64,000 bases of DNA from Rhodamnia argentea (taxonomy: Eukaryota; Streptophyta; Magnoliopsida; Myrtales; Myrtaceae): assembly GCF_020921035.1 (NCBI RefSeq), contig NC_063160.1:21115595-21179594 (forward strand). The letters run 5' to 3'. Position 1 is the first letter of the stretch. Each line of letters starts with the position of its first letter. Under the pieces are notes generated by a model. That model worked only from the letters and a program-made list of their open reading frames with translations, did no database searches and was not told the DNA's origin. Shown here piece after piece: positions 1-64,000 of this stretch. Made by a program: the position numbers and the translations under genes.

Positions 1-421
1 ATTATGGCAACCCCTCCCCAAAGTCAAATTCCATGCACGTTCGTTGACCCCGACCAAAGCTAGCGATGCCACTAACCCCGTTCTTGTCACGCTTGCCCTT
101 TCCAGCCAGCCAGCTGCCCGGTCCTACCCGATCGCGAGCCGATTTTTGTATCGACTTGCACAATAATTCCATCCATCCAAATCAATCACTCTCCCTGTTT
201 ATGAATTCGCTAAAGTCCTTTTAAATCTATAAAATCCGTCAATCCCCGTCGAGTTTTTAAACGAGCCAATGACGGTGTGGATCGCGTTTTGCTAAGCATC
301 CAGAAAAACAAAAATCTGCGATCCTGCCTTACAGTTTTTGGGGCCCAAAATCAACTGAAACTTCTCTGGTTTTTCCGTAATTATCTTCAAGTCCAGTGGC
401 ACTTGCCCAACCTGTTCGCCT
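1..421. other. Upstream region of the first SAUR
   Basis: No gene is visible. This is the AT-rich 5' flank of the SAUR at 592, with no repeat or reading frame of note. Confidence 0.5.
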
Positions 422-428
422 TATAAAG
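422..428 (+). promoter_or_regulatory. TATA box of the SAUR at 592
   Basis: TATAAAG lies 164 bp before the first ATG. A long CT-rich leader (about 450-540) separates it from the coding region, as is common in plant 5' UTRs. Confidence 0.5.
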
Positions 429-583
429 ATCATCCTACCAATTTTCTCTCCTCAAAGGCTCTCTCTCTCTCCCCCCTTGCCCCCACCAACTCGCTTTGCT
501 TTCTCTCTTTCTCTCTCTCCACTGACTCTCACTCACTTTCCTTCGCTTTCCCGGGGAAAAAAAACAAGAGGAGACGAAAGGAA

Positions 584-637
584 AAGAAAGGATGTCGTCG
601 GACTTCGGGAAAGAAAGGATGTCGTCGGACTTCGGGA
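584..637 (+). repeat. 27-bp perfect tandem duplication spanning the start codon
   Basis: Two identical 27-bp units, 584-610 and 611-637, each contain an ATG in the same frame (592 and 619). The duplication adds nine residues to the SAUR N-terminus and leaves two equivalent starts with the same upstream context. Confidence 0.95.
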
Positions 638-1029
638 GCTCCAACAAGATCCGCCGCATTGTGACGATCCGGCAGATGCTGCGGCGCTGGCGCAGGAAGG
701 CCGCCCAGGCGTCGACGGCGCCGCCCCCCGACGTCCCGGCGGGGCACGTGGCCGTGCTCGTGGGGGGCGGGTGCAGGAGGTACGTGGTGCCCGCGACGTA
801 CCTGAACCACCCAGTCTTCAGGCGGCTCCTCTCGCGCGCCGAGGAGGAGTACGGGTTCGCGAACCACGGCCCGCTCGCGATCCCCTGCGACGAGGCGGCG
901 TTCGAGGAGATCCTCCGGACCGTGTCCCGGCCCGAGGAGCTCCAAAGGTGTTGCCACGCTGGATTCCGGAGTGGGCCCCAGGGCATCTTGAGCGAGTCGA
1001 GGCCGCTGCTCAACGGCGTCGCGGATTGA
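592..1029 (+). CDS. SAUR: SAUR family protein, GC-rich, RQMLRRWR type
   Basis: This intronless gene encodes 145 residues from the first ATG or 136 from the second. The N-terminus carries a basic helix (IRQMLRRWRRKA). The SAUR core follows at about residues 46-112: DVPAGHVAVLVGGG, then RRYVVPATYLNHPVF, RAEEEYGF and PLAIPCDEAAFEEIL. A C-terminal tail of about 30 residues follows the core. Its N-terminus resembles SAURs outside the SAUR19-24 clade, and it is not a close relative of the 20-38 kb cluster. The coding sequence is strongly GC-rich compared with its AT-rich surroundings. A TATA box lies at 422 and a T-rich 3' region follows the stop. The family assignment is secure; the exact orthologue is not. 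Confidence 0.93.
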   Translation: MSSDFGKERMSSDFGSSNKIRRIVTIRQMLRRWRRKAAQASTAPPPDVPAGHVAVLVGGGCRRYVVPATYLNHPVFRRLLSRAEEEYGFANHGPLAIPCDEAAFEEILRTVSRPEELQRCCHAGFRSGPQGILSESRPLLNGVAD

Positions 1030-3567
1030 GGTTGGAGTTCCCGAGATGCGCGTGGGCTGAATTTTTCTCGACGATTTCTATTTTCCTTTTTGATTTTTTT
1101 TTTTGTGTTTTAATATTCCCCCTTTTCTTTTTCTTTTTACCTTTTACTTTTTTTAGTAGGATGGGCTTGTTGAGTAATTTTATTTCTTCATCAGAAGCTC
1201 TAGTAGGATTAGTTGGTGGTCAACGTCTGTTGTATATTCAGTGGTTGACTAATTGTAGGAAATCTCGGAGAATATCGAATTAGTTGAAAGAATGAAAATT
1301 ATTATGTTTTAACCAAAGTTTGTCGTGTTCATAATGTTCGAATATTATTCCTGTAATTATCAACTATTGGATTTTGAATTAGGAGGTTGTGGTGGTATAT
1401 TCCCATGCTTTTATTGCAACCTTTTCTTTCCAAATACCTTTCGGATATTTCTCTTTCCTTTTATTGATAGATTCAACCTTGTGATGTGCCGAATGCAATT
1501 GTACTTATTAGGCAATCCCAGATTTCCCAAAAGAAAATTTTTGAATCATAGAACTTTGAAAAGATTTTGCGATTCCACAAAAAAAAAGGAAAAAAAAAAG
1601 GATAAAATTTCATGCATGGAATAGATGATCGGTTATATTTCGGGTCATTTCGCATGATACAAATCCATGATTGATTTGATTTCGAGGAGAATAGGGTTGA
1701 GATAAGGTCCTTTACCCTCGCGGATCCGTGTGGAAATAAATAAATAAATAAATAGATGATCAAGTGAAAAATTGCCTTGCAAAGACCGGTTGTGCTGGGG
1801 TTACATCTTTGCGTGGAAAAAAAGAAGTCTTGGCTAAGCCTTAGGCTAGTGAGTCCAAAGAGGCAGAGTCAAAGCAAGGAGTTAGCAAACTGGCATACTT
1901 CACTAAATCAATCTAAGCTGGAAAGCAGTCAAGCAGGCAAAGTCTAGCTGCCTATTCGATTCCGAAAGTCCCGCTAAGATTAGCAACGCTTACGCGAGCA
2001 GCGGTCACGCAAAGAGCAGATATTTCAAAGAGGTGGTAATGCTAATGAAATCAATTCCATAAGGAAAAAACCAAAAGCCAATGGGCATGCCGCCCTGGTA
2101 AAGTGATTGGGGGTGGAGAGACAAAGTAAAAGAGTTGAGTTAAAGATAAGACAGACAAAAGAAGTTATTAGCATTTGTAAAATATCGTGGGATCCAATTG
2201 TTGGATAAATGCCTGGTTTTGATATATAAATATTAGAATAGTTAGATTAGTCGTCACGGAGTCCCTTTAATCATCGATGTTCCTACGTGATTAGTTGGGG
2301 CCGTACGGGTTAATTAGGTGGGGTTCAAACATGCCAAAGCGAAAAAAACTCCTCCATTTATATATAACTAATGATTTAGAGAAACTTAGTCAGGACAATT
2401 TTTGTTTACTTTTAGGCTGAGCATGATTATGGATGTTTAATCGTAAGTGGGCAACAAAGCTTTGTTGTTTGGACCTTCTGCTAAGTGAATGGGACCTTTT
2501 GAGGAATGATATGTTTCATTAATGCCAAAGGGTCTCCCTTTTCGTGATGTCTCCTGCCTAAGACTCCACAAAGCATTCGAGATAAGGGAAAAGAAAAAGG
2601 ATTGATTTGATGGTAGAGTGTGATTAGACTTAAGGGTCGAGCACAAATAAATTTACCCAGCAAATTTTTTTTTTTTTTGCTTACAGAAATCTTATTCTTT
2701 AAAATTCATGACCTCATTTTCTTAAATAAAAACTCGAAATAAATCTTATTTCAAATGAAACTCCGAAGTGGCTCTTTGTTTCAAAAAATGATCTGATCAA
2801 AGATATTTTCGTCATTTAATTTTTTTATTTCTCTTTGATTTCGTTGGCCCACTAGCGAGGGCTGGGCGGCCTCACTTTGTGGCCGTCGAAACGAGGCTGC
2901 CCTCGATGATCGTGAGGGACGGCCTCGCCGTGCCCATGTGCGGTGGGCAAGGTGACCCTTGCCCAAATTTGGCGAGATTATTTTCCTACCTTGTGACGTG
3001 CTTTTTTATAGTGTAAATCTCAAGTGGGATAATTTAAACGGTGGGGAAACATATGAATCAAAGTCGTACCGGGTCAAGAGAAGGTGCGATTGAGGACGGA
3101 TGATTCCTAGGCTAGTTCTTTCGTGCAATCAGGAAGAAAGGGTCCCTATCATGCCAAACTGTTATCACTTTTAATGATGAAAGTTATGTCGATCTTTTCT
3201 TTTCCCCGACTGAAATTTCATTGTCAGTCAGTCTATCTTGAGTGCGTGATTCACTCTTTCAAATCTTTCTTTCATTTCATTTAAACTTGACCCGGCGAGT
3301 CAATCTCTAAATAATTCATTGTAGAAGACATTCAATAGCCATGATAAAAGACGTGTTCGATAAGTATTACGAGGTTCCCCGATTGACATCTAAAAGTAAG
3401 AAAATCCCGTAAAATTGTAATTGATACCATCATTGGGATTTAGTGCCTTAAGAAATATGGGGTTTTAGAGAGAAATTCTTAATGATTTACTTTGGAAGTA
3501 GACTAAAAGTATTGCGCCTGAACTAGATTATATACATCTTTGACCAAAAAAAAAAAAACTAGATTAG

Positions 3568-3629
3568 ATGTATATATATACACATACATATATATTTATA
3601 TCTATATTATATATATAGAGAGAGAGAGA
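3568..3629. repeat. (TA)n-(GA)n microsatellite
   Basis: An imperfect TATATA/CATA tract runs into GAGAGAGAGAG. Confidence 0.85.
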
Positions 3630-6178
3630 ACAATTGATCTTGGATTAGTGATGGATCAATCAAATTGAAAATTCTCAATAGTTTGTGATTGGTCTGACAG
3701 AAACATGGCGTTTTGATCTTATTGACCACTATCAACTGTCCATTTCGTCTTTAGGACTTTGCGTGAGGGAAACGAAAACAAGACAAAAGGGTGGTGGAAG
3801 TATCAACCACGAGATGAAACCCTCTTTTTTAAGAATGCGTTTTGAGGATGTTGATTTGTGCCACTAGGCTTTTCGACATATTGATTGAAATTATCAAGAT
3901 AAGGTCTATGTTCACCATTCTTCCATCTCACAAGTGTGACCACAGAGGTTGCATTTGGTCCCCGACGAAATTCTCAATCGTCTCCTTTCGTTTTCAGCGA
4001 TAAATTTTGAAATAGTTTTGTTTCACAGCCTTCCCTGTTACTCGAGAACAACGTAACGCATTCAACAACACCTAATGAAAGGCGGAAATATTGAAACTTG
4101 GACCATTGGTATTTAGTGTTCCTTGGATGTGGTCATGACCGAAGAAAAAGAGGGCAAAAGCATAATTGAAAACGACATTCTATTTTAAACTTTTAAGAAA
4201 CATGAGACATTACAAATAATTATTTTTCCAATTTCAAAATGACCAGGGCAAAGTTGGAAAAATATGTTTTTTTTTTTTTAAAACCTTTTGTGGGCTGCAG
4301 ATTTATTTGTTTCTTTTCATGTTCCGTCGTCCTTACAGTAACCTCAACACCAACAAGACATCAAAGAGGTCGTCATAGTTGCTGACGTTCGGTGTACCTC
4401 GAGGTCAATATTGGACCGGGCCGAGCTGCTGCTTGGCATCACAATTCTCCCTCATGAAATCAGAAGTAGGAATCGATAATTCAGTGAAATTCAATCTAGA
4501 AGGTCCCTGGATTAGGCCTCGAAAATGGGTATTAAAGATTGTTTTTAGATGAAGGATGGATTTGGGTTGAATAGCAACCAATGAGTCAATGACAACCCTT
4601 TTCCGAGCCTAAATGTCTGGTAATAAGTACAATACACTTCCAATCTTAGCAGAAGCTACAACCAATTTAGAAGTCAAACCGCCCCTTCGCCGGCGGACTT
4701 ATTTATGACTTACGAGTTATACCGTGGAGAGAACCAGTCGCAGTGCCGACAATTTTCTTCCTTTTCCTTTGGAGATCGACCCGAAACTCATCGCTCCTTA
4801 ATACCCGATCAATCCGATTTAAAGGTACGGGTTTGTGCGATAATAACCCAAGACGTGGGCTCCCTCCCGACACGGTCACGTGGACAACCCCGTGCGCGAA
4901 CTATCTCCCGGCCAATATTCTAATGCCAGGTGGGACCCGAGGGGCCTACGGATCACGTGCACCTCACGCGGCGAGGACAGTGATGCGAGGAATCGACAGA
5001 GTAGATATTAGACAACAATCGTAGACATACCAAAACAATTGGGCCGTCCACTTCGTACACTTGCATATGCTTTGGGGTCGTGCCATGATCAATCAATGCT
5101 AACTGACGGGAAGAAGATACTTTTCCCTTCTTCCTTTTTTTTTTTTTTTTATCGAATTTTTCCCTTCTTTCAATGTCTATAATTTATACGCAAAATGGAA
5201 CAACCTGACCCGACGAGGTTAGAGAGTGATCATCGGGGCATGAGAGCCCGAATAAGGAGCGACCCATAACAGGCTTTTAAGATGATGAAAATGATAGAAA
5301 TGAATTGAATTGTGTATCGAATTTGAAAAGGGCAATTCTAAAATATACATGTGAAAATTGAAATTAATTTACGGAAGCGCATTTTGATGTAAGGGTAAGT
5401 TTTGCTTTGAAATTCCAAAGTGAGGGTTGGTATTGAAGGGGTAAAAATAGCAATACGTCGAGCGAGCCCTTCTAGGTATGCCTCACAAAACGAAGCCAAC
5501 GAAAAGAATGGCGAGGTTTGCGGCTTGGCATGACATTGGGTACAAGATTCGTACCACGTTAGAGCAACGCGTACTTGTCTCTTTCTTTCACCTTTTGCTA
5601 TGCCTTTGGCTGATTCCTTTCGATGGCTTCATCCTTCCTTCCTAGCCTCTGAAAAACAATTTTGAAGAGAAAATAGAAGCAAAGTTCGAAGAGAGTATTT
5701 CTCCTTGAAAGCCACGTTTCCCTCCGAATTTATGGACTACCAAGTTAATTTTAACATCATCGACTATTTAGATGCACTTTGCCCTTGTCGTTCTTGATTT
5801 CGAACTATTTAGCTAAAGGAGAGGTGGGAACCGGCCTAATCGAACTATTTTACGCTTAGTCATGTTGTTTTATGAAAGATCATCGAGTAAGAATTAAAGA
5901 GATTCGTATTGAATATCCGATAGAAATTCGACGTTTTGAAAGGTACACACCGATTTCACGTGGTATATATTAATATCGTAAGTCGATTCTAGGGCATCGT
6001 TATTCCATATGCGTGTATAGGCCACTTGGATAATATTTAGTAGGAGAGAGAATGCATTCATGATCATCCCATGGCAGTTTGCTCGGACTTCAGTCTTGAA
6101 CTCATAGTTTTATACATGTTGAAATTTCGGAGAAGAGATTACTTTTTGAAAAGAAAAATAATGTGCATGATGATTGAT

Positions 6179-6205
6179 GAGAGAGAGAGAGAGAGAGCGC
6201 GCGCG
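6179..6205. repeat. (GA)n-(GC)n microsatellite
   Basis: An alternating GA run ends in GCGCGCGCG, just upstream of the Mutator-like element. Confidence 0.85.
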
Positions 6206-6246
6206 ACAAGAACCTAAGAGGGAAATGTAGTGCAATATATTTTGGA

Positions 6247-7246
6247 GGGAAAATGCCAAAAAAGAGCCCCAAGTGTACTTATTTTCTCAATTAAGGGCCT
6301 GAAGTGCAACTTGTGTCAAAGAAGGGCCTCAAGTGCCTTTTTTTATTCAAACGAGGGTCCGAACAGGGACATTTTTGTCTTTTTACATTTTGTGATTGTT
6401 TTCCTTTTTTTTCTTATGTTTTTTTCCTTTTCTTCTTTCTTCTTCCCCTTGCACCGTCTCGTCGTGAGCCGCGTGGCCTCACCGGTCACCCGCGAGGGCC
6501 TACCTTGCGACCGCCGGGCGAGGGGAGCCCTTGCCGATCGAGCGAGGTTGGCCCTTGTTCCGCCTAGGTGAGGGGCCCGCCTCACGGCCGCCGCGCGAGG
6601 GGAGCCCTTGCCGGATCGCTTGAGGCAAGCCCTCGCTCCGCCCGGGCGCGGGCCTCGCCCGCGACGAGGAGAGATTTTGCAAAAACTTGGAGAGAGAAAG
6701 TGGGCCGTAGGGCGCAAACGGGCCCGAGGACCCCTGCCTCGGCCTCTCCGCCTCGCGTCCTCGCCGCCCGCGATCACGGCCGCTCGGCTCGCGGCTCTCT
6801 CGTCGTTGGCCGCAGACGGGTGCAAGGTCACTTTAGCCGTGATGAGCGACGATCTCGAATGCGAAGCTCGCCCTCAACCAGATCTTGACTCCCGCCGTCG
6901 CCTCCACCTCGGCCTCGTCGCCGCCGTCACCACGTCCTCGCCGTCCGCCACTTCGGCGACTCGGCCCGGCCTCGCTCGAGCCGAGTGAGGCAAGCCCTTG
7001 CGACTACTCAACCCACGGCCACTGGTGATGAGGAAGAGAACAAAAGGAAACAAGAAAGAAGAAAAGGAAAAAAACAGAAGAAAAAAAAGGAAAACAATCA
7101 CAAAATGTAAAAAGACAAAAATGTTCGTGTTCAGGCCCTCGTTTGAATAAAAAAAGGCACTTGAGGCCCTTCTTTGACACAAGTTGTACTTTCAGCCCTT
7201 AATTGAGAAAACAAGTACACTTGGGGCCTTTTTTTGGCATTTTCCC
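6247..7246. mobile_element. Mutator-like DNA transposon, non-autonomous, 1,000 bp
   Basis: The element begins GGGAAAATGCC and ends GGCATTTTCCC. It has long terminal inverted repeats of about 196 bp (6247-6443 and 7051-7246) that match closely. A perfect 9-bp target-site duplication, TATTTTGGA, flanks it at 6238-6246 and 7247-7255. A 9-bp duplication with long inverted repeats is the signature of Mutator-like elements. The 600-bp interior is strongly GC-rich and contains a repeated GCGAGGGGAGCCCTTGCCG phrase (near 6518 and 6595). It encodes no transposase that I can see. The open frames inside are products of GC richness. The interior could be captured host sequence (Pack-MULE), but I recognise no donor. 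Confidence 0.88.
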
Positions 7247-7264
7247 TATTTTGGAGATCTATCG

Positions 7265-7631
7265 GGAAAATTATTTAAAAAATTCTAAATTTATTACACT
7301 TTTGTTAATTCGTTTTTAAACCTTTTTAATTTTGTTAATTGAGCTCTAAATCTTTTTCCCTTTTGGCAATTGAGTCTATCTCGCCACTTTAGCCCGACAC
7401 CGCGACGTGGATACCATTTGTCCTACATGACACGATCGGTGCATTTTCTATTTATTTTTTTCTTTTCTTTTTCCTTTTCCTTATCTTTTTTTTTTTCTAT
7501 TCAAAGGGCCTAAGTCATATTTGGATTTGGTAAAAGGTGAAAAGATTTAGAATTCAATTGGTAAAGTTAAAATGGTTAGAATTGAATCGGTAAAAATGCA
7601 TCAGGTCTAGGAATTTTTTAGACAACTTTCC
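7265..7631. mobile_element. MITE-like element, family 1 copy A
   Basis: The ends are imperfect inverted repeats (GGAAAATTATTTAAAAAATTC at the left; GAATTTTTTAGACAACTTTCC at the right). The inside carries the family phrases 'aattgagctctaaa' and 'cgacgtggatacc'. The same layout occurs at 11223, 40001 and 43169. There is no coding capacity. Its left end lies only 9 bp beyond the target duplication of the Mutator-like element. Confidence 0.65.
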
Positions 7632-7856
7632 ACATATCTAACCCACCTCCTCTTCTCCTGGTCGATGGCTTGACTTGTTCTGTAACCAGAATGAACCAGC
7701 TTATAAGATAACGTTAAATAGATGCAAAGCACCAACCAAAACACCTTGTTTGTCATAACCAAGTGCATATAAAGTTGATGCATCTCGCAGGATTGTGGGC
7801 CTTAGGTCGTCTCCTACATGCACATGCAGTGATGCACTTGCCGGTGGCCGGCGATT

Positions 7857-8205
7857 AGGGGTGTCAAAAAAGCCCGCGTCGGCCTGACCCGGGCCGGCTT
7901 GAAAATTCATCCTAATTTTCGGGCCTTTCGGACCGGCTTGGTAATGTTAGGATCGGGCTAGGTGGGGCCGGCCCGATTCTCGCCATTTTTTTTTACTCAC
8001 GTTTTCTTTTTAATTTATCTTATTTTCATTTTCATTTTTTATATTCTTTCATTTGAGCGACATGTCCAGTGATTTTGATTCAAAAAGAAGAAAAAAAGAA
8101 AAGAAAAAAGAAACCAACCCGGCCCGAAGAGGGTTCGAGCCAAGTCGGGCTTGGCACTGTTTAGTTTCGGGCCGGGCTGAGACCCGGCCCATTAACACCT
8201 CTACA
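7857..8205. mobile_element. hAT-like MITE
   Basis: It starts AGGGGTGTCAA and ends TTAACACCTCTACA. GC-rich 'cgggccgg' blocks sit inside both ends. The direct repeat GGCGATT flanks it (7850-7856 and 8206-8212), extending to 8 bp with one mismatch, which fits a hAT-type insertion. The middle is AT-rich and non-coding. Confidence 0.6.
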
Positions 8206-8231
8206 GGCGATTGCTGGCGAGAGATATATAT

Positions 8232-8284
8232 AAAAGAAAAGAAAAGAAAAGAAAAGAAAAGAAATTTAAAAAAAAAAAAAAAAG
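8232..8284. repeat. (AAAAG)n and poly-A tract
   Basis: At least five AAAAG units are followed by a poly-A run. Confidence 0.85.
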
Positions 8285-10160
8285 AAAATACTAATATTTC
8301 ATGTCGCTTTTTTTTTGTTTTTTGGGTGTCTCTCCTATTATAGATTTCTATACTTTAAACCTCAGGCCAAATTTCTTAACTCGTGCATGAGGGAAGGTAT
8401 CAAACCGTTCAAATATTAAACCCCGAACTTCATTTACTAGTTTGAACATTTAGATATGAGCAACGGTGGGGCGAGAGAGAATTATCATAACATGCCCTGC
8501 TGCGCATGAAGAGATATTCATTGTGTGGAGGGAGATCCTCTGGAATCAAAGATGAGACTCTTTTGGTGGGGGAACAGGGAAGATATTCTTCCTTTCCGGG
8601 GAAAGCAGTTGAAGAAGAGGAGGTGGTAATTGTCAGAGAGGAGTTTGTGGCTGTTAAGTAAAGACACCTTCGACATTAATAACACCAAGCATAAAGGCCC
8701 AGTTCTCTCTCTCTCTCTCTGTCGTACATTTTCTCTGCTACGTCTCTTTTCATCACAGAAAACACAGGTCGAAGAGCTGCTGCCGTCTCGCAGAATCACA
8801 GAGACATGTTCAATGAACTCATGACATCGACCTTGGCGTTGGTAATTACATTACTGGCCAAAAGTCATTCAGACAGAGAGAGAGAGAGAGAGGGAGGGAC
8901 ACGGAACTCATGACAGAGCTTGAGTTTCTTTCTTTCTCCTCTTGATTATGTTTTGTAAGCATAAAGTGCACAGGCTTTTACTGTTGCCCGTTTTGTCGAA
9001 ATGAAAATGGGGAAACTGTTATCGTTAAGGCCCTTGTTTGATCTGACAAGCGTGATACCTAAGGAGGAGCTTAAGAAGAAGAAAGGGGTACAGCGTCTTA
9101 TGTCCCTCTCATTTTCACTAACATCCCTTCAGCTTTTGAAAAATGGGGACATGGGTGGTTCTCCTGGCTGTGATCGATGACGGATTCCTGTCCACTCTCC
9201 TGGATGAGTCTGTTGCATCGTTGGTTTATAGTGGCAGCTAAAGTCAAAGTACAACGCTCATCTCACCATTAATTGATTTGTCAAGTTGATGCGTCCGATT
9301 TTTGAGGGACTTCTTAAATAAGTTGGATAGGGGCAGCGAGAGAGAGAGGGAGAGAGAGAGAGAGAGAGAGAGCGTTTTTTGCCTTCAAGGAGGGCTCACC
9401 ACCGCTCGTTGTTGACAAAGTTGTAGTTGTTAGATGAAATATGGACACTCGACGTACATTCCACGCTATGGAAAAATTGAAAGCACGAGGAGGAAAGTGG
9501 TAACAAGAGGAGCGTCGACAGAAACTTTCGATCTGAACATCTTATTACGTGGACTAATTGGATGCAACTCGCGTTCATTTGAACCATCTATTTCAGTAGG
9601 TCCATGTTATGTCCGATTGGATTCATCAAACCTAATAAGTATGTATGTTTATGCATCACACATGTACACACAATAGATGCAAGGGTACATGGCCTTCGCC
9701 TGAGGCCGGTCGAGGGAAAGAAAAATAGAAATTTTGTTTGTGAAATAATCTAAGGTTATATTGGCATAATTGAAATGTTTAAGACTAAATTGGTTGTCCT
9801 ACCGTATAATAGATTTATGATTTTTTGGATAATTTTTCCTGAATTTCGAGTGCATGATATACCTCAAAATCACGTCAACCATACGATATGAAGCCAAAAT
9901 CCGAGTGACCCAAGTGAAAATAACTTTTCATTGGAAAATGACCGTGGCAATTACATGAATCTTTAACGTCAACTTCTCTCATAAGGGGCAACATAATCCA
10001 CCTTCATGAGGAAAACCACGAACTTCCTCCTTTACATGATTAACCCCAGGAAATCCTCCTCGCAAAATACATTCGGGTTACAGTCGTCAGAAATAAGAAC
10101 CCATAAGGCTAAAAAATAACCCAAAAAAAGAAATCAGAAAGATCAAGATTCACAACGAAT
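8285..10160. other. Intergenic region
   Basis: No gene is supported. The region contains CT/GA microsatellites (near 8706, 8876-8893 and 9336-9372). The stretch 9690-9850 ends like a decayed inverted-repeat element ('aatttttcctgaattt'). Confidence 0.4.
9336..9372. repeat. (GA)n microsatellite
   Basis: A GAGAGA run interrupted once by GGG. Confidence 0.9.
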
Positions 10161-10263
10161 TAAGACCAGAGAGAGAGAGAGAGACGTAGGGGAAAAGAAG
10201 AAGACGCAAACAACGCATCAATGTACGTGTTGCTGCTCCTTTCTTGGCCCGTCTCCCGCTCCG

Positions 10264-10584
10264 TCATCTGATCATCGACGTGAGAGACCGGAAGACCACT
10301 TCTTCGCATGGGATCGTGAGGCCCATGTCGTGGTCGAACCCGAACTCCTCCTCGGCCCGCCGGAGGAGGCATTGGAACTCGGGGCGCGTCAAGAGGGAGA
10401 TCGGCACGATGTGCCGGGCTCTGTTCTCGCCGACGTAGACCGCAAAGTGTCCCTTGGGCACGTCGAGGGGGAGGCCGCCCTCGTCGAAGCCGTTGTTCGG
10501 CCTCCTGCCGAGGCTCGAGCACCGCCTGAGGATCTGCTTGAGGACCGCGGGCTGAGGCAGCTTGTGGGATTTCTTGTGAGCCAT
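10264..10584 (-). CDS. SAUR: SAUR50-like protein
   Basis: This intronless gene encodes 106 residues. The N-terminus [20 protein letters not shown] and the following RCSSLGRR are characteristic of the SAUR50 group. The core follows: [18 protein letters not shown], then [37 protein letters not shown] and a C-terminal LTSMIR. All family blocks are present and the length is typical. The gene is GC-rich in AT-rich surroundings, like the SAURs at 592 and 42023. It stands alone, about 7.5 kb from the PPR gene. SAUR50 members in Arabidopsis promote cell expansion in cotyledons and hypocotyls by restraining PP2C-D phosphatases; function here is inferred from similarity. Confidence 0.96.
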
Positions 10585-10683
10585 TAATGATGAGGATAGA
10601 GAGCTGTCGAGGAGCGGGTAAAGAACGAAGGAAGGTGGTGCGAGCGAGGAGTGAAGAGGAGGTGATTGGATTGGGGGTGGGGG

Positions 10684-10690
10684 TATTTAT
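10684..10690 (-). promoter_or_regulatory. Probable TATA box of the SAUR50-like gene
   Basis: ATAAATA on the minus strand lies about 100 bp before the ATG, followed by a C-rich stretch. It is a weak match to the consensus but at the spacing seen in the other SAURs. Confidence 0.35.
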
Positions 10691-10699
10691 GAGACTTAA

Positions 10700-11222
10700 G
10701 TTACGAGAATGGCAAGGATAAAAGGAAGGCCTTTTGAGGCGTGACTCGGTGACGCTACGTTATGAAATAGATGAACTCATCTTCTCTTCTCAATTATCAT
10801 GTGGAAATCACATTAAATTATATGGCGAAAGCTCGATCGGTTTATGATATCACGGCGGCATGTTACGTGATAGATGGACGGAGGACATGGGCACGGGATT
10901 GACGGGGTTTGTGTTTTAAGTGTGGAAGGACATGGTGGGGGCGAAGCCCATTTGGGTTTTGCTTCTTCTATGTTGGCCCCTCCTAAGGGCAACACGAACT
11001 CCCCTTTCCTTCTCCGATCACTTTCATTTTTTCTTTTTATTTTTGGTAGCCAGCAGATTAGAGTTTCCTATGTTTATTGGGAATAGCCGTCGCTACTTTG
11101 GTTACGTTGGTACGTACCAAAGTTTTCTAGTCGAATACCCGGATTTCTTTACTAGAAACTAGAAAGGGCATCTTTTTGGGGGGGGACAATTTTGGTCCGA
11201 ACTTTCAAATGCCGTTAACTTC
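10700..11222. other. Intergenic, 5' flank of the SAUR50-like gene
   Basis: No gene or repeat family is recognised. Confidence 0.4.
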
Positions 11223-11666
11223 GGGAAAAAGTGTCAAAAAAGTCTTAAACCTATTACATTGATGCTAATTGAGTTCTAAACCTTTTGCATTGATGCTAAT
11301 TGAGTTCTAAACCTTTTTATATTTGTGTCGATTAAGTCAATCTAGTCAATTTTGATTGGAAATCGTTGATGTGGATGTCGATGGTCCTACGTAGCACGGT
11401 TGGCGTTGACGTGAATATTTTTAATACTATTTAATATTTTAAATAATTTTTTTGATCTTTTCCTTTTTTCCTTCTTTTTTCTTGCATTTCTTTTTTTTTT
11501 TAATTGGGGTTGGCAACCCTCGCCTGGTGCCAACGAGTGCCGCAACGCCCTCGCTAGATCTAGCCAGGCTAGGGCTTCGCGGCCCTTGCGGGAGCCGGGT
11601 GAGGCCGTGACGCCATCACCTGGGGCCAATGTAATAAATTTAGGATTTTTTTTTTGTTCCTTTCCC
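11223..11666. mobile_element. MITE-like element, family 1 copy B
   Basis: The left end reads GGGAAAAAGTGTCAAAAAAG and 'taaacctattacatt'. The right end repeats this in inverted form ('aatgtaataaatttagga' then TTTTTTTT). The centre has a pyrimidine-rich tract and a GC-rich block around 11515-11625. Family phrases shared with 43169 include 'aattgagttctaaacc', 'gacgtg' and 'gtcctacgtagcac'. It is non-coding. Confidence 0.65.
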
Positions 11667-11900
11667 CGCTAACTTCCAACTTGGGAGATCACTTTGGCCT
11701 AAATTTTTAAGTGTCTCATGCAAAACTGACATTGCCACAGCCTACGCCTACAGGTAATCAAAGCAATCTTGGTATGCATTTGATTAGTAGAAAATGCGAC
11801 AGGTGTGAAGCTTTTTTTTTTTTTTTTATTTTGCATTTTTGCTTCAGTAGAAGATCATATGTAGAGATTCATTCCAGAAGTAGTCAAAGGATTGCCAAAT

Positions 11901-12315
11901 ATACATCACAAGTGCTATAACTTTCATACGGCGCTCACTTGAGTGTCATAATTTTTTTTTCGATCACTTGAGCACTATAACTTATATACAGCACTCGCTT
12001 AAGTGCCATTACTTTTTCTCGATCATTTCAGTGTCGTATAATATTTCAATCGATCATTTTTTTTGGTCCAATTCAATCGATTATTTGAGTGCCATAACTT
12101 TTTTAAAAACGTTCACCACAAGTGCTATGCCATGTCGGATTTGCGGCACTTGGGTAAATGTTTCAATAAACAAATTGGCATTCAAGTGATCGATTGAAAG
12201 TTATGACACTTAAGTGAACATTTTTTTAGAAATTATGATACTTAAGTGATCGAAAAAAAGTTATGATACTCAAGTGAATGCCGTATGAAAGTTATGGTTG
12301 TACTTATCCCTGTAT
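11901..12315. mobile_element. Fold-back MITE
   Basis: The two arms are inverted copies: 'ctataactttcatacggc' near 11913 and its reverse complement near 12280, each continuing into repeats of 'cacttgagtgtcataa'. The short motif 'cgatcacttgagtgccataa' recurs several times within each arm, so the element looks built from shorter repeats. It is non-coding. Confidence 0.6.
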
Positions 12316-14267
12316 CGTACGGTATTCTTCTCCTAAGATGTAACCAAAGTAGGGTGATAGCACAGCCCCACAGTTATGATATGGCTATTTCAAATAAATA
12401 ATGCAATCCTGAAACTCTCCATCTGAAATCAGGGGCGATTCCTTTATGCAGATGCGTGCTTTGATAATTATGACATGACTATGTCACTCGTGACTCCCCG
12501 AAACGACGACGACCCACACGATCTCATATAGTTCTTGTTCTTCCAAAGATGTCCAGTGGATATTTATAGAAAGAAAAATCAATGTCTATTTTCATTCAAG
12601 TCTGAAAATCAAAAGATTCATGACCGTAATTAGGGCGTGAGAAAATTTTACTTGTAACAGACCTGCAGATCAGACAAATTGCTTGCCTTTGCCCCGTTCA
12701 GATTTGCATGTGAATGCACACCGCAAATTGCATTTTGAAGGGGGAAAAAAAGGACTTTTTCTCTATTTATTGTCAAGTTGGCAACTGGAGATGGAACTAA
12801 GTAGAGATGAGCTTGTTCAGAGTCAGTTCAGGTTTCACTTGGAACTTGATACTCACCCATCGAAATCAGTTCTCCAATTTTGGAATCTAAAACGTACCAT
12901 GCATACCCTAAAACCTAGAACCTACCCGTTACAAGTTCCAAAATCGTTTTTAGGATCTATACCTGTATTCTCAATTGAACGATTATAGTGAATCATCACT
13001 TTTAATGACTACCATTTGCTGCTACAATTCACTGATCACAATTCCTATTTAGACACAACAAGAAGATGAAATATTAACAATGTAAAAGTCTCATTCATGA
13101 ATATCGCTGGAAATGGAAGCTTAGACTAGTGATTCTAGATTAAATATTCATCATCGGACACCATGCAATACTATATAATCGCGCGAAGACATAAAACAAG
13201 AAAAATATAAAGATTTGTTCCAGGTCATGAAACCTAAAGGTCGAAACCGGTTCTCCAATTTTTGAAACCTGTAACCTATCATACATATCCTGGAACCAAA
13301 TTGGTTCCCACCGGTTCAACCAGTCATGATCCAGTTATCCGGTTCCTGGTTCTATCTTGAAATCATACCCACCCCTATGATTAAGATCATCGTCGTCGAG
13401 CCACGTTCACATGCGCGCGCTCGAACTCTAAGTTCACACATCAGAGGGCTCGATTCAAAATTTGCCACGACTAGACTCTGGAACAAGTTGGTCTTCCTCG
13501 ATCGAGTTCGCCATATCAGGAAGAACAAAATTACCTATAATAACGATTGCGTTATAGTCTTAACTTGCCGATTACGTGCTTCGCTGAAACAACAAACGAT
13601 GCGTAGCTCACGGATGAGATAAATAATGTTGTTGCATAATACTCTGCTCAATAGATTCTGGACTCAACAACATATGTCCCCTATATATCTGATCATCCAG
13701 TGCTACAATGTGCTGAGATAAGAATTCGGACAGCATGGAAAGAAAGGAAAATAATCTCTTCATTGTTTTTAGATATGTGGTCCTGCATGGTTGCTTGAAT
13801 GACACCGCCGACGGTCGAACGAAAAAAAAATGATTAAATGGGACGAAAGTAAATAAAATACTTTAAAATTTTGAATATGAACCACTGATATCTTCAACCA
13901 GTTTCAGGCTTCAAGAAGATTTATGTCTATCGATGTTCTATGGCGACAAAGCGAGGTGCAGTATATGTGAAATGGCTTTGAATGATGCCGTCGAATTCCA
14001 GCCATTTTGTGCCTTGTAATTTTGTTTCTCTCCAGAGGCAGGCTCAAGGGATGCCCAGTACAGCACATAACGAGTCCCCACATGCCTCAAGGCCCAGACA
14101 ACATTCAACAGAGGAAGTTGGTGAAATGACCAGCATCTCTAAGACACACTGACTTTTCCTCCCTGTGTCTGAACTTGCCAGCTAAAAATTACTCAAAAAA
14201 GAAGAAGAATTTAGAATTTGTCACATAAGAACTCAGATTCAACTGCAATTCATGGAAAAGGTCTGTC

Positions 14268-14269
<2 letters not shown>
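12316..14269. other. Intergenic region with decayed repeats
   Basis: No gene is supported. Two similar stretches in the same orientation (about 12850-12960 and 13230-13330) share 'ggttctccaatttt' and 'taacctatcatacata' wording, suggesting a decayed dispersed repeat of the 'ggttcc' type. The rest is unremarkable. Confidence 0.35.

Positions 14270-14314
<45 letters not shown>
14270..14314. repeat. (GA)n microsatellite, about 45 bp
   Basis: An uninterrupted GA run, the longest in the window. Confidence 0.95.
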
Positions 14315-14317
<3 letters not shown>

Positions 14318-14504
14318 GAAGGCCTTCATGTTCTGTGAATGAGATTGCTTTGGTACAACAAAACCAAGTACATAGGCCCACCATTCTCACTCCAGTGACA
14401 TGCGGTGATCCGCAGGACCATAGCCAAGGACAAGCACGATTCTTTTCTTCCTTTTGGAGTTGATTCTGACTGAGGCTGCGTTTGGCACATGAAGGCCATG
14501 TTAC

Positions 14505-14669
14505 CTTGCCCCCAAAACCTCCATATCCGGACAACAAAGTAATGTCCTCTGAGAGGATGAGATCATTCCATCTACTTGAAAACAACTTATGAGTAACCAT
14601 CTCAACTTTGAACGCGTCGTAAATGCATGAGTTCGAGGGCTTTGCTTCACTTGGCAAGGAGTCACGGTG
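14505..14669 (-). other. Exon-like segment of an unrecognised gene
   Basis: A 165-nt stretch is open in one frame for exactly 55 codons. It is bounded on the minus strand by a pyrimidine-rich acceptor ending TTTTAG and a donor AAG|GTAAC. The encoded residues (for example AFKVEMVTHKLFSSRWND) match no family I know. It could be an exon of an unidentified split gene, a spliced 3' UTR of the PPR gene upstream on the same strand, or chance. Confidence 0.2.
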
Positions 14670-17600
14670 CTAAAACTGGGAAGCAGGAAATCAAGAACTT
14701 TTAAAATGCAAGGGGGCAAGGTGATAATTACCTCGCTGTGAGCAGGAGAAGACTATCGATCCAGGTCTCACGAGCCAAACCTGGAGGTTCGTGTGGACTA
14801 ATGACTAAAAAAACCGAACCCAAGATGAGTGACAAATTGGAATTATGATGAAATGACCATGACAGTACTTGGACAGGTTACTAAAACCAGAGTGGATGAC
14901 CCCTTCACCATTTCCTGTCTTTTTTATTTTTTCCTCAGAACATCAAAAATGACTAACAGAAGTACCTTCAAAAGGGTCCTCAACTTTATTGACATGGACT
15001 AGACCCTCATCTCAAGGACACCATTGTAAGGTCAAGTACTTGACAAAAGATTCTACAATAAGATTACGAATGAATACTGATCCACATGAGCATCTGAAAG
15101 CCAGATGGGGGTAATGTGTTCTGCACATGGTACCTCTGGGTAGCTCCCTTTAAGCGAGGAAAGAGCATAAATCGGCAATTCACCTGCACCGGCCGGTACC
15201 CGTTTGAACATTTCAAAGTAGGAAGTAATCACTTGAAATTGAAGGAACATTGGCCAAAGCTGGAGAATCATTTTATACAAGGAGTGAGAAATGTCGCACA
15301 AAATAAGGACATACAAACAACAATTGAAATTCCACCTGTAATCCGAGGAGTAAACTGAAAAATCATTTCATGAAAAAAGCGAGATGCAAGCAAACAACTA
15401 CATCATACTTCCATCCATGCTTTCTAATTTTCATGAGAATTCCCTGTGCACACATAATACATCACCTGCTTGGAGAAGTGGTTATTCTAAGTGATTGACA
15501 TCCTACCTTCAAACACACTAGAAACTAAAGACTGTCGGTGACCTGTCCAAAGGCGAGAGTGGCTTGATTTGAACCCATTTTCATTTCTCAATTTAGCCTT
15601 TCCAACTTAAAGTTCCTGCAAAAGGGCGCCTAAAAAATCATGGAGTGAATTTTCGTCAACATCTCAGTGATTTCATAAGCTAGAGTTTTGAAACGTCCTT
15701 TCTCTCTTGATATTTATAAAAAAAAAATAAAAACCAGCTTGCGATTTAGGATGCTATGCTAAGTTGCAATTTTCGATTGTGGATAAGCAATTATGGTAGT
15801 ATGGAAACACACTTGTTGCATGAATGAAATCGACATTAGTCGGCGGCTGTTTTAAGTTCCAATTGTGTCGAAATCAGTTCAAGTTGCCTTTCCTGCTCTC
15901 CATATGGCTAGAAAAGAATTGAAGTACAAAAGTACCCTATTGAGAATGTGGGGTACGATAAGCTGCATTAAATTTGTGAAATATGGAAAATGCAAAAAAG
16001 CAGTGCCTCGTTTTATTTTAAAAGGTAAGAGGAGAGCCATCCATAAGCTATCTGCTGGACAATTTTCAAACTGAAAGTAAATTTCACTGTTAAACAATAA
16101 TAAATCAAATGGAGGCAAAAATATACACTCCATTGTCAAAGCTTGAACTGCAAGCTAAAATTGCTTTATTTCAAATGTAGACCCCGAACCAGAAGATACC
16201 TAAACAGATTTGGGGGGTTATCACTGAAGAAAAACTGTAGCATTTCCCATTGGCGATGCTGCTACAGGGTATGTTAGGATTCCAAAAGCAAACATCCATT
16301 CAGAGCAGAGTTGTTGAGCCCGAAATATTCAAGCTGGAGCAGCAAGAGGTCCACATACACCAAAAGGTTTACTCAATAAACTATAGGTGTCATGGGACAA
16401 AATGACATTCATGACTGTATCCTGCTCGATTATCTTCCATGAACAAAATCACGAGTATTAAAGCCTAATAAGTGATTCAAAGATCAACATAAAATTTCCT
16501 TTCCCTCCTTATTTTATGAAGGAAAAGGAATCACAAGTGTGCCATGAAAATATGGCAATTCTTATGGTCCACTGGCAGAGTAGCACTGTCGAGCAATGGT
16601 TAATTATGGACTTACTGCCAAAAAGTAACTATGCTTAGTTCTATTACTAGTTCAAGGCAAAACAGTATTTGCTATTTCAAAAATAGATATTATCTTCTCA
16701 TCTATACTAGATTCAGGATAATAATTACACATGTAAATTCTTCTAGTTGACATTTTATAATGAGACCACTGCATTTACGGTCTACTAACATACAAAGAGT
16801 TAAATAATTTTCGACGTGAAATGCTCAGCAAAAATCAGACATCAAAACTCTATTATTTTATCACCAAGTTGCATTGTTCTCCAACTTCTATGTTATTCCA
16901 AGTAAATGAAGGATGATAACTCTTTGGGAGGTTAAATTATCAACATTAGTATTGTTGTTACCGTGGTTGTAGTATGAGGAAGCAGATGGTTTAGCATCTG
17001 GTAACCCCCCGTGGCACTTTGTCAAGGTTGTCGCAGGCTCATTGACAGTCATTTTGCCGTTGGTGAAGACTCGTTCAACTTGAAATCTCAATTTGACAGA
17101 CTGAGCCTGCAACATTGATAATGGCCTTGAGTGGTCTATGGTTCAGAACAATTATGGTGTAGTACAAAGCCAGAAATAAGAGTGGGGTGGAGGTTGTTCT
17201 CCTGCTCAAAGTCCATTTTGGCTTTCAAAGCACTACCCGTAAAGCTGGCGATGAAACTTATGATTTTTCAACAGAAGCATAGAAAATTGAAGAGCTACTA
17301 GAAAATGCAAAGACAAGGTAAAGAGCTCAATCCAGGAGAAGTCAGTAATTATCACATCCTAACAATGGACGGAAGGAATGGGCGATACAATATGCATCTC
17401 TTTTGGGGTCCTATGGGAGTAGTTTTACAGAACAAGAGGCAAAAACTGTAAGTGTTTCTTGAGTGTAGTTCTTACTACAAGAGATGAGTCATAAACCATA
17501 TATGTAGCATGTTTATAATTACTAGTCACAAATAATCAAAAGTGTGATAATAGTCCTGACTACCTCACAAGCAGCTGCGTGTTGTCATAGCTTATCTTCT

Positions 17601-18045
17601 TCTAAAAGTAGTGCCGAGGCTTACGTCATTTTGCCACCTTTTTTCCTTTTCATTGGCAATATTTACTATGCAAAGCACCTATACGGGACAACTAGCTGCA
17701 ACATCAGTATGCAAATCCTTTTCAAGCACCTTCAAACAAATTGAGATTAGAATCTAATTCTCCGACTATTCCATTTGACTACCTCTAGTCTTACGATTCA
17801 TGTCAACCTTGTCAAAGACATTTGACTTTTAAGAATGTTGTCTAATTCCAAAGTCATACGCCAGGTTCTCCTATCAGCTTTCTCTTTGAAATGCAGTCCA
17901 TCTCTGTATATTGTACGTGCATCTATGCCTCCAATTTCAAGCTGTTCTGCAAGAAAGCCATTTGAACTACGCTTAATTAAGCATGGTCATACTCCAAGCA
18001 GAAGTAGAAACCACTTCTTCATAGTTTATCCAAATCGAACCCAAT
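14670..18045. other. Region downstream of the PPR gene
   Basis: There is no complete gene. Apart from the two exon-like pieces (14505-14669 and 16962-17106) the sequence is AT-rich and non-repetitive, like introns or spacer. It may contain a poorly coding transcript on the minus strand. Confidence 0.3.
16962..17106 (-). other. Second exon-like segment of an unrecognised gene
   Basis: A 145-nt open stretch is bounded on the minus strand by an acceptor (ATGTTGCAG) and a donor (CACG|GTAACA). It would encode residues such as VERVFTNGKMTVNEPATT, which I cannot assign. It lies on the same strand as the PPR gene and the segment at 14505. Confidence 0.2.
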
Positions 18046-19485
18046 TTAATTTGTGACCTCAATCCAACTACATCCAGTATCTTTCTTCAACCTTTTTTCT
18101 TTCATTAATCCCCTCAACGATCCAATCTGATCCCACATGCCAAATCTAGCATATAAGTTTGATAGCAATATATAAATTCCAGCATTTTGAGGATCCCACT
18201 CAAGTGCTCTTTGAGCAGCCAATTTTCCCAGTTCAACGTTCCCACTGTCCAAGCAAGCGTTGAGAAGAGCCCCCCACATCGAATCAGTACCGCCAAACCC
18301 CTTCTGAAGCATCTCGTCAAGAAGCTTCCATGCTCTATCCAACTCACCTGCCCTAGAAAGAAGATCCACCAGACAACTGTAGTGCTCTTGGGTAGGCTTC
18401 ACGTTGTACTCATTTCGAATTGATTCGAAAAATTCAATCCCAAGTGCCACTTTACCAGTTCGAGCACAAGCTGCAATAACAGTCACAAAGGCTACCTCAT
18501 CTGGCTTGATCCCTTTTATCAGCATTTCTTTATACAATCCTATCACCTTGCCATAACAACCATTTGTTCCGTAAGCATCCAACATGGAAGTCCAAAGAAC
18601 AAGGTCATTCTTTCCCTCTCCTCCATTTCCAGCCAAAGCAAATACTTGACAAGCCTTTTCTACTAAGCCACATTTACCATACATTTCAATCAGTGAACTC
18701 TGCAAAAACAAATCGTTCTCAGAATCGTAAACTGTGCGAACAAGGCAGCCATGAACCTGCCTTCCCAACTCAACTGCAGACAGTCCAGTGGATGCCCTTA
18801 ACATCGCTGACAATGTGAAATGATCCTGATGTAAATTCAAGAGAGGCATGTTTCTAGCCACTTTGAGCCCCTCTGACCACATCTTAGCATCGATATAACC
18901 AGACAGTAGAGCATTGGCACAAACAGTGTTCTTTACAGGAATTTCATCAAACAGCTGTGCCGCATCATCAACCAATGATGATTTTGCATACAAATCGATC
19001 AGAGCACCATTAACAAAAACACTGGACGACCAACCTAACCTCAAGATGAGGGCATGCATCTGTTTACCGAAAATAACACCCTCATCGTCGGACGAAGCCG
19101 TCAAAGTGCTGCATAGAGCATATGAATCTAAAAGAACACCATTGAAATGCATGAAAGAGAAGGTCTTTAGTGCATATGGGGCAAACCCATTTCGAGCAAA
19201 CTGAGATATCAGAATATTGAAGGGTACTGGGTCTCTGTTGGGGATCAAGAACTTGCACAACTTAGTCAATATTTGAAGGTTGGTTCTTGGAACGCATGCA
19301 GCGTATGAGAAGATGAGTTTGGCTTGGATGCTTGGGGACAAGAGAAGTAACCCCGTTGTGAGCAGGTGGGCATGCCATTTCTTGATCGATGTCAGGGTCT
19401 TGGTCCGTGGGGAATGATGCAAGAAGCGACCGATCGCGTTAACACTCCATGAACTTTGGTTGGACATGGGTAATGCTATTAGCAC
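18046..19485 (-). CDS. Pentatricopeptide repeat protein, PLS class, E subgroup
   Basis: This intronless gene encodes 479 residues. Tandem PPR motifs run from about residue 85 to 395. Recognisable repeat starts include PVPFNILISQFARNGFAPYA, SSVFVNGALIDLYAKSSLVD, NDLVLWTSMLDAYGTNGCYG and EHYSCLVDLLSRAGELDRAW. Alternating motif lengths indicate the PLS class. An E domain follows (about 400-476): SMWGALLNACLDSGNVELGK to KKDTGCSWIEV. The protein stops just after this, so there is no DYW deaminase domain. PLS-E proteins usually bind organellar RNA and help C-to-U editing with a DYW partner supplied in trans. The N-terminus could be an organellar targeting peptide. I chose the first Met; Met7 is an alternative. 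It is short for a PLS protein, so it may have few targets. Confidence 0.93.
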   Translation of the reverse strand: MLIALPMSNQSSWSVNAIGRFLHHSPRTKTLTSIKKWHAHLLTTGLLLLSPSIQAKLIFSYAACVPRTNLQILTKLCKFLIPNRDPVPFNILISQFARNGFAPYALKTFSFMHFNGVLLDSYALCSTLTASSDDEGVIFGKQMHALILRLGWSSSVFVNGALIDLYAKSSLVDDAAQLFDEIPVKNTVCANALLSGYIDAKMWSEGLKVARNMPLLNLHQDHFTLSAMLRASTGLSAVELGRQVHGCLVRTVYDSENDLFLQSSLIEMYGKCGLVEKACQVFALAGNGGEGKNDLVLWTSMLDAYGTNGCYGKVIGLYKEMLIKGIKPDEVAFVTVIAACARTGKVALGIEFFESIRNEYNVKPTQEHYSCLVDLLSRAGELDRAWKLLDEMLQKGFGGTDSMWGALLNACLDSGNVELGKLAAQRALEWDPQNAGIYILLSNLYARFGMWDQIGSLRGLMKEKRLKKDTGCSWIEVTN

Positions 19486-19687
19486 GGTTTAACGGTTCAT
19501 TCAAGTGAATTTATATGTGCAAGACCGTTTGGCCTACGACGAAAGAGAAACTTTTATATGCTCTCTTTTGGAAGTACCGGGCTACACGTAACACAAAATG
19601 TACAACATGATCAACAGGAGAATACTGTACATTATGGTCAATCAGAAGCAAAATTGCACATTACGGTCAAGCCAAGTGAGAGTAAAA
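19486..19687. other. Spacer between PPR gene and SAUR cluster
   Basis: No feature is recognised. It contains the 5' flank of the PPR gene and the left edge of the SAUR tandem array. Confidence 0.4.
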
Positions 19688-19867
19688 TACTCTCAGTCTT
19701 AGCTTTTCACCTTGATAGGATCTCCTAGTTCTTAAGAGGACGGAACAGATCCTCCTATAGTCGTCAAAGTTAAGTAAGACAAACTAGATAGCCAACAGAG
19801 GCGTTAAGCCGCCAGAGGCAAAGTTAAAAGATTTGTCATCAGGAATCGTTTCAGGATCTTCGTTTTT

Positions 19868-20167
19868 CTATGTCCATGATAAGCAAGAAGTGATGCTGAT
19901 GAAAGTCTCCTCGTCGCAAGGAATTGTTAGCCCCCCCGTCGGATGATCAAAGCCGTATTCTTCTTCAGATCTGCTTAGCAAACCCTGGAATGGAGGATGG
20001 CTTAAATAGGATATTGGGACCACGAAACGCTTCTGAGTTTCTCCAACATAGACCGTGAAGTAACCTTTTGGCACATCCAGCGGAGCTGAAGCGGCTTTTC
20101 TCGCCGCCATAAGGGTTTGACTGAAAAACTTCTTTGCTGGTAGAGAACCGGGCAATCTGATACCCAT
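19868..20167 (-). CDS. SAUR: SAUR protein, cluster type A
   Basis: This intronless gene encodes 99 residues from [15 protein letters not shown]; an in-frame ATG four codons upstream is less likely because family members start MGIRLPG. The core is [53 protein letters not shown] and a C-terminal ITSCLSWT. It belongs with the SAUR19-24-like, ARG7-like clade. This is the left-most member of the cluster and the intact partner of the pseudogene at 23205. I see no clear TATA box or TGTCTC element close upstream, unlike the type B genes, so its control may differ. Confidence 0.95.
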
Positions 20168-20340
20168 GATTTTGCGCAAGGACTAGGAAAATGCGAAAGA
20201 TTTCTGCGTGTGACCTGAAAGGAGGTGAAGGCAAAAAGCTTTCTGCTTCTTGATGAAATTCTCTTCTGGTGAAGGTTTAATGTAGAACAGTTTGAATACT
20301 AAATGCTCTTGAAATTTAATAGATGGTTAAGTGCTGGGGT

Positions 20341-20640
20341 CTAGGGAGGGCATGATATTGAGCAAATCACATGGTTATGTTTTTCTGACGGATCAAGACA
20401 CACGAGGCTTGAAATCTGTGTGGTGTCCAGTGGTTGAGGTACATTGTGTCCGGTCTCTTCACAAGCCAATGGGAAACCAGCTAAAGTTTTGCAGGTGCAG
20501 GTCAAGTAACCGATCTCGATGAAAATGAGAGGCCAACCAATACATGGGTCCGAAACATCTCTAAGATTTCTGACCTTGTTTTTGCTCACTATTACAGAGA
20601 ACACAGACATGCATAATGTAGGCCGAAGTTTGTCTGCTTA
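20341..20640 (-). pseudogene. Relic reading frame, copy 1 (possible receptor-kinase ectodomain piece)
   Basis: On the minus strand an open frame reads SVIVSKNKVRNLRDVSDPC, then GYLTCTCKTLAGFPLACEE, then GHNVPQPLDTTQISSL. The same frame recurs at 23699, 26130 and 32672. Spaced cysteines and the Y/F-x-IVS..NL..(P)DPC pattern faintly recall the extracellular domain of LRK10-type (GUB_WAK) receptor-like kinases. No kinase domain or flanking exon is present. It is most likely a fossil exon swept up in the SAUR duplications. The family suggestion is weak. Confidence 0.3.
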
Positions 20641-21176
20641 ATTTGGTGCCCACTATCTCCTGAACCACATACAAATATTAGATAGAGATGTTGATAGGAA
20701 CTATTCCTATTTTATTCCAATTGGGTCACCGCATGGATATAAGTTACTTCAGCTCATGGTGACTGTTTGGTTTTAGCAAGTGGGCTCTCCGTGATAGATG
20801 GCTGACTGAAACATGCGGGAACTACTGTGAAATTTTCATGCTATGCTAAAGCATCTAAGGAAAACCCTGCTTCCAGAGAAGTGGCGATACTTCCTGGATG
20901 ACAATTTTTTCGCCAGTGTCTCTTTTGAGCAGATAAATGCTACTTTCATTGCATGCCCTTGAAGGCCATCCGCGAGGCCTGCAATGTAAGTAAAGGGCAA
21001 ATTGTCAAGGTGGCTGCCATTTCAGTGGCATGACCTACTGAATGAATGTCAATGAATCTGCTCCACAAGACCGGAAAAAATTATTCAGCATTCCAGTGAA
21101 TCAACAAGTCTAGGAGGGTTGGAGTAAAATCCAGCTACCTCGATGGAATTTTTACTATCGCATTGGGATTTTCTGT

Positions 21177-21400
21177 CTAGATTTCGTTACTGCAATCTTG
21201 TCTATCAGAATATAATATTATAGACAGTAGCACTGTCCATAGTCCAAAAGTGAAGTCCATAAGTTTTAGCAACCGCGATGTTTGATTTGCATATGTGTGG
21301 GCTGCATCTGCTGAATATTGATTGCAGACTGACATGTTTCCCGATAACTTTTGACTTAAGTTGCTTAGCAAATGGGAATTCAATCAGTTCTCAATTCTGC
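21177..21400 (-). other. Conserved frame in the SAUR linker, copy 1
   Basis: The minus strand is open with NMSVCNQYSADAAHTYANQT. The same stretch recurs near 24590-24700 and 26870-27080. It lies downstream of each type B SAUR. It may be 3' UTR that stays open by chance, or a second relic exon. Confidence 0.2.
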
Positions 21401-21546
21401 AGTTCAGATGACTGAAAGAGCAAATTTTCCATTGATCTCTTTTGAATGGTACATTCAGTACAAGTTTGCTACAGAAATACGTAAAAGGAATGTGCATGGG
21501 ATTTGCTAATATTACACAAAATTGTTTTTGGCTTGCTTATCTCCTC

Positions 21547-21837
21547 TTACGATTGACTCAACCGCGAAGTGAGGGCAATGAATGTGTCTTCTGTGCAAGG
21601 AATTGTGAGACCGCCCATAGCATGATCGAAGCCAAATTCTTCCTCGGCCTTACTGAGCAAGTCCTGAAACAAAGGCTGATTCAAGAACGATATGGGCACC
21701 ACGTATCTCTTCTTCTGTCTCTCTCCAACATAGACTGCAAGGCAGCCTTTTGGGACTGAGGCGGCTTCTCTGCTGATGAGAAGAGATCGCCGGAGAATCT
21801 GCTTCACATGCATAATACTCGGCAAGTGAATGGCCAT
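21547..21837 (-). CDS. SAUR: SAUR protein, cluster type B
   Basis: This intronless gene encodes 96 residues starting [20 protein letters not shown]. The core is [54 protein letters not shown] and LTSRLSQS at the end. A Cys replaces the usual Tyr/His after VPKG. It is paralogous to the genes at 24879 and 27288. Its promoter is the intact reference for this type: a TATATATAA box at 21951, an auxin-response core at 22017 and a CACATG box at 22039. Confidence 0.95.
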
Positions 21838-21950
21838 ATGTTATACGGAGAAAATGAAGGAGATGGCAAATTCTTTGATGAAGAAAGAAAATGTTTTTCT
21901 AGCTGAGAGATCTCGAGGGCTTGGTATGACTCTGAAAAAAGAAATGCATC

Positions 21951-21959
21951 TATATATAA
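21951..21959 (-). promoter_or_regulatory. TATA box of SAUR 21547
   Basis: TATATATAA lies about 114 bp before the ATG. The identical box precedes SAUR 24879. Confidence 0.7.
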
Positions 21960-22016
21960 GATATGGGAATGTTAGAATGAGTGGCGTGTGAGGCATCTGT
22001 TCTCTGGTTTGATCAA

Positions 22017-22044
22017 GAGACATATTCACCTGAAGGTTCACATG
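22017..22044 (-). promoter_or_regulatory. AuxRE core plus CACATG box upstream of SAUR 21547
   Basis: GAGACA (22017-22022; TGTCTC on the gene strand) is the auxin-response-factor core. CACATG (22039-22044) is an E-box variant bound by PIF and BES1-type factors. The pair recurs upstream of SAURs 27288, 29202, 31031 and 35925. Confidence 0.45.
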
Positions 22045-22049
22045 GTCCT

Positions 22050-23032
22050 GTCTTCCAACTCATCATCAGGAACTTTGACATTGATTGAGACTTCTGTTCT
22101 TTGTTAGAGTGCACTCTATGCCCTACCACGTCCAGCATAAGAAACCTGTGCAAGGGACCACCAGAAAGTTTTCAGGATTTATGACTTATTTGTTGAAGAA
22201 GCCAAACTTCTAATAGGACACAAGCCAGACGTCCTGCTCATCAGTTAGTCATATCTGTTAACATACCTAAAACTCAAGGACCGATAAAGCATCCGGGTAC
22301 TTCATTTCCATGAAATTTTTTTTCTCCTGGCATTTACTCTATTTGTAGCAATGTTAAGGCATTCTTCTGTTACTGAGAGGTTGTCCTCTTTTAAATGCAG
22401 AAGCAGCTCCACATTGGCCTAACGTGAAGCTGGCTGCAGAGTAAGCGGAAGATTAACTGGTGCAGGTTACTTGAAGTATCACATGATTATCGAGAAATCT
22501 TCCGTTGTACCGCAGTTTGTCACAACAGAGCTCTGCCCAACTGTTTTGGAGACAATAATTGAACTTAAGAATGTAATGGGAAGCCAGAAAAAAAAAGGCT
22601 GAAGAAAGCAATGATCCATTTCTGGATGCCGAAGAAAGTGCCTAATCTCCTAAAACAATATAACCTTACCGATCTAGATCTGTACCTCTAGATCATTACC
22701 ACACTTCAATTATATAACCTTGTCATCAGACTCAAAGGAGAGAGAAAAAACCAACTGCCTTTCTTCATTTATGGTGGCATCACTTAACACATGAGTATTC
22801 ATCTTTTAAAAGTAGATTGTCTTGCTGTGAAAGTATATTTTGTCCTGTCACAGCTATTTTACCCCTATTGCAACGGGAGATTGAAAATTCCAAGTGTTAC
22901 AGAGAAGACTTATAACGTATTGAAGTAGGTCATCGTGTCCGAAGCGTTATTAGCAAGATATGACGTGAATATGTATTGCAATTTGGAAAATCACATTCAC
23001 CTAAAGTTGTTTGCATCTTTCCAAAGGCTTTC
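22050..23032. other. Tail of array unit 1
   Basis: No gene. The sequence from about 22060 to 22600 is repeated in the tails at 25400-26100 and 27700-28380 (shared phrase 'cacattggcctaa' and 'gaagctggctg'). Confidence 0.5.
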
Positions 23033-23204
23033 TCAGTCTTAGCTTTTCACCTTAAGATTGGATCTCCCGGTTGTTAAGAGGACGAAACCGATCCTCCCAT
23101 AGTTGTCAAAGTTAAGTGAGATGACTAGCTAGGTAACAAAGGCATTAAGCCACCAGGGGCATAAAATGAAAATTTGTCATCAGGAATTTTTTCAGAATGT
23201 TCGT

Positions 23205-23487
23205 TTTCTTTGACCATGTCAAGCAAGAACCTTTTCACAAAGAACCATTAGCCCTCCTGTCGGATAATCGAAGTGGCATATTTCTTCGGATCTGCTTAGC
23301 AAATCCTGGAATGAAGGCTAGCTTAAATAGGTTATTGGGACCCCGAAATGCTTCGGAGTTTCTCCAACATCGATCGTGAAGAAAACTCTTGGCACATTCA
23401 GAGGAGCTGAAGCGGCTTTTCTCACCACCACAATGGTTTGACTAACAATTTCTTCGCTTGTAGAGAACTGGGCAATCTGATACCCAT
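23205..23487 (-). pseudogene. SAUR pseudogene, type A
   Basis: This is a clear copy of the SAUR at 19868: the N-terminal MGIRLPSSL, SAPLNVP and VPITYLS blocks are still readable. It is shifted out of frame about 22 codons in, has a stop straight after YLS, and the C-terminal block has lost about 25 bp and the TIPCDE motif. The conserved tyrosine and lysine positions of the core have also changed. It is a dead host gene from duplication of array unit 1. Confidence 0.85.
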
Positions 23488-23698
23488 GATGTTGCACAAT
23501 CACTAAGAAAATGCAAAAGATTTCTGCATGTGCAACTTAAAAAGCGGTGAGGACAAAGAATTTTATGCTTCTTGAAGAAAATTCTCTTCTGGTAAAGGGC
23601 ATATCTAGAAGGGTTTGAAAACTAAATGCTCTCAAAATTTAATATATGGCAGCGTTTGAGTGCGGGAGGGGTCTAGGGAGGGCCTGATATTGAGGAAA

Positions 23699-23950
23699 TC
23701 ACATGGTTATGTTTTTCTGACTGATCAAGAAAAGCAAGAGGCTGAAAATCTGTGTGGTGTCTGGTGGTTGAGGTACATAATGTCCTTTCTCTTCACAAGC
23801 CAATGGAAAACCAGCTACAGATTCGAAGGTGCAGATCGAGTAATCGACCTTGATGTAAATGTGAGGCCAACTGATACATGGGTCCGGAACATCTCTAAGA
23901 TTTCTGACCATGTTTTTGCTCACTATTGCAGACAACAGATATGCATAATG
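23699..23950 (-). pseudogene. Relic reading frame, copy 2
   Basis: This is the same minus-strand frame as at 20341: AIVSKNMVRNLRDVPDPCIS, then FESVAGFPLACEEKGHYVPQ. Most of the cysteines and the GFPLACEE block are kept. Confidence 0.3.
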
Positions 23951-24878
23951 TAGGGTAAAGTGTGTCTGCCTAATATGGTGCCCACTATCTCATGAATAAC
24001 ATACAAAGATTAGATACAGATGTGGATGGGAATTAACTTTTGTTATTCCAATGGTGTCACCGAATGGATATAAGTTACTTCAGCTCATGGTAAATGTTAG
24101 TTTTTAGCAAGTGGGCTCTCCTCAATAGATGACTAACTGAAAGACTCTAGAACCGCTGTAAATTTTTTGTGCCATGCTAGAGACTCCGAGGATAACCCCG
24201 CTCCAGAGGAGTGTCAATACTTTCTATATGACATATTTTTCACCAGTGTCTCTATTGAGCAGATACATGCTACTCCCATTGTGTCCCCTTTGAAGGCTGT
24301 CAATAACAGGCCTGCAATGTAAGTCTTGTCATGTTGGCTGGCAGTTTGGTTGCATGACCTACTGAATGAATCTGCTCCTTAAGAACCAAAAAATCATTCA
24401 GCATTCTAGTGAATCGACAAGTTCACGAGCATTGGGAGTAAAATCTAGCTGCCTCGATGGACATTTTACTTCTGCGTTAGGATCTTCTGTCTAGATTTTA
24501 TTTTTGTGTATGACTTTTACTTTAAAATACTGTAGTCTCCTCTATCAGAAGACAGGATTATAGACATCAGTACCATTTATAGTCCAGAGTAAAATCTTTA
24601 AGTTTCGCTGTTGCGATGTTTTATTCACATCTATGTGGGCTGCATCTGCTGAAAACTGATTGCAGACTGACATGTTACCCAATGACTCCTGACCTACATT
24701 GCATGGAAAATTGGAACGGAGCGACTCTTCACTTCTGCAGTTCAGATGACTGAAAGAGCAAATTTTCCACTGATCACGTACATTTAGTATAAGGTTGCTA
24801 CAGAAATACATCAAAGGACTGTACATGGGATTAGCATCTCATATTAGAAAAAATTGTTTTTGCCTTGTTTATCTCCTC

Positions 24879-25169
24879 TCACGATCGACTCAACTGCGAA
24901 GTGAGGGCAATGAATGTGTCTTCTGTGCAAGGAATTGTGATACCGCCCATAGGATGATCGAAGCCAAATTCTTCCTCGGCCTTGCGGAGCAAGTCCTGAA
25001 ACAAAGGCTGATTCAAGAACGATACTGGCACTACATATCTCTTCTTCTGTCTTTCTCCAACATAAACTGCAAGGTAGCCTTTTGGGACCGAGACTGCTTC
25101 CCTGCTGATGAGAAGAGATCGCCGGAGAATCTGCTTGGCATGCATAATAGTTGACAAGTGAATGGCCAT
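24879..25169 (-). CDS. SAUR: SAUR protein, cluster type B
   Basis: This intronless gene encodes 96 residues from [20 protein letters not shown]. The frame is open for 69 more codons upstream, but that part overlaps the TATA box and matches the leader of its paralogue, so I start at 25169. The core is [55 protein letters not shown] and LTSQLSRS. It is the unit 2 counterpart of SAUR 21547. A TATATATA box lies at 25286. The auxin-response core of its paralogue is changed here (GAAACA), while the CACATG box at 25374 is kept. Confidence 0.95.
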
Positions 25170-25285
25170 ATGTTCCCCCCGGAGAAAATGAAGATGGCAA
25201 ATTCTTTGATGAAGAAAAAAAGAATGTTTTGCTAGCTGAGAGACCTCAAGGGCTTTGGTAATGACTGTGAAAGAAGAAATGCATC

Positions 25286-25294
25286 TATATATAA
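25286..25294 (-). promoter_or_regulatory. TATA box of SAUR 24879
   Basis: TATATATAA lies about 117 bp before the chosen ATG, which supports that start choice. Confidence 0.7.
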
Positions 25295-25399
25295 GATATG
25301 GGAATGTTAGAACGAGTGGTGTGGGAGGCATTTGGTCTCCGGTTTGAGCAGGAAACATATTCACCTGACGTTTCACATGGTCCTGTCTTCCTACTCATC

Positions 25400-26129
25400 A
25401 TCAGAAACTCTGTTATTGATTGAGACTTTCATTTTTTGTTAGAGTGCATTCTGGGTTCCACCACATCCGGCCTAAGAAACCTATGCAAGGGACCGCCAGA
25501 AAGACAAGAAGGGTGGATACAAAAAAAAAAGAAAAGAACTTGCAATTTGTGGAGAATCATCTCTGAAACGGAATAAGGAATTGTTAAAAGTTTTCAGAAT
25601 GAGCTCTACTCAGAGCTCTGATTGCTTGGTCTGTGGCCAGCGCCTCCAAATTCATTGACTTAATTGTTGAAGAAGCCACATTTACTAGGACATAAACCTG
25701 AGGTCTCCGACCGAAAAAAAAAAAAAAAACCGAGGTTGTGCTCATGAATTGGGCATATCTGAGATTGAAACATTTGTAAACCAATTTTAACTAATACTTA
25801 GAACTCAAAGACCGGTAAAACAGTTTGGTATTTCTTATAATTTGTTTCTTAATTTTCATACTCTATTTGTATCAATATTTTGGCATTTGTCTGTAACTTA
25901 GAGGTTGTCCTCTTCTAAATAAAGAAGCAGATCCACATTGGCCTAAAATGAAGCTGGCTGGAGAGGGTAAGTTGAAGACTAAATGGTGCAGGTTACTTGA
26001 AGTATCACATGATTGTTGAGAAATCTTCCATTGGACCAGAATTTGGCAGAACAGAATTCTGCCCAACTGTGCGGAGACAATAATTACACATACAAATATG
26101 ACGGAATAGCCAGGAAAAAAGAATGTTTT
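25400..26129. other. Tail of array unit 2
   Basis: No gene. It matches the tails of units 1 and 3. At about 26115 the tail runs straight into the relic frame, so the type A SAUR expected here is missing from unit 3. Confidence 0.5.
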
Positions 26130-26400
26130 TCTGACTGATCAGGAAACACGAGAGGCTGAAAATTTGTGTGGTGTCTAGTGGTTGATGTACATAATGTCCT
26201 TTCTCTTCACATGCCACTGGAAAACCAGCTAAAGATTCTGTGGTGCAGGTTGAGTAATCGAGCTTGATGTGAATGTGAGGCCAACTGATACATGGGTCCG
26301 GAACATCTATAAGATTTCTGACCATGTTTTTGCTTACTATTGCAGAGAACAGATATGCATAATGTAAGGCAAAGTTTGTCTCCTGAGTTACATATACAGA
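26130..26400 (-). pseudogene. Relic reading frame, copy 3
   Basis: The minus strand reads MVRNLIDVPDPCISWPHIHI, then TESLAGFPVACEEKGHYVHQ. It is the same frame as copies 1, 2 and 4. Confidence 0.3.
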
Positions 26401-27287
26401 TTAGATACGGTTGTAGACAGGAGATAAATTTTGTTATTCCAATTGTGTCACCGGATGGATATAAGTTACTTCTGCCCATGGTAAATGTCATCTTTTAGCA
26501 AGTGGGCTCTCCTCGATAGATGACTAATTGAAAGATACGGGAACCGCTGTAAATATTTCGTGCCATGCTAAAGAATTCGAGTCCAGAGGAGTGGCGATAC
26601 TTTCTGGATGAAATTTTTTGCACCTATGTCTCTATTGAGCAGATAAATGCTATTCCCATTGCATACCCATGAAGGCCGTCAATAAGAGGCCTGCAATGTA
26701 AGTCAAGGGAAGATTGTCATGTTGGCTGATATTTTGGTTGCACAACCTACTGAATGAATGTCAATGGATCTGCGTGAAAGCAGACCCGAAAAATTATTCA
26801 CCATTATACTGAATCGACAAGTTCATGAGCGCAGGGAGCAAAATCCAGCTGCCTTAATGGACATTTTACTTCCTCATTAGGATCTTCTGTCTAGATTTAT
26901 TTTTGTGTATGACTTCTCCTTTAAAAGAATGTAATATTCTATCAGAAGATATGATTATAGACATCAGTACCATCCATAGTCCAACAGTAAAATCCTTAAG
27001 TTTTAGCTGTTGTGATGTTTGATTTGCATTTATGTGGGCTGCATCCGCTGAAAACTGATTGCAGACGGACACGTTGCCCAATAACGCTTGACCTTAAGTG
27101 CTTGGCAAATTGGAATTGAGTGACTTCTCACTTCTGCAGTTCAAATGACTGAAAGAGCAAATTTTCCATTGATCTCTTTTGAATGGATGCATTTAGTATA
27201 AGGTTGCTACAGAAATACATCAAAGGACTGTACATGGGATTAGCATCTCATATTACACAAATTTGTTTTTGCCTTGTTTATCTCCTC

Positions 27288-27554
27288 TCACGATTGACTC
27301 AACCACGAAGTGAGGGCAATGAATGTGTCTTCTGTGCAAGGAATTGTGAGACCGCCCATAGGATGATCGAAGCCAAATTCTTCCTCTGCCTTTCTGAGCA
27401 AGTCCCGAAACAAAGGCTGATTCAAGAACGATACCGGCACTACATATCTCTTCTTCTGTCTCTGTCCAACATAGACTGCAAGGTAGCCTTTTGGGACTGA
27501 GACCGCTTCTCTGCCAATGAGAAGAGATTGGCCAAGGATCTGCTTGGCATGCAT
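27288..27554 (-). CDS. SAUR: SAUR type B copy with lost start codon and TATA region
   Basis: The SAUR core is intact: [54 protein letters not shown] and LTSWLSQS. However, the codon matching the ATG of its paralogues is GTG here (27576-27578). The next in-frame ATG is at 27554, which would give an 88-residue protein lacking the first eight residues. The frame is also open upstream to an ATG at 27662. Compared with SAUR 21547, about 95 bp holding the TATA box are missing at about 27654. The GAGACA (27663) and CACATG (27685) boxes remain. It could be a young pseudogene or a gene using a new start; the open frame argues for recent loss. Confidence 0.55.
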
Positions 27555-27699
27555 AATAGTTAACCAGAGAATGGCCACATGTTCCCCGGAGAAAATGAAG
27601 GAGATGGCAAATTCTTTGATGGAGAAAGAAATGTTTTTGCTAGCTGAGAGATCTTTGAGCAAGAGACATATTCACCTGAAGGTTCACATGGTCCCGTCT

Positions 27700-28516
27700 T
27701 CCTACTCATCACCAGGGACTTTGGTATTGATTGAGACTTCCATTTTTTGTTAGAGTGCACTCTATGGCCTACCCCATCTGGCATAAGAAACTTGTGCAAG
27801 AGACCACCCGAAAGACGAGAAGGGTGGATACAAAAAAGAAGAAGAAAAGAACTTGCAATTTATGGAGAATCATCTCTGAAACAGAGGGAGGAATTCTTAA
27901 AAGTTTTTCAGAATTAGCTCTACTCAGAGCTCTGGATGCTTGGTCCTTGGCCATGCCTTCAAAATCATTGACTTATCTGTTGAACAAGCCAAAATTACAA
28001 GGACATAACCCCGGAGGTCGCTCTCATCAATTTGTCAATATCTGAGATGGAAACATTCAACATTAACTAATAATTAAAACTCAAGGGCCGGCAAAGCAGT
28101 TTGGTATTTCACAACCATATCATTTCTTTTGTTTTATTCATACTTTATTTGTATATATATTTTCGCATTTGCCTGTGACTTAGAGGTTGTCCTCGTCTAA
28201 ATGCAGAAGCAGATCCACATTGGCCTAAAATGAAGCTGGCTGGAGGGTAAGTTGAAGATTAATCGGTGCAGGTTACTTGAAGTATCACATGATTATTGAG
28301 AAATCTTCTGTCGGACCAGAATTTGTCACAACTGAATTCTGCCCAACTGGTGGAGGCACTAATGACACTTGATAATATGATGGAATAGCCTGGAAAAAGC
28401 ATGATTTGGGTAAGTGTCATCCTCAACTCACTTGGTAAAGAAAGTGCCTAATCTCCTAACTTAAGTAATCTTTCCAATCTAGATCTGTACCTCTAGATCA
28501 TTCACCCTCTTCAGTT
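27700..28516. other. Tail of array unit 3
   Basis: No gene. It matches the tails of units 1 and 2 and ends where the 4-kb duplicated segment begins. Confidence 0.5.
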
Positions 28517-29201
28517 AAACAAACAGAGGAATTTTGTCAGTCAACTTTTCTCAGGAGAAAAGAAAAAAAAGCCAGATGGATGACATCTCAGCTTACATCG
28601 AGGGACTGACCTTTTTACGTTAGAAAAACATTTTATTTTCTGTTTTCGTTAACTGCATAAGTTAGTATGCCATGGAACATGTGCAAAAGATTCATCATTA
28701 TTTGCTGTCCACAAGCATCATCGGTGGCCAGAAGCCAACAGATTAACAGAGTTTATGATATGCGAAGAGCTTCAATCGCATCATCTTTTTCAGTAGGAAA
28801 TTCGTACACAGAGTAGGCACCATTTAACTCCTTCCTCTGGCAAGATAACTTCATCGACAGTGTAACAAATGCGGACCACCATTGCGAACCATTTGTTCTT
28901 CTGCTATAAGATAGGAGTTTCATGTCTAGATTGTATCTATTTCATTCATCACATAATACATATAGTACTTTCTTGAATTAATAAATACGGATGAAGCAAC
29001 TCAGATATAGAAGATGCCAAAAAATATGGTGGAACATACTCAAAGAAACTGATGCTGCTCATCCTAAATGATCATGGACAATATACTGTACATTTCCACA
29101 TTTTCTTTTCTCCGAAGTGAAGGTAGGCAAAGATTTTACAACAAAGGTGTCACTTCTATTTACAAAACTGAACCTAATGTGTTCCGTCTTGTTGGTATGT
29201 C

Positions 29202-29501
29202 TCACGATCTGTTCATGTGAGAAGTCAGATCGAGGAAAACTTCTTCACAAGGAATACTGAGACGGCCCATCGGATGGTCGAACCCAAACTCTTCTTCAGC
29301 TCGACTTAGCAAGTCTTGAAACGAAGGCTGGGTTAAATGAGAGATTGGGACTACATATCTCCGCTTCTGGGTTCCTCCAACATAGACTGCAAAATAGCCC
29401 TTGGGCACACCCATGGCCATTGGAACTGCCTGCTTTTCAGTGAGTAGAGATCCTCGAAGAATTTGCTTAGCGAGAGCGACGACGGGCGACCAGATTCCCA
29501 T
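29202..29501 (-). CDS. SAUR: SAUR protein, cluster type C
   Basis: This intronless gene encodes 99 residues beginning MGIWSPVVALAKQILRGSLL. The core is [68 protein letters not shown]. All family blocks are present. The promoter has a TATATAAA-type box (29631), GAGACA (29678) and CACATG (29701). Its duplicate at 34187 is a pseudogene, so this is the only working copy of the type. A 200-bp upstream stretch (29709-29930) is almost unchanged between the two copies. Confidence 0.95.
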   Translation of the reverse strand: MGIWSPVVALAKQILRGSLLTEKQAVPMAMGVPKGYFAVYVGGTQKRRYVVPISHLTQPSFQDLLSRAEEEFGFDHPMGRLSIPCEEVFLDLTSHMNRS

Positions 29502-29630
29502 GACTGTATTTTTTTGTGAACTTTTAGAGAAGAGAAAACATGACCCTTAACTGTATTGCGATCTTTCTGACTGGAGAATGTGAATTGTTCAGTTCTATGT
29601 TGCTTGTAGAACTCGTCGAAAAGTTCTACT

Positions 29631-29638
29631 TATATAAA
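29631..29638 (-). promoter_or_regulatory. TATA box of SAUR 29202
   Basis: TTTATATA on the gene strand, about 130 bp before the ATG. Confidence 0.6.
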
Positions 29639-29677
29639 TGTGGAGGAACAGTCATCTAACATGCATGGCCCAGGTAA

Positions 29678-29706
29678 GAGACATAAACACTTTGAGAGGT
29701 CACATG
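29678..29706 (-). promoter_or_regulatory. AuxRE core plus CACATG box upstream of SAUR 29202
   Basis: GAGACA at 29678-29683 and CACATG at 29701-29706, the same order as in the type B genes. In the pseudogene's promoter the first box is changed (AAACAT context near 34672). Confidence 0.4.
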
Positions 29707-30989
29707 GTATTGTTTTCCAGCTAATGAACTAACGATGTCCATTTCAGGAATGAAACTGAAGAAAGAAAGCCCCACTTCAGAACATTTAATACAGGCCATG
29801 ATAATTTCCTGGAGAGAGCGGTGGCATGGGAGCCTCTTGTTAAAATTTGGCGGGACGGCTTACCACTTGTACCAACTAACATGTTTGAGACATTAGCCAA
29901 TATCGCCACATGAGTAGTAGGGTCACCTGAAAATGATCATTGCTTGGAAGTGGTTTAATATCATGGGATAGTTGTTTTATGAAGAATATAAGGTTCGGTT
30001 AAGTGGCGTATTACACCCTGGGTAATACAAGTCCTGTATTGAAAGTATAAAAATTGTTGGATCTAATCAAATTCTGTCCGTTGGCCACAATTTGTGTCCT
30101 AGTTGCGCAATTTGCCGTACTTCGCCCCCGAATCAACCAATGGGTGTATAAGAAAACACGTAGTGGATTAGACAAAAATTAAAATGCTGGGGAAAAAAAC
30201 AGGAAATTACAGAGATTCAGGCCTAAAAAAGCCAAAAGTCGAGAGGGTAGGAAAAACATTTCCCTCCAATTTTGTCGTGTCGCAGACTAGTAATCTGCTG
30301 ATTCTATGGAAAATATTACAAAGATCCAGCCAGCTGGTTCATAGCTTATATGAAGTTAAGAGTGGCAAACTTGAAAGTAACAGCAAAATCTAGATGTAAC
30401 AGCCCTGTGACCTTGATAGCCCAAAAAAAGAAAAAAGAAAAAAGCCCTGTAACCTTCACGAGGGAACAATATCAACAAAGGAGATGCAGATTTCACTTTG
30501 CAATCTATTCTTTAGCCCTTCAGTTTTTAACTTGATTTATAACAGATCTAATTGAGCTTTTGGTTTCCATTCCTTGTCATACACCAATTCTCTTTTAGGT
30601 TGTGGTAAGAAATACAATGATTACCACAACTCAGGACAGTGGCATATAAAAACAAGTCTTACAGACTTATTTTCTTCGTCAGTTCACATAATCCTATAGG
30701 AGGAAACAAGAGTGCTTCTAGCACAGACTAATCACACTAAGGATCAATTGGTAATGTGGTAGGTAACCAGAGACTGAATTTCTTTGCTTCCAGCTGAAGG
30801 TGATTACCAGAAAGGGCCAATCAATCACTAGGAAAACCATATATCCTCATGTTCATAAGAATTAATGTTATTAATCGAAGATGCATCATCAATTTTTACA
30901 TCTGTCTATCTCCTTAAACTGGAAGTCCCTAAAACAAGAGGGGAAACATGTACACCGGTTGTAAACTTGTTTACAAAATTGCGTGAGGT

Positions 30990-31015
30990 GTATCGACTAA
31001 TCTATCTAGGAGTTC
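30990..31015 (-). promoter_or_regulatory. DST-like element in the 3' UTR of SAUR 31031
   Basis: On the gene strand, GGA, ATAGATT and GATAC occur in order just after the stop. This resembles the DST element that destabilises SAUR mRNAs (GGA, ATAGAT and GTA blocks). The ATAGATT block is also kept in the copy at 35883-35908. Confidence 0.3.
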
Positions 31016-31030
31016 CCTAGTCAGGATTGA

Positions 31031-31312
31031 TCATCTGTCAATTAGGTTGAGGAAAACTTCTTCATTGCACGGAATCGTGAGGCCTCCCATTGGATGATCG
31101 AAGCCAAACTCCTCCTCAGCTTGACTCAGCAGGTCCCGGAACGAAGGCCTAGATAAGTATGATAGAGGAATGACGAATCTCTTCTTTTGGTTTTCTCCTA
31201 CATAAACTGGGAAATGCCCCTTTGGAACGTCTAAGGGCGCTGAATTCACCTCTTTGTGACCAGATAGAGACCGCCGCAACTTTTTTCCAGGCAAACGGAT
31301 CCCCATGATCAT
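31031..31312 (-). CDS. SAUR: SAUR protein, cluster type D
   Basis: This intronless gene encodes 93 residues from the first ATG, or 91 from the family-typical MGIRLPGKKLRRSLSG. The core is [56 protein letters not shown] and EEVFLNLIDR. It is nearly identical to SAUR 35925, with four residue differences. Its promoter segment is present twice in tandem (31406-31704 and 31705-32003), each with a TATA box, a GAGACA core and a CACATG box. Stronger or altered expression is an inference from that structure. Confidence 0.96.
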   Translation of the reverse strand: MIMGIRLPGKKLRRSLSGHKEVNSAPLDVPKGHFPVYVGENQKKRFVIPLSYLSRPSFRDLLSQAEEEFGFDHPMGGLTIPCNEEVFLNLIDR

Positions 31313-31430
31313 GTGTCTGAAAACTTCTTCAAGAGGAAAGACTTTGAGGAAGATGCTGTACCGCTCCCTGGAAGGAAATAGGAAGAAATGTGAATTCTGA
31401 TACAGTTACAGAAGCAATGGCTTGGTAATG

Positions 31431-31438
31431 TATATATA
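31431..31438 (-). promoter_or_regulatory. Proximal TATA box of SAUR 31031
   Basis: TATATATA lies about 120 bp before the ATG, the spacing seen in the other cluster genes. Confidence 0.65.
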
Positions 31439-31514
31439 GGGTGAGTGGATGGGATGTGAGTCTATCTGCTAAGCTGAAGGAGTGATAATAGGTTTCAGCA
31501 TATGGGCCAAATGA

Positions 31515-31541
31515 GAGACATGACTGCCTGGAGTTCACATG
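31515..31541 (-). promoter_or_regulatory. AuxRE core plus CACATG box upstream of SAUR 31031
   Basis: GAGACA at 31515-31520 and CACATG at 31536-31541; repeated 299 bp further upstream. Confidence 0.4.
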
Positions 31542-31729
31542 TTAATGTCTGCCAAACATCATGAAACTCTATAGTTCATTACTGAAGCAAACATACTGCC
31601 CCGCATGTCCTGAATACAAAATCCTCACAGGTCCTACTCAAATTCTGAAGAGATTGTGGTTGATGTGAACAGCCTCTTGGTTAGTTGGAGAGGGCTCCTA
31701 ACAATTACAGAAGCAATGGCTTGGTAATG

Positions 31730-31737
31730 TATATATA
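31730..31737 (-). promoter_or_regulatory. Distal (duplicated) TATA box of SAUR 31031
   Basis: The same box 299 bp upstream of the proximal one. It could act as a second start site, giving a longer leader. Confidence 0.45.
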
Positions 31738-32671
31738 GGGTGAGTGGATGGGATGTGAGTCTATCTGCTAAGCTGAAGGAGTGATAATAGGTTTCAGCAT
31801 ATGGGCCAAATGAGAGACATGACTGCCTGGAGTTCACATGTTAATGTCTGCCAAACATCATGAAACTCTATAGTTCATTACTGAAGCAAACATACTGCCC
31901 CACATGTCCTGAATACAAAATCCTCACAGGTCCTACTCAAATTCTGAAGAGATTGTGGGTGATGTGAACAGCCTCTTGGTTAGTTGGAGAGGGCTCCTAA
32001 CAAACCATTTGTATCAGGAATAATGACAACCCTCCCACATTGGGGCCTAGGGATTGGGATGCTTATCTGCAAATATTGGCCACTTAAAGAATGATAGAAT
32101 CATGGGCTCGGGCACTGAGCGATGCCTTACATGTTGGGCTTTTCCGGCACGGCTCGCTACAATGTACAGCATTGGGCGCCTGCCTGTTTGTCTCCCCTAA
32201 TTATAAGCAGTCCTCTGCCAAACTGGTATGCTATCTAGGCTTAAAGACATCCCCCTGTTTTTTCCCTTGCTCACAAGAGACATGGCACTTTAGAACTATA
32301 GTGGGCTTCAGATGGATAAAAATCATAAAATTAGCCGGTACTCATATTTGTCTATTATCCATATTGATTTGCTTAAGAACGTAAGGATTTATGAACTACC
32401 TTTTGGTTATTTTGGTTAGAAAAATGACAAGATATGATGAATGGGAGTTGCTCATGCTCATTGCAGCAACAAGACACATGACCTGTTAGTATAAATGGTA
32501 GACTTTAGCCTATACCAAGTCATGAAATTATCACTTATTAGCATATGGAAAAATTACATTAAATGGTTGCAGCAAGTATGCTGCAGGTCTTTATTTCTTG
32601 ATGCATCATTTCATCAATTTGTGAGTTGACAGACATAACCATGAAGCTCATGTGAAGTGTTCCCCACCTCT

Positions 32672-32890
32672 GAAAATCTGTGTGGTGTCTAGCGGTTGAG
32701 GTACATAGTGTCCTTTCTCTTCGCAAGCCAATGGAAAACCACCTACAAATTCGAAGGCACAGGTTGAGTAGTCGATCTTGATGTAACTGTGAGGCCCTCT
32801 GATACATGGGTCCGGAACATCTCTAAGATTTCTGACCATGTTTTTGCTCACTATTGCAGAGAATAGATATGCATAATGTTGGGCAAAGTT
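32672..32890 (-). pseudogene. Relic reading frame, copy 4
   Basis: The minus strand reads KNMVRNLRDVPDPCIRGPHS, then FEFVGGFPLACEEKGHYVPQ and PLDTTQIF. It is cut at 32672, where it joins the right edge of the 4-kb segment at a shared CTG. Confidence 0.3.
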
Positions 32891-33081
32891 TGTCTGCTTA
32901 ATTTGGTGCCCACTATCTCCTGAATTACATACAGAAACTAGATACAGATGTAGACAGGAATTAGTTTTTGCTATTCCAATTGTGTCACCGAATGAATATA
33001 AGTTGCTTCAGCTCCTGGTAAATGTTAGTTTTTAGCAAGCGGGCTCTCCTTAATAGATGACTCACTGAAAGACACGGGAAT

Positions 33082-33286
33082 TGTGACGACCCAGACCCCG
33101 GCTGCGGGAGGGATGGCAGGGGAGGTTGCGCTTCTAGCCTGGACAACCGAGGGGCGAGGCTAAGGGCATGTCTCTTGTCCCACATCGCCGAGGGGGGAGT
33201 CCTGGGCTAGTTGATAAGGCTTGGGACTCTCTGTAACCTGTTTTAAAGCCGTGAGGGCCAGTGGGCCTAAAGCGGACAATATTACA
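33082..33286. mobile_element. Small solo-LTR-like insertion (TRIM-like)
   Basis: A GC-rich 205-bp block starts TGTGACGACCC and ends GACAATATTACA. It contains 'ttttaaagccgtgagggcc' wording found in short plant LTRs. It replaces sequence found in the matching place near 24140 and 26545. No clear target duplication is visible. It is a fossil with no coding capacity. Confidence 0.5.
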
Positions 33287-34186
33287 CAGTGGTAGCCCCT
33301 GGTTCCCTAGAGAAACTGCTCCAGAAGAGGGGCAATACTTTCTGGATGACATTTTTTGCACCACCGTCTCTACCGAGTAGATAAATGCTATTCGCATTGC
33401 GTACCCTTGAAGGCTGTCAATAAGGGGCCTGCAATGTAAGTCAAGGGCAAATTGTCATGTTGGCTGATATTTTGTTTGCATGACCTACTGAATGAATGTG
33501 AATGGATCTGCTCCATGAGACCCAAAAAATTATTCACATTCTAGTGAATCGACAAGTTCACGAGCATTGAGAGTAAAATTATTCAACATTTTACCTGAAA
33601 AATTATTCAACAAACAGAGGAATTTTGTCAGGCAACTTTTCTCAGGAGGAAAAAAAAAAAGCCAGGTTGATGACATCTCAGCATATGCCGAGCGACCGAC
33701 TTTTTACGTAAGAAAAACATTTTATTTTCTGCTGTCGGAATTTAGGATATGTGAAGAGCTCCAATCGCATCATCTTTTTCAGTAGGAAATCCGGACACAG
33801 AGTAGGCGCCATTTTTCTCCTTCCTCAGGCAAGATAACTTCATCAATAGTGTAACAAATGCAGACCCCATTGTGAACGATTTACTCTTCTGCTATACGAT
33901 AGGAATTTCATGTCCAGATTATATCTTTTTCGTTCATCACATAATACACATACTGTCTTCTTGATTTATTAAAAACTGATGAAGCAACTCAGATCTAAAT
34001 GATGCCGTGGTGGAACATACTTAAAGAAACTGAAGCTGCTCATCCTAAATGATCATTGACAGTATACTGTACATTTCTACATTTTCTTTTCTCCGAACTG
34101 AAAGCAGCCAAAAATTTTACACCAAACTGGTCACTTCTATTTTCAAAACAGAACCTAATGTGTTCCATGATCTGTCTTGGTGCGTC

Positions 34187-34490
34187 TCACGATCTGTTCA
34201 TGTGAGAAAGTCAGATCGAGGAAAACTTCTTCTTCACAAGGAATCCTAAGACCACCCATCGGATGATCGAACCCAAACTCTTCTTCAGCTTGACTTAGCA
34301 AGTCTTGAAATGAAGGCTGGGTTCAATGAGAGATTGGAACTACATATCTCCGCTTCCGGGATCCTCCAACATAAACTGCAAAGTAGCCCATGGGCACACC
34401 TATGGCCATTAGAACTGCCTGCTTTTCAGTGAATTAAGATCCTCGAAGAATCTGCTTAGCGAGAGTGACAACGGTCAACCAAATTCCCAT
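34187..34490 (-). pseudogene. SAUR pseudogene, type C
   Basis: A copy of SAUR 29202. MGIW, GYFAVYVGG, KRRYVVPISH, SFQDLL and [12 protein letters not shown] are still readable. Two in-frame stops interrupt it: one after RGS near codon 18, and one after VPISH in the core. There are also small length changes near the 3' end. The VPKG motif reads VPMG. It is a dead host gene of recent origin, judging by its close match to 29202. Confidence 0.9.
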
Positions 34491-35882
34491 GACTATATTT
34501 CTTTGTGAACTTTTGGAGAAGAGACAACAAGATTGACCCTTAACTGTATTGCTATCTCTCTGACTGGAGAATGTGAATTGTTCAGTTCTATGTTGCTTGT
34601 AGAACTCGTCGATAAGTTCTACTTATATAGATGTGGAGGAACAGTCATCTAACATGCATGGCCCTGGTAATAAACATAAACACTTGAGAGGTCACATGGT
34701 ATTGTTTTCCAGCTAATGAACTAACGACGTCCATTTCAGGAATGAAACTGAAGAAAGAGAGCCCCACTTCAGAACATTTAATACAGGCCATGATAATTTC
34801 CTGGAGAGAGCGGTGGCGTGGGAGCCTCTTGTTAAAATTTGGCGGGACGGCTTACCACTTGTACCAACTAACATGTTTGAGACATTAGCCAATATCGCCA
34901 CATGAGTAGTAGGGTCACCTGAAAACGATACATTGCTTGGCAGTGGTTTAATATCATGGGTGGTTGTTTTGTGAAGAATATGAGGTTGAGTTAAGTGGGA
35001 TATTACACCCCGGATAATACAAGCCTTGTATTGACGGTATAACAATTGTTGGATCTAATCTAATACTGTCCATTGGCCACAATTTGCGTCCTAGTTTCTC
35101 AATTTTCTGTACTTCGCCCCGAATCAATCAATGGTCTATACGAAAACATGTACTGGATCAGACGAAAAAATAGATTCAGGCCTTCAAAAGCGAAAAGTCG
35201 AGAGGGCAGGCAAAACATTTGCCTACAATTTGCTGTTGTCTGCTGATTTTTTGTGGAAAGATTACAAGATCCAGCCAGCTGGTTCATAGCTTATATGCAG
35301 TTAAGAGTGGCAAAAATGAAAGTAACAGCTAAATCTAGATGCAACAGCCCTGTAAACTTCGCGAGGGAACAATTTCGATGGAGATGCAGACTTCACTTTG
35401 CAATCTATTCTTTAGCCCTTCAGTTTATTCACTTGTTTTGTAATAGATCTAATCGACCTTTTGGTCTCCATTCCTTGTCATACACCAATTCTCTTTTCGG
35501 TTGTGGTAAGAAATACAATGATTACCACAACTCCGGACAGTGGCACATAAAAACAAGTCCTGTAGACTTTTTTACTTCGAACCATTGTCCAAGAGGACGA
35601 AACAAGAGTGCTTCTAGCACAAACTAATCACACTAAAGATCGATCGGTAATGTGGTAGGTATCCAGAGACTGAATTTCTTTGCTTTCAACAAAGTGATTA
35701 CCAAAAGGACGAATGGATCACTAGGAAAACCAGATATCCGCATATTCATAGGCATTTATGTTATTGATTGAAATTGCATCTTCAGCTGTACATTTGTCTA
35801 TCTCCTTAAACCGATACTCCCTAGAACAAGAGGGGAAAAAATCAATACCGTTTGTAAAATTTGTTTACAAAATTGTGTCAAG

Positions 35883-35908
35883 TGTATCGACTAATCTATC
35901 TAGGATTT
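35883..35908 (-). promoter_or_regulatory. DST-like element in the 3' UTR of SAUR 35925
   Basis: ATAGATT with GATAC downstream is conserved with the copy after SAUR 31031. Confidence 0.25.
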
Positions 35909-35924
35909 CTCTAGTCAGGACTGA

Positions 35925-36206
35925 TTATCCATCTATTAGGTTGAGGAAAACTTCTTCATTGCACGGAATCGTGAGGCCTCCCATTGGATGATTGAAGCCG
36001 AACTCCTCCTCAGCTTGACTCAGCAGGTCCTGGAACGAAGGCCGAGATAAGCATGACAGAGGAATGACGAATCTCTTCTTTTGGTTTTCTCCTACATAAA
36101 CTGGGAAATGCCCCTTTGGAACGTCTAAGGGCGCTGAATTCACTTCTTTGTGACCAGATAGAGACCGCCGCAACTTTTTTCCTGGCAAACGGATCCCCAT
36201 GATCAT
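35925..36206 (-). CDS. SAUR: SAUR protein, cluster type D
   Basis: This intronless gene encodes 93 residues and is nearly identical to SAUR 31031. Differences are Tyr to Cys in IPLSxLSRP, Arg to Gln in SFxDLL, Asp to Asn in FGFxHPMGG, and Arg to Gly at the last residue. The Asn replaces an acid-rich family position (FGFDH), and the Cys replaces a conserved Tyr, so this copy may be under weaker constraint. The frame is intact. It has a single promoter segment with TATATATA at 36324, GAGACA at 36409 and CACATG at 36430. Confidence 0.95.
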   Translation of the reverse strand: MIMGIRLPGKKLRRSLSGHKEVNSAPLDVPKGHFPVYVGENQKKRFVIPLSCLSRPSFQDLLSQAEEEFGFNHPMGGLTIPCNEEVFLNLIDG

Positions 36207-36323
36207 GTGTCTGAAAACTTCTTCAAGAGAAAGACTTTGAGAAAGATGCTAGGCCGCTCCCTGGAAGGAAATAGGAAGAAATGTGAAACCTGATATCATT
36301 GCAGAAGCAATTGCTTGGTAATG

Positions 36324-36331
36324 TATATATA
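36324..36331 (-). promoter_or_regulatory. TATA box of SAUR 35925
   Basis: TATATATA lies about 118 bp before the ATG; only one copy here, unlike at SAUR 31031. Confidence 0.65.
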
Positions 36332-36408
36332 GGGTGAGTGGATGGCATATGAGTTTATCTGCTAAGCTGAATGAGTGATGAGAGGTTTCAGCATATAGGG
36401 CCAAATGA

Positions 36409-36435
36409 GAGACATGACTGCCTGGAGTTCACATG
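36409..36435 (-). promoter_or_regulatory. AuxRE core plus CACATG box upstream of SAUR 35925
   Basis: GAGACA at 36409-36414 and CACATG at 36430-36435. Confidence 0.4.
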
Positions 36436-37371
36436 TTAATGTCTGCCAAACCTCATCAAAGTTTAGAGCTCAATATTGGAGCAAACATCATACCCCATAT
36501 CTCTTGAAGACAGAATCCTGACAGGTCCCACTCAAATTCTTAATAGATTGTGGTTGATGTGAACAGCCTCTTGGTTAGTTGGAGAGGCCTCCTAACAAAC
36601 CATTTGTATCAGGAATAATGACATCCCTCCCACATTGGGGCCTAGGGATTGGGATGCTTATCCGCAAATATTGGCCACTAAAAGAAAGATAGAAATCATG
36701 GCCTCGGGCACTGCACGATGCCTTATATGTCGGGCTTTTCCGGCGTGGCTCGGTACAATGTACTGCACCGGGGGCCTGCCCGTTTGTCTCCCCTAATTAC
36801 AAGCAGTTCTCTGCCAAACTAGAATCCTATCTAGGCTTCAAGGCATCCCCTTTTTTCCCTTGCTTGAAAGATACATGGCGCTTTAAAAATGTTGTGCGCT
36901 TCAGATGGATAAAAATCATAAAATTAGCCGGTAATCATATTTGTCTATTATCCATATTGATTTGCTTAAGAACGTATGGGTATGTATCTACCTTTTGGTT
37001 ATTCTGGTTAGAAAAATGACCAGATATGATGAGTGGGAGTTGCTCATGCTCATTGCAGCAACAAGACACATAATCTGTTAGTATAAACGGTAGACTTTAG
37101 CCTACACCAAATCATGAAATTATCACTTATTAGCATATGGAAAAATAGGACTAAATGGTTGCAGCAAGTATGCTGCAGACAAGATATGATTGCAACCGGT
37201 AGTTAGAGAAGCTGAAATAAGACTTGGCATGTGCTGGGGTCTGCAAATGGGGGCATAATACAAAGAATCACTCCCTGTGTTTAGGTCTTGATTTCTTGAT
37301 GCATCATTTCATCAATTTGCAAGTTGACAGACATAACTATGAAGCTCGTGTGAAGTGTTCCCCACCTCTGG

Positions 37372-37966
37372 TTATTTTGTGCAGGTGGATATTTGAACCA
37401 CCGACAGCAAGCATCTAAATAGAAAGACGATAGTTTGTCAAGCATCAATTGTCTAAGCTCCTCTCAACGATGTAGCATAGTTTAAGAAGATTATGGAAGA
37501 CCATGTTCAAGATATACTGTAATAGCAGAGCTGACATTTTTATTTTTATTACTGGGAATAGAAAAATAGATTTAATGCAGCTATATCTATATTGAAACCA
37601 ATCTGTATCAAGAAATTTACATAAAATTTGTTTCCAACTCTGTTGAGCTCAATTTTATATTCATGTGATGTAGCATCAGTTTCCTCTTCAGATGGCATTT
37701 TTAGTTTTTACATCTTTATGATGGATCCACTGCATACATTCATGAATCCTCAAGGTGAATTGACGAGGAACATGACCACCGTAGCACGCAAATCAATGAT
37801 CAAACGAAGATGATCGCAAACATAATATTGACTTTGAAGACCAAAACTTCACATCTATTTGAGCAAATTTCAATCTACACATTTCTCAGGTCAAAATAAT
37901 CCCTGTTAGTGATGCTATAGAGGCAATCATGTCCTTCGAGAAGCGATTCTACACTAAACAATCAGC
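37372..37966. other. Spacer inside the SAUR cluster
   Basis: No gene or repeat recognised; it lies downstream of SAUR 37967 and to the right of the duplicated segment. Confidence 0.4.
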
Positions 37967-38242
37967 CTACATGCCGCAAGTGAGATCAACAAAGACTTCT
38001 TCTCTGCAAGGGATTGTGAGGCCACCCGTAGGATGATCGAATCCAAACTCCTCCTCAGCCTGACCAAGCAACTCTTGGAAGGAAGGGTGATTCAGGTAAG
38101 AAACTGGTACCACGAATCTCTTCTGCTTGTCTCCTACATAAACAGCGAAGTGCCCTTTAGGAACATCTGCATTTTCTGTTGATGAAAGAATACGGCGAAG
38201 CACGTTCTTAGCAGAAACCATCTTGGGAAAGCGAATGGCCAT
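37967..38242 (-). CDS. SAUR: SAUR protein, right end of the cluster
   Basis: This intronless gene encodes 91 residues from [19 protein letters not shown]. The frame is open for 81 more codons upstream, but these cover the TATA box (38382) and leader, so I start at 38242. The core is [54 protein letters not shown] and [11 protein letters not shown]. All blocks are intact. It belongs to the same clade as its neighbours but is not part of the 4-kb duplication. A CACATG box lies at 38493; the GAGACA core is not present at the matching place. Confidence 0.96.
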
Positions 38243-38381
38243 CAGTCTTAGAACTGTATTCAAGAAAACGTTGTGTTCTTTTTTCTTGCAAGGGATGGGA
38301 ATGAGATAGTATGAAAAATGGAAGCTTTGAGAGCGCAGTTTGAGATTCTGTGTTGGTGGTATGCTGGGTAGTGTGTGCATG

Positions 38382-38389
38382 TATATATA
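38382..38389 (-). promoter_or_regulatory. TATA box of SAUR 37967
   Basis: TATATATA on the minus strand, about 140 bp before the chosen ATG. Confidence 0.65.
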
Positions 38390-38499
38390 GATTAGTAGAT
38401 GATAGGAACGTTGTTGTGCTGACTTGAATGAATGATGAGTGGAGGAATCAGCATGCAGGGCCAAGCTTAGAGGGACAAGGACCACGAGAGATCACATGG

Positions 38500-40000
38500 C
38501 GGTGTCTATCTGCCAAAACATCGTTGAGATAATGAGAGTAAGCACCGGAAGAAAACATAGTGCCCCCACCTCTTCCGAGAGAGGTTTCTACAGAGGTCCT
38601 ACTAGAATTATGAGGACATCAGGAAATATGAAAGCCTCAGTTGGCTCAAGCAACTCTCGTAGATATATGTTTGAATTCATTGACTTGCTGGAGACATCCA
38701 TCAAATTTTCCACATGTGGGGTATCGGCAAGAATTAAAGATACATTACTCGGTTGCTTTTCTTTCTTTCTTTTATCTTTTGGCATGTGATGCTGCGTTTG
38801 GTAAAATAGAATGGAATGAAATCACGAACTCGGTTACTATATTGATCAATAATGATGATATTCCTAACTCTACCTGGTAATCATCAATCTTCAAAATACT
38901 TATTTTTGCACTTCTTAAGTATCTAATTTTGTAAGTTTATAAGAAATGAGGAATGGGATCGTGATTCCTCCAGTCATGCTAGCACTAAACACAAGAATGA
39001 CGGAATTTGTCCTGTTTCTTCAAACCAAACAGAACGTAAGTACGAACGGAGATAAGATCAGTCTTTGCACATTTCAATCTCCATCAGAGTGCTTCAGATG
39101 TATACAGAAATCTGTTGTATGACAGAAAGAGGTAGCTAAAACTGATGGTACAGGACACTGGACTGTCCCTAACAGCTTGCGAATAAGAAAGTGAAAATGC
39201 CATGGTGAATATGAAGAGTGTTGTAGAGATCGGTTTCCTTCAAGACTCCATAAGCCCACCATTCAAATGATCACCCATGTTGTCTGTCTCCCCGGCCTTA
39301 CCTTCCGTAGTCCGGGACAAACCAGCACTCACTCGAGCTGATGAACAAAGCATAATACATGCCCAAGTGACAACTCTCCAGATATCCGCGCGTTGAGAGG
39401 ACTTTGAAAGTGAAAACTATTGATTTGGTGAGGTGCTCTTGTTCAGTATAGAATGCAGAAATGGATGATCAAACACATATGCTCAGCCAGCCAATGTGCC
39501 AGTGGTGATCATTCTGTTGACAGAACAACTTACTTCCCTCCAAGTGATACCGGCTTTCAGACATTGGACATTGGAAATCACAGGCAAAACAGACTTCACC
39601 GAGGTCTAATCCAGAAATAAGTCGGCCTCGTGAAACCCAGAATCCAATCATGTGTGCGTTAGTCTCGGCCTTATGGGCTTAAGCCATCGGATGAGGAGGA
39701 ACTCATGGGGCCTCTTATGGGCTTCCAAATCTGTCCAAAGATAGATTCATAGCCCATTAGCCCACTTTCATACACGTGTCATTACAAGATTCTTTAGTAC
39801 TTCAATTTTTCCTCTCTCTCTCTCTCTCTAATTCTCCCATCACATGCCTTCTCTTATTTTCAATTTCTGAGATTTCGGAAAAATGAAGGCCTACTTCCTG
39901 GAAATCTCGATAAAAACGGATGGTTTTGGAACACGTGTAGCGCAAAGAAAATGAAAAAAAAAAGAACGTTAATGGAAAATTATGGAATGCGCTGCGAATT
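38500..40000. other. Intergenic region
   Basis: No gene is supported. About 38789-39037 looks like a MITE: it begins 'tgctgcgtttggtaaaat' and ends 'aaaccaaacagaacg' in rough inverted form. Confidence 0.35.
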
Positions 40001-40493
40001 GGGATAATTGCCAAAAAAAATTCTTACACCTATTGAAATTGTGCCAAATTTAGTTCTATACCTTTTTTTTTTTTTGCCACTTCAATCCGAAACATTTTGC
40101 ATTTATGACAATTAACTTATCTCGGACAATTTTGGCCGAAAACCACTGACGTGGCGTGGCCAACGCTAATGTGGCGGTTTCCAAATGGTGTTTTAATATT
40201 TTTTGAATTTATTTATTTAATATTTTTTCTTTTCTTTCTCTTTTTTTTTTCTTCCATTCTTCTTCCATACGGTCGTCGGATAAATAAAAAAAAAGGAAAA
40301 ATACTAACATATTATTAGAATTGTCTCATCAAACGCCAATCATGCCACGCTAGTGAGTTTCGACTAAAATTGGCCGGAAGAGTTGAATTGACACAAATGC
40401 AAAGTATTTAAGGCTCAATTGGTAAAAAAAAAAATGATTTATGACTAAATCGACACGATTACAATACATCTAGGGCTTTTTTGACGGTGGGCC
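40001..40493. mobile_element. MITE-like element, family 1 copy C
   Basis: The left end is GGGATAATTGCCAAAAAAAA; the right end 'tagggcttttttgacgg' is the rough inverse. The inside has 'ccactgacgtggcgtggcc' and pyrimidine-rich tracts, like the copies at 7265, 11223 and 43169, but no GC-rich core. Confidence 0.6.
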
Positions 40494-41907
40494 AATATAT
40501 GATTATCTTAGATAGATGGGAATCATTCAAATAAAAAAGTTTCCTTTTTCGAAGACCAAATTTCCAAGTGACGTGAGAAGGCGGAATAACTCCTCGGAAA
40601 TAAAATCCTCCGTGATGTATATGAAGATCGACCCACATCTCATTGTTTTGTAGCTTATTTCATTCATATACAATTAAGTTGTGTCATTTCTCCTTATAGT
40701 GGTTTCGCTTCGTGGATAAACATCAAGGTTCATGGACAAGTTAGCAACTTCGCACGGTCGAGGTAGGCCAATCCTTGCTCCTTTGACTCCCTTATCCTAT
40801 CATCTCCTACTTGCTTCATTGAATACAATCATCTTAGCCGACATATTCTTTAATCCAGCTTTCAACTTATTCTTTAAGGTTATCCACCATGTGTAGTGAA
40901 GAGCATGCCTGCTGAAGCGGGCGGGTCGGGTCGGGTCGAAAATAGTCCGATCTAAATTGACACATTTTTACTCCGATTTGACCCATTTCCATGCATTAAA
41001 AATTTAATGACACATGCCCATATACAACTGGATCAATATTGCTAAAACATTTATATATTTCATCAAATTTAGGAAACTCTTGTCCAAATTAATGTGAAAA
41101 CACGGAGTGAGAGAACATGAGAACGAGTGATGGTGAGAGAGAGTCATAGAGGTGAGTTGGGTCTAAGTAAGTTGCAAACTCATATTAACACCCATATTAA
41201 ACCCATTTAAGACCCATAGAGTTGGGTCTAAACCCATTTATGACCCATGTAACAACCCAACCCACCAGGACTACCAATACTGATTAAGAAATGAGTTTAT
41301 GACCCATTTTGATAAATCTTGTGAAGAGGCAATCACAAAAAATTAGAGAGGTGCATATACACACATATGGACACAAGACCTTTGCAGGTCTATACAAATC
41401 CGACAACTTCACCTTCTGCTCACATCTCACGCCAAAAATCGAAATTGAATGATTCGGGATACGACTCGGCCATCAACGTAGAGCTAGCTAGCTGAGGGAG
41501 AGGGGTCGGGTCTTGGCTGCGGGGCACCTACAGAAAAAGGCAAAGGAACTAAAACGAGGGTACGTTCAAGGCTTCTTTGATCTTTTTGGTAATCCCACAT
41601 GACTTTCGCAGCATATGCTTTTCGATCATTACCAAAGAAGCGGCTGTCGTGCCAAGAACATGCAGCCCCCAAGAGAATATAAATGGAAAAAATAAGGAAA
41701 CACAAGGGCAACCAACCCACATAAAAATTAACTATTTTTAGCACCTCCTGCTTGTTTCCCCCAAGTTGGTAGGGCATGATGTCCTGAAAAACGTAGGGCA
41801 TAAGCATGTGGACTTTGCACCTGATGTGTTCCTAAACTCCCTTCTATTGACCAATATTTTATCCAAGACTTTGACATGCTAAACTCTCCCTCCCTCCCCC
41901 TCTCTCT
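40494..41907. other. Intergenic region with 'gacccat' repeats
   Basis: No gene is supported. From 40915 to 41310 the phrase 'gggtcggg' and later 'gacccattt' recur many times, suggesting a decayed repeat. The rest is ordinary AT-rich 5' flank of the SAUR at 42023. Confidence 0.35.
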
Positions 41908-41914
41908 CTATATA
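41908..41914 (+). promoter_or_regulatory. TATA box of SAUR 42023
   Basis: TATATAT right after a CT-rich stretch, about 110 bp before the ATG. Confidence 0.65.
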
Positions 41915-42022
41915 TGCGCGTGCTTTGCTCGGGGACCAAAACCATACAAAGAGCATCCGAGAACCAAAGTCGTTTCGCTCAAATCTTCGACTAGTAGTAT
42001 CCTTCCAGATATCATAAGAGAG

Positions 42023-42319
42023 ATGGGCATCCAACTTATGGGAATCGCTCATGCGAAGCAAAAGCTCCAGCGCACCCTGTCAGCCCGAATACGAGCAATG
42101 TCGGCCGTGTCCAACGTGCCGAAGGGCCACTTCGCGGTCTACGTCGGGGAGTCGAAGAAGCGGTTCGTGATCCCCCTATGGTACCTCAAGCACCCGCTGT
42201 TCCGGAGCTTGTTGGACATGGTCGAGGAGGAGTTCGGGTTTGATTGCCCGACCGGCAGGCTCACCATCCCGTGCAGCGAGGACTACTTCACTAGTCTAAC
42301 TTCTGCCTTGAGTTGTTGA
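42023..42319 (+). CDS. SAUR: SAUR protein, plus strand
   Basis: This intronless gene encodes 98 residues from MGIQLMGIAHAKQKLQRTL. The frame is open 49 codons upstream but overlaps the TATA box, so the later ATG is chosen. The core is [54 protein letters not shown] and a C-terminal LTSALSC. The usual Asp-His after FGF is Asp-Cys, and the usual Ala before EEE is Val. Its third codon positions are far more GC-rich than those of the minus-strand cluster. It faces away from the cluster. Confidence 0.96.
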   Translation: MGIQLMGIAHAKQKLQRTLSARIRAMSAVSNVPKGHFAVYVGESKKRFVIPLWYLKHPLFRSLLDMVEEEFGFDCPTGRLTIPCSEDYFTSLTSALSC

Positions 42320-43168
42320 TCGCTGCAGATGGACTTGTTATCACGGCTGTGGGTGACTTGTAGTTTTTTCCCTTTGCCAAGGGCAAGTGACTTTCCACGA
42401 GTAGTCTCTCAAATTTTGCCATATTGACGACTCTTTGCTAATTGTCTGTAAATTGCCTTTGTGGTGAAGCTGTAAATGGATCATTTTTTTCCTATGAAAT
42501 GCATTTATATTTCTAGGCGATCGCTTAGTTTGCAATACATTAATTTGAGCTATCATTATGGCACTTTTGGGTATTCAAGAAGGGTGCTCAATCTCCCCGA
42601 ATAGTGTTATTGGGAGAGCTAATTTGAATTAGAGAAATGATTATGTAGCTGTTCTTAATTCACTGTGAGATTAACAATCTATTATGGAGTACTCCTTCAA
42701 GAATAACAAATAATTTGAAATTATTATGAGGTCCATTCTTTCAAAAATTTGTTGCCAACAATATGCGGTTACTCCCACATTTATGCAAAAACCGTTATGC
42801 TAGCAAAACCCTTTGAATTAATATCTCGTTTCCATATGTCCTTCGTCGGCGGATGAACTCCATACACAAGGGGTACCGTCATGCTTCTAACATGTTTCAT
42901 CGTACTTGAGATCTTACCCATTAGTCGTCATAGAACGAGGAACATAAATATCACATGTGAATCATGAATTCGCAGTTGGTGGATGCAAGAGAAAACATGA
43001 AACTTTTTTAGGAACTCTAGGGCTTTCTTGTGCGGTGCTACCACTTGTCAAAGACATGAACTATAACTTCCTGGCCCAGTATGCTTGTTTGCCCCGTTGA
43101 GCGCTCATGTTAGAAGGGTGGACAATTCTTGTGGAGCACTAATAAGAGGAGAATTTCTCACTTTGGAC
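42320..43168. other. 3' flank of SAUR 42023 and spacer
   Basis: No gene is supported; no repeat recognised. Confidence 0.4.
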
Positions 43169-43790
43169 GGGGAAAATTGTCAATTGAATGCTAAACCTTT
43201 CTACGTTTTATCAATTGAGTCCATTCTATCAATTTTGGGTGGAAATTACTGATGTGGATACCGGCCGTCGTACGTGACACAACCGGTGTCGACGTGGATA
43301 AAATTTAATAGTATTTTAATATTTTGTCTTATTTTTTATTTCACCTTTTTTTTCTTCTTCTTCCTTTGCTGGTTGCGGGGTTTTGGCCATGCCGGCAACC
43401 GACCACGGGCCAAGACTATTGAGAGTCGCCCTCCGGGTCGCAGGTGAGGTCACCCTCATCGGGATTTGGCTATGGCGACCCTCACTCGAGGCTAGTGACG
43501 TGGCCCCTTGCCAGAGCCTAGCATGTGCAACCCTCGCTGGTCGTGGCCTGTGGCCGATCACCAACCATCGCCGAGGCCCGGCAATTGGCGAAGGAAGAAG
43601 GAAAAAGGAAAAGAAAAATATTAAAATACTATTAATTTTTGTTTACGTAAGCGATTTTTGATCAAAATTGACAGGATGAGATCAATTCAAAAAATGTGAA
43701 AAGATTTATTACTCAATTTTTACAATTAAAAGATTTAGGACTGAATTGGCAAAAGTACAGTGTGTTCAAAATTTTCTAGACAATTTTTCC
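43169..43790. mobile_element. MITE-like element, family 1 copy D
   Basis: The ends are GGGGAAAATTGTC and GACAATTTTTCC, in inverted orientation. It includes 'attactgatgtggataccgg', 'cgtacgtgacac' and a 220-bp GC-rich centre flanked by pyrimidine-rich and AAAAG-rich arms. It is the longest of the four copies. Frames inside it are not genes. Confidence 0.65.
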
Positions 43791-46139
43791 TAATTTGTCT
43801 GATCTAGAGCAACTTAATTGCTGTGCTTCAAACAAAGCCATTCATACGACTGAAACTATAAAGAAAGAAACATAAAACCTATAGTTACAAAAATAGTTTA
43901 AGTATACTAGCAGTTAGCACCATTGCAGCTGTTTCTACTGGTAGTGGGGAACCCTAGTTATATAAAATTACTCGCATTGTCCGACAGCAACAGCGTAAAA
44001 TGCGGCCATTTTGCTGTTTGTTTGGGAACTGAACTGAGGGTTCACATGCGTCTGACAACATAATAATGACCGAATCTAAATCTTCGTTCGAAGGACAAGA
44101 ACGCGTACGAAAGATAAAACGCCATGAAGTACAGTCGGGGATGGTTGATCAGGCAGCATGGGCATTCGCAGGAACAACGAGGAGGCCACCTCAGTTGCAG
44201 TTGTAAGATGGATTGGATAATAAAGATTTAAAAGCGAATAGCAGGGACAAATGAGAAAGAGGACATTGAATGACGAGTTCTCGGATCTTGAGCAGCTACT
44301 ACTCATTGGAGCACCGACATGAATGAGAGCTTGCATGTTGCGGTATTTTTTTTAAATTATTTGATTTTTTAAAAAAAACTAATTGCGACTATATATTTTT
44401 GTGAAAGATAAAAATATTTTTCATTTATCTTTGTAAGCAATATCAATTATCATTTTAAAGAATAATTTTTTTTTTTCATGAAACGAACGGGAATCTAAGT
44501 TTTGATCTGTCAAAAAAGCAAAAGAAAGAAAGGTCCATAATAGTCTTCCTCTAAAAAAAATTAGCTATTAGAGAGAGCGGTTTTAACTACACATGCGTTC
44601 TATAGCACCCTTTAAACACGAAACAAAAAGTACAAAGTCGCCTTGATGTTATTTTAACGACATATAATATTCGACCAATCCATGATATTCGATAGGTATA
44701 TAGATTCGATATCGCCTAAAACATGAGAACGCTAGGTATAAAATGAATTTTAATGAATGTGTGCATCTTATCCCGTGTCTCACTATACATAACTTCAGTA
44801 CCATAGTGTTGTTCTTCTTATAATATTCTCCGACACAAAGACTATTTCGAAAATCTCTTAGAAAGAGGTAGTTTTGTGGAGAACCGTGGGCACAATCAGC
44901 AAGTCCTTAATAAGTTTTTTTATCTCATTTCTCGGGATCTTCACTTCCGAGATGGGGTTGAAATTCACCGACACTCGTCATTGTTTTACGGAAAAATAAT
45001 TATTGGACGAGATTAATAAATGGACATAAATGTGGTCTGCCGGCCACAAATGTAACTGGTCACATGACATTTTGGACCTTTTAGTACATGAAAACTAGAC
45101 GAAACTTTTGTTTATTAGAATTACACGAAGTTCTATACTTCCAACAGGAATGACTACTTTATCTTTTGACCTCGTGAATCTAAGAACACAACCCAATCAG
45201 GAGATAGGTGCTATTACTAACGGTTAGGATTCAACGCCCAATAGCAACTAAGTAAAGTGCAAAAGCGAGATGCTAATTATAATGGAATCCTTTTCTGAAT
45301 TACTAATGAAAAATTATGAGCTCAAATAGTAAAAACCCTCTTGTGTGCAGGGGGGCGTTGCCCTCTTGAAACCCTCACTGTAGAGAAGAATGAACCACAC
45401 CCCAATACTTATGTAATCTTATTTTGAGTTCCTCAATTATGCTTAATAGATAATAATTTTATTTGTAATTTATGGATAAACATAACGCGAGAGAGACGGT
45501 ACATTGAGATATTCATTCATTTAGTGTCCCATGGCACTTGTTAATAAAAATGCTAATGCAATTATAAGCTAGTTTTTCTCCTTAAAGAGCATCTAGCAGG
45601 CTTTTGAAGTAGCTCCCAGCGGTATTGGAATCAACGTGATAATTAGTTCTCCTACTTGTTTGGAGAAACATTAAGAAAATATGTCGCATCACGATGCTAA
45701 TTACATCACACTATTGAGAACTTGTGATGGAATTGCTATCTAGTTTCTAGAGTTAATTATACTTGCTTATGAAGAAAGCTCTCTAATTAATTTACAAAAC
45801 ATGCTCCCAGAAAAACCCAGAAGCATTTTAAATTGTCCCTGGACATGCAGTGTGATGCTGACAGCTTGGCACACGAAAAGCAGCTGTAAGGGATGTGAGT
45901 GAGCATAATAAAAGTCGAAAGCTAGGCCCATGCACAACTTTCGTATTGTGATGAAAAGCCCCCCACATGAAATATGCCGATATCTGATCTACTATTTGAA
46001 ATTTTGTTTTGTCGTGTTATTAAATTATGTCTCGAATTTGAGTTCGAGTGTAAAATCCAATCGGACAGAAATTGGGCCGCATCTTGGATGTCTTTTAACT
46101 TGAACTTTGTCTCCAAACAATTTCAGTAGAGTCCCTTAT
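43791..46139. other. Intergenic region
   Basis: No gene, RNA or repeat is supported; AT-rich spacer. Confidence 0.4.
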
Positions 46140-46144
46140 ATGGT

Positions 46145-47593
46145 TGTCGCGACCTTCAAAAAATAGACAAGTTGATTTTCGGGCTAATGGATTATCGGGT
46201 TAATTAATTAACTAACCTAACTCGGACTCTCCCAAGTCCATACCAAATCGCAACTTAAGGTTCAAATAATTAACATGCAACGTGTTTTGAATTTGGAGTC
46301 GCCACTAATCATTTTCGGTAGGTTGATTAGAAACCTAAATAAAATAGCGGGAGAAACTATCTTATTTCCGCGAACCGGAGATTTTGAATTCGGGGATTTG
46401 GTTACGTCGGATTTCTCTAACGCCCTTTCGGTACCATTTTCATGAAAAATATTTGATTTGGCAATTTTGATGGATTTTGCTTGAAATTCAAAGATGCAAT
46501 TTTTTTGGTTTTTTCTTCTTTTTTATGGGGATGTAAAACATTGAACTTTGTACGATATACACCATGGGTGATTTAGAAAGAAAGAAAATGCAGCCAATCA
46601 CGAGTATTTATAAAAATAAATTAACATGTAATAATGCTAAAATTTGAAACACGTGGCATGTCTAAAATAAACAAACAAATATTCAAACCAAACGATTACA
46701 TTTTTGTAGATCGAGATGGAAAGGATTACCTTCTATTACACAAAATCTTACTCACATACACGTTATAGTTCCCTTCAAGATCTCGGAGCTGGAAGAACGC
46801 GGCTGTCGTCGAAAATGGCAAGCAATGGCCTTGTTAGGTTGCGAGGGGCGAAATATGTGTCGGGACTCGTCGAAGATGATGCTCGACTAAAACACTTTTC
46901 TTCACTCTCGAATTTTCCCTTCTGATTTTTCTCAAGAACTCTCTTTTTCCTCTCTAAAAATTCCTCTCAAAAACTCTCTCAAAACTCTCTCAATTCTCTT
47001 CCACTCTTCCTAAAAAACTCTCTCAATTCTCTTCTACTCTCTCTCTCAATTCTCTTCCACTTCCCCCTTCTAAAACTCTTCTCAAGAGCTCTCTCTTTTA
47101 TAGGCAAAGTTCTTCATCCTTCATTCTTCACCTTCATTTCTTCACCTTCCATCTTCATCTTCTCTTCTTCATCTTCATTTCTTCACCTTCCATTTTCATC
47201 TTCCCTTCTTCATCTTCATTTCTTCACCTTCCATTTTCATCTTCCCTTCATTATCTTCCCTTCATCATCTTCCCTTCTTTATCTTCTTTTCATTATCTTC
47301 CCTTCATCATCTTCCCTTCTTCATCTTCTTTTGGTATTTGCAATACGGTCCCTGAAGTTCCAAGTATTTGCAATACGGTCCCTGAAATTTTAAGTATTTG
47401 CAATACAGTCCTTGAAGTTTCAAATCTTCTCGGTGTATTTTTCCATCCCGTGCCTAGTCTAGACGCATGCTAAATTAAGTGTTCTGCTTGCCCGATTATA
47501 TGCCAATGCAATGTACGCTAAAAATAAATATGTGAGATGATTTTTTATAATTTTTATGCAAAAAATAGATTAATCAAAATTTAGGCGTCAACA
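46145..47593 (-). repeat. LTR (3' LTR of the element), 1,449 bp
   Basis: TGTCGCGACC to GGCGTCAACA. It holds a CT-rich minisatellite at about 47105-47335 made of 'cttcatcttcatttcttcac'-like units. It is nearly identical to 58336-59787. Confidence 0.95.
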
Positions 47594-47606
47594 GCTGCCC
47601 CTCTTT
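47594..47606 (-). other. Polypurine tract
   Basis: AAAGAGGGGCAGC on the minus strand, directly against the LTR, as expected for the second-strand primer. Confidence 0.6.
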
Positions 47607-47966
47607 GAGTGGAGGCTCGTAGAGGTTCCGCTCAAAGACAAAATTGAATCCTAAATTTTGACAAGTGCAAATTATGGATGAACTTTTTGGCGGGAGTTTT
47701 AATCCCATTTTTTATGTAATGAAGTGATGCATGATATGCAAGACTCGTAAATAACACGTGTCATAATTTCCCTTTTTCATGTTAGAGAAACCCGCACATG
47801 GATCGCATACAAGAATACCTGTTTTACCAAATTTCTCGTAAGCTAATGGTTCTCTTAATTTCCAAGCTTCTTTTTGCGGATGCAAGGATTTTAAGGTATT
47901 TGGCCTATCTCGTTATCGGAGACTTCTCCCTAATGCAAGACAGGCGCAAGATATGTGTGTCGTTTG

Positions 47967-48330
47967 AGATCACAAGAGCTACGTCGTTGTGAGTCGAAAG
48001 AAGTGGGATCAAGTTCACAAGAGCTACGTCGTTGTGAGTTGATTAAATGTCGAAATCGCCAAGTGCATATGTCTTCACGATTCGATAAAGGGGGAACCAA
48101 AATCATAAGAGCTACGTCGTTATGATTTGGTTTGGATCAAAAATATGGGTGCTTATGTCTTCATGATTTGATAAAGGAGCCGAAAATCATAAGATCTATG
48201 TCATTATGAGCCGACTAAAGGTCAAGATCACCAGTGCATATGTCTTCGTGATTCGAGACCGAAATCATAAGAGCTACGTCGTTATGATTTGATAAGATGT
48301 CAAGATCGCCCGGTGCATATGTCTTCACGA
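47967..48330. repeat. Tandem repeat with internal palindromes
   Basis: About five imperfect units share 'aagagctacgtcgtt' and, in most, 'gcatatgtcttca'. In three or more, the core sits between ATCATAA and TTATGAT, so each unit can fold as a hairpin. It lies close to the 3' LTR. Variable tandem repeats in this position are known from Tat/Ogre elements. Confidence 0.8.
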
Positions 48331-49686
48331 CTGACGGAAGAGGCATCTTGCCCGAATTGAACAATGTTTGATAGGAGCACCATTGAATGGAATCGATAAG
48401 TACAAAAGGGGCATATTGCTCGAATTGAATCATAACAACTATCATCGAAGAGTTGTTAATTTGAAAAGGGGTTCGGAAAACTTACCCGGGTTCTCCAAAC
48501 GATTAATCAAGGAACGAAACAGATTGCTCAGTATCGTACCTGGTAGGCATTTGCCAGCAAAACTTGCTCATTCAATAATCCTTGGATGAATTTCGAGACC
48601 TTGGGAGGGAACTCGAACATCGGGAATGTATTACGTATCATAGAATGTCGAGGTAACACACACAAACATATTCAACAATGAGTATAATGCAATCACTCAT
48701 ACTATGGTTCATGCACAACCATTCCGTCAAGTTTGCATTACCAATTTTGTCCAGAGAGGTTCTCACATGACGAATACCTCGAATGTGAGCTGAATGGGGG
48801 ACTTCGGTCCGAAAGGGCTTTCTCTCACTCTCGAGAAAAGCTATTTATCCTGTCTGCAGGATTCAAGAGAAATCACTCAATCTTTCCATCATCGCATTCG
48901 ATAAGGATCCAAGTAATCTCGCAATTGATACGATCGAGCCGATCCGGAGGTCTTGATTAGGACCGTAATGAGGGCTAGGTCAAAGGTTTACAAAGGGGAC
49001 TCTAATTGAGTCAAGGCCGCTGAAATGAATTTCTTCATCATCCGCTCCGATTTACAAGTCAAGAGCCCCGCAAAAATGAGAGAGAAATAATCTTGCTCGA
49101 ACTTCTTCGAGTGATGCTTAAAATCATTTAACTCTACGTTAACTCAAGTGCCCTAATCGAAGAGACTTTGGAGGGTTATAACGTAGGCTAGGATTGGGGC
49201 CGAGGAACGAAAAGGCTCATTTTGGCTCGAAATTAAATGAGAAGGGGCTTGACGTTGGTGATCATCGTCGACTAGCCACCGATCTTGGTCTTCCGGAAAT
49301 GTCTTCGGAAAGAATTCCATCATTGAATGAGGGATGGTAGTTTTCTACTGAAAATTGCACTTTGCAAACCGACTTCTTGGGGAGTCTTCTTCACAACAAG
49401 TGTCTGTCAAGGATTTGCAAGAGACACAATGCAAACATGTACATGGAATTTACAACTTAACATGCAAAAATGTACATTCAAAATTCAGAAGTACTTTACA
49501 AATGAATGTGCATTGGCCTTACTTTTGGTAGGCACTTTGCTTTTCCTATGCTTGAAATTTTCATATGAGATCAGCCTTTGCTTTTTTTTACTCCCGACTC
49601 TCATTTTTCTTTTTTTTCTTTTTTTTTTCGAGAAGAGATTTCTTTTCCTTTTTCTTTGAGAGCTCTTCGACATCTCTTTATTTTGC

Positions 49687-49696
49687 TTTTTTTTTT

Positions 49697-49732
<36 letters not shown>
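49687..49732. repeat. Poly-T tract
   Basis: About 35 uninterrupted T after one G, within a longer T-rich region (49600-49790). Confidence 0.9.
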
Positions 49733-50959
49733 CGAGAGTGGGCCCTTCTCCTTTAAGCTGAGTTTGCCTCTCCTTTTTTTTTACAATCCCATGATTTTGA
49801 ACCGGGAAGTACAACAAACATAAACATTTACAAAGAAAAATTATGTAAACATAAAAAATATAGCATACAATAAATGAGTCCATTCGGGAATTCTCTGTTG
49901 ACCCGACCATCTCCAATTCTAATCCTTGGGAAAATGCTATCTTCGTCTTTGGAATGAGCAAATGATCACCAACAGGGGTTTAAGAAATGAATTTGCAGGC
50001 TCAAGTGGGCTATGCAAAGAATGAAGTGTATAGATAGAGAAGTGAATGCTCTTCATCATCCTAAGGCACTTGAACTAAAATTCGAGTATAAATGCAAAGA
50101 AACACCCGAAGATTAATGTTAGTCCGAGCAAGAAAATTTCTAACCATTTACCTCGTGTTGCTGCTAGAATTAACCCGTCTGGACCCCGATGTGGAGTGGT
50201 TCTTGACAGGGGTAAAGAAATGAAACCATCGCTCAAAAGGGGTAATCAATGGATCACATGTAGTGTTTAGATAGAGAAATGAACGCCTCCGTCACTTCGG
50301 TTATCGTACCTTTCGCGAGAAAACTCTTTACCTCGGGGAATGCGGAATTTTGCCACCATTCATCTCGCCTGAAAAAATTGGACGTGTTTGGGAAATGATT
50401 GCCTTTCATCATCCTGTCATGCCCCATTCCATACATTTGATGTATCTTATGTAGTTCATGTTCCTTATTCAGAGTTGGTAAATTAAATACGAGGAACAGT
50501 CATGCACAAACTATGCAATGTATGAGTGTTTTCGAGCATATAAAATGTAGCAACTTTTTATCTTGGTGCAAGCACGTAAGAAAATTCTTAAGGGCGTGAA
50601 TTGTGAGTTGCCCCTGCTCATGCAAATGAGTTGCAAAACTTCATTATCTAGTTTGAGACATGAGATTGTCAAAGGCTCCAGGAATTTCTCATTTCATTAA
50701 TTTTTCGGGAGAAGGGATACTTCCCTATCCGGAAAGGCGGTGACCTTCGTAAAAATCAAAAGGGAAAGCGTCAATGTACGTTCTCACGTTCTAAACGAGT
50801 TGAAACGATACCGCTTTACCCTTGTACGAATTTCTTGTGAACTTTGAATTGAAAGGATCAACTCATCTGGATTGGATTGTATGTCCGGGATGTTATCTCT
50901 CCGGTCTTGTAACCATCCGGGCTGAGTTTCAATCGGCATTGAACTGCGAAGCAAAAAGG

Positions 50960-51055
50960 GTTTTATTAATCTTTGTACATTGATGCCAAATCCCGGGATC
51001 GAACCTGGGACGCCTCGGACCACTGTCATTCCCCCAACCACTAGGCTGTAGTGAT
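50960..51055 (-). mobile_element. Probable tRNA-derived SINE head
   Basis: On the minus strand an A-box-like sequence (CAGCCTAGTGGTTGGGG, about 51033-51049) is followed about 30 bp later by a strong B box (AGGTTCGATCCC, about 50995-51006). This is the RNA polymerase III promoter layout of plant SINEs. There is no intact tRNA fold or 3' CCA. It is nested inside the LTR element; its 3' end is not clear. Confidence 0.45.
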
Positions 51056-51583
51056 GTTGGCGTCCACGGTTGGTTCGCTTTTTGCTATATTGTTCTCAAA
51101 ACAGTTGGCAATCTCCCGTCGAGAATGAAATAAGCTTAAATCGAGTTTGAAATGATTGAGAGCCAATTGGGACGATACGGAGTTACCCATCTTTGAGTCC
51201 GCTTGGCCTTTTACTCGTATTCTCCCAAGTAAGGCTATTCGGAATCTCTCTTTACGGGCGTTCAGGGGCGTCGTCCACAAATTGATTTTCTACAGGCCTA
51301 GCTTAACAAGGAACTCACGCATTTGATAAGGGAGGAGAAAATTCGCCCTTTATCTCTAGGCAAATTCTAGACAGCTAGAAAGTAAAAAAAATATCCCACG
51401 CGGGGGAACTATACATGGAATCAAAGAAGTATTCATGCGAGATTGGTTCCACCTCTCTTGGCTGGCCATTCCAATGATCGATCGATTTTGTCTTGGATCA
51501 TACACCAACGATCGTTGTTCAAGGATCCATAATCACTTGCTTCGGATCACAACTCGGGAGGTCCTTCACTCCGAACCGGGCGA

Positions 51584-52479
51584 TCAAGGTGGTGAGCTCA
51601 TCATCAAAGTAATCTTCGATTGATACTCGAATTGGGTAGTGTTACTTGCTAATACTAGCGACGGATTTCCCACTTTGTTTTCACCGTGAGCGATCTGACC
51701 CCTTGAGCTTGAGCTTCCGCCGTTGCTCGGAAACTTGTAGGGATGATCAACTGGTCTGCTGCTAGAACCACCAGCGGAAGGTTGGTATGACATGTATTCT
51801 TGATTGGGAAGTGGCCGAGTACCTTTTGCTCGGTAGATTTTCCCGGTATTGATCTTCCAATCAACTTTGGTCCTGTCGTGTTGGTCCCAACCTCGCATCG
51901 TGCTTCCTCGACTTATCTCTAACCCTTTGAAGGTGATTCGTGACACTTTGCATGGTGAGTCCGTCTATATTCATTATTCGTGTACAGCCATTGGTCGTCT
52001 TTGAATTGATTCCTAGCCGTCGAACCGCCTCAATGAATATAGAATGAAGCTTGGCGGACCAAAGGGGCCTTTTCTTTTGGACAAAATCGTCGTCATCAGC
52101 TTGGTCGTAGTTTTTTTGTTCGAGTAATTGCTTCCTTACAGCATGCTGCCAAATGTTTTGGAGCATTCGAACGCAGATCGGCTTCAGTAGGACGTCTCGA
52201 GCACCATGCAATGTGGCCCTCGTTATGAACTGGCGATCATTACTTGCCGATACTACGATGACCTGTATGTCTAACTCGGAATCAATGATCTTTAAGAGAC
52301 TCGAAACCGTCCATATTGATCCCTACCACGGCTGTGACGACGATGTCAAACTCTTCTTTGTCTCGCCTCAGCACTTCTAAGGCATCCGTTGCCTTCGCAT
52401 AAGCAAAAACCCCGTACATGCAACTTCTCAAGATAGCAACGAGGATTGAGAGGGAAACGGGGTTGCCATCAATGGCCAT
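51584..52479 (-). pseudogene. Fragment resembling a type-B response regulator, inside the LTR element
   Basis: On the minus strand a receiver-like block comes first (ILVAILRSCMYGVFAYAKAT, then DALEVLRRDKEEFDIVV and MDGFESLKDH). Next comes a receiver C-terminal block (GARDVLLKPICVRMLQNIWQ). A GARP/Myb-like DNA-binding block follows: KKRPLWSAKLHSIFIEAVRR, then MNIDGLTMQSVTNHLQRVRD. Receiver followed by GARP is the layout of type-B ARR cytokinin-response transcription factors. The receiver reads as a pseudo-receiver. It lies in the sense direction of the retroelement. It appears to be captured host sequence, partial and decayed. Confidence 0.7.
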
Positions 52480-52883
52480 GACTCGTGAGATCCTCGGGAT
52501 AGGAAGGTTCCCATACTTCCGCTTGGAATGAACGTGTTTTTCTTTTAAAACCTTCCATATGTAGACCGAAAATGGCTGTTTCGACTAGAGAATGAGCTTT
52601 AGATGTTCTTGGACTTGCAAAAACAAATTGCCCGAAAATCACAAAAGCGATGATGGCCTTTCGTGACGGATTCTGAAGGTCGCTAGGTGTATGGAGACTT
52701 CAAGTTCTTTATAAACTTCCTCTCTCTTTTTTTTTATTAGTCTTGCAGACGGGTTTTCGCTTTCTCTACGAAAGAGGACAGCTTTTTCTCTCCTTTTCGG
52801 TCTTAGTGCCTTGGATCCGTTTCGTAATAACTCTCATCTCTCACTCCATCTATCATCTTCTTCCTTTTCCGATATGGAGGAGC

Positions 52884-53080
52884 CCTCAAATCTTTTCACT
52901 TTCTCTACAAACGAGGCAGTTACTTCCCTCCTCAAATCTTTTCGCTCCCTCCTACGAGCGAGACAGTTATTTCCCTCCTCAAATCTTTTCACTTCCTCCC
53001 GAGGCGGTTATTTCCTCGAATCTTTTTGCTTTCTCTAATAACGAGGCAGCTATTTTTTTCTCAAATCTTTTTGCATCTAT
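52884..53080. repeat. Short tandem repeat 'cctcaaatctttt'
   Basis: Four to five units of about 45-55 bp share 'ctcaaatcttttc', 'gaggcag' and 'ttatttccctc'. A related phrase recurs near 54250. Confidence 0.75.
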
Positions 53081-53459
53081 CTATGTGAAGGCTTTTAATG
53101 CTTTTCCTTTCGGCGTTCGGTCAAATCTGACAAAGAATTCACGCATTTAAGCATGATGATATTTGCGGATAGTATCGTTCTTTGCCCCTTGATTAACTCT
53201 AGGCGTAAAAGGAAGAATGTCTCACATGGGGACTTTGTAACAAACAGTACATTCATTCACGCATGTCTCTACTTCTCTTGAGAATTCATAAGGGCTAGCT
53301 AGTAATGCTCAAAAGAGTGATATTTTGAAAGCCCATAATAAAAACTCAAGCTTCATGTAGGCTCTGATTCGGAGTTTCATCGGTGTTGAATTGGCCGATC
53401 GTGACATCGTGGAAACTCCAATTGTAGTGATGCATGTCACTTCCCTCGAAGGGCATCGG

Positions 53460-54237
53460 TTACGCCTCCGCAAGGCCGACTTTTCGGGATGTATCCCCAA
53501 CGAAATCCGATTGTGCGAGAACTTGCTCGGGAGGATGAATCGATAAATGAGCATTTTCAATGCTCGGATGTGGCTCATCAAGGAACATGCCACCAAAGGT
53601 GATGGGGTTGCTGCGAGACATGGCAAATAGCGATGTTAAGAGCATCCCTATACCTCTTGATCTCTCGCTCGAAGCTCTTCATTTTCTTCCTTTAGAGACG
53701 CAAGTTCATGACTTTCACTTCGAACCTTCACTCGGGCCCGCTTGTTTTGAAACCAAAACCCGACCTTCAAGGGCTCCATTCCTAGCTTCCGGCTCAACTC
53801 ATTTTTTCGTTTCCCGTTCACGTAAGGGCACTCCTTAAAGGCAGCTTCGAGCTCTTTGATTTGATGTTTTCTTTTCGGGGTTGACTACGGCTGCTGCTGC
53901 TGCTATTGCTATTGTTATGCTTGTTATCGAGATCTTGAACTTCACCGCCAAGGGAGTTGGGTTTTACGGCTTCGGCTGGATCCGCCTCGAAATTCAGCGG
54001 TTCATTCTCGGGGATGTCTAGGTTGGTTGCCTCCAGGTAAGTCTTGGTAGCCTCCAAACATGTTGGATTGAAATACTTCTTACGCCTTTTGTTCACTCTA
54101 CTCTCCGTCGTATGCTTACTCTCTCCAAATTCTTCGAGTAAACATGCATGTTCCGCAGCCTCCCTTTTAACGTGGATGAAAACCACTAAGCCGGTGCTTC
54201 TCCCAAGATTTCGTGTTTCCCGCTCTGTCTTCTTCAT
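53460..54237 (-). pseudogene. Fragment resembling a class IV HD-ZIP homeobox gene, inside the LTR element
   Basis: The minus strand encodes a serine- and asparagine-rich stretch, then a homeodomain: [41 protein letters not shown] leucine-zipper-like segment follows ([16 protein letters not shown]). Further on comes FGGMFLDEPHPSIENAHL, recalling the segment after the zipper in class IV proteins. LFKECP-type wording and KVxFWFQNxR are hallmarks of HD-ZIP IV (GL2/ATML1-like) homeodomains. I see no START domain. It is a partial, decayed copy in the same orientation as the retroelement. Confidence 0.65.
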
Positions 54238-54555
54238 TTCCTTCTAACATGGTGGGACCCTCAAATCTTTTTCTGCAAGTATGCTTGTCCCTCTTTTAAT
54301 ATGGCGGAACCTTTAAGTCATTTCGCAACTTTTCGAATTTCGTGAGCCTCGAGATGGTAGATCCGTGATTCACGGACGAAACGTCCGTAGTTTTACCTGC
54401 AGATAATTAACTCGGCCCCCACAATAATTATTGCTATGACTTTTTCTGCCCTTTAAATTAGGATTTAACGCCGAGACGATTATCGCTTCCATATCCTCAT
54501 CTCCAACCTTCTAAGCACTCTTTCGCATCCACTGTTTCAAAGAACTTCAGCAACA

Positions 54556-55289
54556 ATGGCCTCCCTCCCCGCACGCATCTTCTCGGCTGAAGTTTTGGCC
54601 AAATGGGAGAAACTTTATAATCTCTTAGGCCGGGGCTACTCTTATATAGCCAACCATCCGGAGGTCGAAACCGAAATCCGTCTCATGTTTACGGATATGG
54701 ACACCGTTTCTATTCAAGGTACCAAGTTAGAAGAGGAATATAGGATCTTCCCTACCCTCTTTACTAACTTCCCGGGAGGCTTACAATCATGCTTATCAAG
54801 ATGTTACTTTGGCCTATCTTGTGAGGGCACGCTATCGGGATCGGACGGATAACTTGATGTTGGCCGATCTTGTAGCCGACAATTATAAGAAGGCCCTTGA
54901 CTACGGTAATGATCAAGTCTCACTCGCCGATTCGTGAGAGGGGGAACTTGGTGGAACGCTTGGCCATGTCCCGGACCATCTTCGAGCGCGATCCGCTCGA
55001 TATTGTTTTGAAATTTCAATGCTCATGGCTGGAAGAAAGGATGGACGATCTGACCCTGGATATAGCCCGCGGGAGAATGCTGATCCATGACTTGGAATCT
55101 GGCGTCGAGTATCACGAGGACGGGGTGGCCAAGCTTAAAGAGAAATGTGAGCTCCTCCTCTTTAAGTCGGCGGATCTCGATTCTCGAAGCGATCGGTGTA
55201 GGCGGAGCATCAACCGTATGGAGAGTCAGTTGAACTCCTTTGTGATGCTCATTAGGGCTCGGTTTGGCTTTACGTTCCCACCCCGATGA
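54556..55289 (+). other. Antisense reading frames within the LTR element
   Basis: Two neighbouring plus-strand frames oppose the element's coding direction. One begins MASLPARIFSAEVLAKWEKL (54556-54852). The other (54897-55289) is rich in charged, coiled-coil-like residues (DIARGRMLIHDLES, KLKEKCELLLFKSADLDSRS). I recognise no family. Extra antisense frames between pol and the 3' LTR are known from some Tat-lineage elements such as Grande. The region counts as part of a fossil element. Confidence 0.4.
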
Positions 55290-55888
55290 TCCGTTTGTAA
55301 GGCTCTCCGATGGATGAAACGAATGCAAGTTTTTACTGATTTCATCTTGGTCGTCATATTTTTTGGCAAGATAACCCCTTTTACTCTGTGAATATGTAAA
55401 TCTCACGCTACCGATGGCTGATTCAATTGGGCCAGAGAGACCCCCCATTCGAAACGATCTCTCGAAAAAAATTGGTAGCGATGAAACAAACGAATGCCCA
55501 AATGTGAACAACTTGTGAATCCGTATTAATATTATAACTCGATTATGAAAACATCGAGTAAATCAAGTATAATATTTCTTTACTGAGTCGAATTCACTGG
55601 GTTGGTAAATACACGACCATCCATCTCGGCCGAATCAAAGCACCACCAGGGAGCACCTTCTTTACTATATATGGACCACCATAGTTTGGAGCAAACTTCC
55701 CTTACGGGAGTGGGACTATTGGCAACAATTTTCGCAAGACCAGGTCATTGATCCGAAAATATCGAGGCCGAACTTTTTTGTTGAATGAATTAGCAACCCT
55801 CTGCACGATAACACTCGGCCATGACATATAGCCTTAATTCTCTTTTCATCGATCGATTCAATTGGCTTGCCCTCTCTGCTGGATCCAT

Positions 55889-56128
55889 TCAGCTTCCGTC
55901 AAGATAGCTTGAGACAAGATACGTAAGGGAAGGAATTTCCACTTCAACCGGTAGAACAGCCTCCATTCCATATACAAGAGAATACGGGGTTGCCCCCGTA
56001 GATGTCCGGATCGAGGTCCGATACGCCATAAGTGCAAATGGCAACCTCTCATGCCAATCGCGATAATTCTCGGCCGTCTTCGCTAAGATTTTCTTAATAT
56101 TCTTATTGGCGGCTTCTACTTGCTCCAT
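55889..56128 (-). pseudogene. Integrase C-terminal core piece of the LTR element
   Basis: The minus strand reads VEAANKNIKKILAKTAENYR, then WHERLPFALMAYRTSIRTST and GATPYSLVYGMEAVLPVEVE, the standard end of a Ty3/gypsy integrase core. It is part of a broken element. Confidence 0.85.
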
Positions 56129-56327
56129 TCATCGAGGACGATATGGGGAAGAGTTCGGATGCTTGATCTTGAATTCTTTGAACAATTCGTCCATTAGCTT
56201 GTTGTTCAAGTTTGAGCCATTGTCGGTGATTATGGCTTCGGGTGAACCATATCGAGCGATGATATCTCGACGGATAAATTTCACGATATTTCGTGCTTGT
56301 GACCGCTAAATAAGATGCGGCTTCGAT

Positions 56328-56560
56328 TCATTTAGAGAAATAGTCAATTGCTACCAAGATGAATCGATGCCCATTGGATGCTTTAGGATTGATAGGGCTG
56401 ATAACATCAATGTCCCACATAGAAAACGGCCATGGTTCGGATAACTGATGCAACTCGTTCGGAGAGACATTAATCTTGTCACCATGAATCTGACATTTGT
56501 GACAACTTCGGACATGCTGAACCGGGTTGGAAGTTCCATCATACTTTTCGAAGTCGGGCA
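56328..56560 (-). pseudogene. Integrase zinc-finger/core piece of the LTR element
   Basis: The minus strand reads CHKCQIHGDKINVSPNELHQ, then WPFSMWDIDVISPINPKASN and GHRFILVAIDYFSK. The wording fits the Tat/Athila branch of Ty3/gypsy. Confidence 0.85.
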
Positions 56561-57109
56561 TCTTGAACTTTTCTCGCACAATGATCTTTGAAAAGACAGA
56601 CGTGTCGACCGGGGTATGTTGTGAGTCCCCTCGACCTCTCGGATCCTCTCGTTCCATTTGGGCCAATAGCTTGGCCGTATAACCATTCAATCCGGGGCCA
56701 CGGGGCTGGCTTGAGGGATTGGGACTACGGGCGGCGTGCTCGAGCTCACGCCCGTGATGATCACATCCTCTACCGGCATTGTCGGATAGGGAGTAGCTTC
56801 CGGGGCTTTACCGAAATTGTCCGTAAGAGGAACTAGAGCAGGAAGCGGCGGGATGGCGGCGGATGATTGAAGTTTGGCGGTGAAGGCGGCCATAATTTCT
56901 TCCATCTTTCGGGACATCATCCCTTCAAAGCGCTCGATCAAGGAGCCAAGTTTCTCGTCTAGGGCAAAGACCGACGATAGCGTTGATGTCGGCCATCCTC
57001 TTTGCGATCGATCGAGTAATGTGTAGAGGATCCGTGACAAATTACCTGTACGCAGTAACAAACCCAAAATGAGTATAGGGAGCAAGAATAGCGAGCCGGC
57101 CCATGACAT
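56561..57109 (-). pseudogene. gag N-terminal region of the LTR element
   Basis: The minus strand contains SRKMEEIMAAFTAKLQSS and a proline-rich stretch. Nearer the integrase piece lies FKMPDFEKYDGTSNP, a block typical of the start of Tat/Ogre gag. Only part of gag is recognisable. Confidence 0.6.
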
Positions 57110-58314
57110 CCCTCTAGACTCAAACGAACAAAGTGTTTATGGCCAAAGGATTGAAACATGTAATTTTCAGTTTGTCCGCTTTACGAAAAAAATTCGTATT
57201 AATCCGTACGTTGATCAAAACATGTCCAAATTTTACGAGCTTATGGTTGAGAAGGTGATGAACAACTTTTATGTTGGCCAATCAGACTAGAAATGCACGG
57301 ATCAAATCAGTTTAATGTGTCTCTCCAAAACAATCACGTTCAGAAAACTGTTATAACCGCATGTTGTTGAAAAAACGAAGGGCCATATTAAATTATGAAT
57401 TTAATTCTGAAATTTTGTAAGATATTAGTTGAAACATAGGTCTACAACTTTCATGTTTGTCACTTACTCAAAGCTCGATCGTAGAATTTAGTAAAAATCG
57501 CACAACAGGAATAAGCCAAATCAGAATTGAGGACAACCGATGGAATTGTAAAAGCTGCGGAAGCAAAGTGCGAAATTGGAAATAAGACAATGAAACTTCT
57601 AAACAATCAACCTAAACCATGGACCGGCCCAAAATAAAAATGAGATAACAGGGTACAAGAGACAAGAAATTACCTCTCATACGAAGAAAATGCCAATCAC
57701 AAAGACATGCGCATGAATTGTGAGTTTAAATCTTATTATATCTATCCAAAAGGCTTTTGCAAAGTGAAATGATGAACGAAACGACATGTCGCAGCCTCGC
57801 GCACAGTCATCATGACTAGTCGCAACCTCGCGTACAATAGTCATGACTAGTCGGGTCCAATCACTTCGGCTTGGTTCGGTCGACAAGGGCAATTCTCATG
57901 CATCGTAGCCTCACGTGTATGAGAACGATCCTTGAGCCATTTTTTAGAAAAATTTTCGGGATCCAAATGGGATAACCTTTAGCGAAACCTTACTGCCAAG
58001 GTTAAAGAACCATCTAAATACCATCTTAAAACTATTAGTGTGACCCAGGTCCGGTCACTGGTTGTGTGCGATGTAGTGCAAATACGATAAATCATGCACA
58101 ACAATTAAAGGCAAACACCGCTTCAATGATTCAAAAGTTAAATCACAATTCCAATTCACCAAGCCTGCAAAACAAAGGGTTAGCCGATCACTCCTTCCCT
58201 TATAACTCCCAATCTGCAAAAATATTTAACACCTAAGAATGAGAATTCAACCAAAGTTTACCAAATCAAGTGATTTCTTTTTCATGAAATTATCCGGCCT
58301 AAGTCCTCTTTGGA
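57110..58314. other. 5' untranslated region of the LTR element
   Basis: Lies between gag and the primer site on the element's strand. No coding region is recognised; AT-rich. Confidence 0.5.
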
Positions 58315-58332
58315 TCCCCAGCGGAGTCGCCA
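58315..58332 (-). other. Primer-binding-site-like sequence
   Basis: TGGCGACTCCGCTGGGGA on the minus strand, three bases from the LTR. It starts with TGG, as sites pairing with a tRNA CCA end do. It is not the initiator-Met type. Confidence 0.6.
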
Positions 58333-58335
58333 AGC

Positions 58336-59787
58336 TGTCGCGACCTTCAAAAAATAGACAAGTTGATTTTCGGGCTAATGGATTATCGGGTTAATTAATT
58401 AACTAACCTAACTCGGACTCTCCCAAGTCCATACCAAATCGCAACTTAAGGTTCAAATAATTAACATGCAACGTGTTTTGAATTTGGAGTCGCCACTAAT
58501 CATTTTCGGTAGGTTGATTAGAAACCTAAATAAAATAGCGGGAGAAACTATCTTATTTCCGCGAACCGGAGATTTTGAATTCGGGGATTTGGTTACGTCG
58601 GATTTCTCTAACGCCCTTTCGGTACCATTTTCATGAAAAATATTTGATTTGGCAATTTTGATGGATTTTGCTTGAAATTCAAAGATGCAATTTTTTTGGT
58701 TTTTTCTTCTTTTTTATGGGGATGTAAAACATTGAACTTTGTACGATATACACCATGGGTGATTTAGAAAGAAAGAAAATGCAGCCAATCACGAGTATTT
58801 ATAAAAATAAATTAACATGTAATAATGCTAAAATTTGAAACACGTGGCATGTCTAAAATAAACAAACAAATATTCAAACCAAACGATTACATTTTTGTAG
58901 ATCGAGATGGAAAGGATTACCTTCTATTACACAAAATCTTACTCACATACACGTTATAGTTCCCTTCAAGATCTCGGAGTTTGGAAGAACGCGGCTGTCG
59001 TCGAAAATGGCAAGCAATGGCCTTGTTAGGTTGCGAGGGGCGAAATATGTGTCGGGACTCGTCGAAGATGATGCTCGACTAAAACACTTTTCTTCACTCT
59101 CGAATTTTCCCTTCTGATTTTTCTCAAGAACTCTCTTTTTCCTCTCTAAAAATTCCTCTCAAAAACTCTCTCAAAACTCTCTCAATTCTCTTCCACTCTT
59201 CCTAAAAAACTCTCTCAATTCTCTTCTACTCTCTCTCTCAATTCTCTTCCACTTCCCCCTTCTAAAACTCTTCTCAAGAGCTCTCTCTTTTATAGGCAAA
59301 GTTCTTCATCCTTCATTCTTCACCTTCATTTCTTCACCTTCCATCTTCATCTTCTCTTCTTCATCTTCATTTCTTCACCTTCCATTTTCATCTTCCCTTC
59401 TTCATCTTCATTTCTTCACCTTCCATTTTCATCTTCCCTTCATTATCTTCCCTTCATCATCTTCCCTTCTTTATCTTCTTTTCATTATCTTCCCTTCATC
59501 ATCTTCCCTTCTTCATCTTCTTTTGGTATTTGCACATACAGTCCCCGAAGTTCCAAGTATTTGCACATACGATCCCCGAAATTTTAAGTATTTGCAATAC
59601 AGTCCTTGAAGTTTCAAATCTTCTCGGTGTATTTTTCCATCCCGTGCCTAGTCTAGACGCATGCTAAATTAAGTGTTCTGCTTGCCCGATTATATGCCAA
59701 TGCAATGTACGCTAAAAATAAATATGTGAGATGATTTTTTATAATTTTTATGCAAAAAATAGATTAATCAAAATTTAGGCGTCAACA
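58336..59787 (-). repeat. LTR (5' LTR of the element), 1,452 bp
   Basis: TGTCGCGACC to GGCGTCAACA, nearly identical to 46145-47593. Most differences cluster near 59525-59580. Confidence 0.95.
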
Positions 59788-59792
59788 ATGGT

Positions 59793-60595
59793 AGAGTTTG
59801 ATCTTGCATTAAAATGACAAAAACAAAAAAAGAAAATCAAGGTTTTCTAGATTGAGTTCGCCGTTCACATAAGAACATATGAAAATTGAGTTCTGTTCAT
59901 TAATTAGACATTAGAGCAAACAAGATGAGTGTTAGCGTTTTCTATCTGTAAGTTATCTTAGTGGATTCTTCATGAGAGATTATGAGATAATACTTGTGGT
60001 TAAATACCGACATTCGGATTGAACCATGTAGATCTTTGGTATTCTTTATTTTTTTTTATCTTTAATTACTCTGATAGTTTCTGCTCTCGCATTTAATTTA
60101 AATTGTAAGATCCGTTATATTTCATGTTATTTCATCACACATGCAATGCGTATAATAATATGATAAAATAAAAAGCACAATTATTATAAATAAGGCATGT
60201 ATAAAGTAGCTTGGGTGATTGTCATAACCCGTGCAACTAACAGGTTGGATTTTGGTCGGTTTACATGACTTAGAGAAAATAAATTATCGGCTCATCTCTT
60301 CTAAGGTTGGCTTTGGTAATTAGATTCATCATAGTTGTTAGAAAATCCAATCCACAAATTTAAATCACTAAACGGATGAAACCACATGAATATAAAATCC
60401 ATTGAAATTACATAGGAATTCAATGTAAGATGTCGTGACAATACTTTTGTAAAATGTATGTTAAATCACCATTTAGCGAGGCTAAGCCCAACTGCTAACA
60501 ATAGAACCGAACTCGATGACTATTAAGCTCGTAAGTTGCTATATTTTTTGCTCTATTAGTCAGTTTACTAAATGAAGGTAAGAATAATATTGATA
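59793..60595. other. Intergenic region
   Basis: AT-rich spacer; no gene or repeat recognised. Confidence 0.4.
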
Positions 60596-60600
60596 CTTTA

Positions 60601-60689
60601 TGTCACACCCCAATTCCTACGAGAATAGGGTAATGACACTGCCATCTTTTCACTCAAAGGATGTAGCCTCAAAATGTAACCCGTTTAAC

Positions 60690-60727
<38 letters not shown>

Positions 60728-62627
60728 CACACACACACAAACACATACACATATGTTCAGATATATATAAAAAGGTCATGCGGTTACTGTAACTGAGCTT
60801 TCTATAAACCAACAAAAAGATACGCGTAGTCAGCAAAGATTTTAGAAGCTCATCAGCTATACATAAAACTTATACAAAAAAATCCCCTATCAAAAGTCCC
60901 CCTTGCTAACGAAGCGCTCTCCTACTTGTGCATCACTGAAGAACCCGAAAAACAAGTAAGATGAAAGGAGTGAGCTAACACGGCTCGATGAGTAATACAT
61001 TTCTTCTAAGCGGATCGAATAATCACTATGCACCTTTATAAAAAATAATATACTTCCAGCAAATCTTTTTACATATAGGGTTAACAACACTAATAACTTA
61101 CAATCATATATCAACAATCAATGGTCAATCCATTGAGTAATCTCAAACCAAATATCAATGGTCTATCCATTGATTAATCTCAATCAAAGAAAAAGACAAT
61201 GGTCCACTCCAATGACTACTAGAATGCTCCATATCAGACTATGGTCACGTTTAGCGCCGTGACAAAGGCGGCCAAGTTTACCCCTCTTAGCTAGATCTAC
61301 CACCTATATTAGCCGGTGATGCGGTCCAGAAGGACGTCCTAATAGTATGGATACCTCTCCCACCGAATGGGTTCTTAACATAGCGATATGAGCATGGCAC
61401 ATAAAGCACAATCTCCAATAATCTAATCAAAATCAGAACCATCTCATAACAACTCAAACAAACTCCATAATAGCATTTATCGACAAAATGCATTTCATAA
61501 ACTGTATATATATATATAGAGCTTTCGGATATTCCCTTCGCAAAGCATTTATTCAAGGCATTTCAAACGATTTTCTTTCCAAAACTACTACAAACAATAC
61601 CTTTCAAAGCTTTGTCGGTCAACGACAAAAGGTAGTAAAGGTTCGATCCGATTATGCGAGAAATATGCTCTTTTCTTATTTCATAACATATCTAGTATTA
61701 TTTTTTTTTTAAGTCTCGAAACATGAGTTTACAAATTCAAAGAAGAAAAGTACTACTCACCCGATAAAGCCAAAATGCAACTGCGTTGGTCACTCGAACC
61801 AACTCATCCGAATCCCTATCCAACATATAGAAAAACGGATCAAATCGAGTAACAAGTCATCCTAGCGTACGACTTAGCTAAACTACACTTATTAGTGACA
61901 AAACAACGACTACGCACCAACGGAAACTTGTCCCTAACAGAAATTCAATGATGTCTGCTATGGACAGCTTGCGCACCAAAACCGTTAAGGCCATAACTTC
62001 CTCCATCGAACTCCATTTCAAGCCACTGTCCACGCGAAGCTTGTTCAACGTACTACAAAAGTCTCAACATAGCCAACCTCAGCTGATAACTGGAAACTAA
62101 CGAAATCAGGCCTCGAAGTTTACAGTTCGAGCTGTACTGTAGCGCACCAGAATTAAAAATCTTGTTCCGGGCAAACCGTAGTGTCAAATTAAGATTCGTC
62201 GAATACTACGGGTCCATAACATCCTAAAGTTTCTTTTTCAAGCAAAAACGCAGCCAATTGCCCATGAGATCAGACACAGCAGCTCGGTTTCCCCAAAAAT
62301 CCGAATTTTGCCCTAAATCCAAAAAATCACTTCAATAGGAGCGACGAGAGGTGCGAGCCCTTACCTAGCGTTGCAACACGTAGTGGAACGAATTCGGGGA
62401 GGTGTTCGTGGCGGGTGACACGCACGTGACTTCTTTTTTTCTTTCTTTTTCCCTTTTTCCTCTCTCCTTTCCCTTTCTCTTCTTTTCTTCCTTTCCTTTT
62501 TCTATTCTTGTCGTGCATCTTAAAAGGGGTGGCCGACTGCCCTCTTTTACTTTTTTCTTCTTCCTTTTTTTTTAATGGTGAGTCCACCACCTTGGTTGAC
62601 TTGGTCAAACAAGGGCCAAATATTACA
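60601..62627. mobile_element. Solo LTR, about 2.03 kb
   Basis: It begins TGTCACACCCCAATTCC and ends CCAAATATTACA. It is flanked by the perfect 5-bp duplication CTTTA (60596-60600 and 62628-62632). No coding frame is recognised inside. No second LTR or internal region is nearby, so it is the product of recombination between two LTRs. The TGTCACACCCC start is common among chromovirus-type Ty3/gypsy LTRs, so the lineage is a guess. Confidence 0.75.
60692..60780. repeat. (TA)n-(CA)n microsatellite in the solo LTR
   Basis: About 16 TA units, then CA-rich sequence and a second short TA run. Confidence 0.9.
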
Positions 62628-62632
62628 CTTTA

Positions 62633-63590
62633 TATTTATATAGGGATAAATCGAACGTTGGTTCAATCACCGTAAGGGGATTGAATCACAATTGTTAAAG
62701 ATTCAAGGTATATCTCACATCATATCATATCGTGCTAATTTGACATTTTAACATTTTAGAGAAGACTGCACACTCAACTTTATTCGTACCACACATCTAT
62801 TCTCTACATATGAATTTTCTTTCTCCTAATAACGTGCGATGTGCTCTAGGAGTCCTTTCACCCACTCGCTCGGCGGGCTTGAACAATTAAGGCTATCGTC
62901 ATCAAATCGGCCTTCGTACTAGGGAGAAAATCTTAAAATATTATGCATCACACTTTGATAGTCTAATCTTTTAGAAAAAGACGGTTTTGCGCTAAACTTT
63001 CTCTCTAAACTAATGCTACCTTTTTTCGACAATTGGGCATTTGTCGTTTCCAACATGTGACCGAGTACTTGATCATATCATGATATCTCTAGGTCCATGA
63101 ATATCCCATCGAAAGCAATGGCACTTTTCCTCATGGGAAAGAAACATAAGTCAAGTCGAGAGAAAGCGCTTCTCATGACATCCTACGATGAATCTTCGCA
63201 TCAAAATGCACAACTTGCTCGAGCCAACACCTTCGGGGTCTCGTCTAATTCATATGGATACATCTGTATCTGCATGGGATGCATGTAGGGACTAGCCCGT
63301 AGCAAGCCAGCTAGCTAGCGAGAGATGGGGCAGAAAATCACGAGATGTCCGAGACTCTGCGTCATTGGTGTCGCACAAAACCTGGAACTGACACCAATCG
63401 TGCCCGCAAAAACACAATCTATCGTCAACATTCAGGAACTCCCGCTTGTGTGTCGTGTCGGAAAACCAGACATCTTCATTACCGGCGCACGGCCCTCGGT
63501 TTTGACCCACCACCGTCCTTTCCCAGGCCAGACAACTTGGGCCTGACAATTTGCATGGAAACTTGCGCGTGTCCATCACGTATGACTCGG
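62633..63590. other. Intergenic region
   Basis: No gene is supported; 5' flank of the last SAUR. Confidence 0.4.
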
Positions 63591-63591
63591 G

Positions 63592-63611
63592 GAGAGAGAG
63601 AGAGAGAGAGC
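63592..63611. repeat. (GA)n microsatellite
   Basis: About ten GA units. Confidence 0.9.
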
Positions 63612-63721
63612 GGTCGAGCGAAGCCATGTGAGACTCTTGATGAGGTGGGACCTCCACTCATCCCTGCCGTTGATCTTTTCATCGGGCACACCGTCGGCAT
63701 GATGGAGAACTTCTCTTCTCC

Positions 63722-63728
63722 TATATAT
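63722..63728 (+). promoter_or_regulatory. TATA box of the last SAUR
   Basis: TATATAT lies about 140 bp before the ATG at 63867. Confidence 0.6.
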
Positions 63729-63866
63729 GCAAAACCTAGGGACTCCACACTTTCAGCCTTGAAAGGAGAACCACCGAGAAGAGGTCGGACCGTCGCCTTT
63801 CAAAAAACTTTTTCCACACGTACGCGCATGCAGAACTTGGAGATTGATTGTTACATCAGTTGAGCC

Positions 63867-64000
63867 ATGGGTCTTCTTCGCTTGCCATCCGTTATTGCCA
63901 ACACGAAACAAGCCATGAAGTTGCAGTCTCTTTTCGCTGGGAACAACCATCACGACCACCACCACCGTCGATCTCGCTCCAACGTGCCGAACGGGCACGT
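63867..64000 (+). CDS. SAUR: SAUR protein, cut by the window edge
   Basis: The first 44 codons are present. The N-terminus is MGLLRLPSVIANTKQAMKLQ, followed by a histidine-rich stretch (NNHHDHHHRR) and SNVPNGH, the start of the SAUR core. The window ends within the next codon. The MGxRLPS start, the K-Q-x(4-6)-Q basic helix and VPxGH identify the family. The histidine run sets it apart from the other SAURs here. A TATA box lies at 63722. The short frame is too small for an ordinary length cut-off, but the match to the family is clear. Confidence 0.85.
   Translation, partial: MGLLRLPSVIANTKQAMKLQSLFAGNNHHDHHHRRSRSNVPNGH

Follow-up and report, generated by a model that had tools for sequence, protein, structure and literature searches.

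Structure of the element

The window (the whole stretch of DNA analysed, 64,000 nt) contained an LTR retrotransposon of 13,643 bp on the minus strand, at 46145-59787. Read 5' to 3', it consisted of a truncated gag-like frame, integrase-like remnants, an antisense frame, an HD-ZIP (HD) remnant, a response-regulator (RR) remnant, a stretch with no recognised gene and the 3' LTR. The features are listed below with strand and basis.

46140-46144, no strand: target-site duplication ATGGT, left (read in the sequence)
46145-47593, minus: 3' LTR, termini TGTTGACGCC...GGTCGCGACA (LTR alignment)
47594-47606, minus: polypurine-tract-like stretch adjoining the 3' LTR (read in the sequence)
51587-51964, minus: type-B response regulator cargo, tail open frame (alignment to relatives; no Pfam match)
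51864-52322, minus: type-B response regulator cargo, second half of the receiver, then the GARP region (Pfam; GARP via alignment to relatives)
52285-52584, minus: type-B response regulator cargo, first half of the receiver, in another frame (Pfam)
53463-53678, minus: HD-ZIP cargo, stretch after the zipper, no START domain (Pfam scan)
53651-53884, minus: HD-ZIP IV cargo, homeodomain and start of the zipper, truncated here (Pfam)
53821-54243, minus: HD-ZIP IV cargo, N-terminal open frame (no Pfam match of its own; alignment to relatives)
54469-55286, plus: antisense open frames between the integrase remnant and the cargo (no Pfam match)
55892-56807, minus: integrase-like remnants beside the truncated gag-like frame (no Pfam match; likeness to L042, where rve was found)
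56690-57136, minus: gag-like open frame (no Pfam match here; the related copy L026 matches Retrotrans_gag)
58315-58332, minus: primer-binding-site-like stretch, 18 nt, after the 5' LTR (read in the sequence)
58336-59787, minus: 5' LTR (LTR alignment)
59788-59792, no strand: target-site duplication ATGGT, right (read in the sequence)

The two LTRs were 99.45% identical over 1,452 columns (5 mismatches and 3 gap openings), and the 5-bp duplication ATGGT flanked the element on both sides. With the primer-site-like stretch, whose sequence may be of the tRNA-Arg type looked for in Tat elements, and the purine tract, all the marks of an LTR retrotransposon were present, and the 13.6-kb LTR element of the sequence-only reading was borne out. 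The same reading had proposed a young insertion, and the LTR identity agreed with this. Herbs have substitution rates of 7e-9 to 1.3e-8 per site and year, and trees are slower; at the herb rates, 5 differences in 1449 LTR sites gave an insertion age of about 0.13-0.25 million years. Inside both LTRs, a unit of about 14 nt was repeated in tandem (47070-47317 and 59262-59509).

No protease or reverse transcriptase was seen among the open frames of the window element, of which selected ones were run through Pfam. The antisense frames gave no Pfam match at E 0.05 (two frames) or at E 0.01 (the third), nor did ten further small frames. Two copies were read end to end, namely the window element and L042+L013. 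The latter had LTRs 97.8% identical and a CATCT target duplication, and was 89% identical to the window element over the 5' part; in L042 the gag-like frame overlapped an integrase core (rve, Pfam). Neither reverse transcriptase nor RNase H was seen in these two copies, whose open frames were listed and in part scanned with Pfam. The family is probably non-autonomous and of the Ty3 type. In another copy (L044), a same-family LTR lay inside the spacer between HD and RR at 1505-2951, probably a nested insertion.

Elsewhere in the window, SAUR (Pfam Auxin_inducible) open frames were found at 24879-25376, 27288-27662, 37967-38485 and 41876-42319 (region 20000-42400). Some of these lay inside large direct repeats of 72-99% identity (19.7-37.2 kb), with the element just beyond. 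A PPR protein of 479 aa with an E motif was encoded on the minus strand at 18046-19485, and an inverted repeat at 6246-7247 had 205-nt arms, 93% complementary and 592 nt apart.

Identity of the cargo

In the window copy, the homeodomain was matched by Pfam at E=3.6e-16 (53651-53884). A frameshift divided the receiver, and its two pieces scored below the Pfam cut-off (E=1.9e-3 and 2.7e-4). The regulator piece gave no Pfam match to GARP/Myb, and no START domain was found in the cargo pieces scanned. The window cargo nevertheless aligned along its length to relatives with open frames. Both cargo genes are broken in frame here, and the window copy is a later, broken passenger.

The relatives identified the two genes. 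The open-frame copy L007 matched Response_reg (6e-14) and Myb/GARP (1e-5) in Pfam. The order of receiver then GARP/Myb was also present in L010 and L018, with Myb below the cut-off in these two. The nearest solved protein was ARR1 for the regulator frames (1.8e-42) and PDF2 for the HD-ZIP frames (2.2e-28), and the PDF2 alignment spanned homeodomain and zipper in L007. The HD-ZIP cargo corresponds to the N-terminal half of a class IV HD-ZIP gene.

These results upheld the type-B response regulator and the class IV HD-ZIP that had been proposed from a receiver-plus-GARP layout and a homeodomain with zipper. They also upheld a two-gene cargo on the coding strand of the element, as both sets of frames are on the minus strand. 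The proposed extent, 51584-54237, fitted, with the HD-ZIP remnant reaching slightly beyond it, to 54243. The expected profile matches were obtained in part: the homeodomain and a weak, split receiver were found, but not GARP/Myb in the window piece, nor START. The description of the cargo as fragments held for the window copy, but not for copies with an open 336-codon regulator or 160-codon HD-ZIP frame.

Alignment to ARR1 showed that none of the 31 copies kept Asp at what is presumably the phosphoacceptor site of the receiver (28 had Ala, 2 Thr and 1 Pro). The conserved Lys of the receiver, on the other hand, was kept in all 31. With the phosphoacceptor lost and START lacking, we infer that, if translated, the cargo regulator would bind DNA independently of signals, and that the cargo HD-ZIP would do so without a START domain.

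Copies in the genome

The genome searched comprised about 347 Mb in 74 contigs. A search for the receiver family gave 51 scored matches from 296 candidates, and most of the 51 spanned the receiver in one frame. Thirty-five of them were fetched. Five of these (L001, L002 and L039-L041) proved to be other receiver genes, and the remaining 30 were copies of the element, 20 fetched at 10 kb (ranks 3-22) and 10 picked by hand at 3 kb; together with the window copy they made up 31 rows. L039-L041 were considered as host type-B genes and rejected, as by eye they look like histidine-kinase-type genes.

Protein searches, in which 120 of 820 regulator candidates and 150 of 463 HD-ZIP candidates were scored, gave at least 123 matches to the regulator, spread over 120 places, and at least 150 to the N-terminal part of the HD-ZIP. 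Among the matches listed, 67 of the 150 HD and 67 of the 123 RR formed pairs within 4 kb. In every pair the two shared a strand, with the HD first and the RR downstream; within 4 kb they were never arranged otherwise. The regulator and the 3' LTR were present in all 20 ten-kb loci, in pieces 70-96% identical to the window element, and the HD-ZIP in 19 (missing in L026).

The sequence-only reading had left it undecided whether capture preceded amplification and had called for a search for the same cargo in other copies. The recurrence of the pair in a large family shows that capture came before amplification and that the pair spread as a unit. When the 30 rows were classed by HD and RR identity, all four combinations were found (3, 1, 6 and 20 rows). 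This points to recombination between element lineages, by which the cargo was shuffled.

In several comparisons around L013 1111-3534, the cargo diverged faster than the adjoining noncoding stretches; the identity of L014 to L013, for example, was 0.758 in the RR, 0.806 in the spacer and 0.824 downstream.

Origin of the regulator from spliced mRNA

Host type-B genes matched the ARR1 receiver exon by exon, and element copies with a whole receiver matched residues 3-122 in one frame. In the six host type-B genes fetched, the match broke at one common position (…LPVI | VMS… in most). All six showed both exons, the second in part in L048, and GT and AG intron borders were readable in L045 and L046. 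The cargo regulator crosses this intron site, and it therefore came from a spliced mRNA.

Intron-containing parents, for which a search had been proposed, were thus found as a gene type for the regulator but not for the HD-ZIP: the 150 matches listed for PDF2 had the look of element copies, and none among them could be told apart as a host gene. A close host parent of the regulator was also not seen among the matches listed, in which element receivers were 34-46% identical to the ARR1 receiver and host exons 51-79%. Synonymous sites were saturated between the element receiver and three host genes.

Broken and deleted subfamilies

A search with the noncoding DNA downstream of the cargo was read in its best 40 of 498 candidates. 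Seventeen of these copies adjoined a listed regulator match, and 8 of the 17 matches were whole and free of stops. Nine of the other 23 were read: none had an intact regulator, 2 were frameshifted, with some frameshifts that the window copy and L043 also have, and 7 were deletion derivatives, in which the gag-integrase region or the HD-RR spacer was joined to the second part of the regulator. Junctions were common to L058 and L059, and to L051 and L053. Subfamilies with shared frameshifts also exist (the window copy, L043 and others).

Propagating elements can thus lose the cargo. This suggested that any function of the cargo would be exerted in trans, in some lineages, or in the past.

The right junctions of the seven derivatives (L051-L054, L056, L058 and L059) all lay in mid-regulator (element 7716-7901), and the last 336-524 nt of the regulator were retained, as if the elements could not dispense with the stretch between these junctions and the 3' LTR.

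Direct self-regulation through known sites in the LTRs was considered and was not supported. The sequence TAAATGYA, which we take to be the HD-ZIP IV (L1) box, occurred in none of 22 LTRs (20 loci and the two of the window). Motifs that we likewise assume to be type-B-regulator-like were at or below shuffled counts in the same 22 LTRs (shuffles from 20 of the 22).

Probable upkeep of the reading frames

The regulator frame was undamaged (no stop or frameshift in the first 1,000 of 1,008 nt) in 7 of the 31 aligned copies, a sample biased to intact receiver frames in that 30 of the 31 were found via the receiver. The most distant undamaged pairs from this receiver-selected sample, all of which include L034, differed at 165-168 positions over 987-1002 nt. 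Without L034, the most distant pairs differed at 105-110 positions over 993 nt. From the shared-variant rates of noncoding DNA (0.118 and 0.158 disabling changes per substitution), 19-27 disabling changes were expected for the L034 pairs and 12-18 for the others. The first 160 codons of the HD-ZIP were undamaged in 8 of 29 copies, in which pairs differed at up to 64 of 447 nt (7-10 disabling changes expected).

Of the variants common to at least three copies, 1 in 222 was a stop in the cargo, versus 33 in 650 in the noncoding flanks, read in forward frames; among singletons of the cargo, 21 in 318 were stops. Outside the receiver, none of 157 shared variants was a stop, versus 11 of 240 singletons (p=0.004). 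The HD-ZIP by itself gave 0 of 76 and 6 of 113, which was not significant (p=0.08).

Shared indels were multiples of three in 12 of 16 cases in the cargo (10 of 14 after neighbours were merged by hand) versus 1 of 19 in the flanks, and in 16 of 102 cases among cargo singletons. Indels in exactly two copies, outside the main count, were codon-sized in 5 of 14 cases in the cargo and 2 of 25 in the flanks. In the HD, which was not used to find the copies, 7 of 8 shared indels were codon-sized (5 of 6 after merging by hand).

The rates of replacement gave no such signal. In the true frames dN/dS was 0.57 for RR and 0.53 for HD, inside the control range of 0.48-0.76, and it was 0.85 for the GARP part. 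By depth, the values were also mostly inside the control ranges. The exceptions were one clade (6 pairs), with HD 0.426 and RR 0.500 against a control minimum of 0.504, and the deepest set, where HD (0.394) and the REC part (0.395) were near the floor (control minimum 0.387). A residue-class test showed no depletion of replacements at residues conserved in ARR1 and PDF2.

Several results are what would be expected if the cargo were a neutral passenger, captured once and hitchhiking ever since, with the open frames as survivors picked by the search: dN/dS equals that of noncoding controls, conserved residues are not protected, and subfamilies with broken or deleted cargo were amplified too. The finding of copies mostly through the receiver, and the presence of L034 in all of the most distant intact pairs, would also suit it. 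The undamaged regulator pairs and the codon-sized indels of the HD argue against it. In a rough estimate, rough because independent copies are assumed, 0.001-0.08 intact frames would be left among 500 at 75-82 substitutions per lineage, although 0.8-4.6 would be left at 40. We consider a neutral passenger rather unlikely.

With undamaged pairs 105-168 differences apart and 12-27 disabling changes expected, selection probably maintained the regulator frame during some of the family's history. This is a statistical reading of a receiver-selected sample.

Alternatively, the divergence and the frame upkeep might belong to a host pseudo-regulator gene, captured late and perhaps repeatedly. The distance of the element receivers from ARR1 relative to the host exons, the saturated synonymous sites and the lack of a close host parent among the matches listed would fit this. 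So would the spacer divergence without L034, about 0.07-0.08, which is below that of the regulator (0.11). In the L034 pairs, on the other hand, the spacer had diverged about as much as the regulator (0.150-0.157 versus 0.165-0.170). This suggested that the divergence between the most distant intact copies arose inside the element family, and late capture appears improbable.

That the cargo is a small-RNA source or decoy silencing host HD-ZIP IV and type-B regulator genes is very improbable: many copies do carry sense-oriented host-like sequence, but the three host genes compared differ too much from the receiver part to pair with it perfectly, and frame upkeep is not predicted.

Proposed history

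We favour, with moderate confidence, the reading that the window holds a recent insertion of an old, high-copy family with a captured regulator and HD-ZIP, of which the regulator frame was once under selection. The capture would have taken place in an ancestral Ty3-type element, whose reverse transcription most likely switched template to host mRNAs and so took in a spliced type-B regulator together with the N-terminal half of an HD-ZIP of class IV. The pair would then have been dispersed as one unit and reassorted by recombination, as the linked and mixed copies indicate, and selection would have held the regulator frame open for part of that time. Judging from the residues, loss of the phosphoacceptor and the absence of START may have left DNA-binding proteins blind to signals. 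Most likely these would have served in trans as accessory regulators in the nucleus, a role that is optional by now. Many subfamilies, that of the window among them, would have decayed later, as their frameshifts and deletions indicate.

A more specific version is offered tentatively. The cargo may be a two-protein module, a phosphorylation-blind cytokinin-type regulator with a START-less epidermal HD-ZIP, acting in trans in meristem or germline-founder cells and kept translatable while changing fast, like the accessory or transduced regulators of retroviruses.

Comparison with known systems

This large family, with its linked pair of host transcription factors and with some frames still open in deeply diverged copies, provides a natural test of the recruitment of host regulators by retrotransposons. 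Mobile copies of this kind can also inflate gene counts for response regulators and HD-ZIPs in such genomes. No report of a regulator and HD-ZIP pairing in plant LTR elements was found by title and abstract opening in the open-access literature.

Bs1 of maize is a low-copy element. As here, one LTR element carries segments of several host genes, but those of Bs1 are enzyme segments (ATPase, xylan endohydrolase and glucanase), while the cargo here is of transcription factors in a high-copy family (PMC13317346, PMC7264820).

No TRP28 or plant mobile domain, which are among the marks of the Tat lineage, was matched by Pfam in three antisense frames scanned. Placement in that lineage also rests on a phylogeny of reverse transcriptase, RNase H and integrase, and on a second RNase H. 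The family is classed here among gene-carrying LTR elements rather than as an established member of the Tat lineage. Extra frames are described as common in Tat, Ogre and Retand elements, mostly antisense with TRP28 in Retand, and with the plant mobile domain frequent in Ogre (PMC6317226, PMC11963269). These groups share with the present family a long region between pol and the 3' LTR, an antisense frame in it, accessory frames with a proposed regulatory role, and non-autonomous members. The Retand survey, in its account of that region, gives no known domains in sense frames, whereas both cargo frames here are sense and host-derived (PMC11963269, PMC6317226).

A screen of 121 angiosperm genomes, with reverse transcriptase as the marker, listed 15 domains, including PMD, G-patch, AIR1, DUF1409, YgdH, B3, ArgoL2, L26 and 2-ODD (PMC9289625). 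A term search of its main text returned no receiver, response regulator or homeodomain, and the two end-to-end copies of the present family showed no trace of its marker. Citrus Gypsy elements with YgdH/LONELY GUY and Aegilops elements with B3 resemble the present family in carrying cytokinin-pathway or transcription-factor domains, but these are other genes and, as described there, single domains rather than a linked pair (PMC9289625). The orchid Ty3/gypsy elements with a captured AlkB (2-ODD) also have an extra host-derived frame fixed across a large Gypsy lineage. Theirs is one RNA demethylase of demonstrated activity, whereas the present family carries two predicted DNA-binding regulators (PMC9289625).
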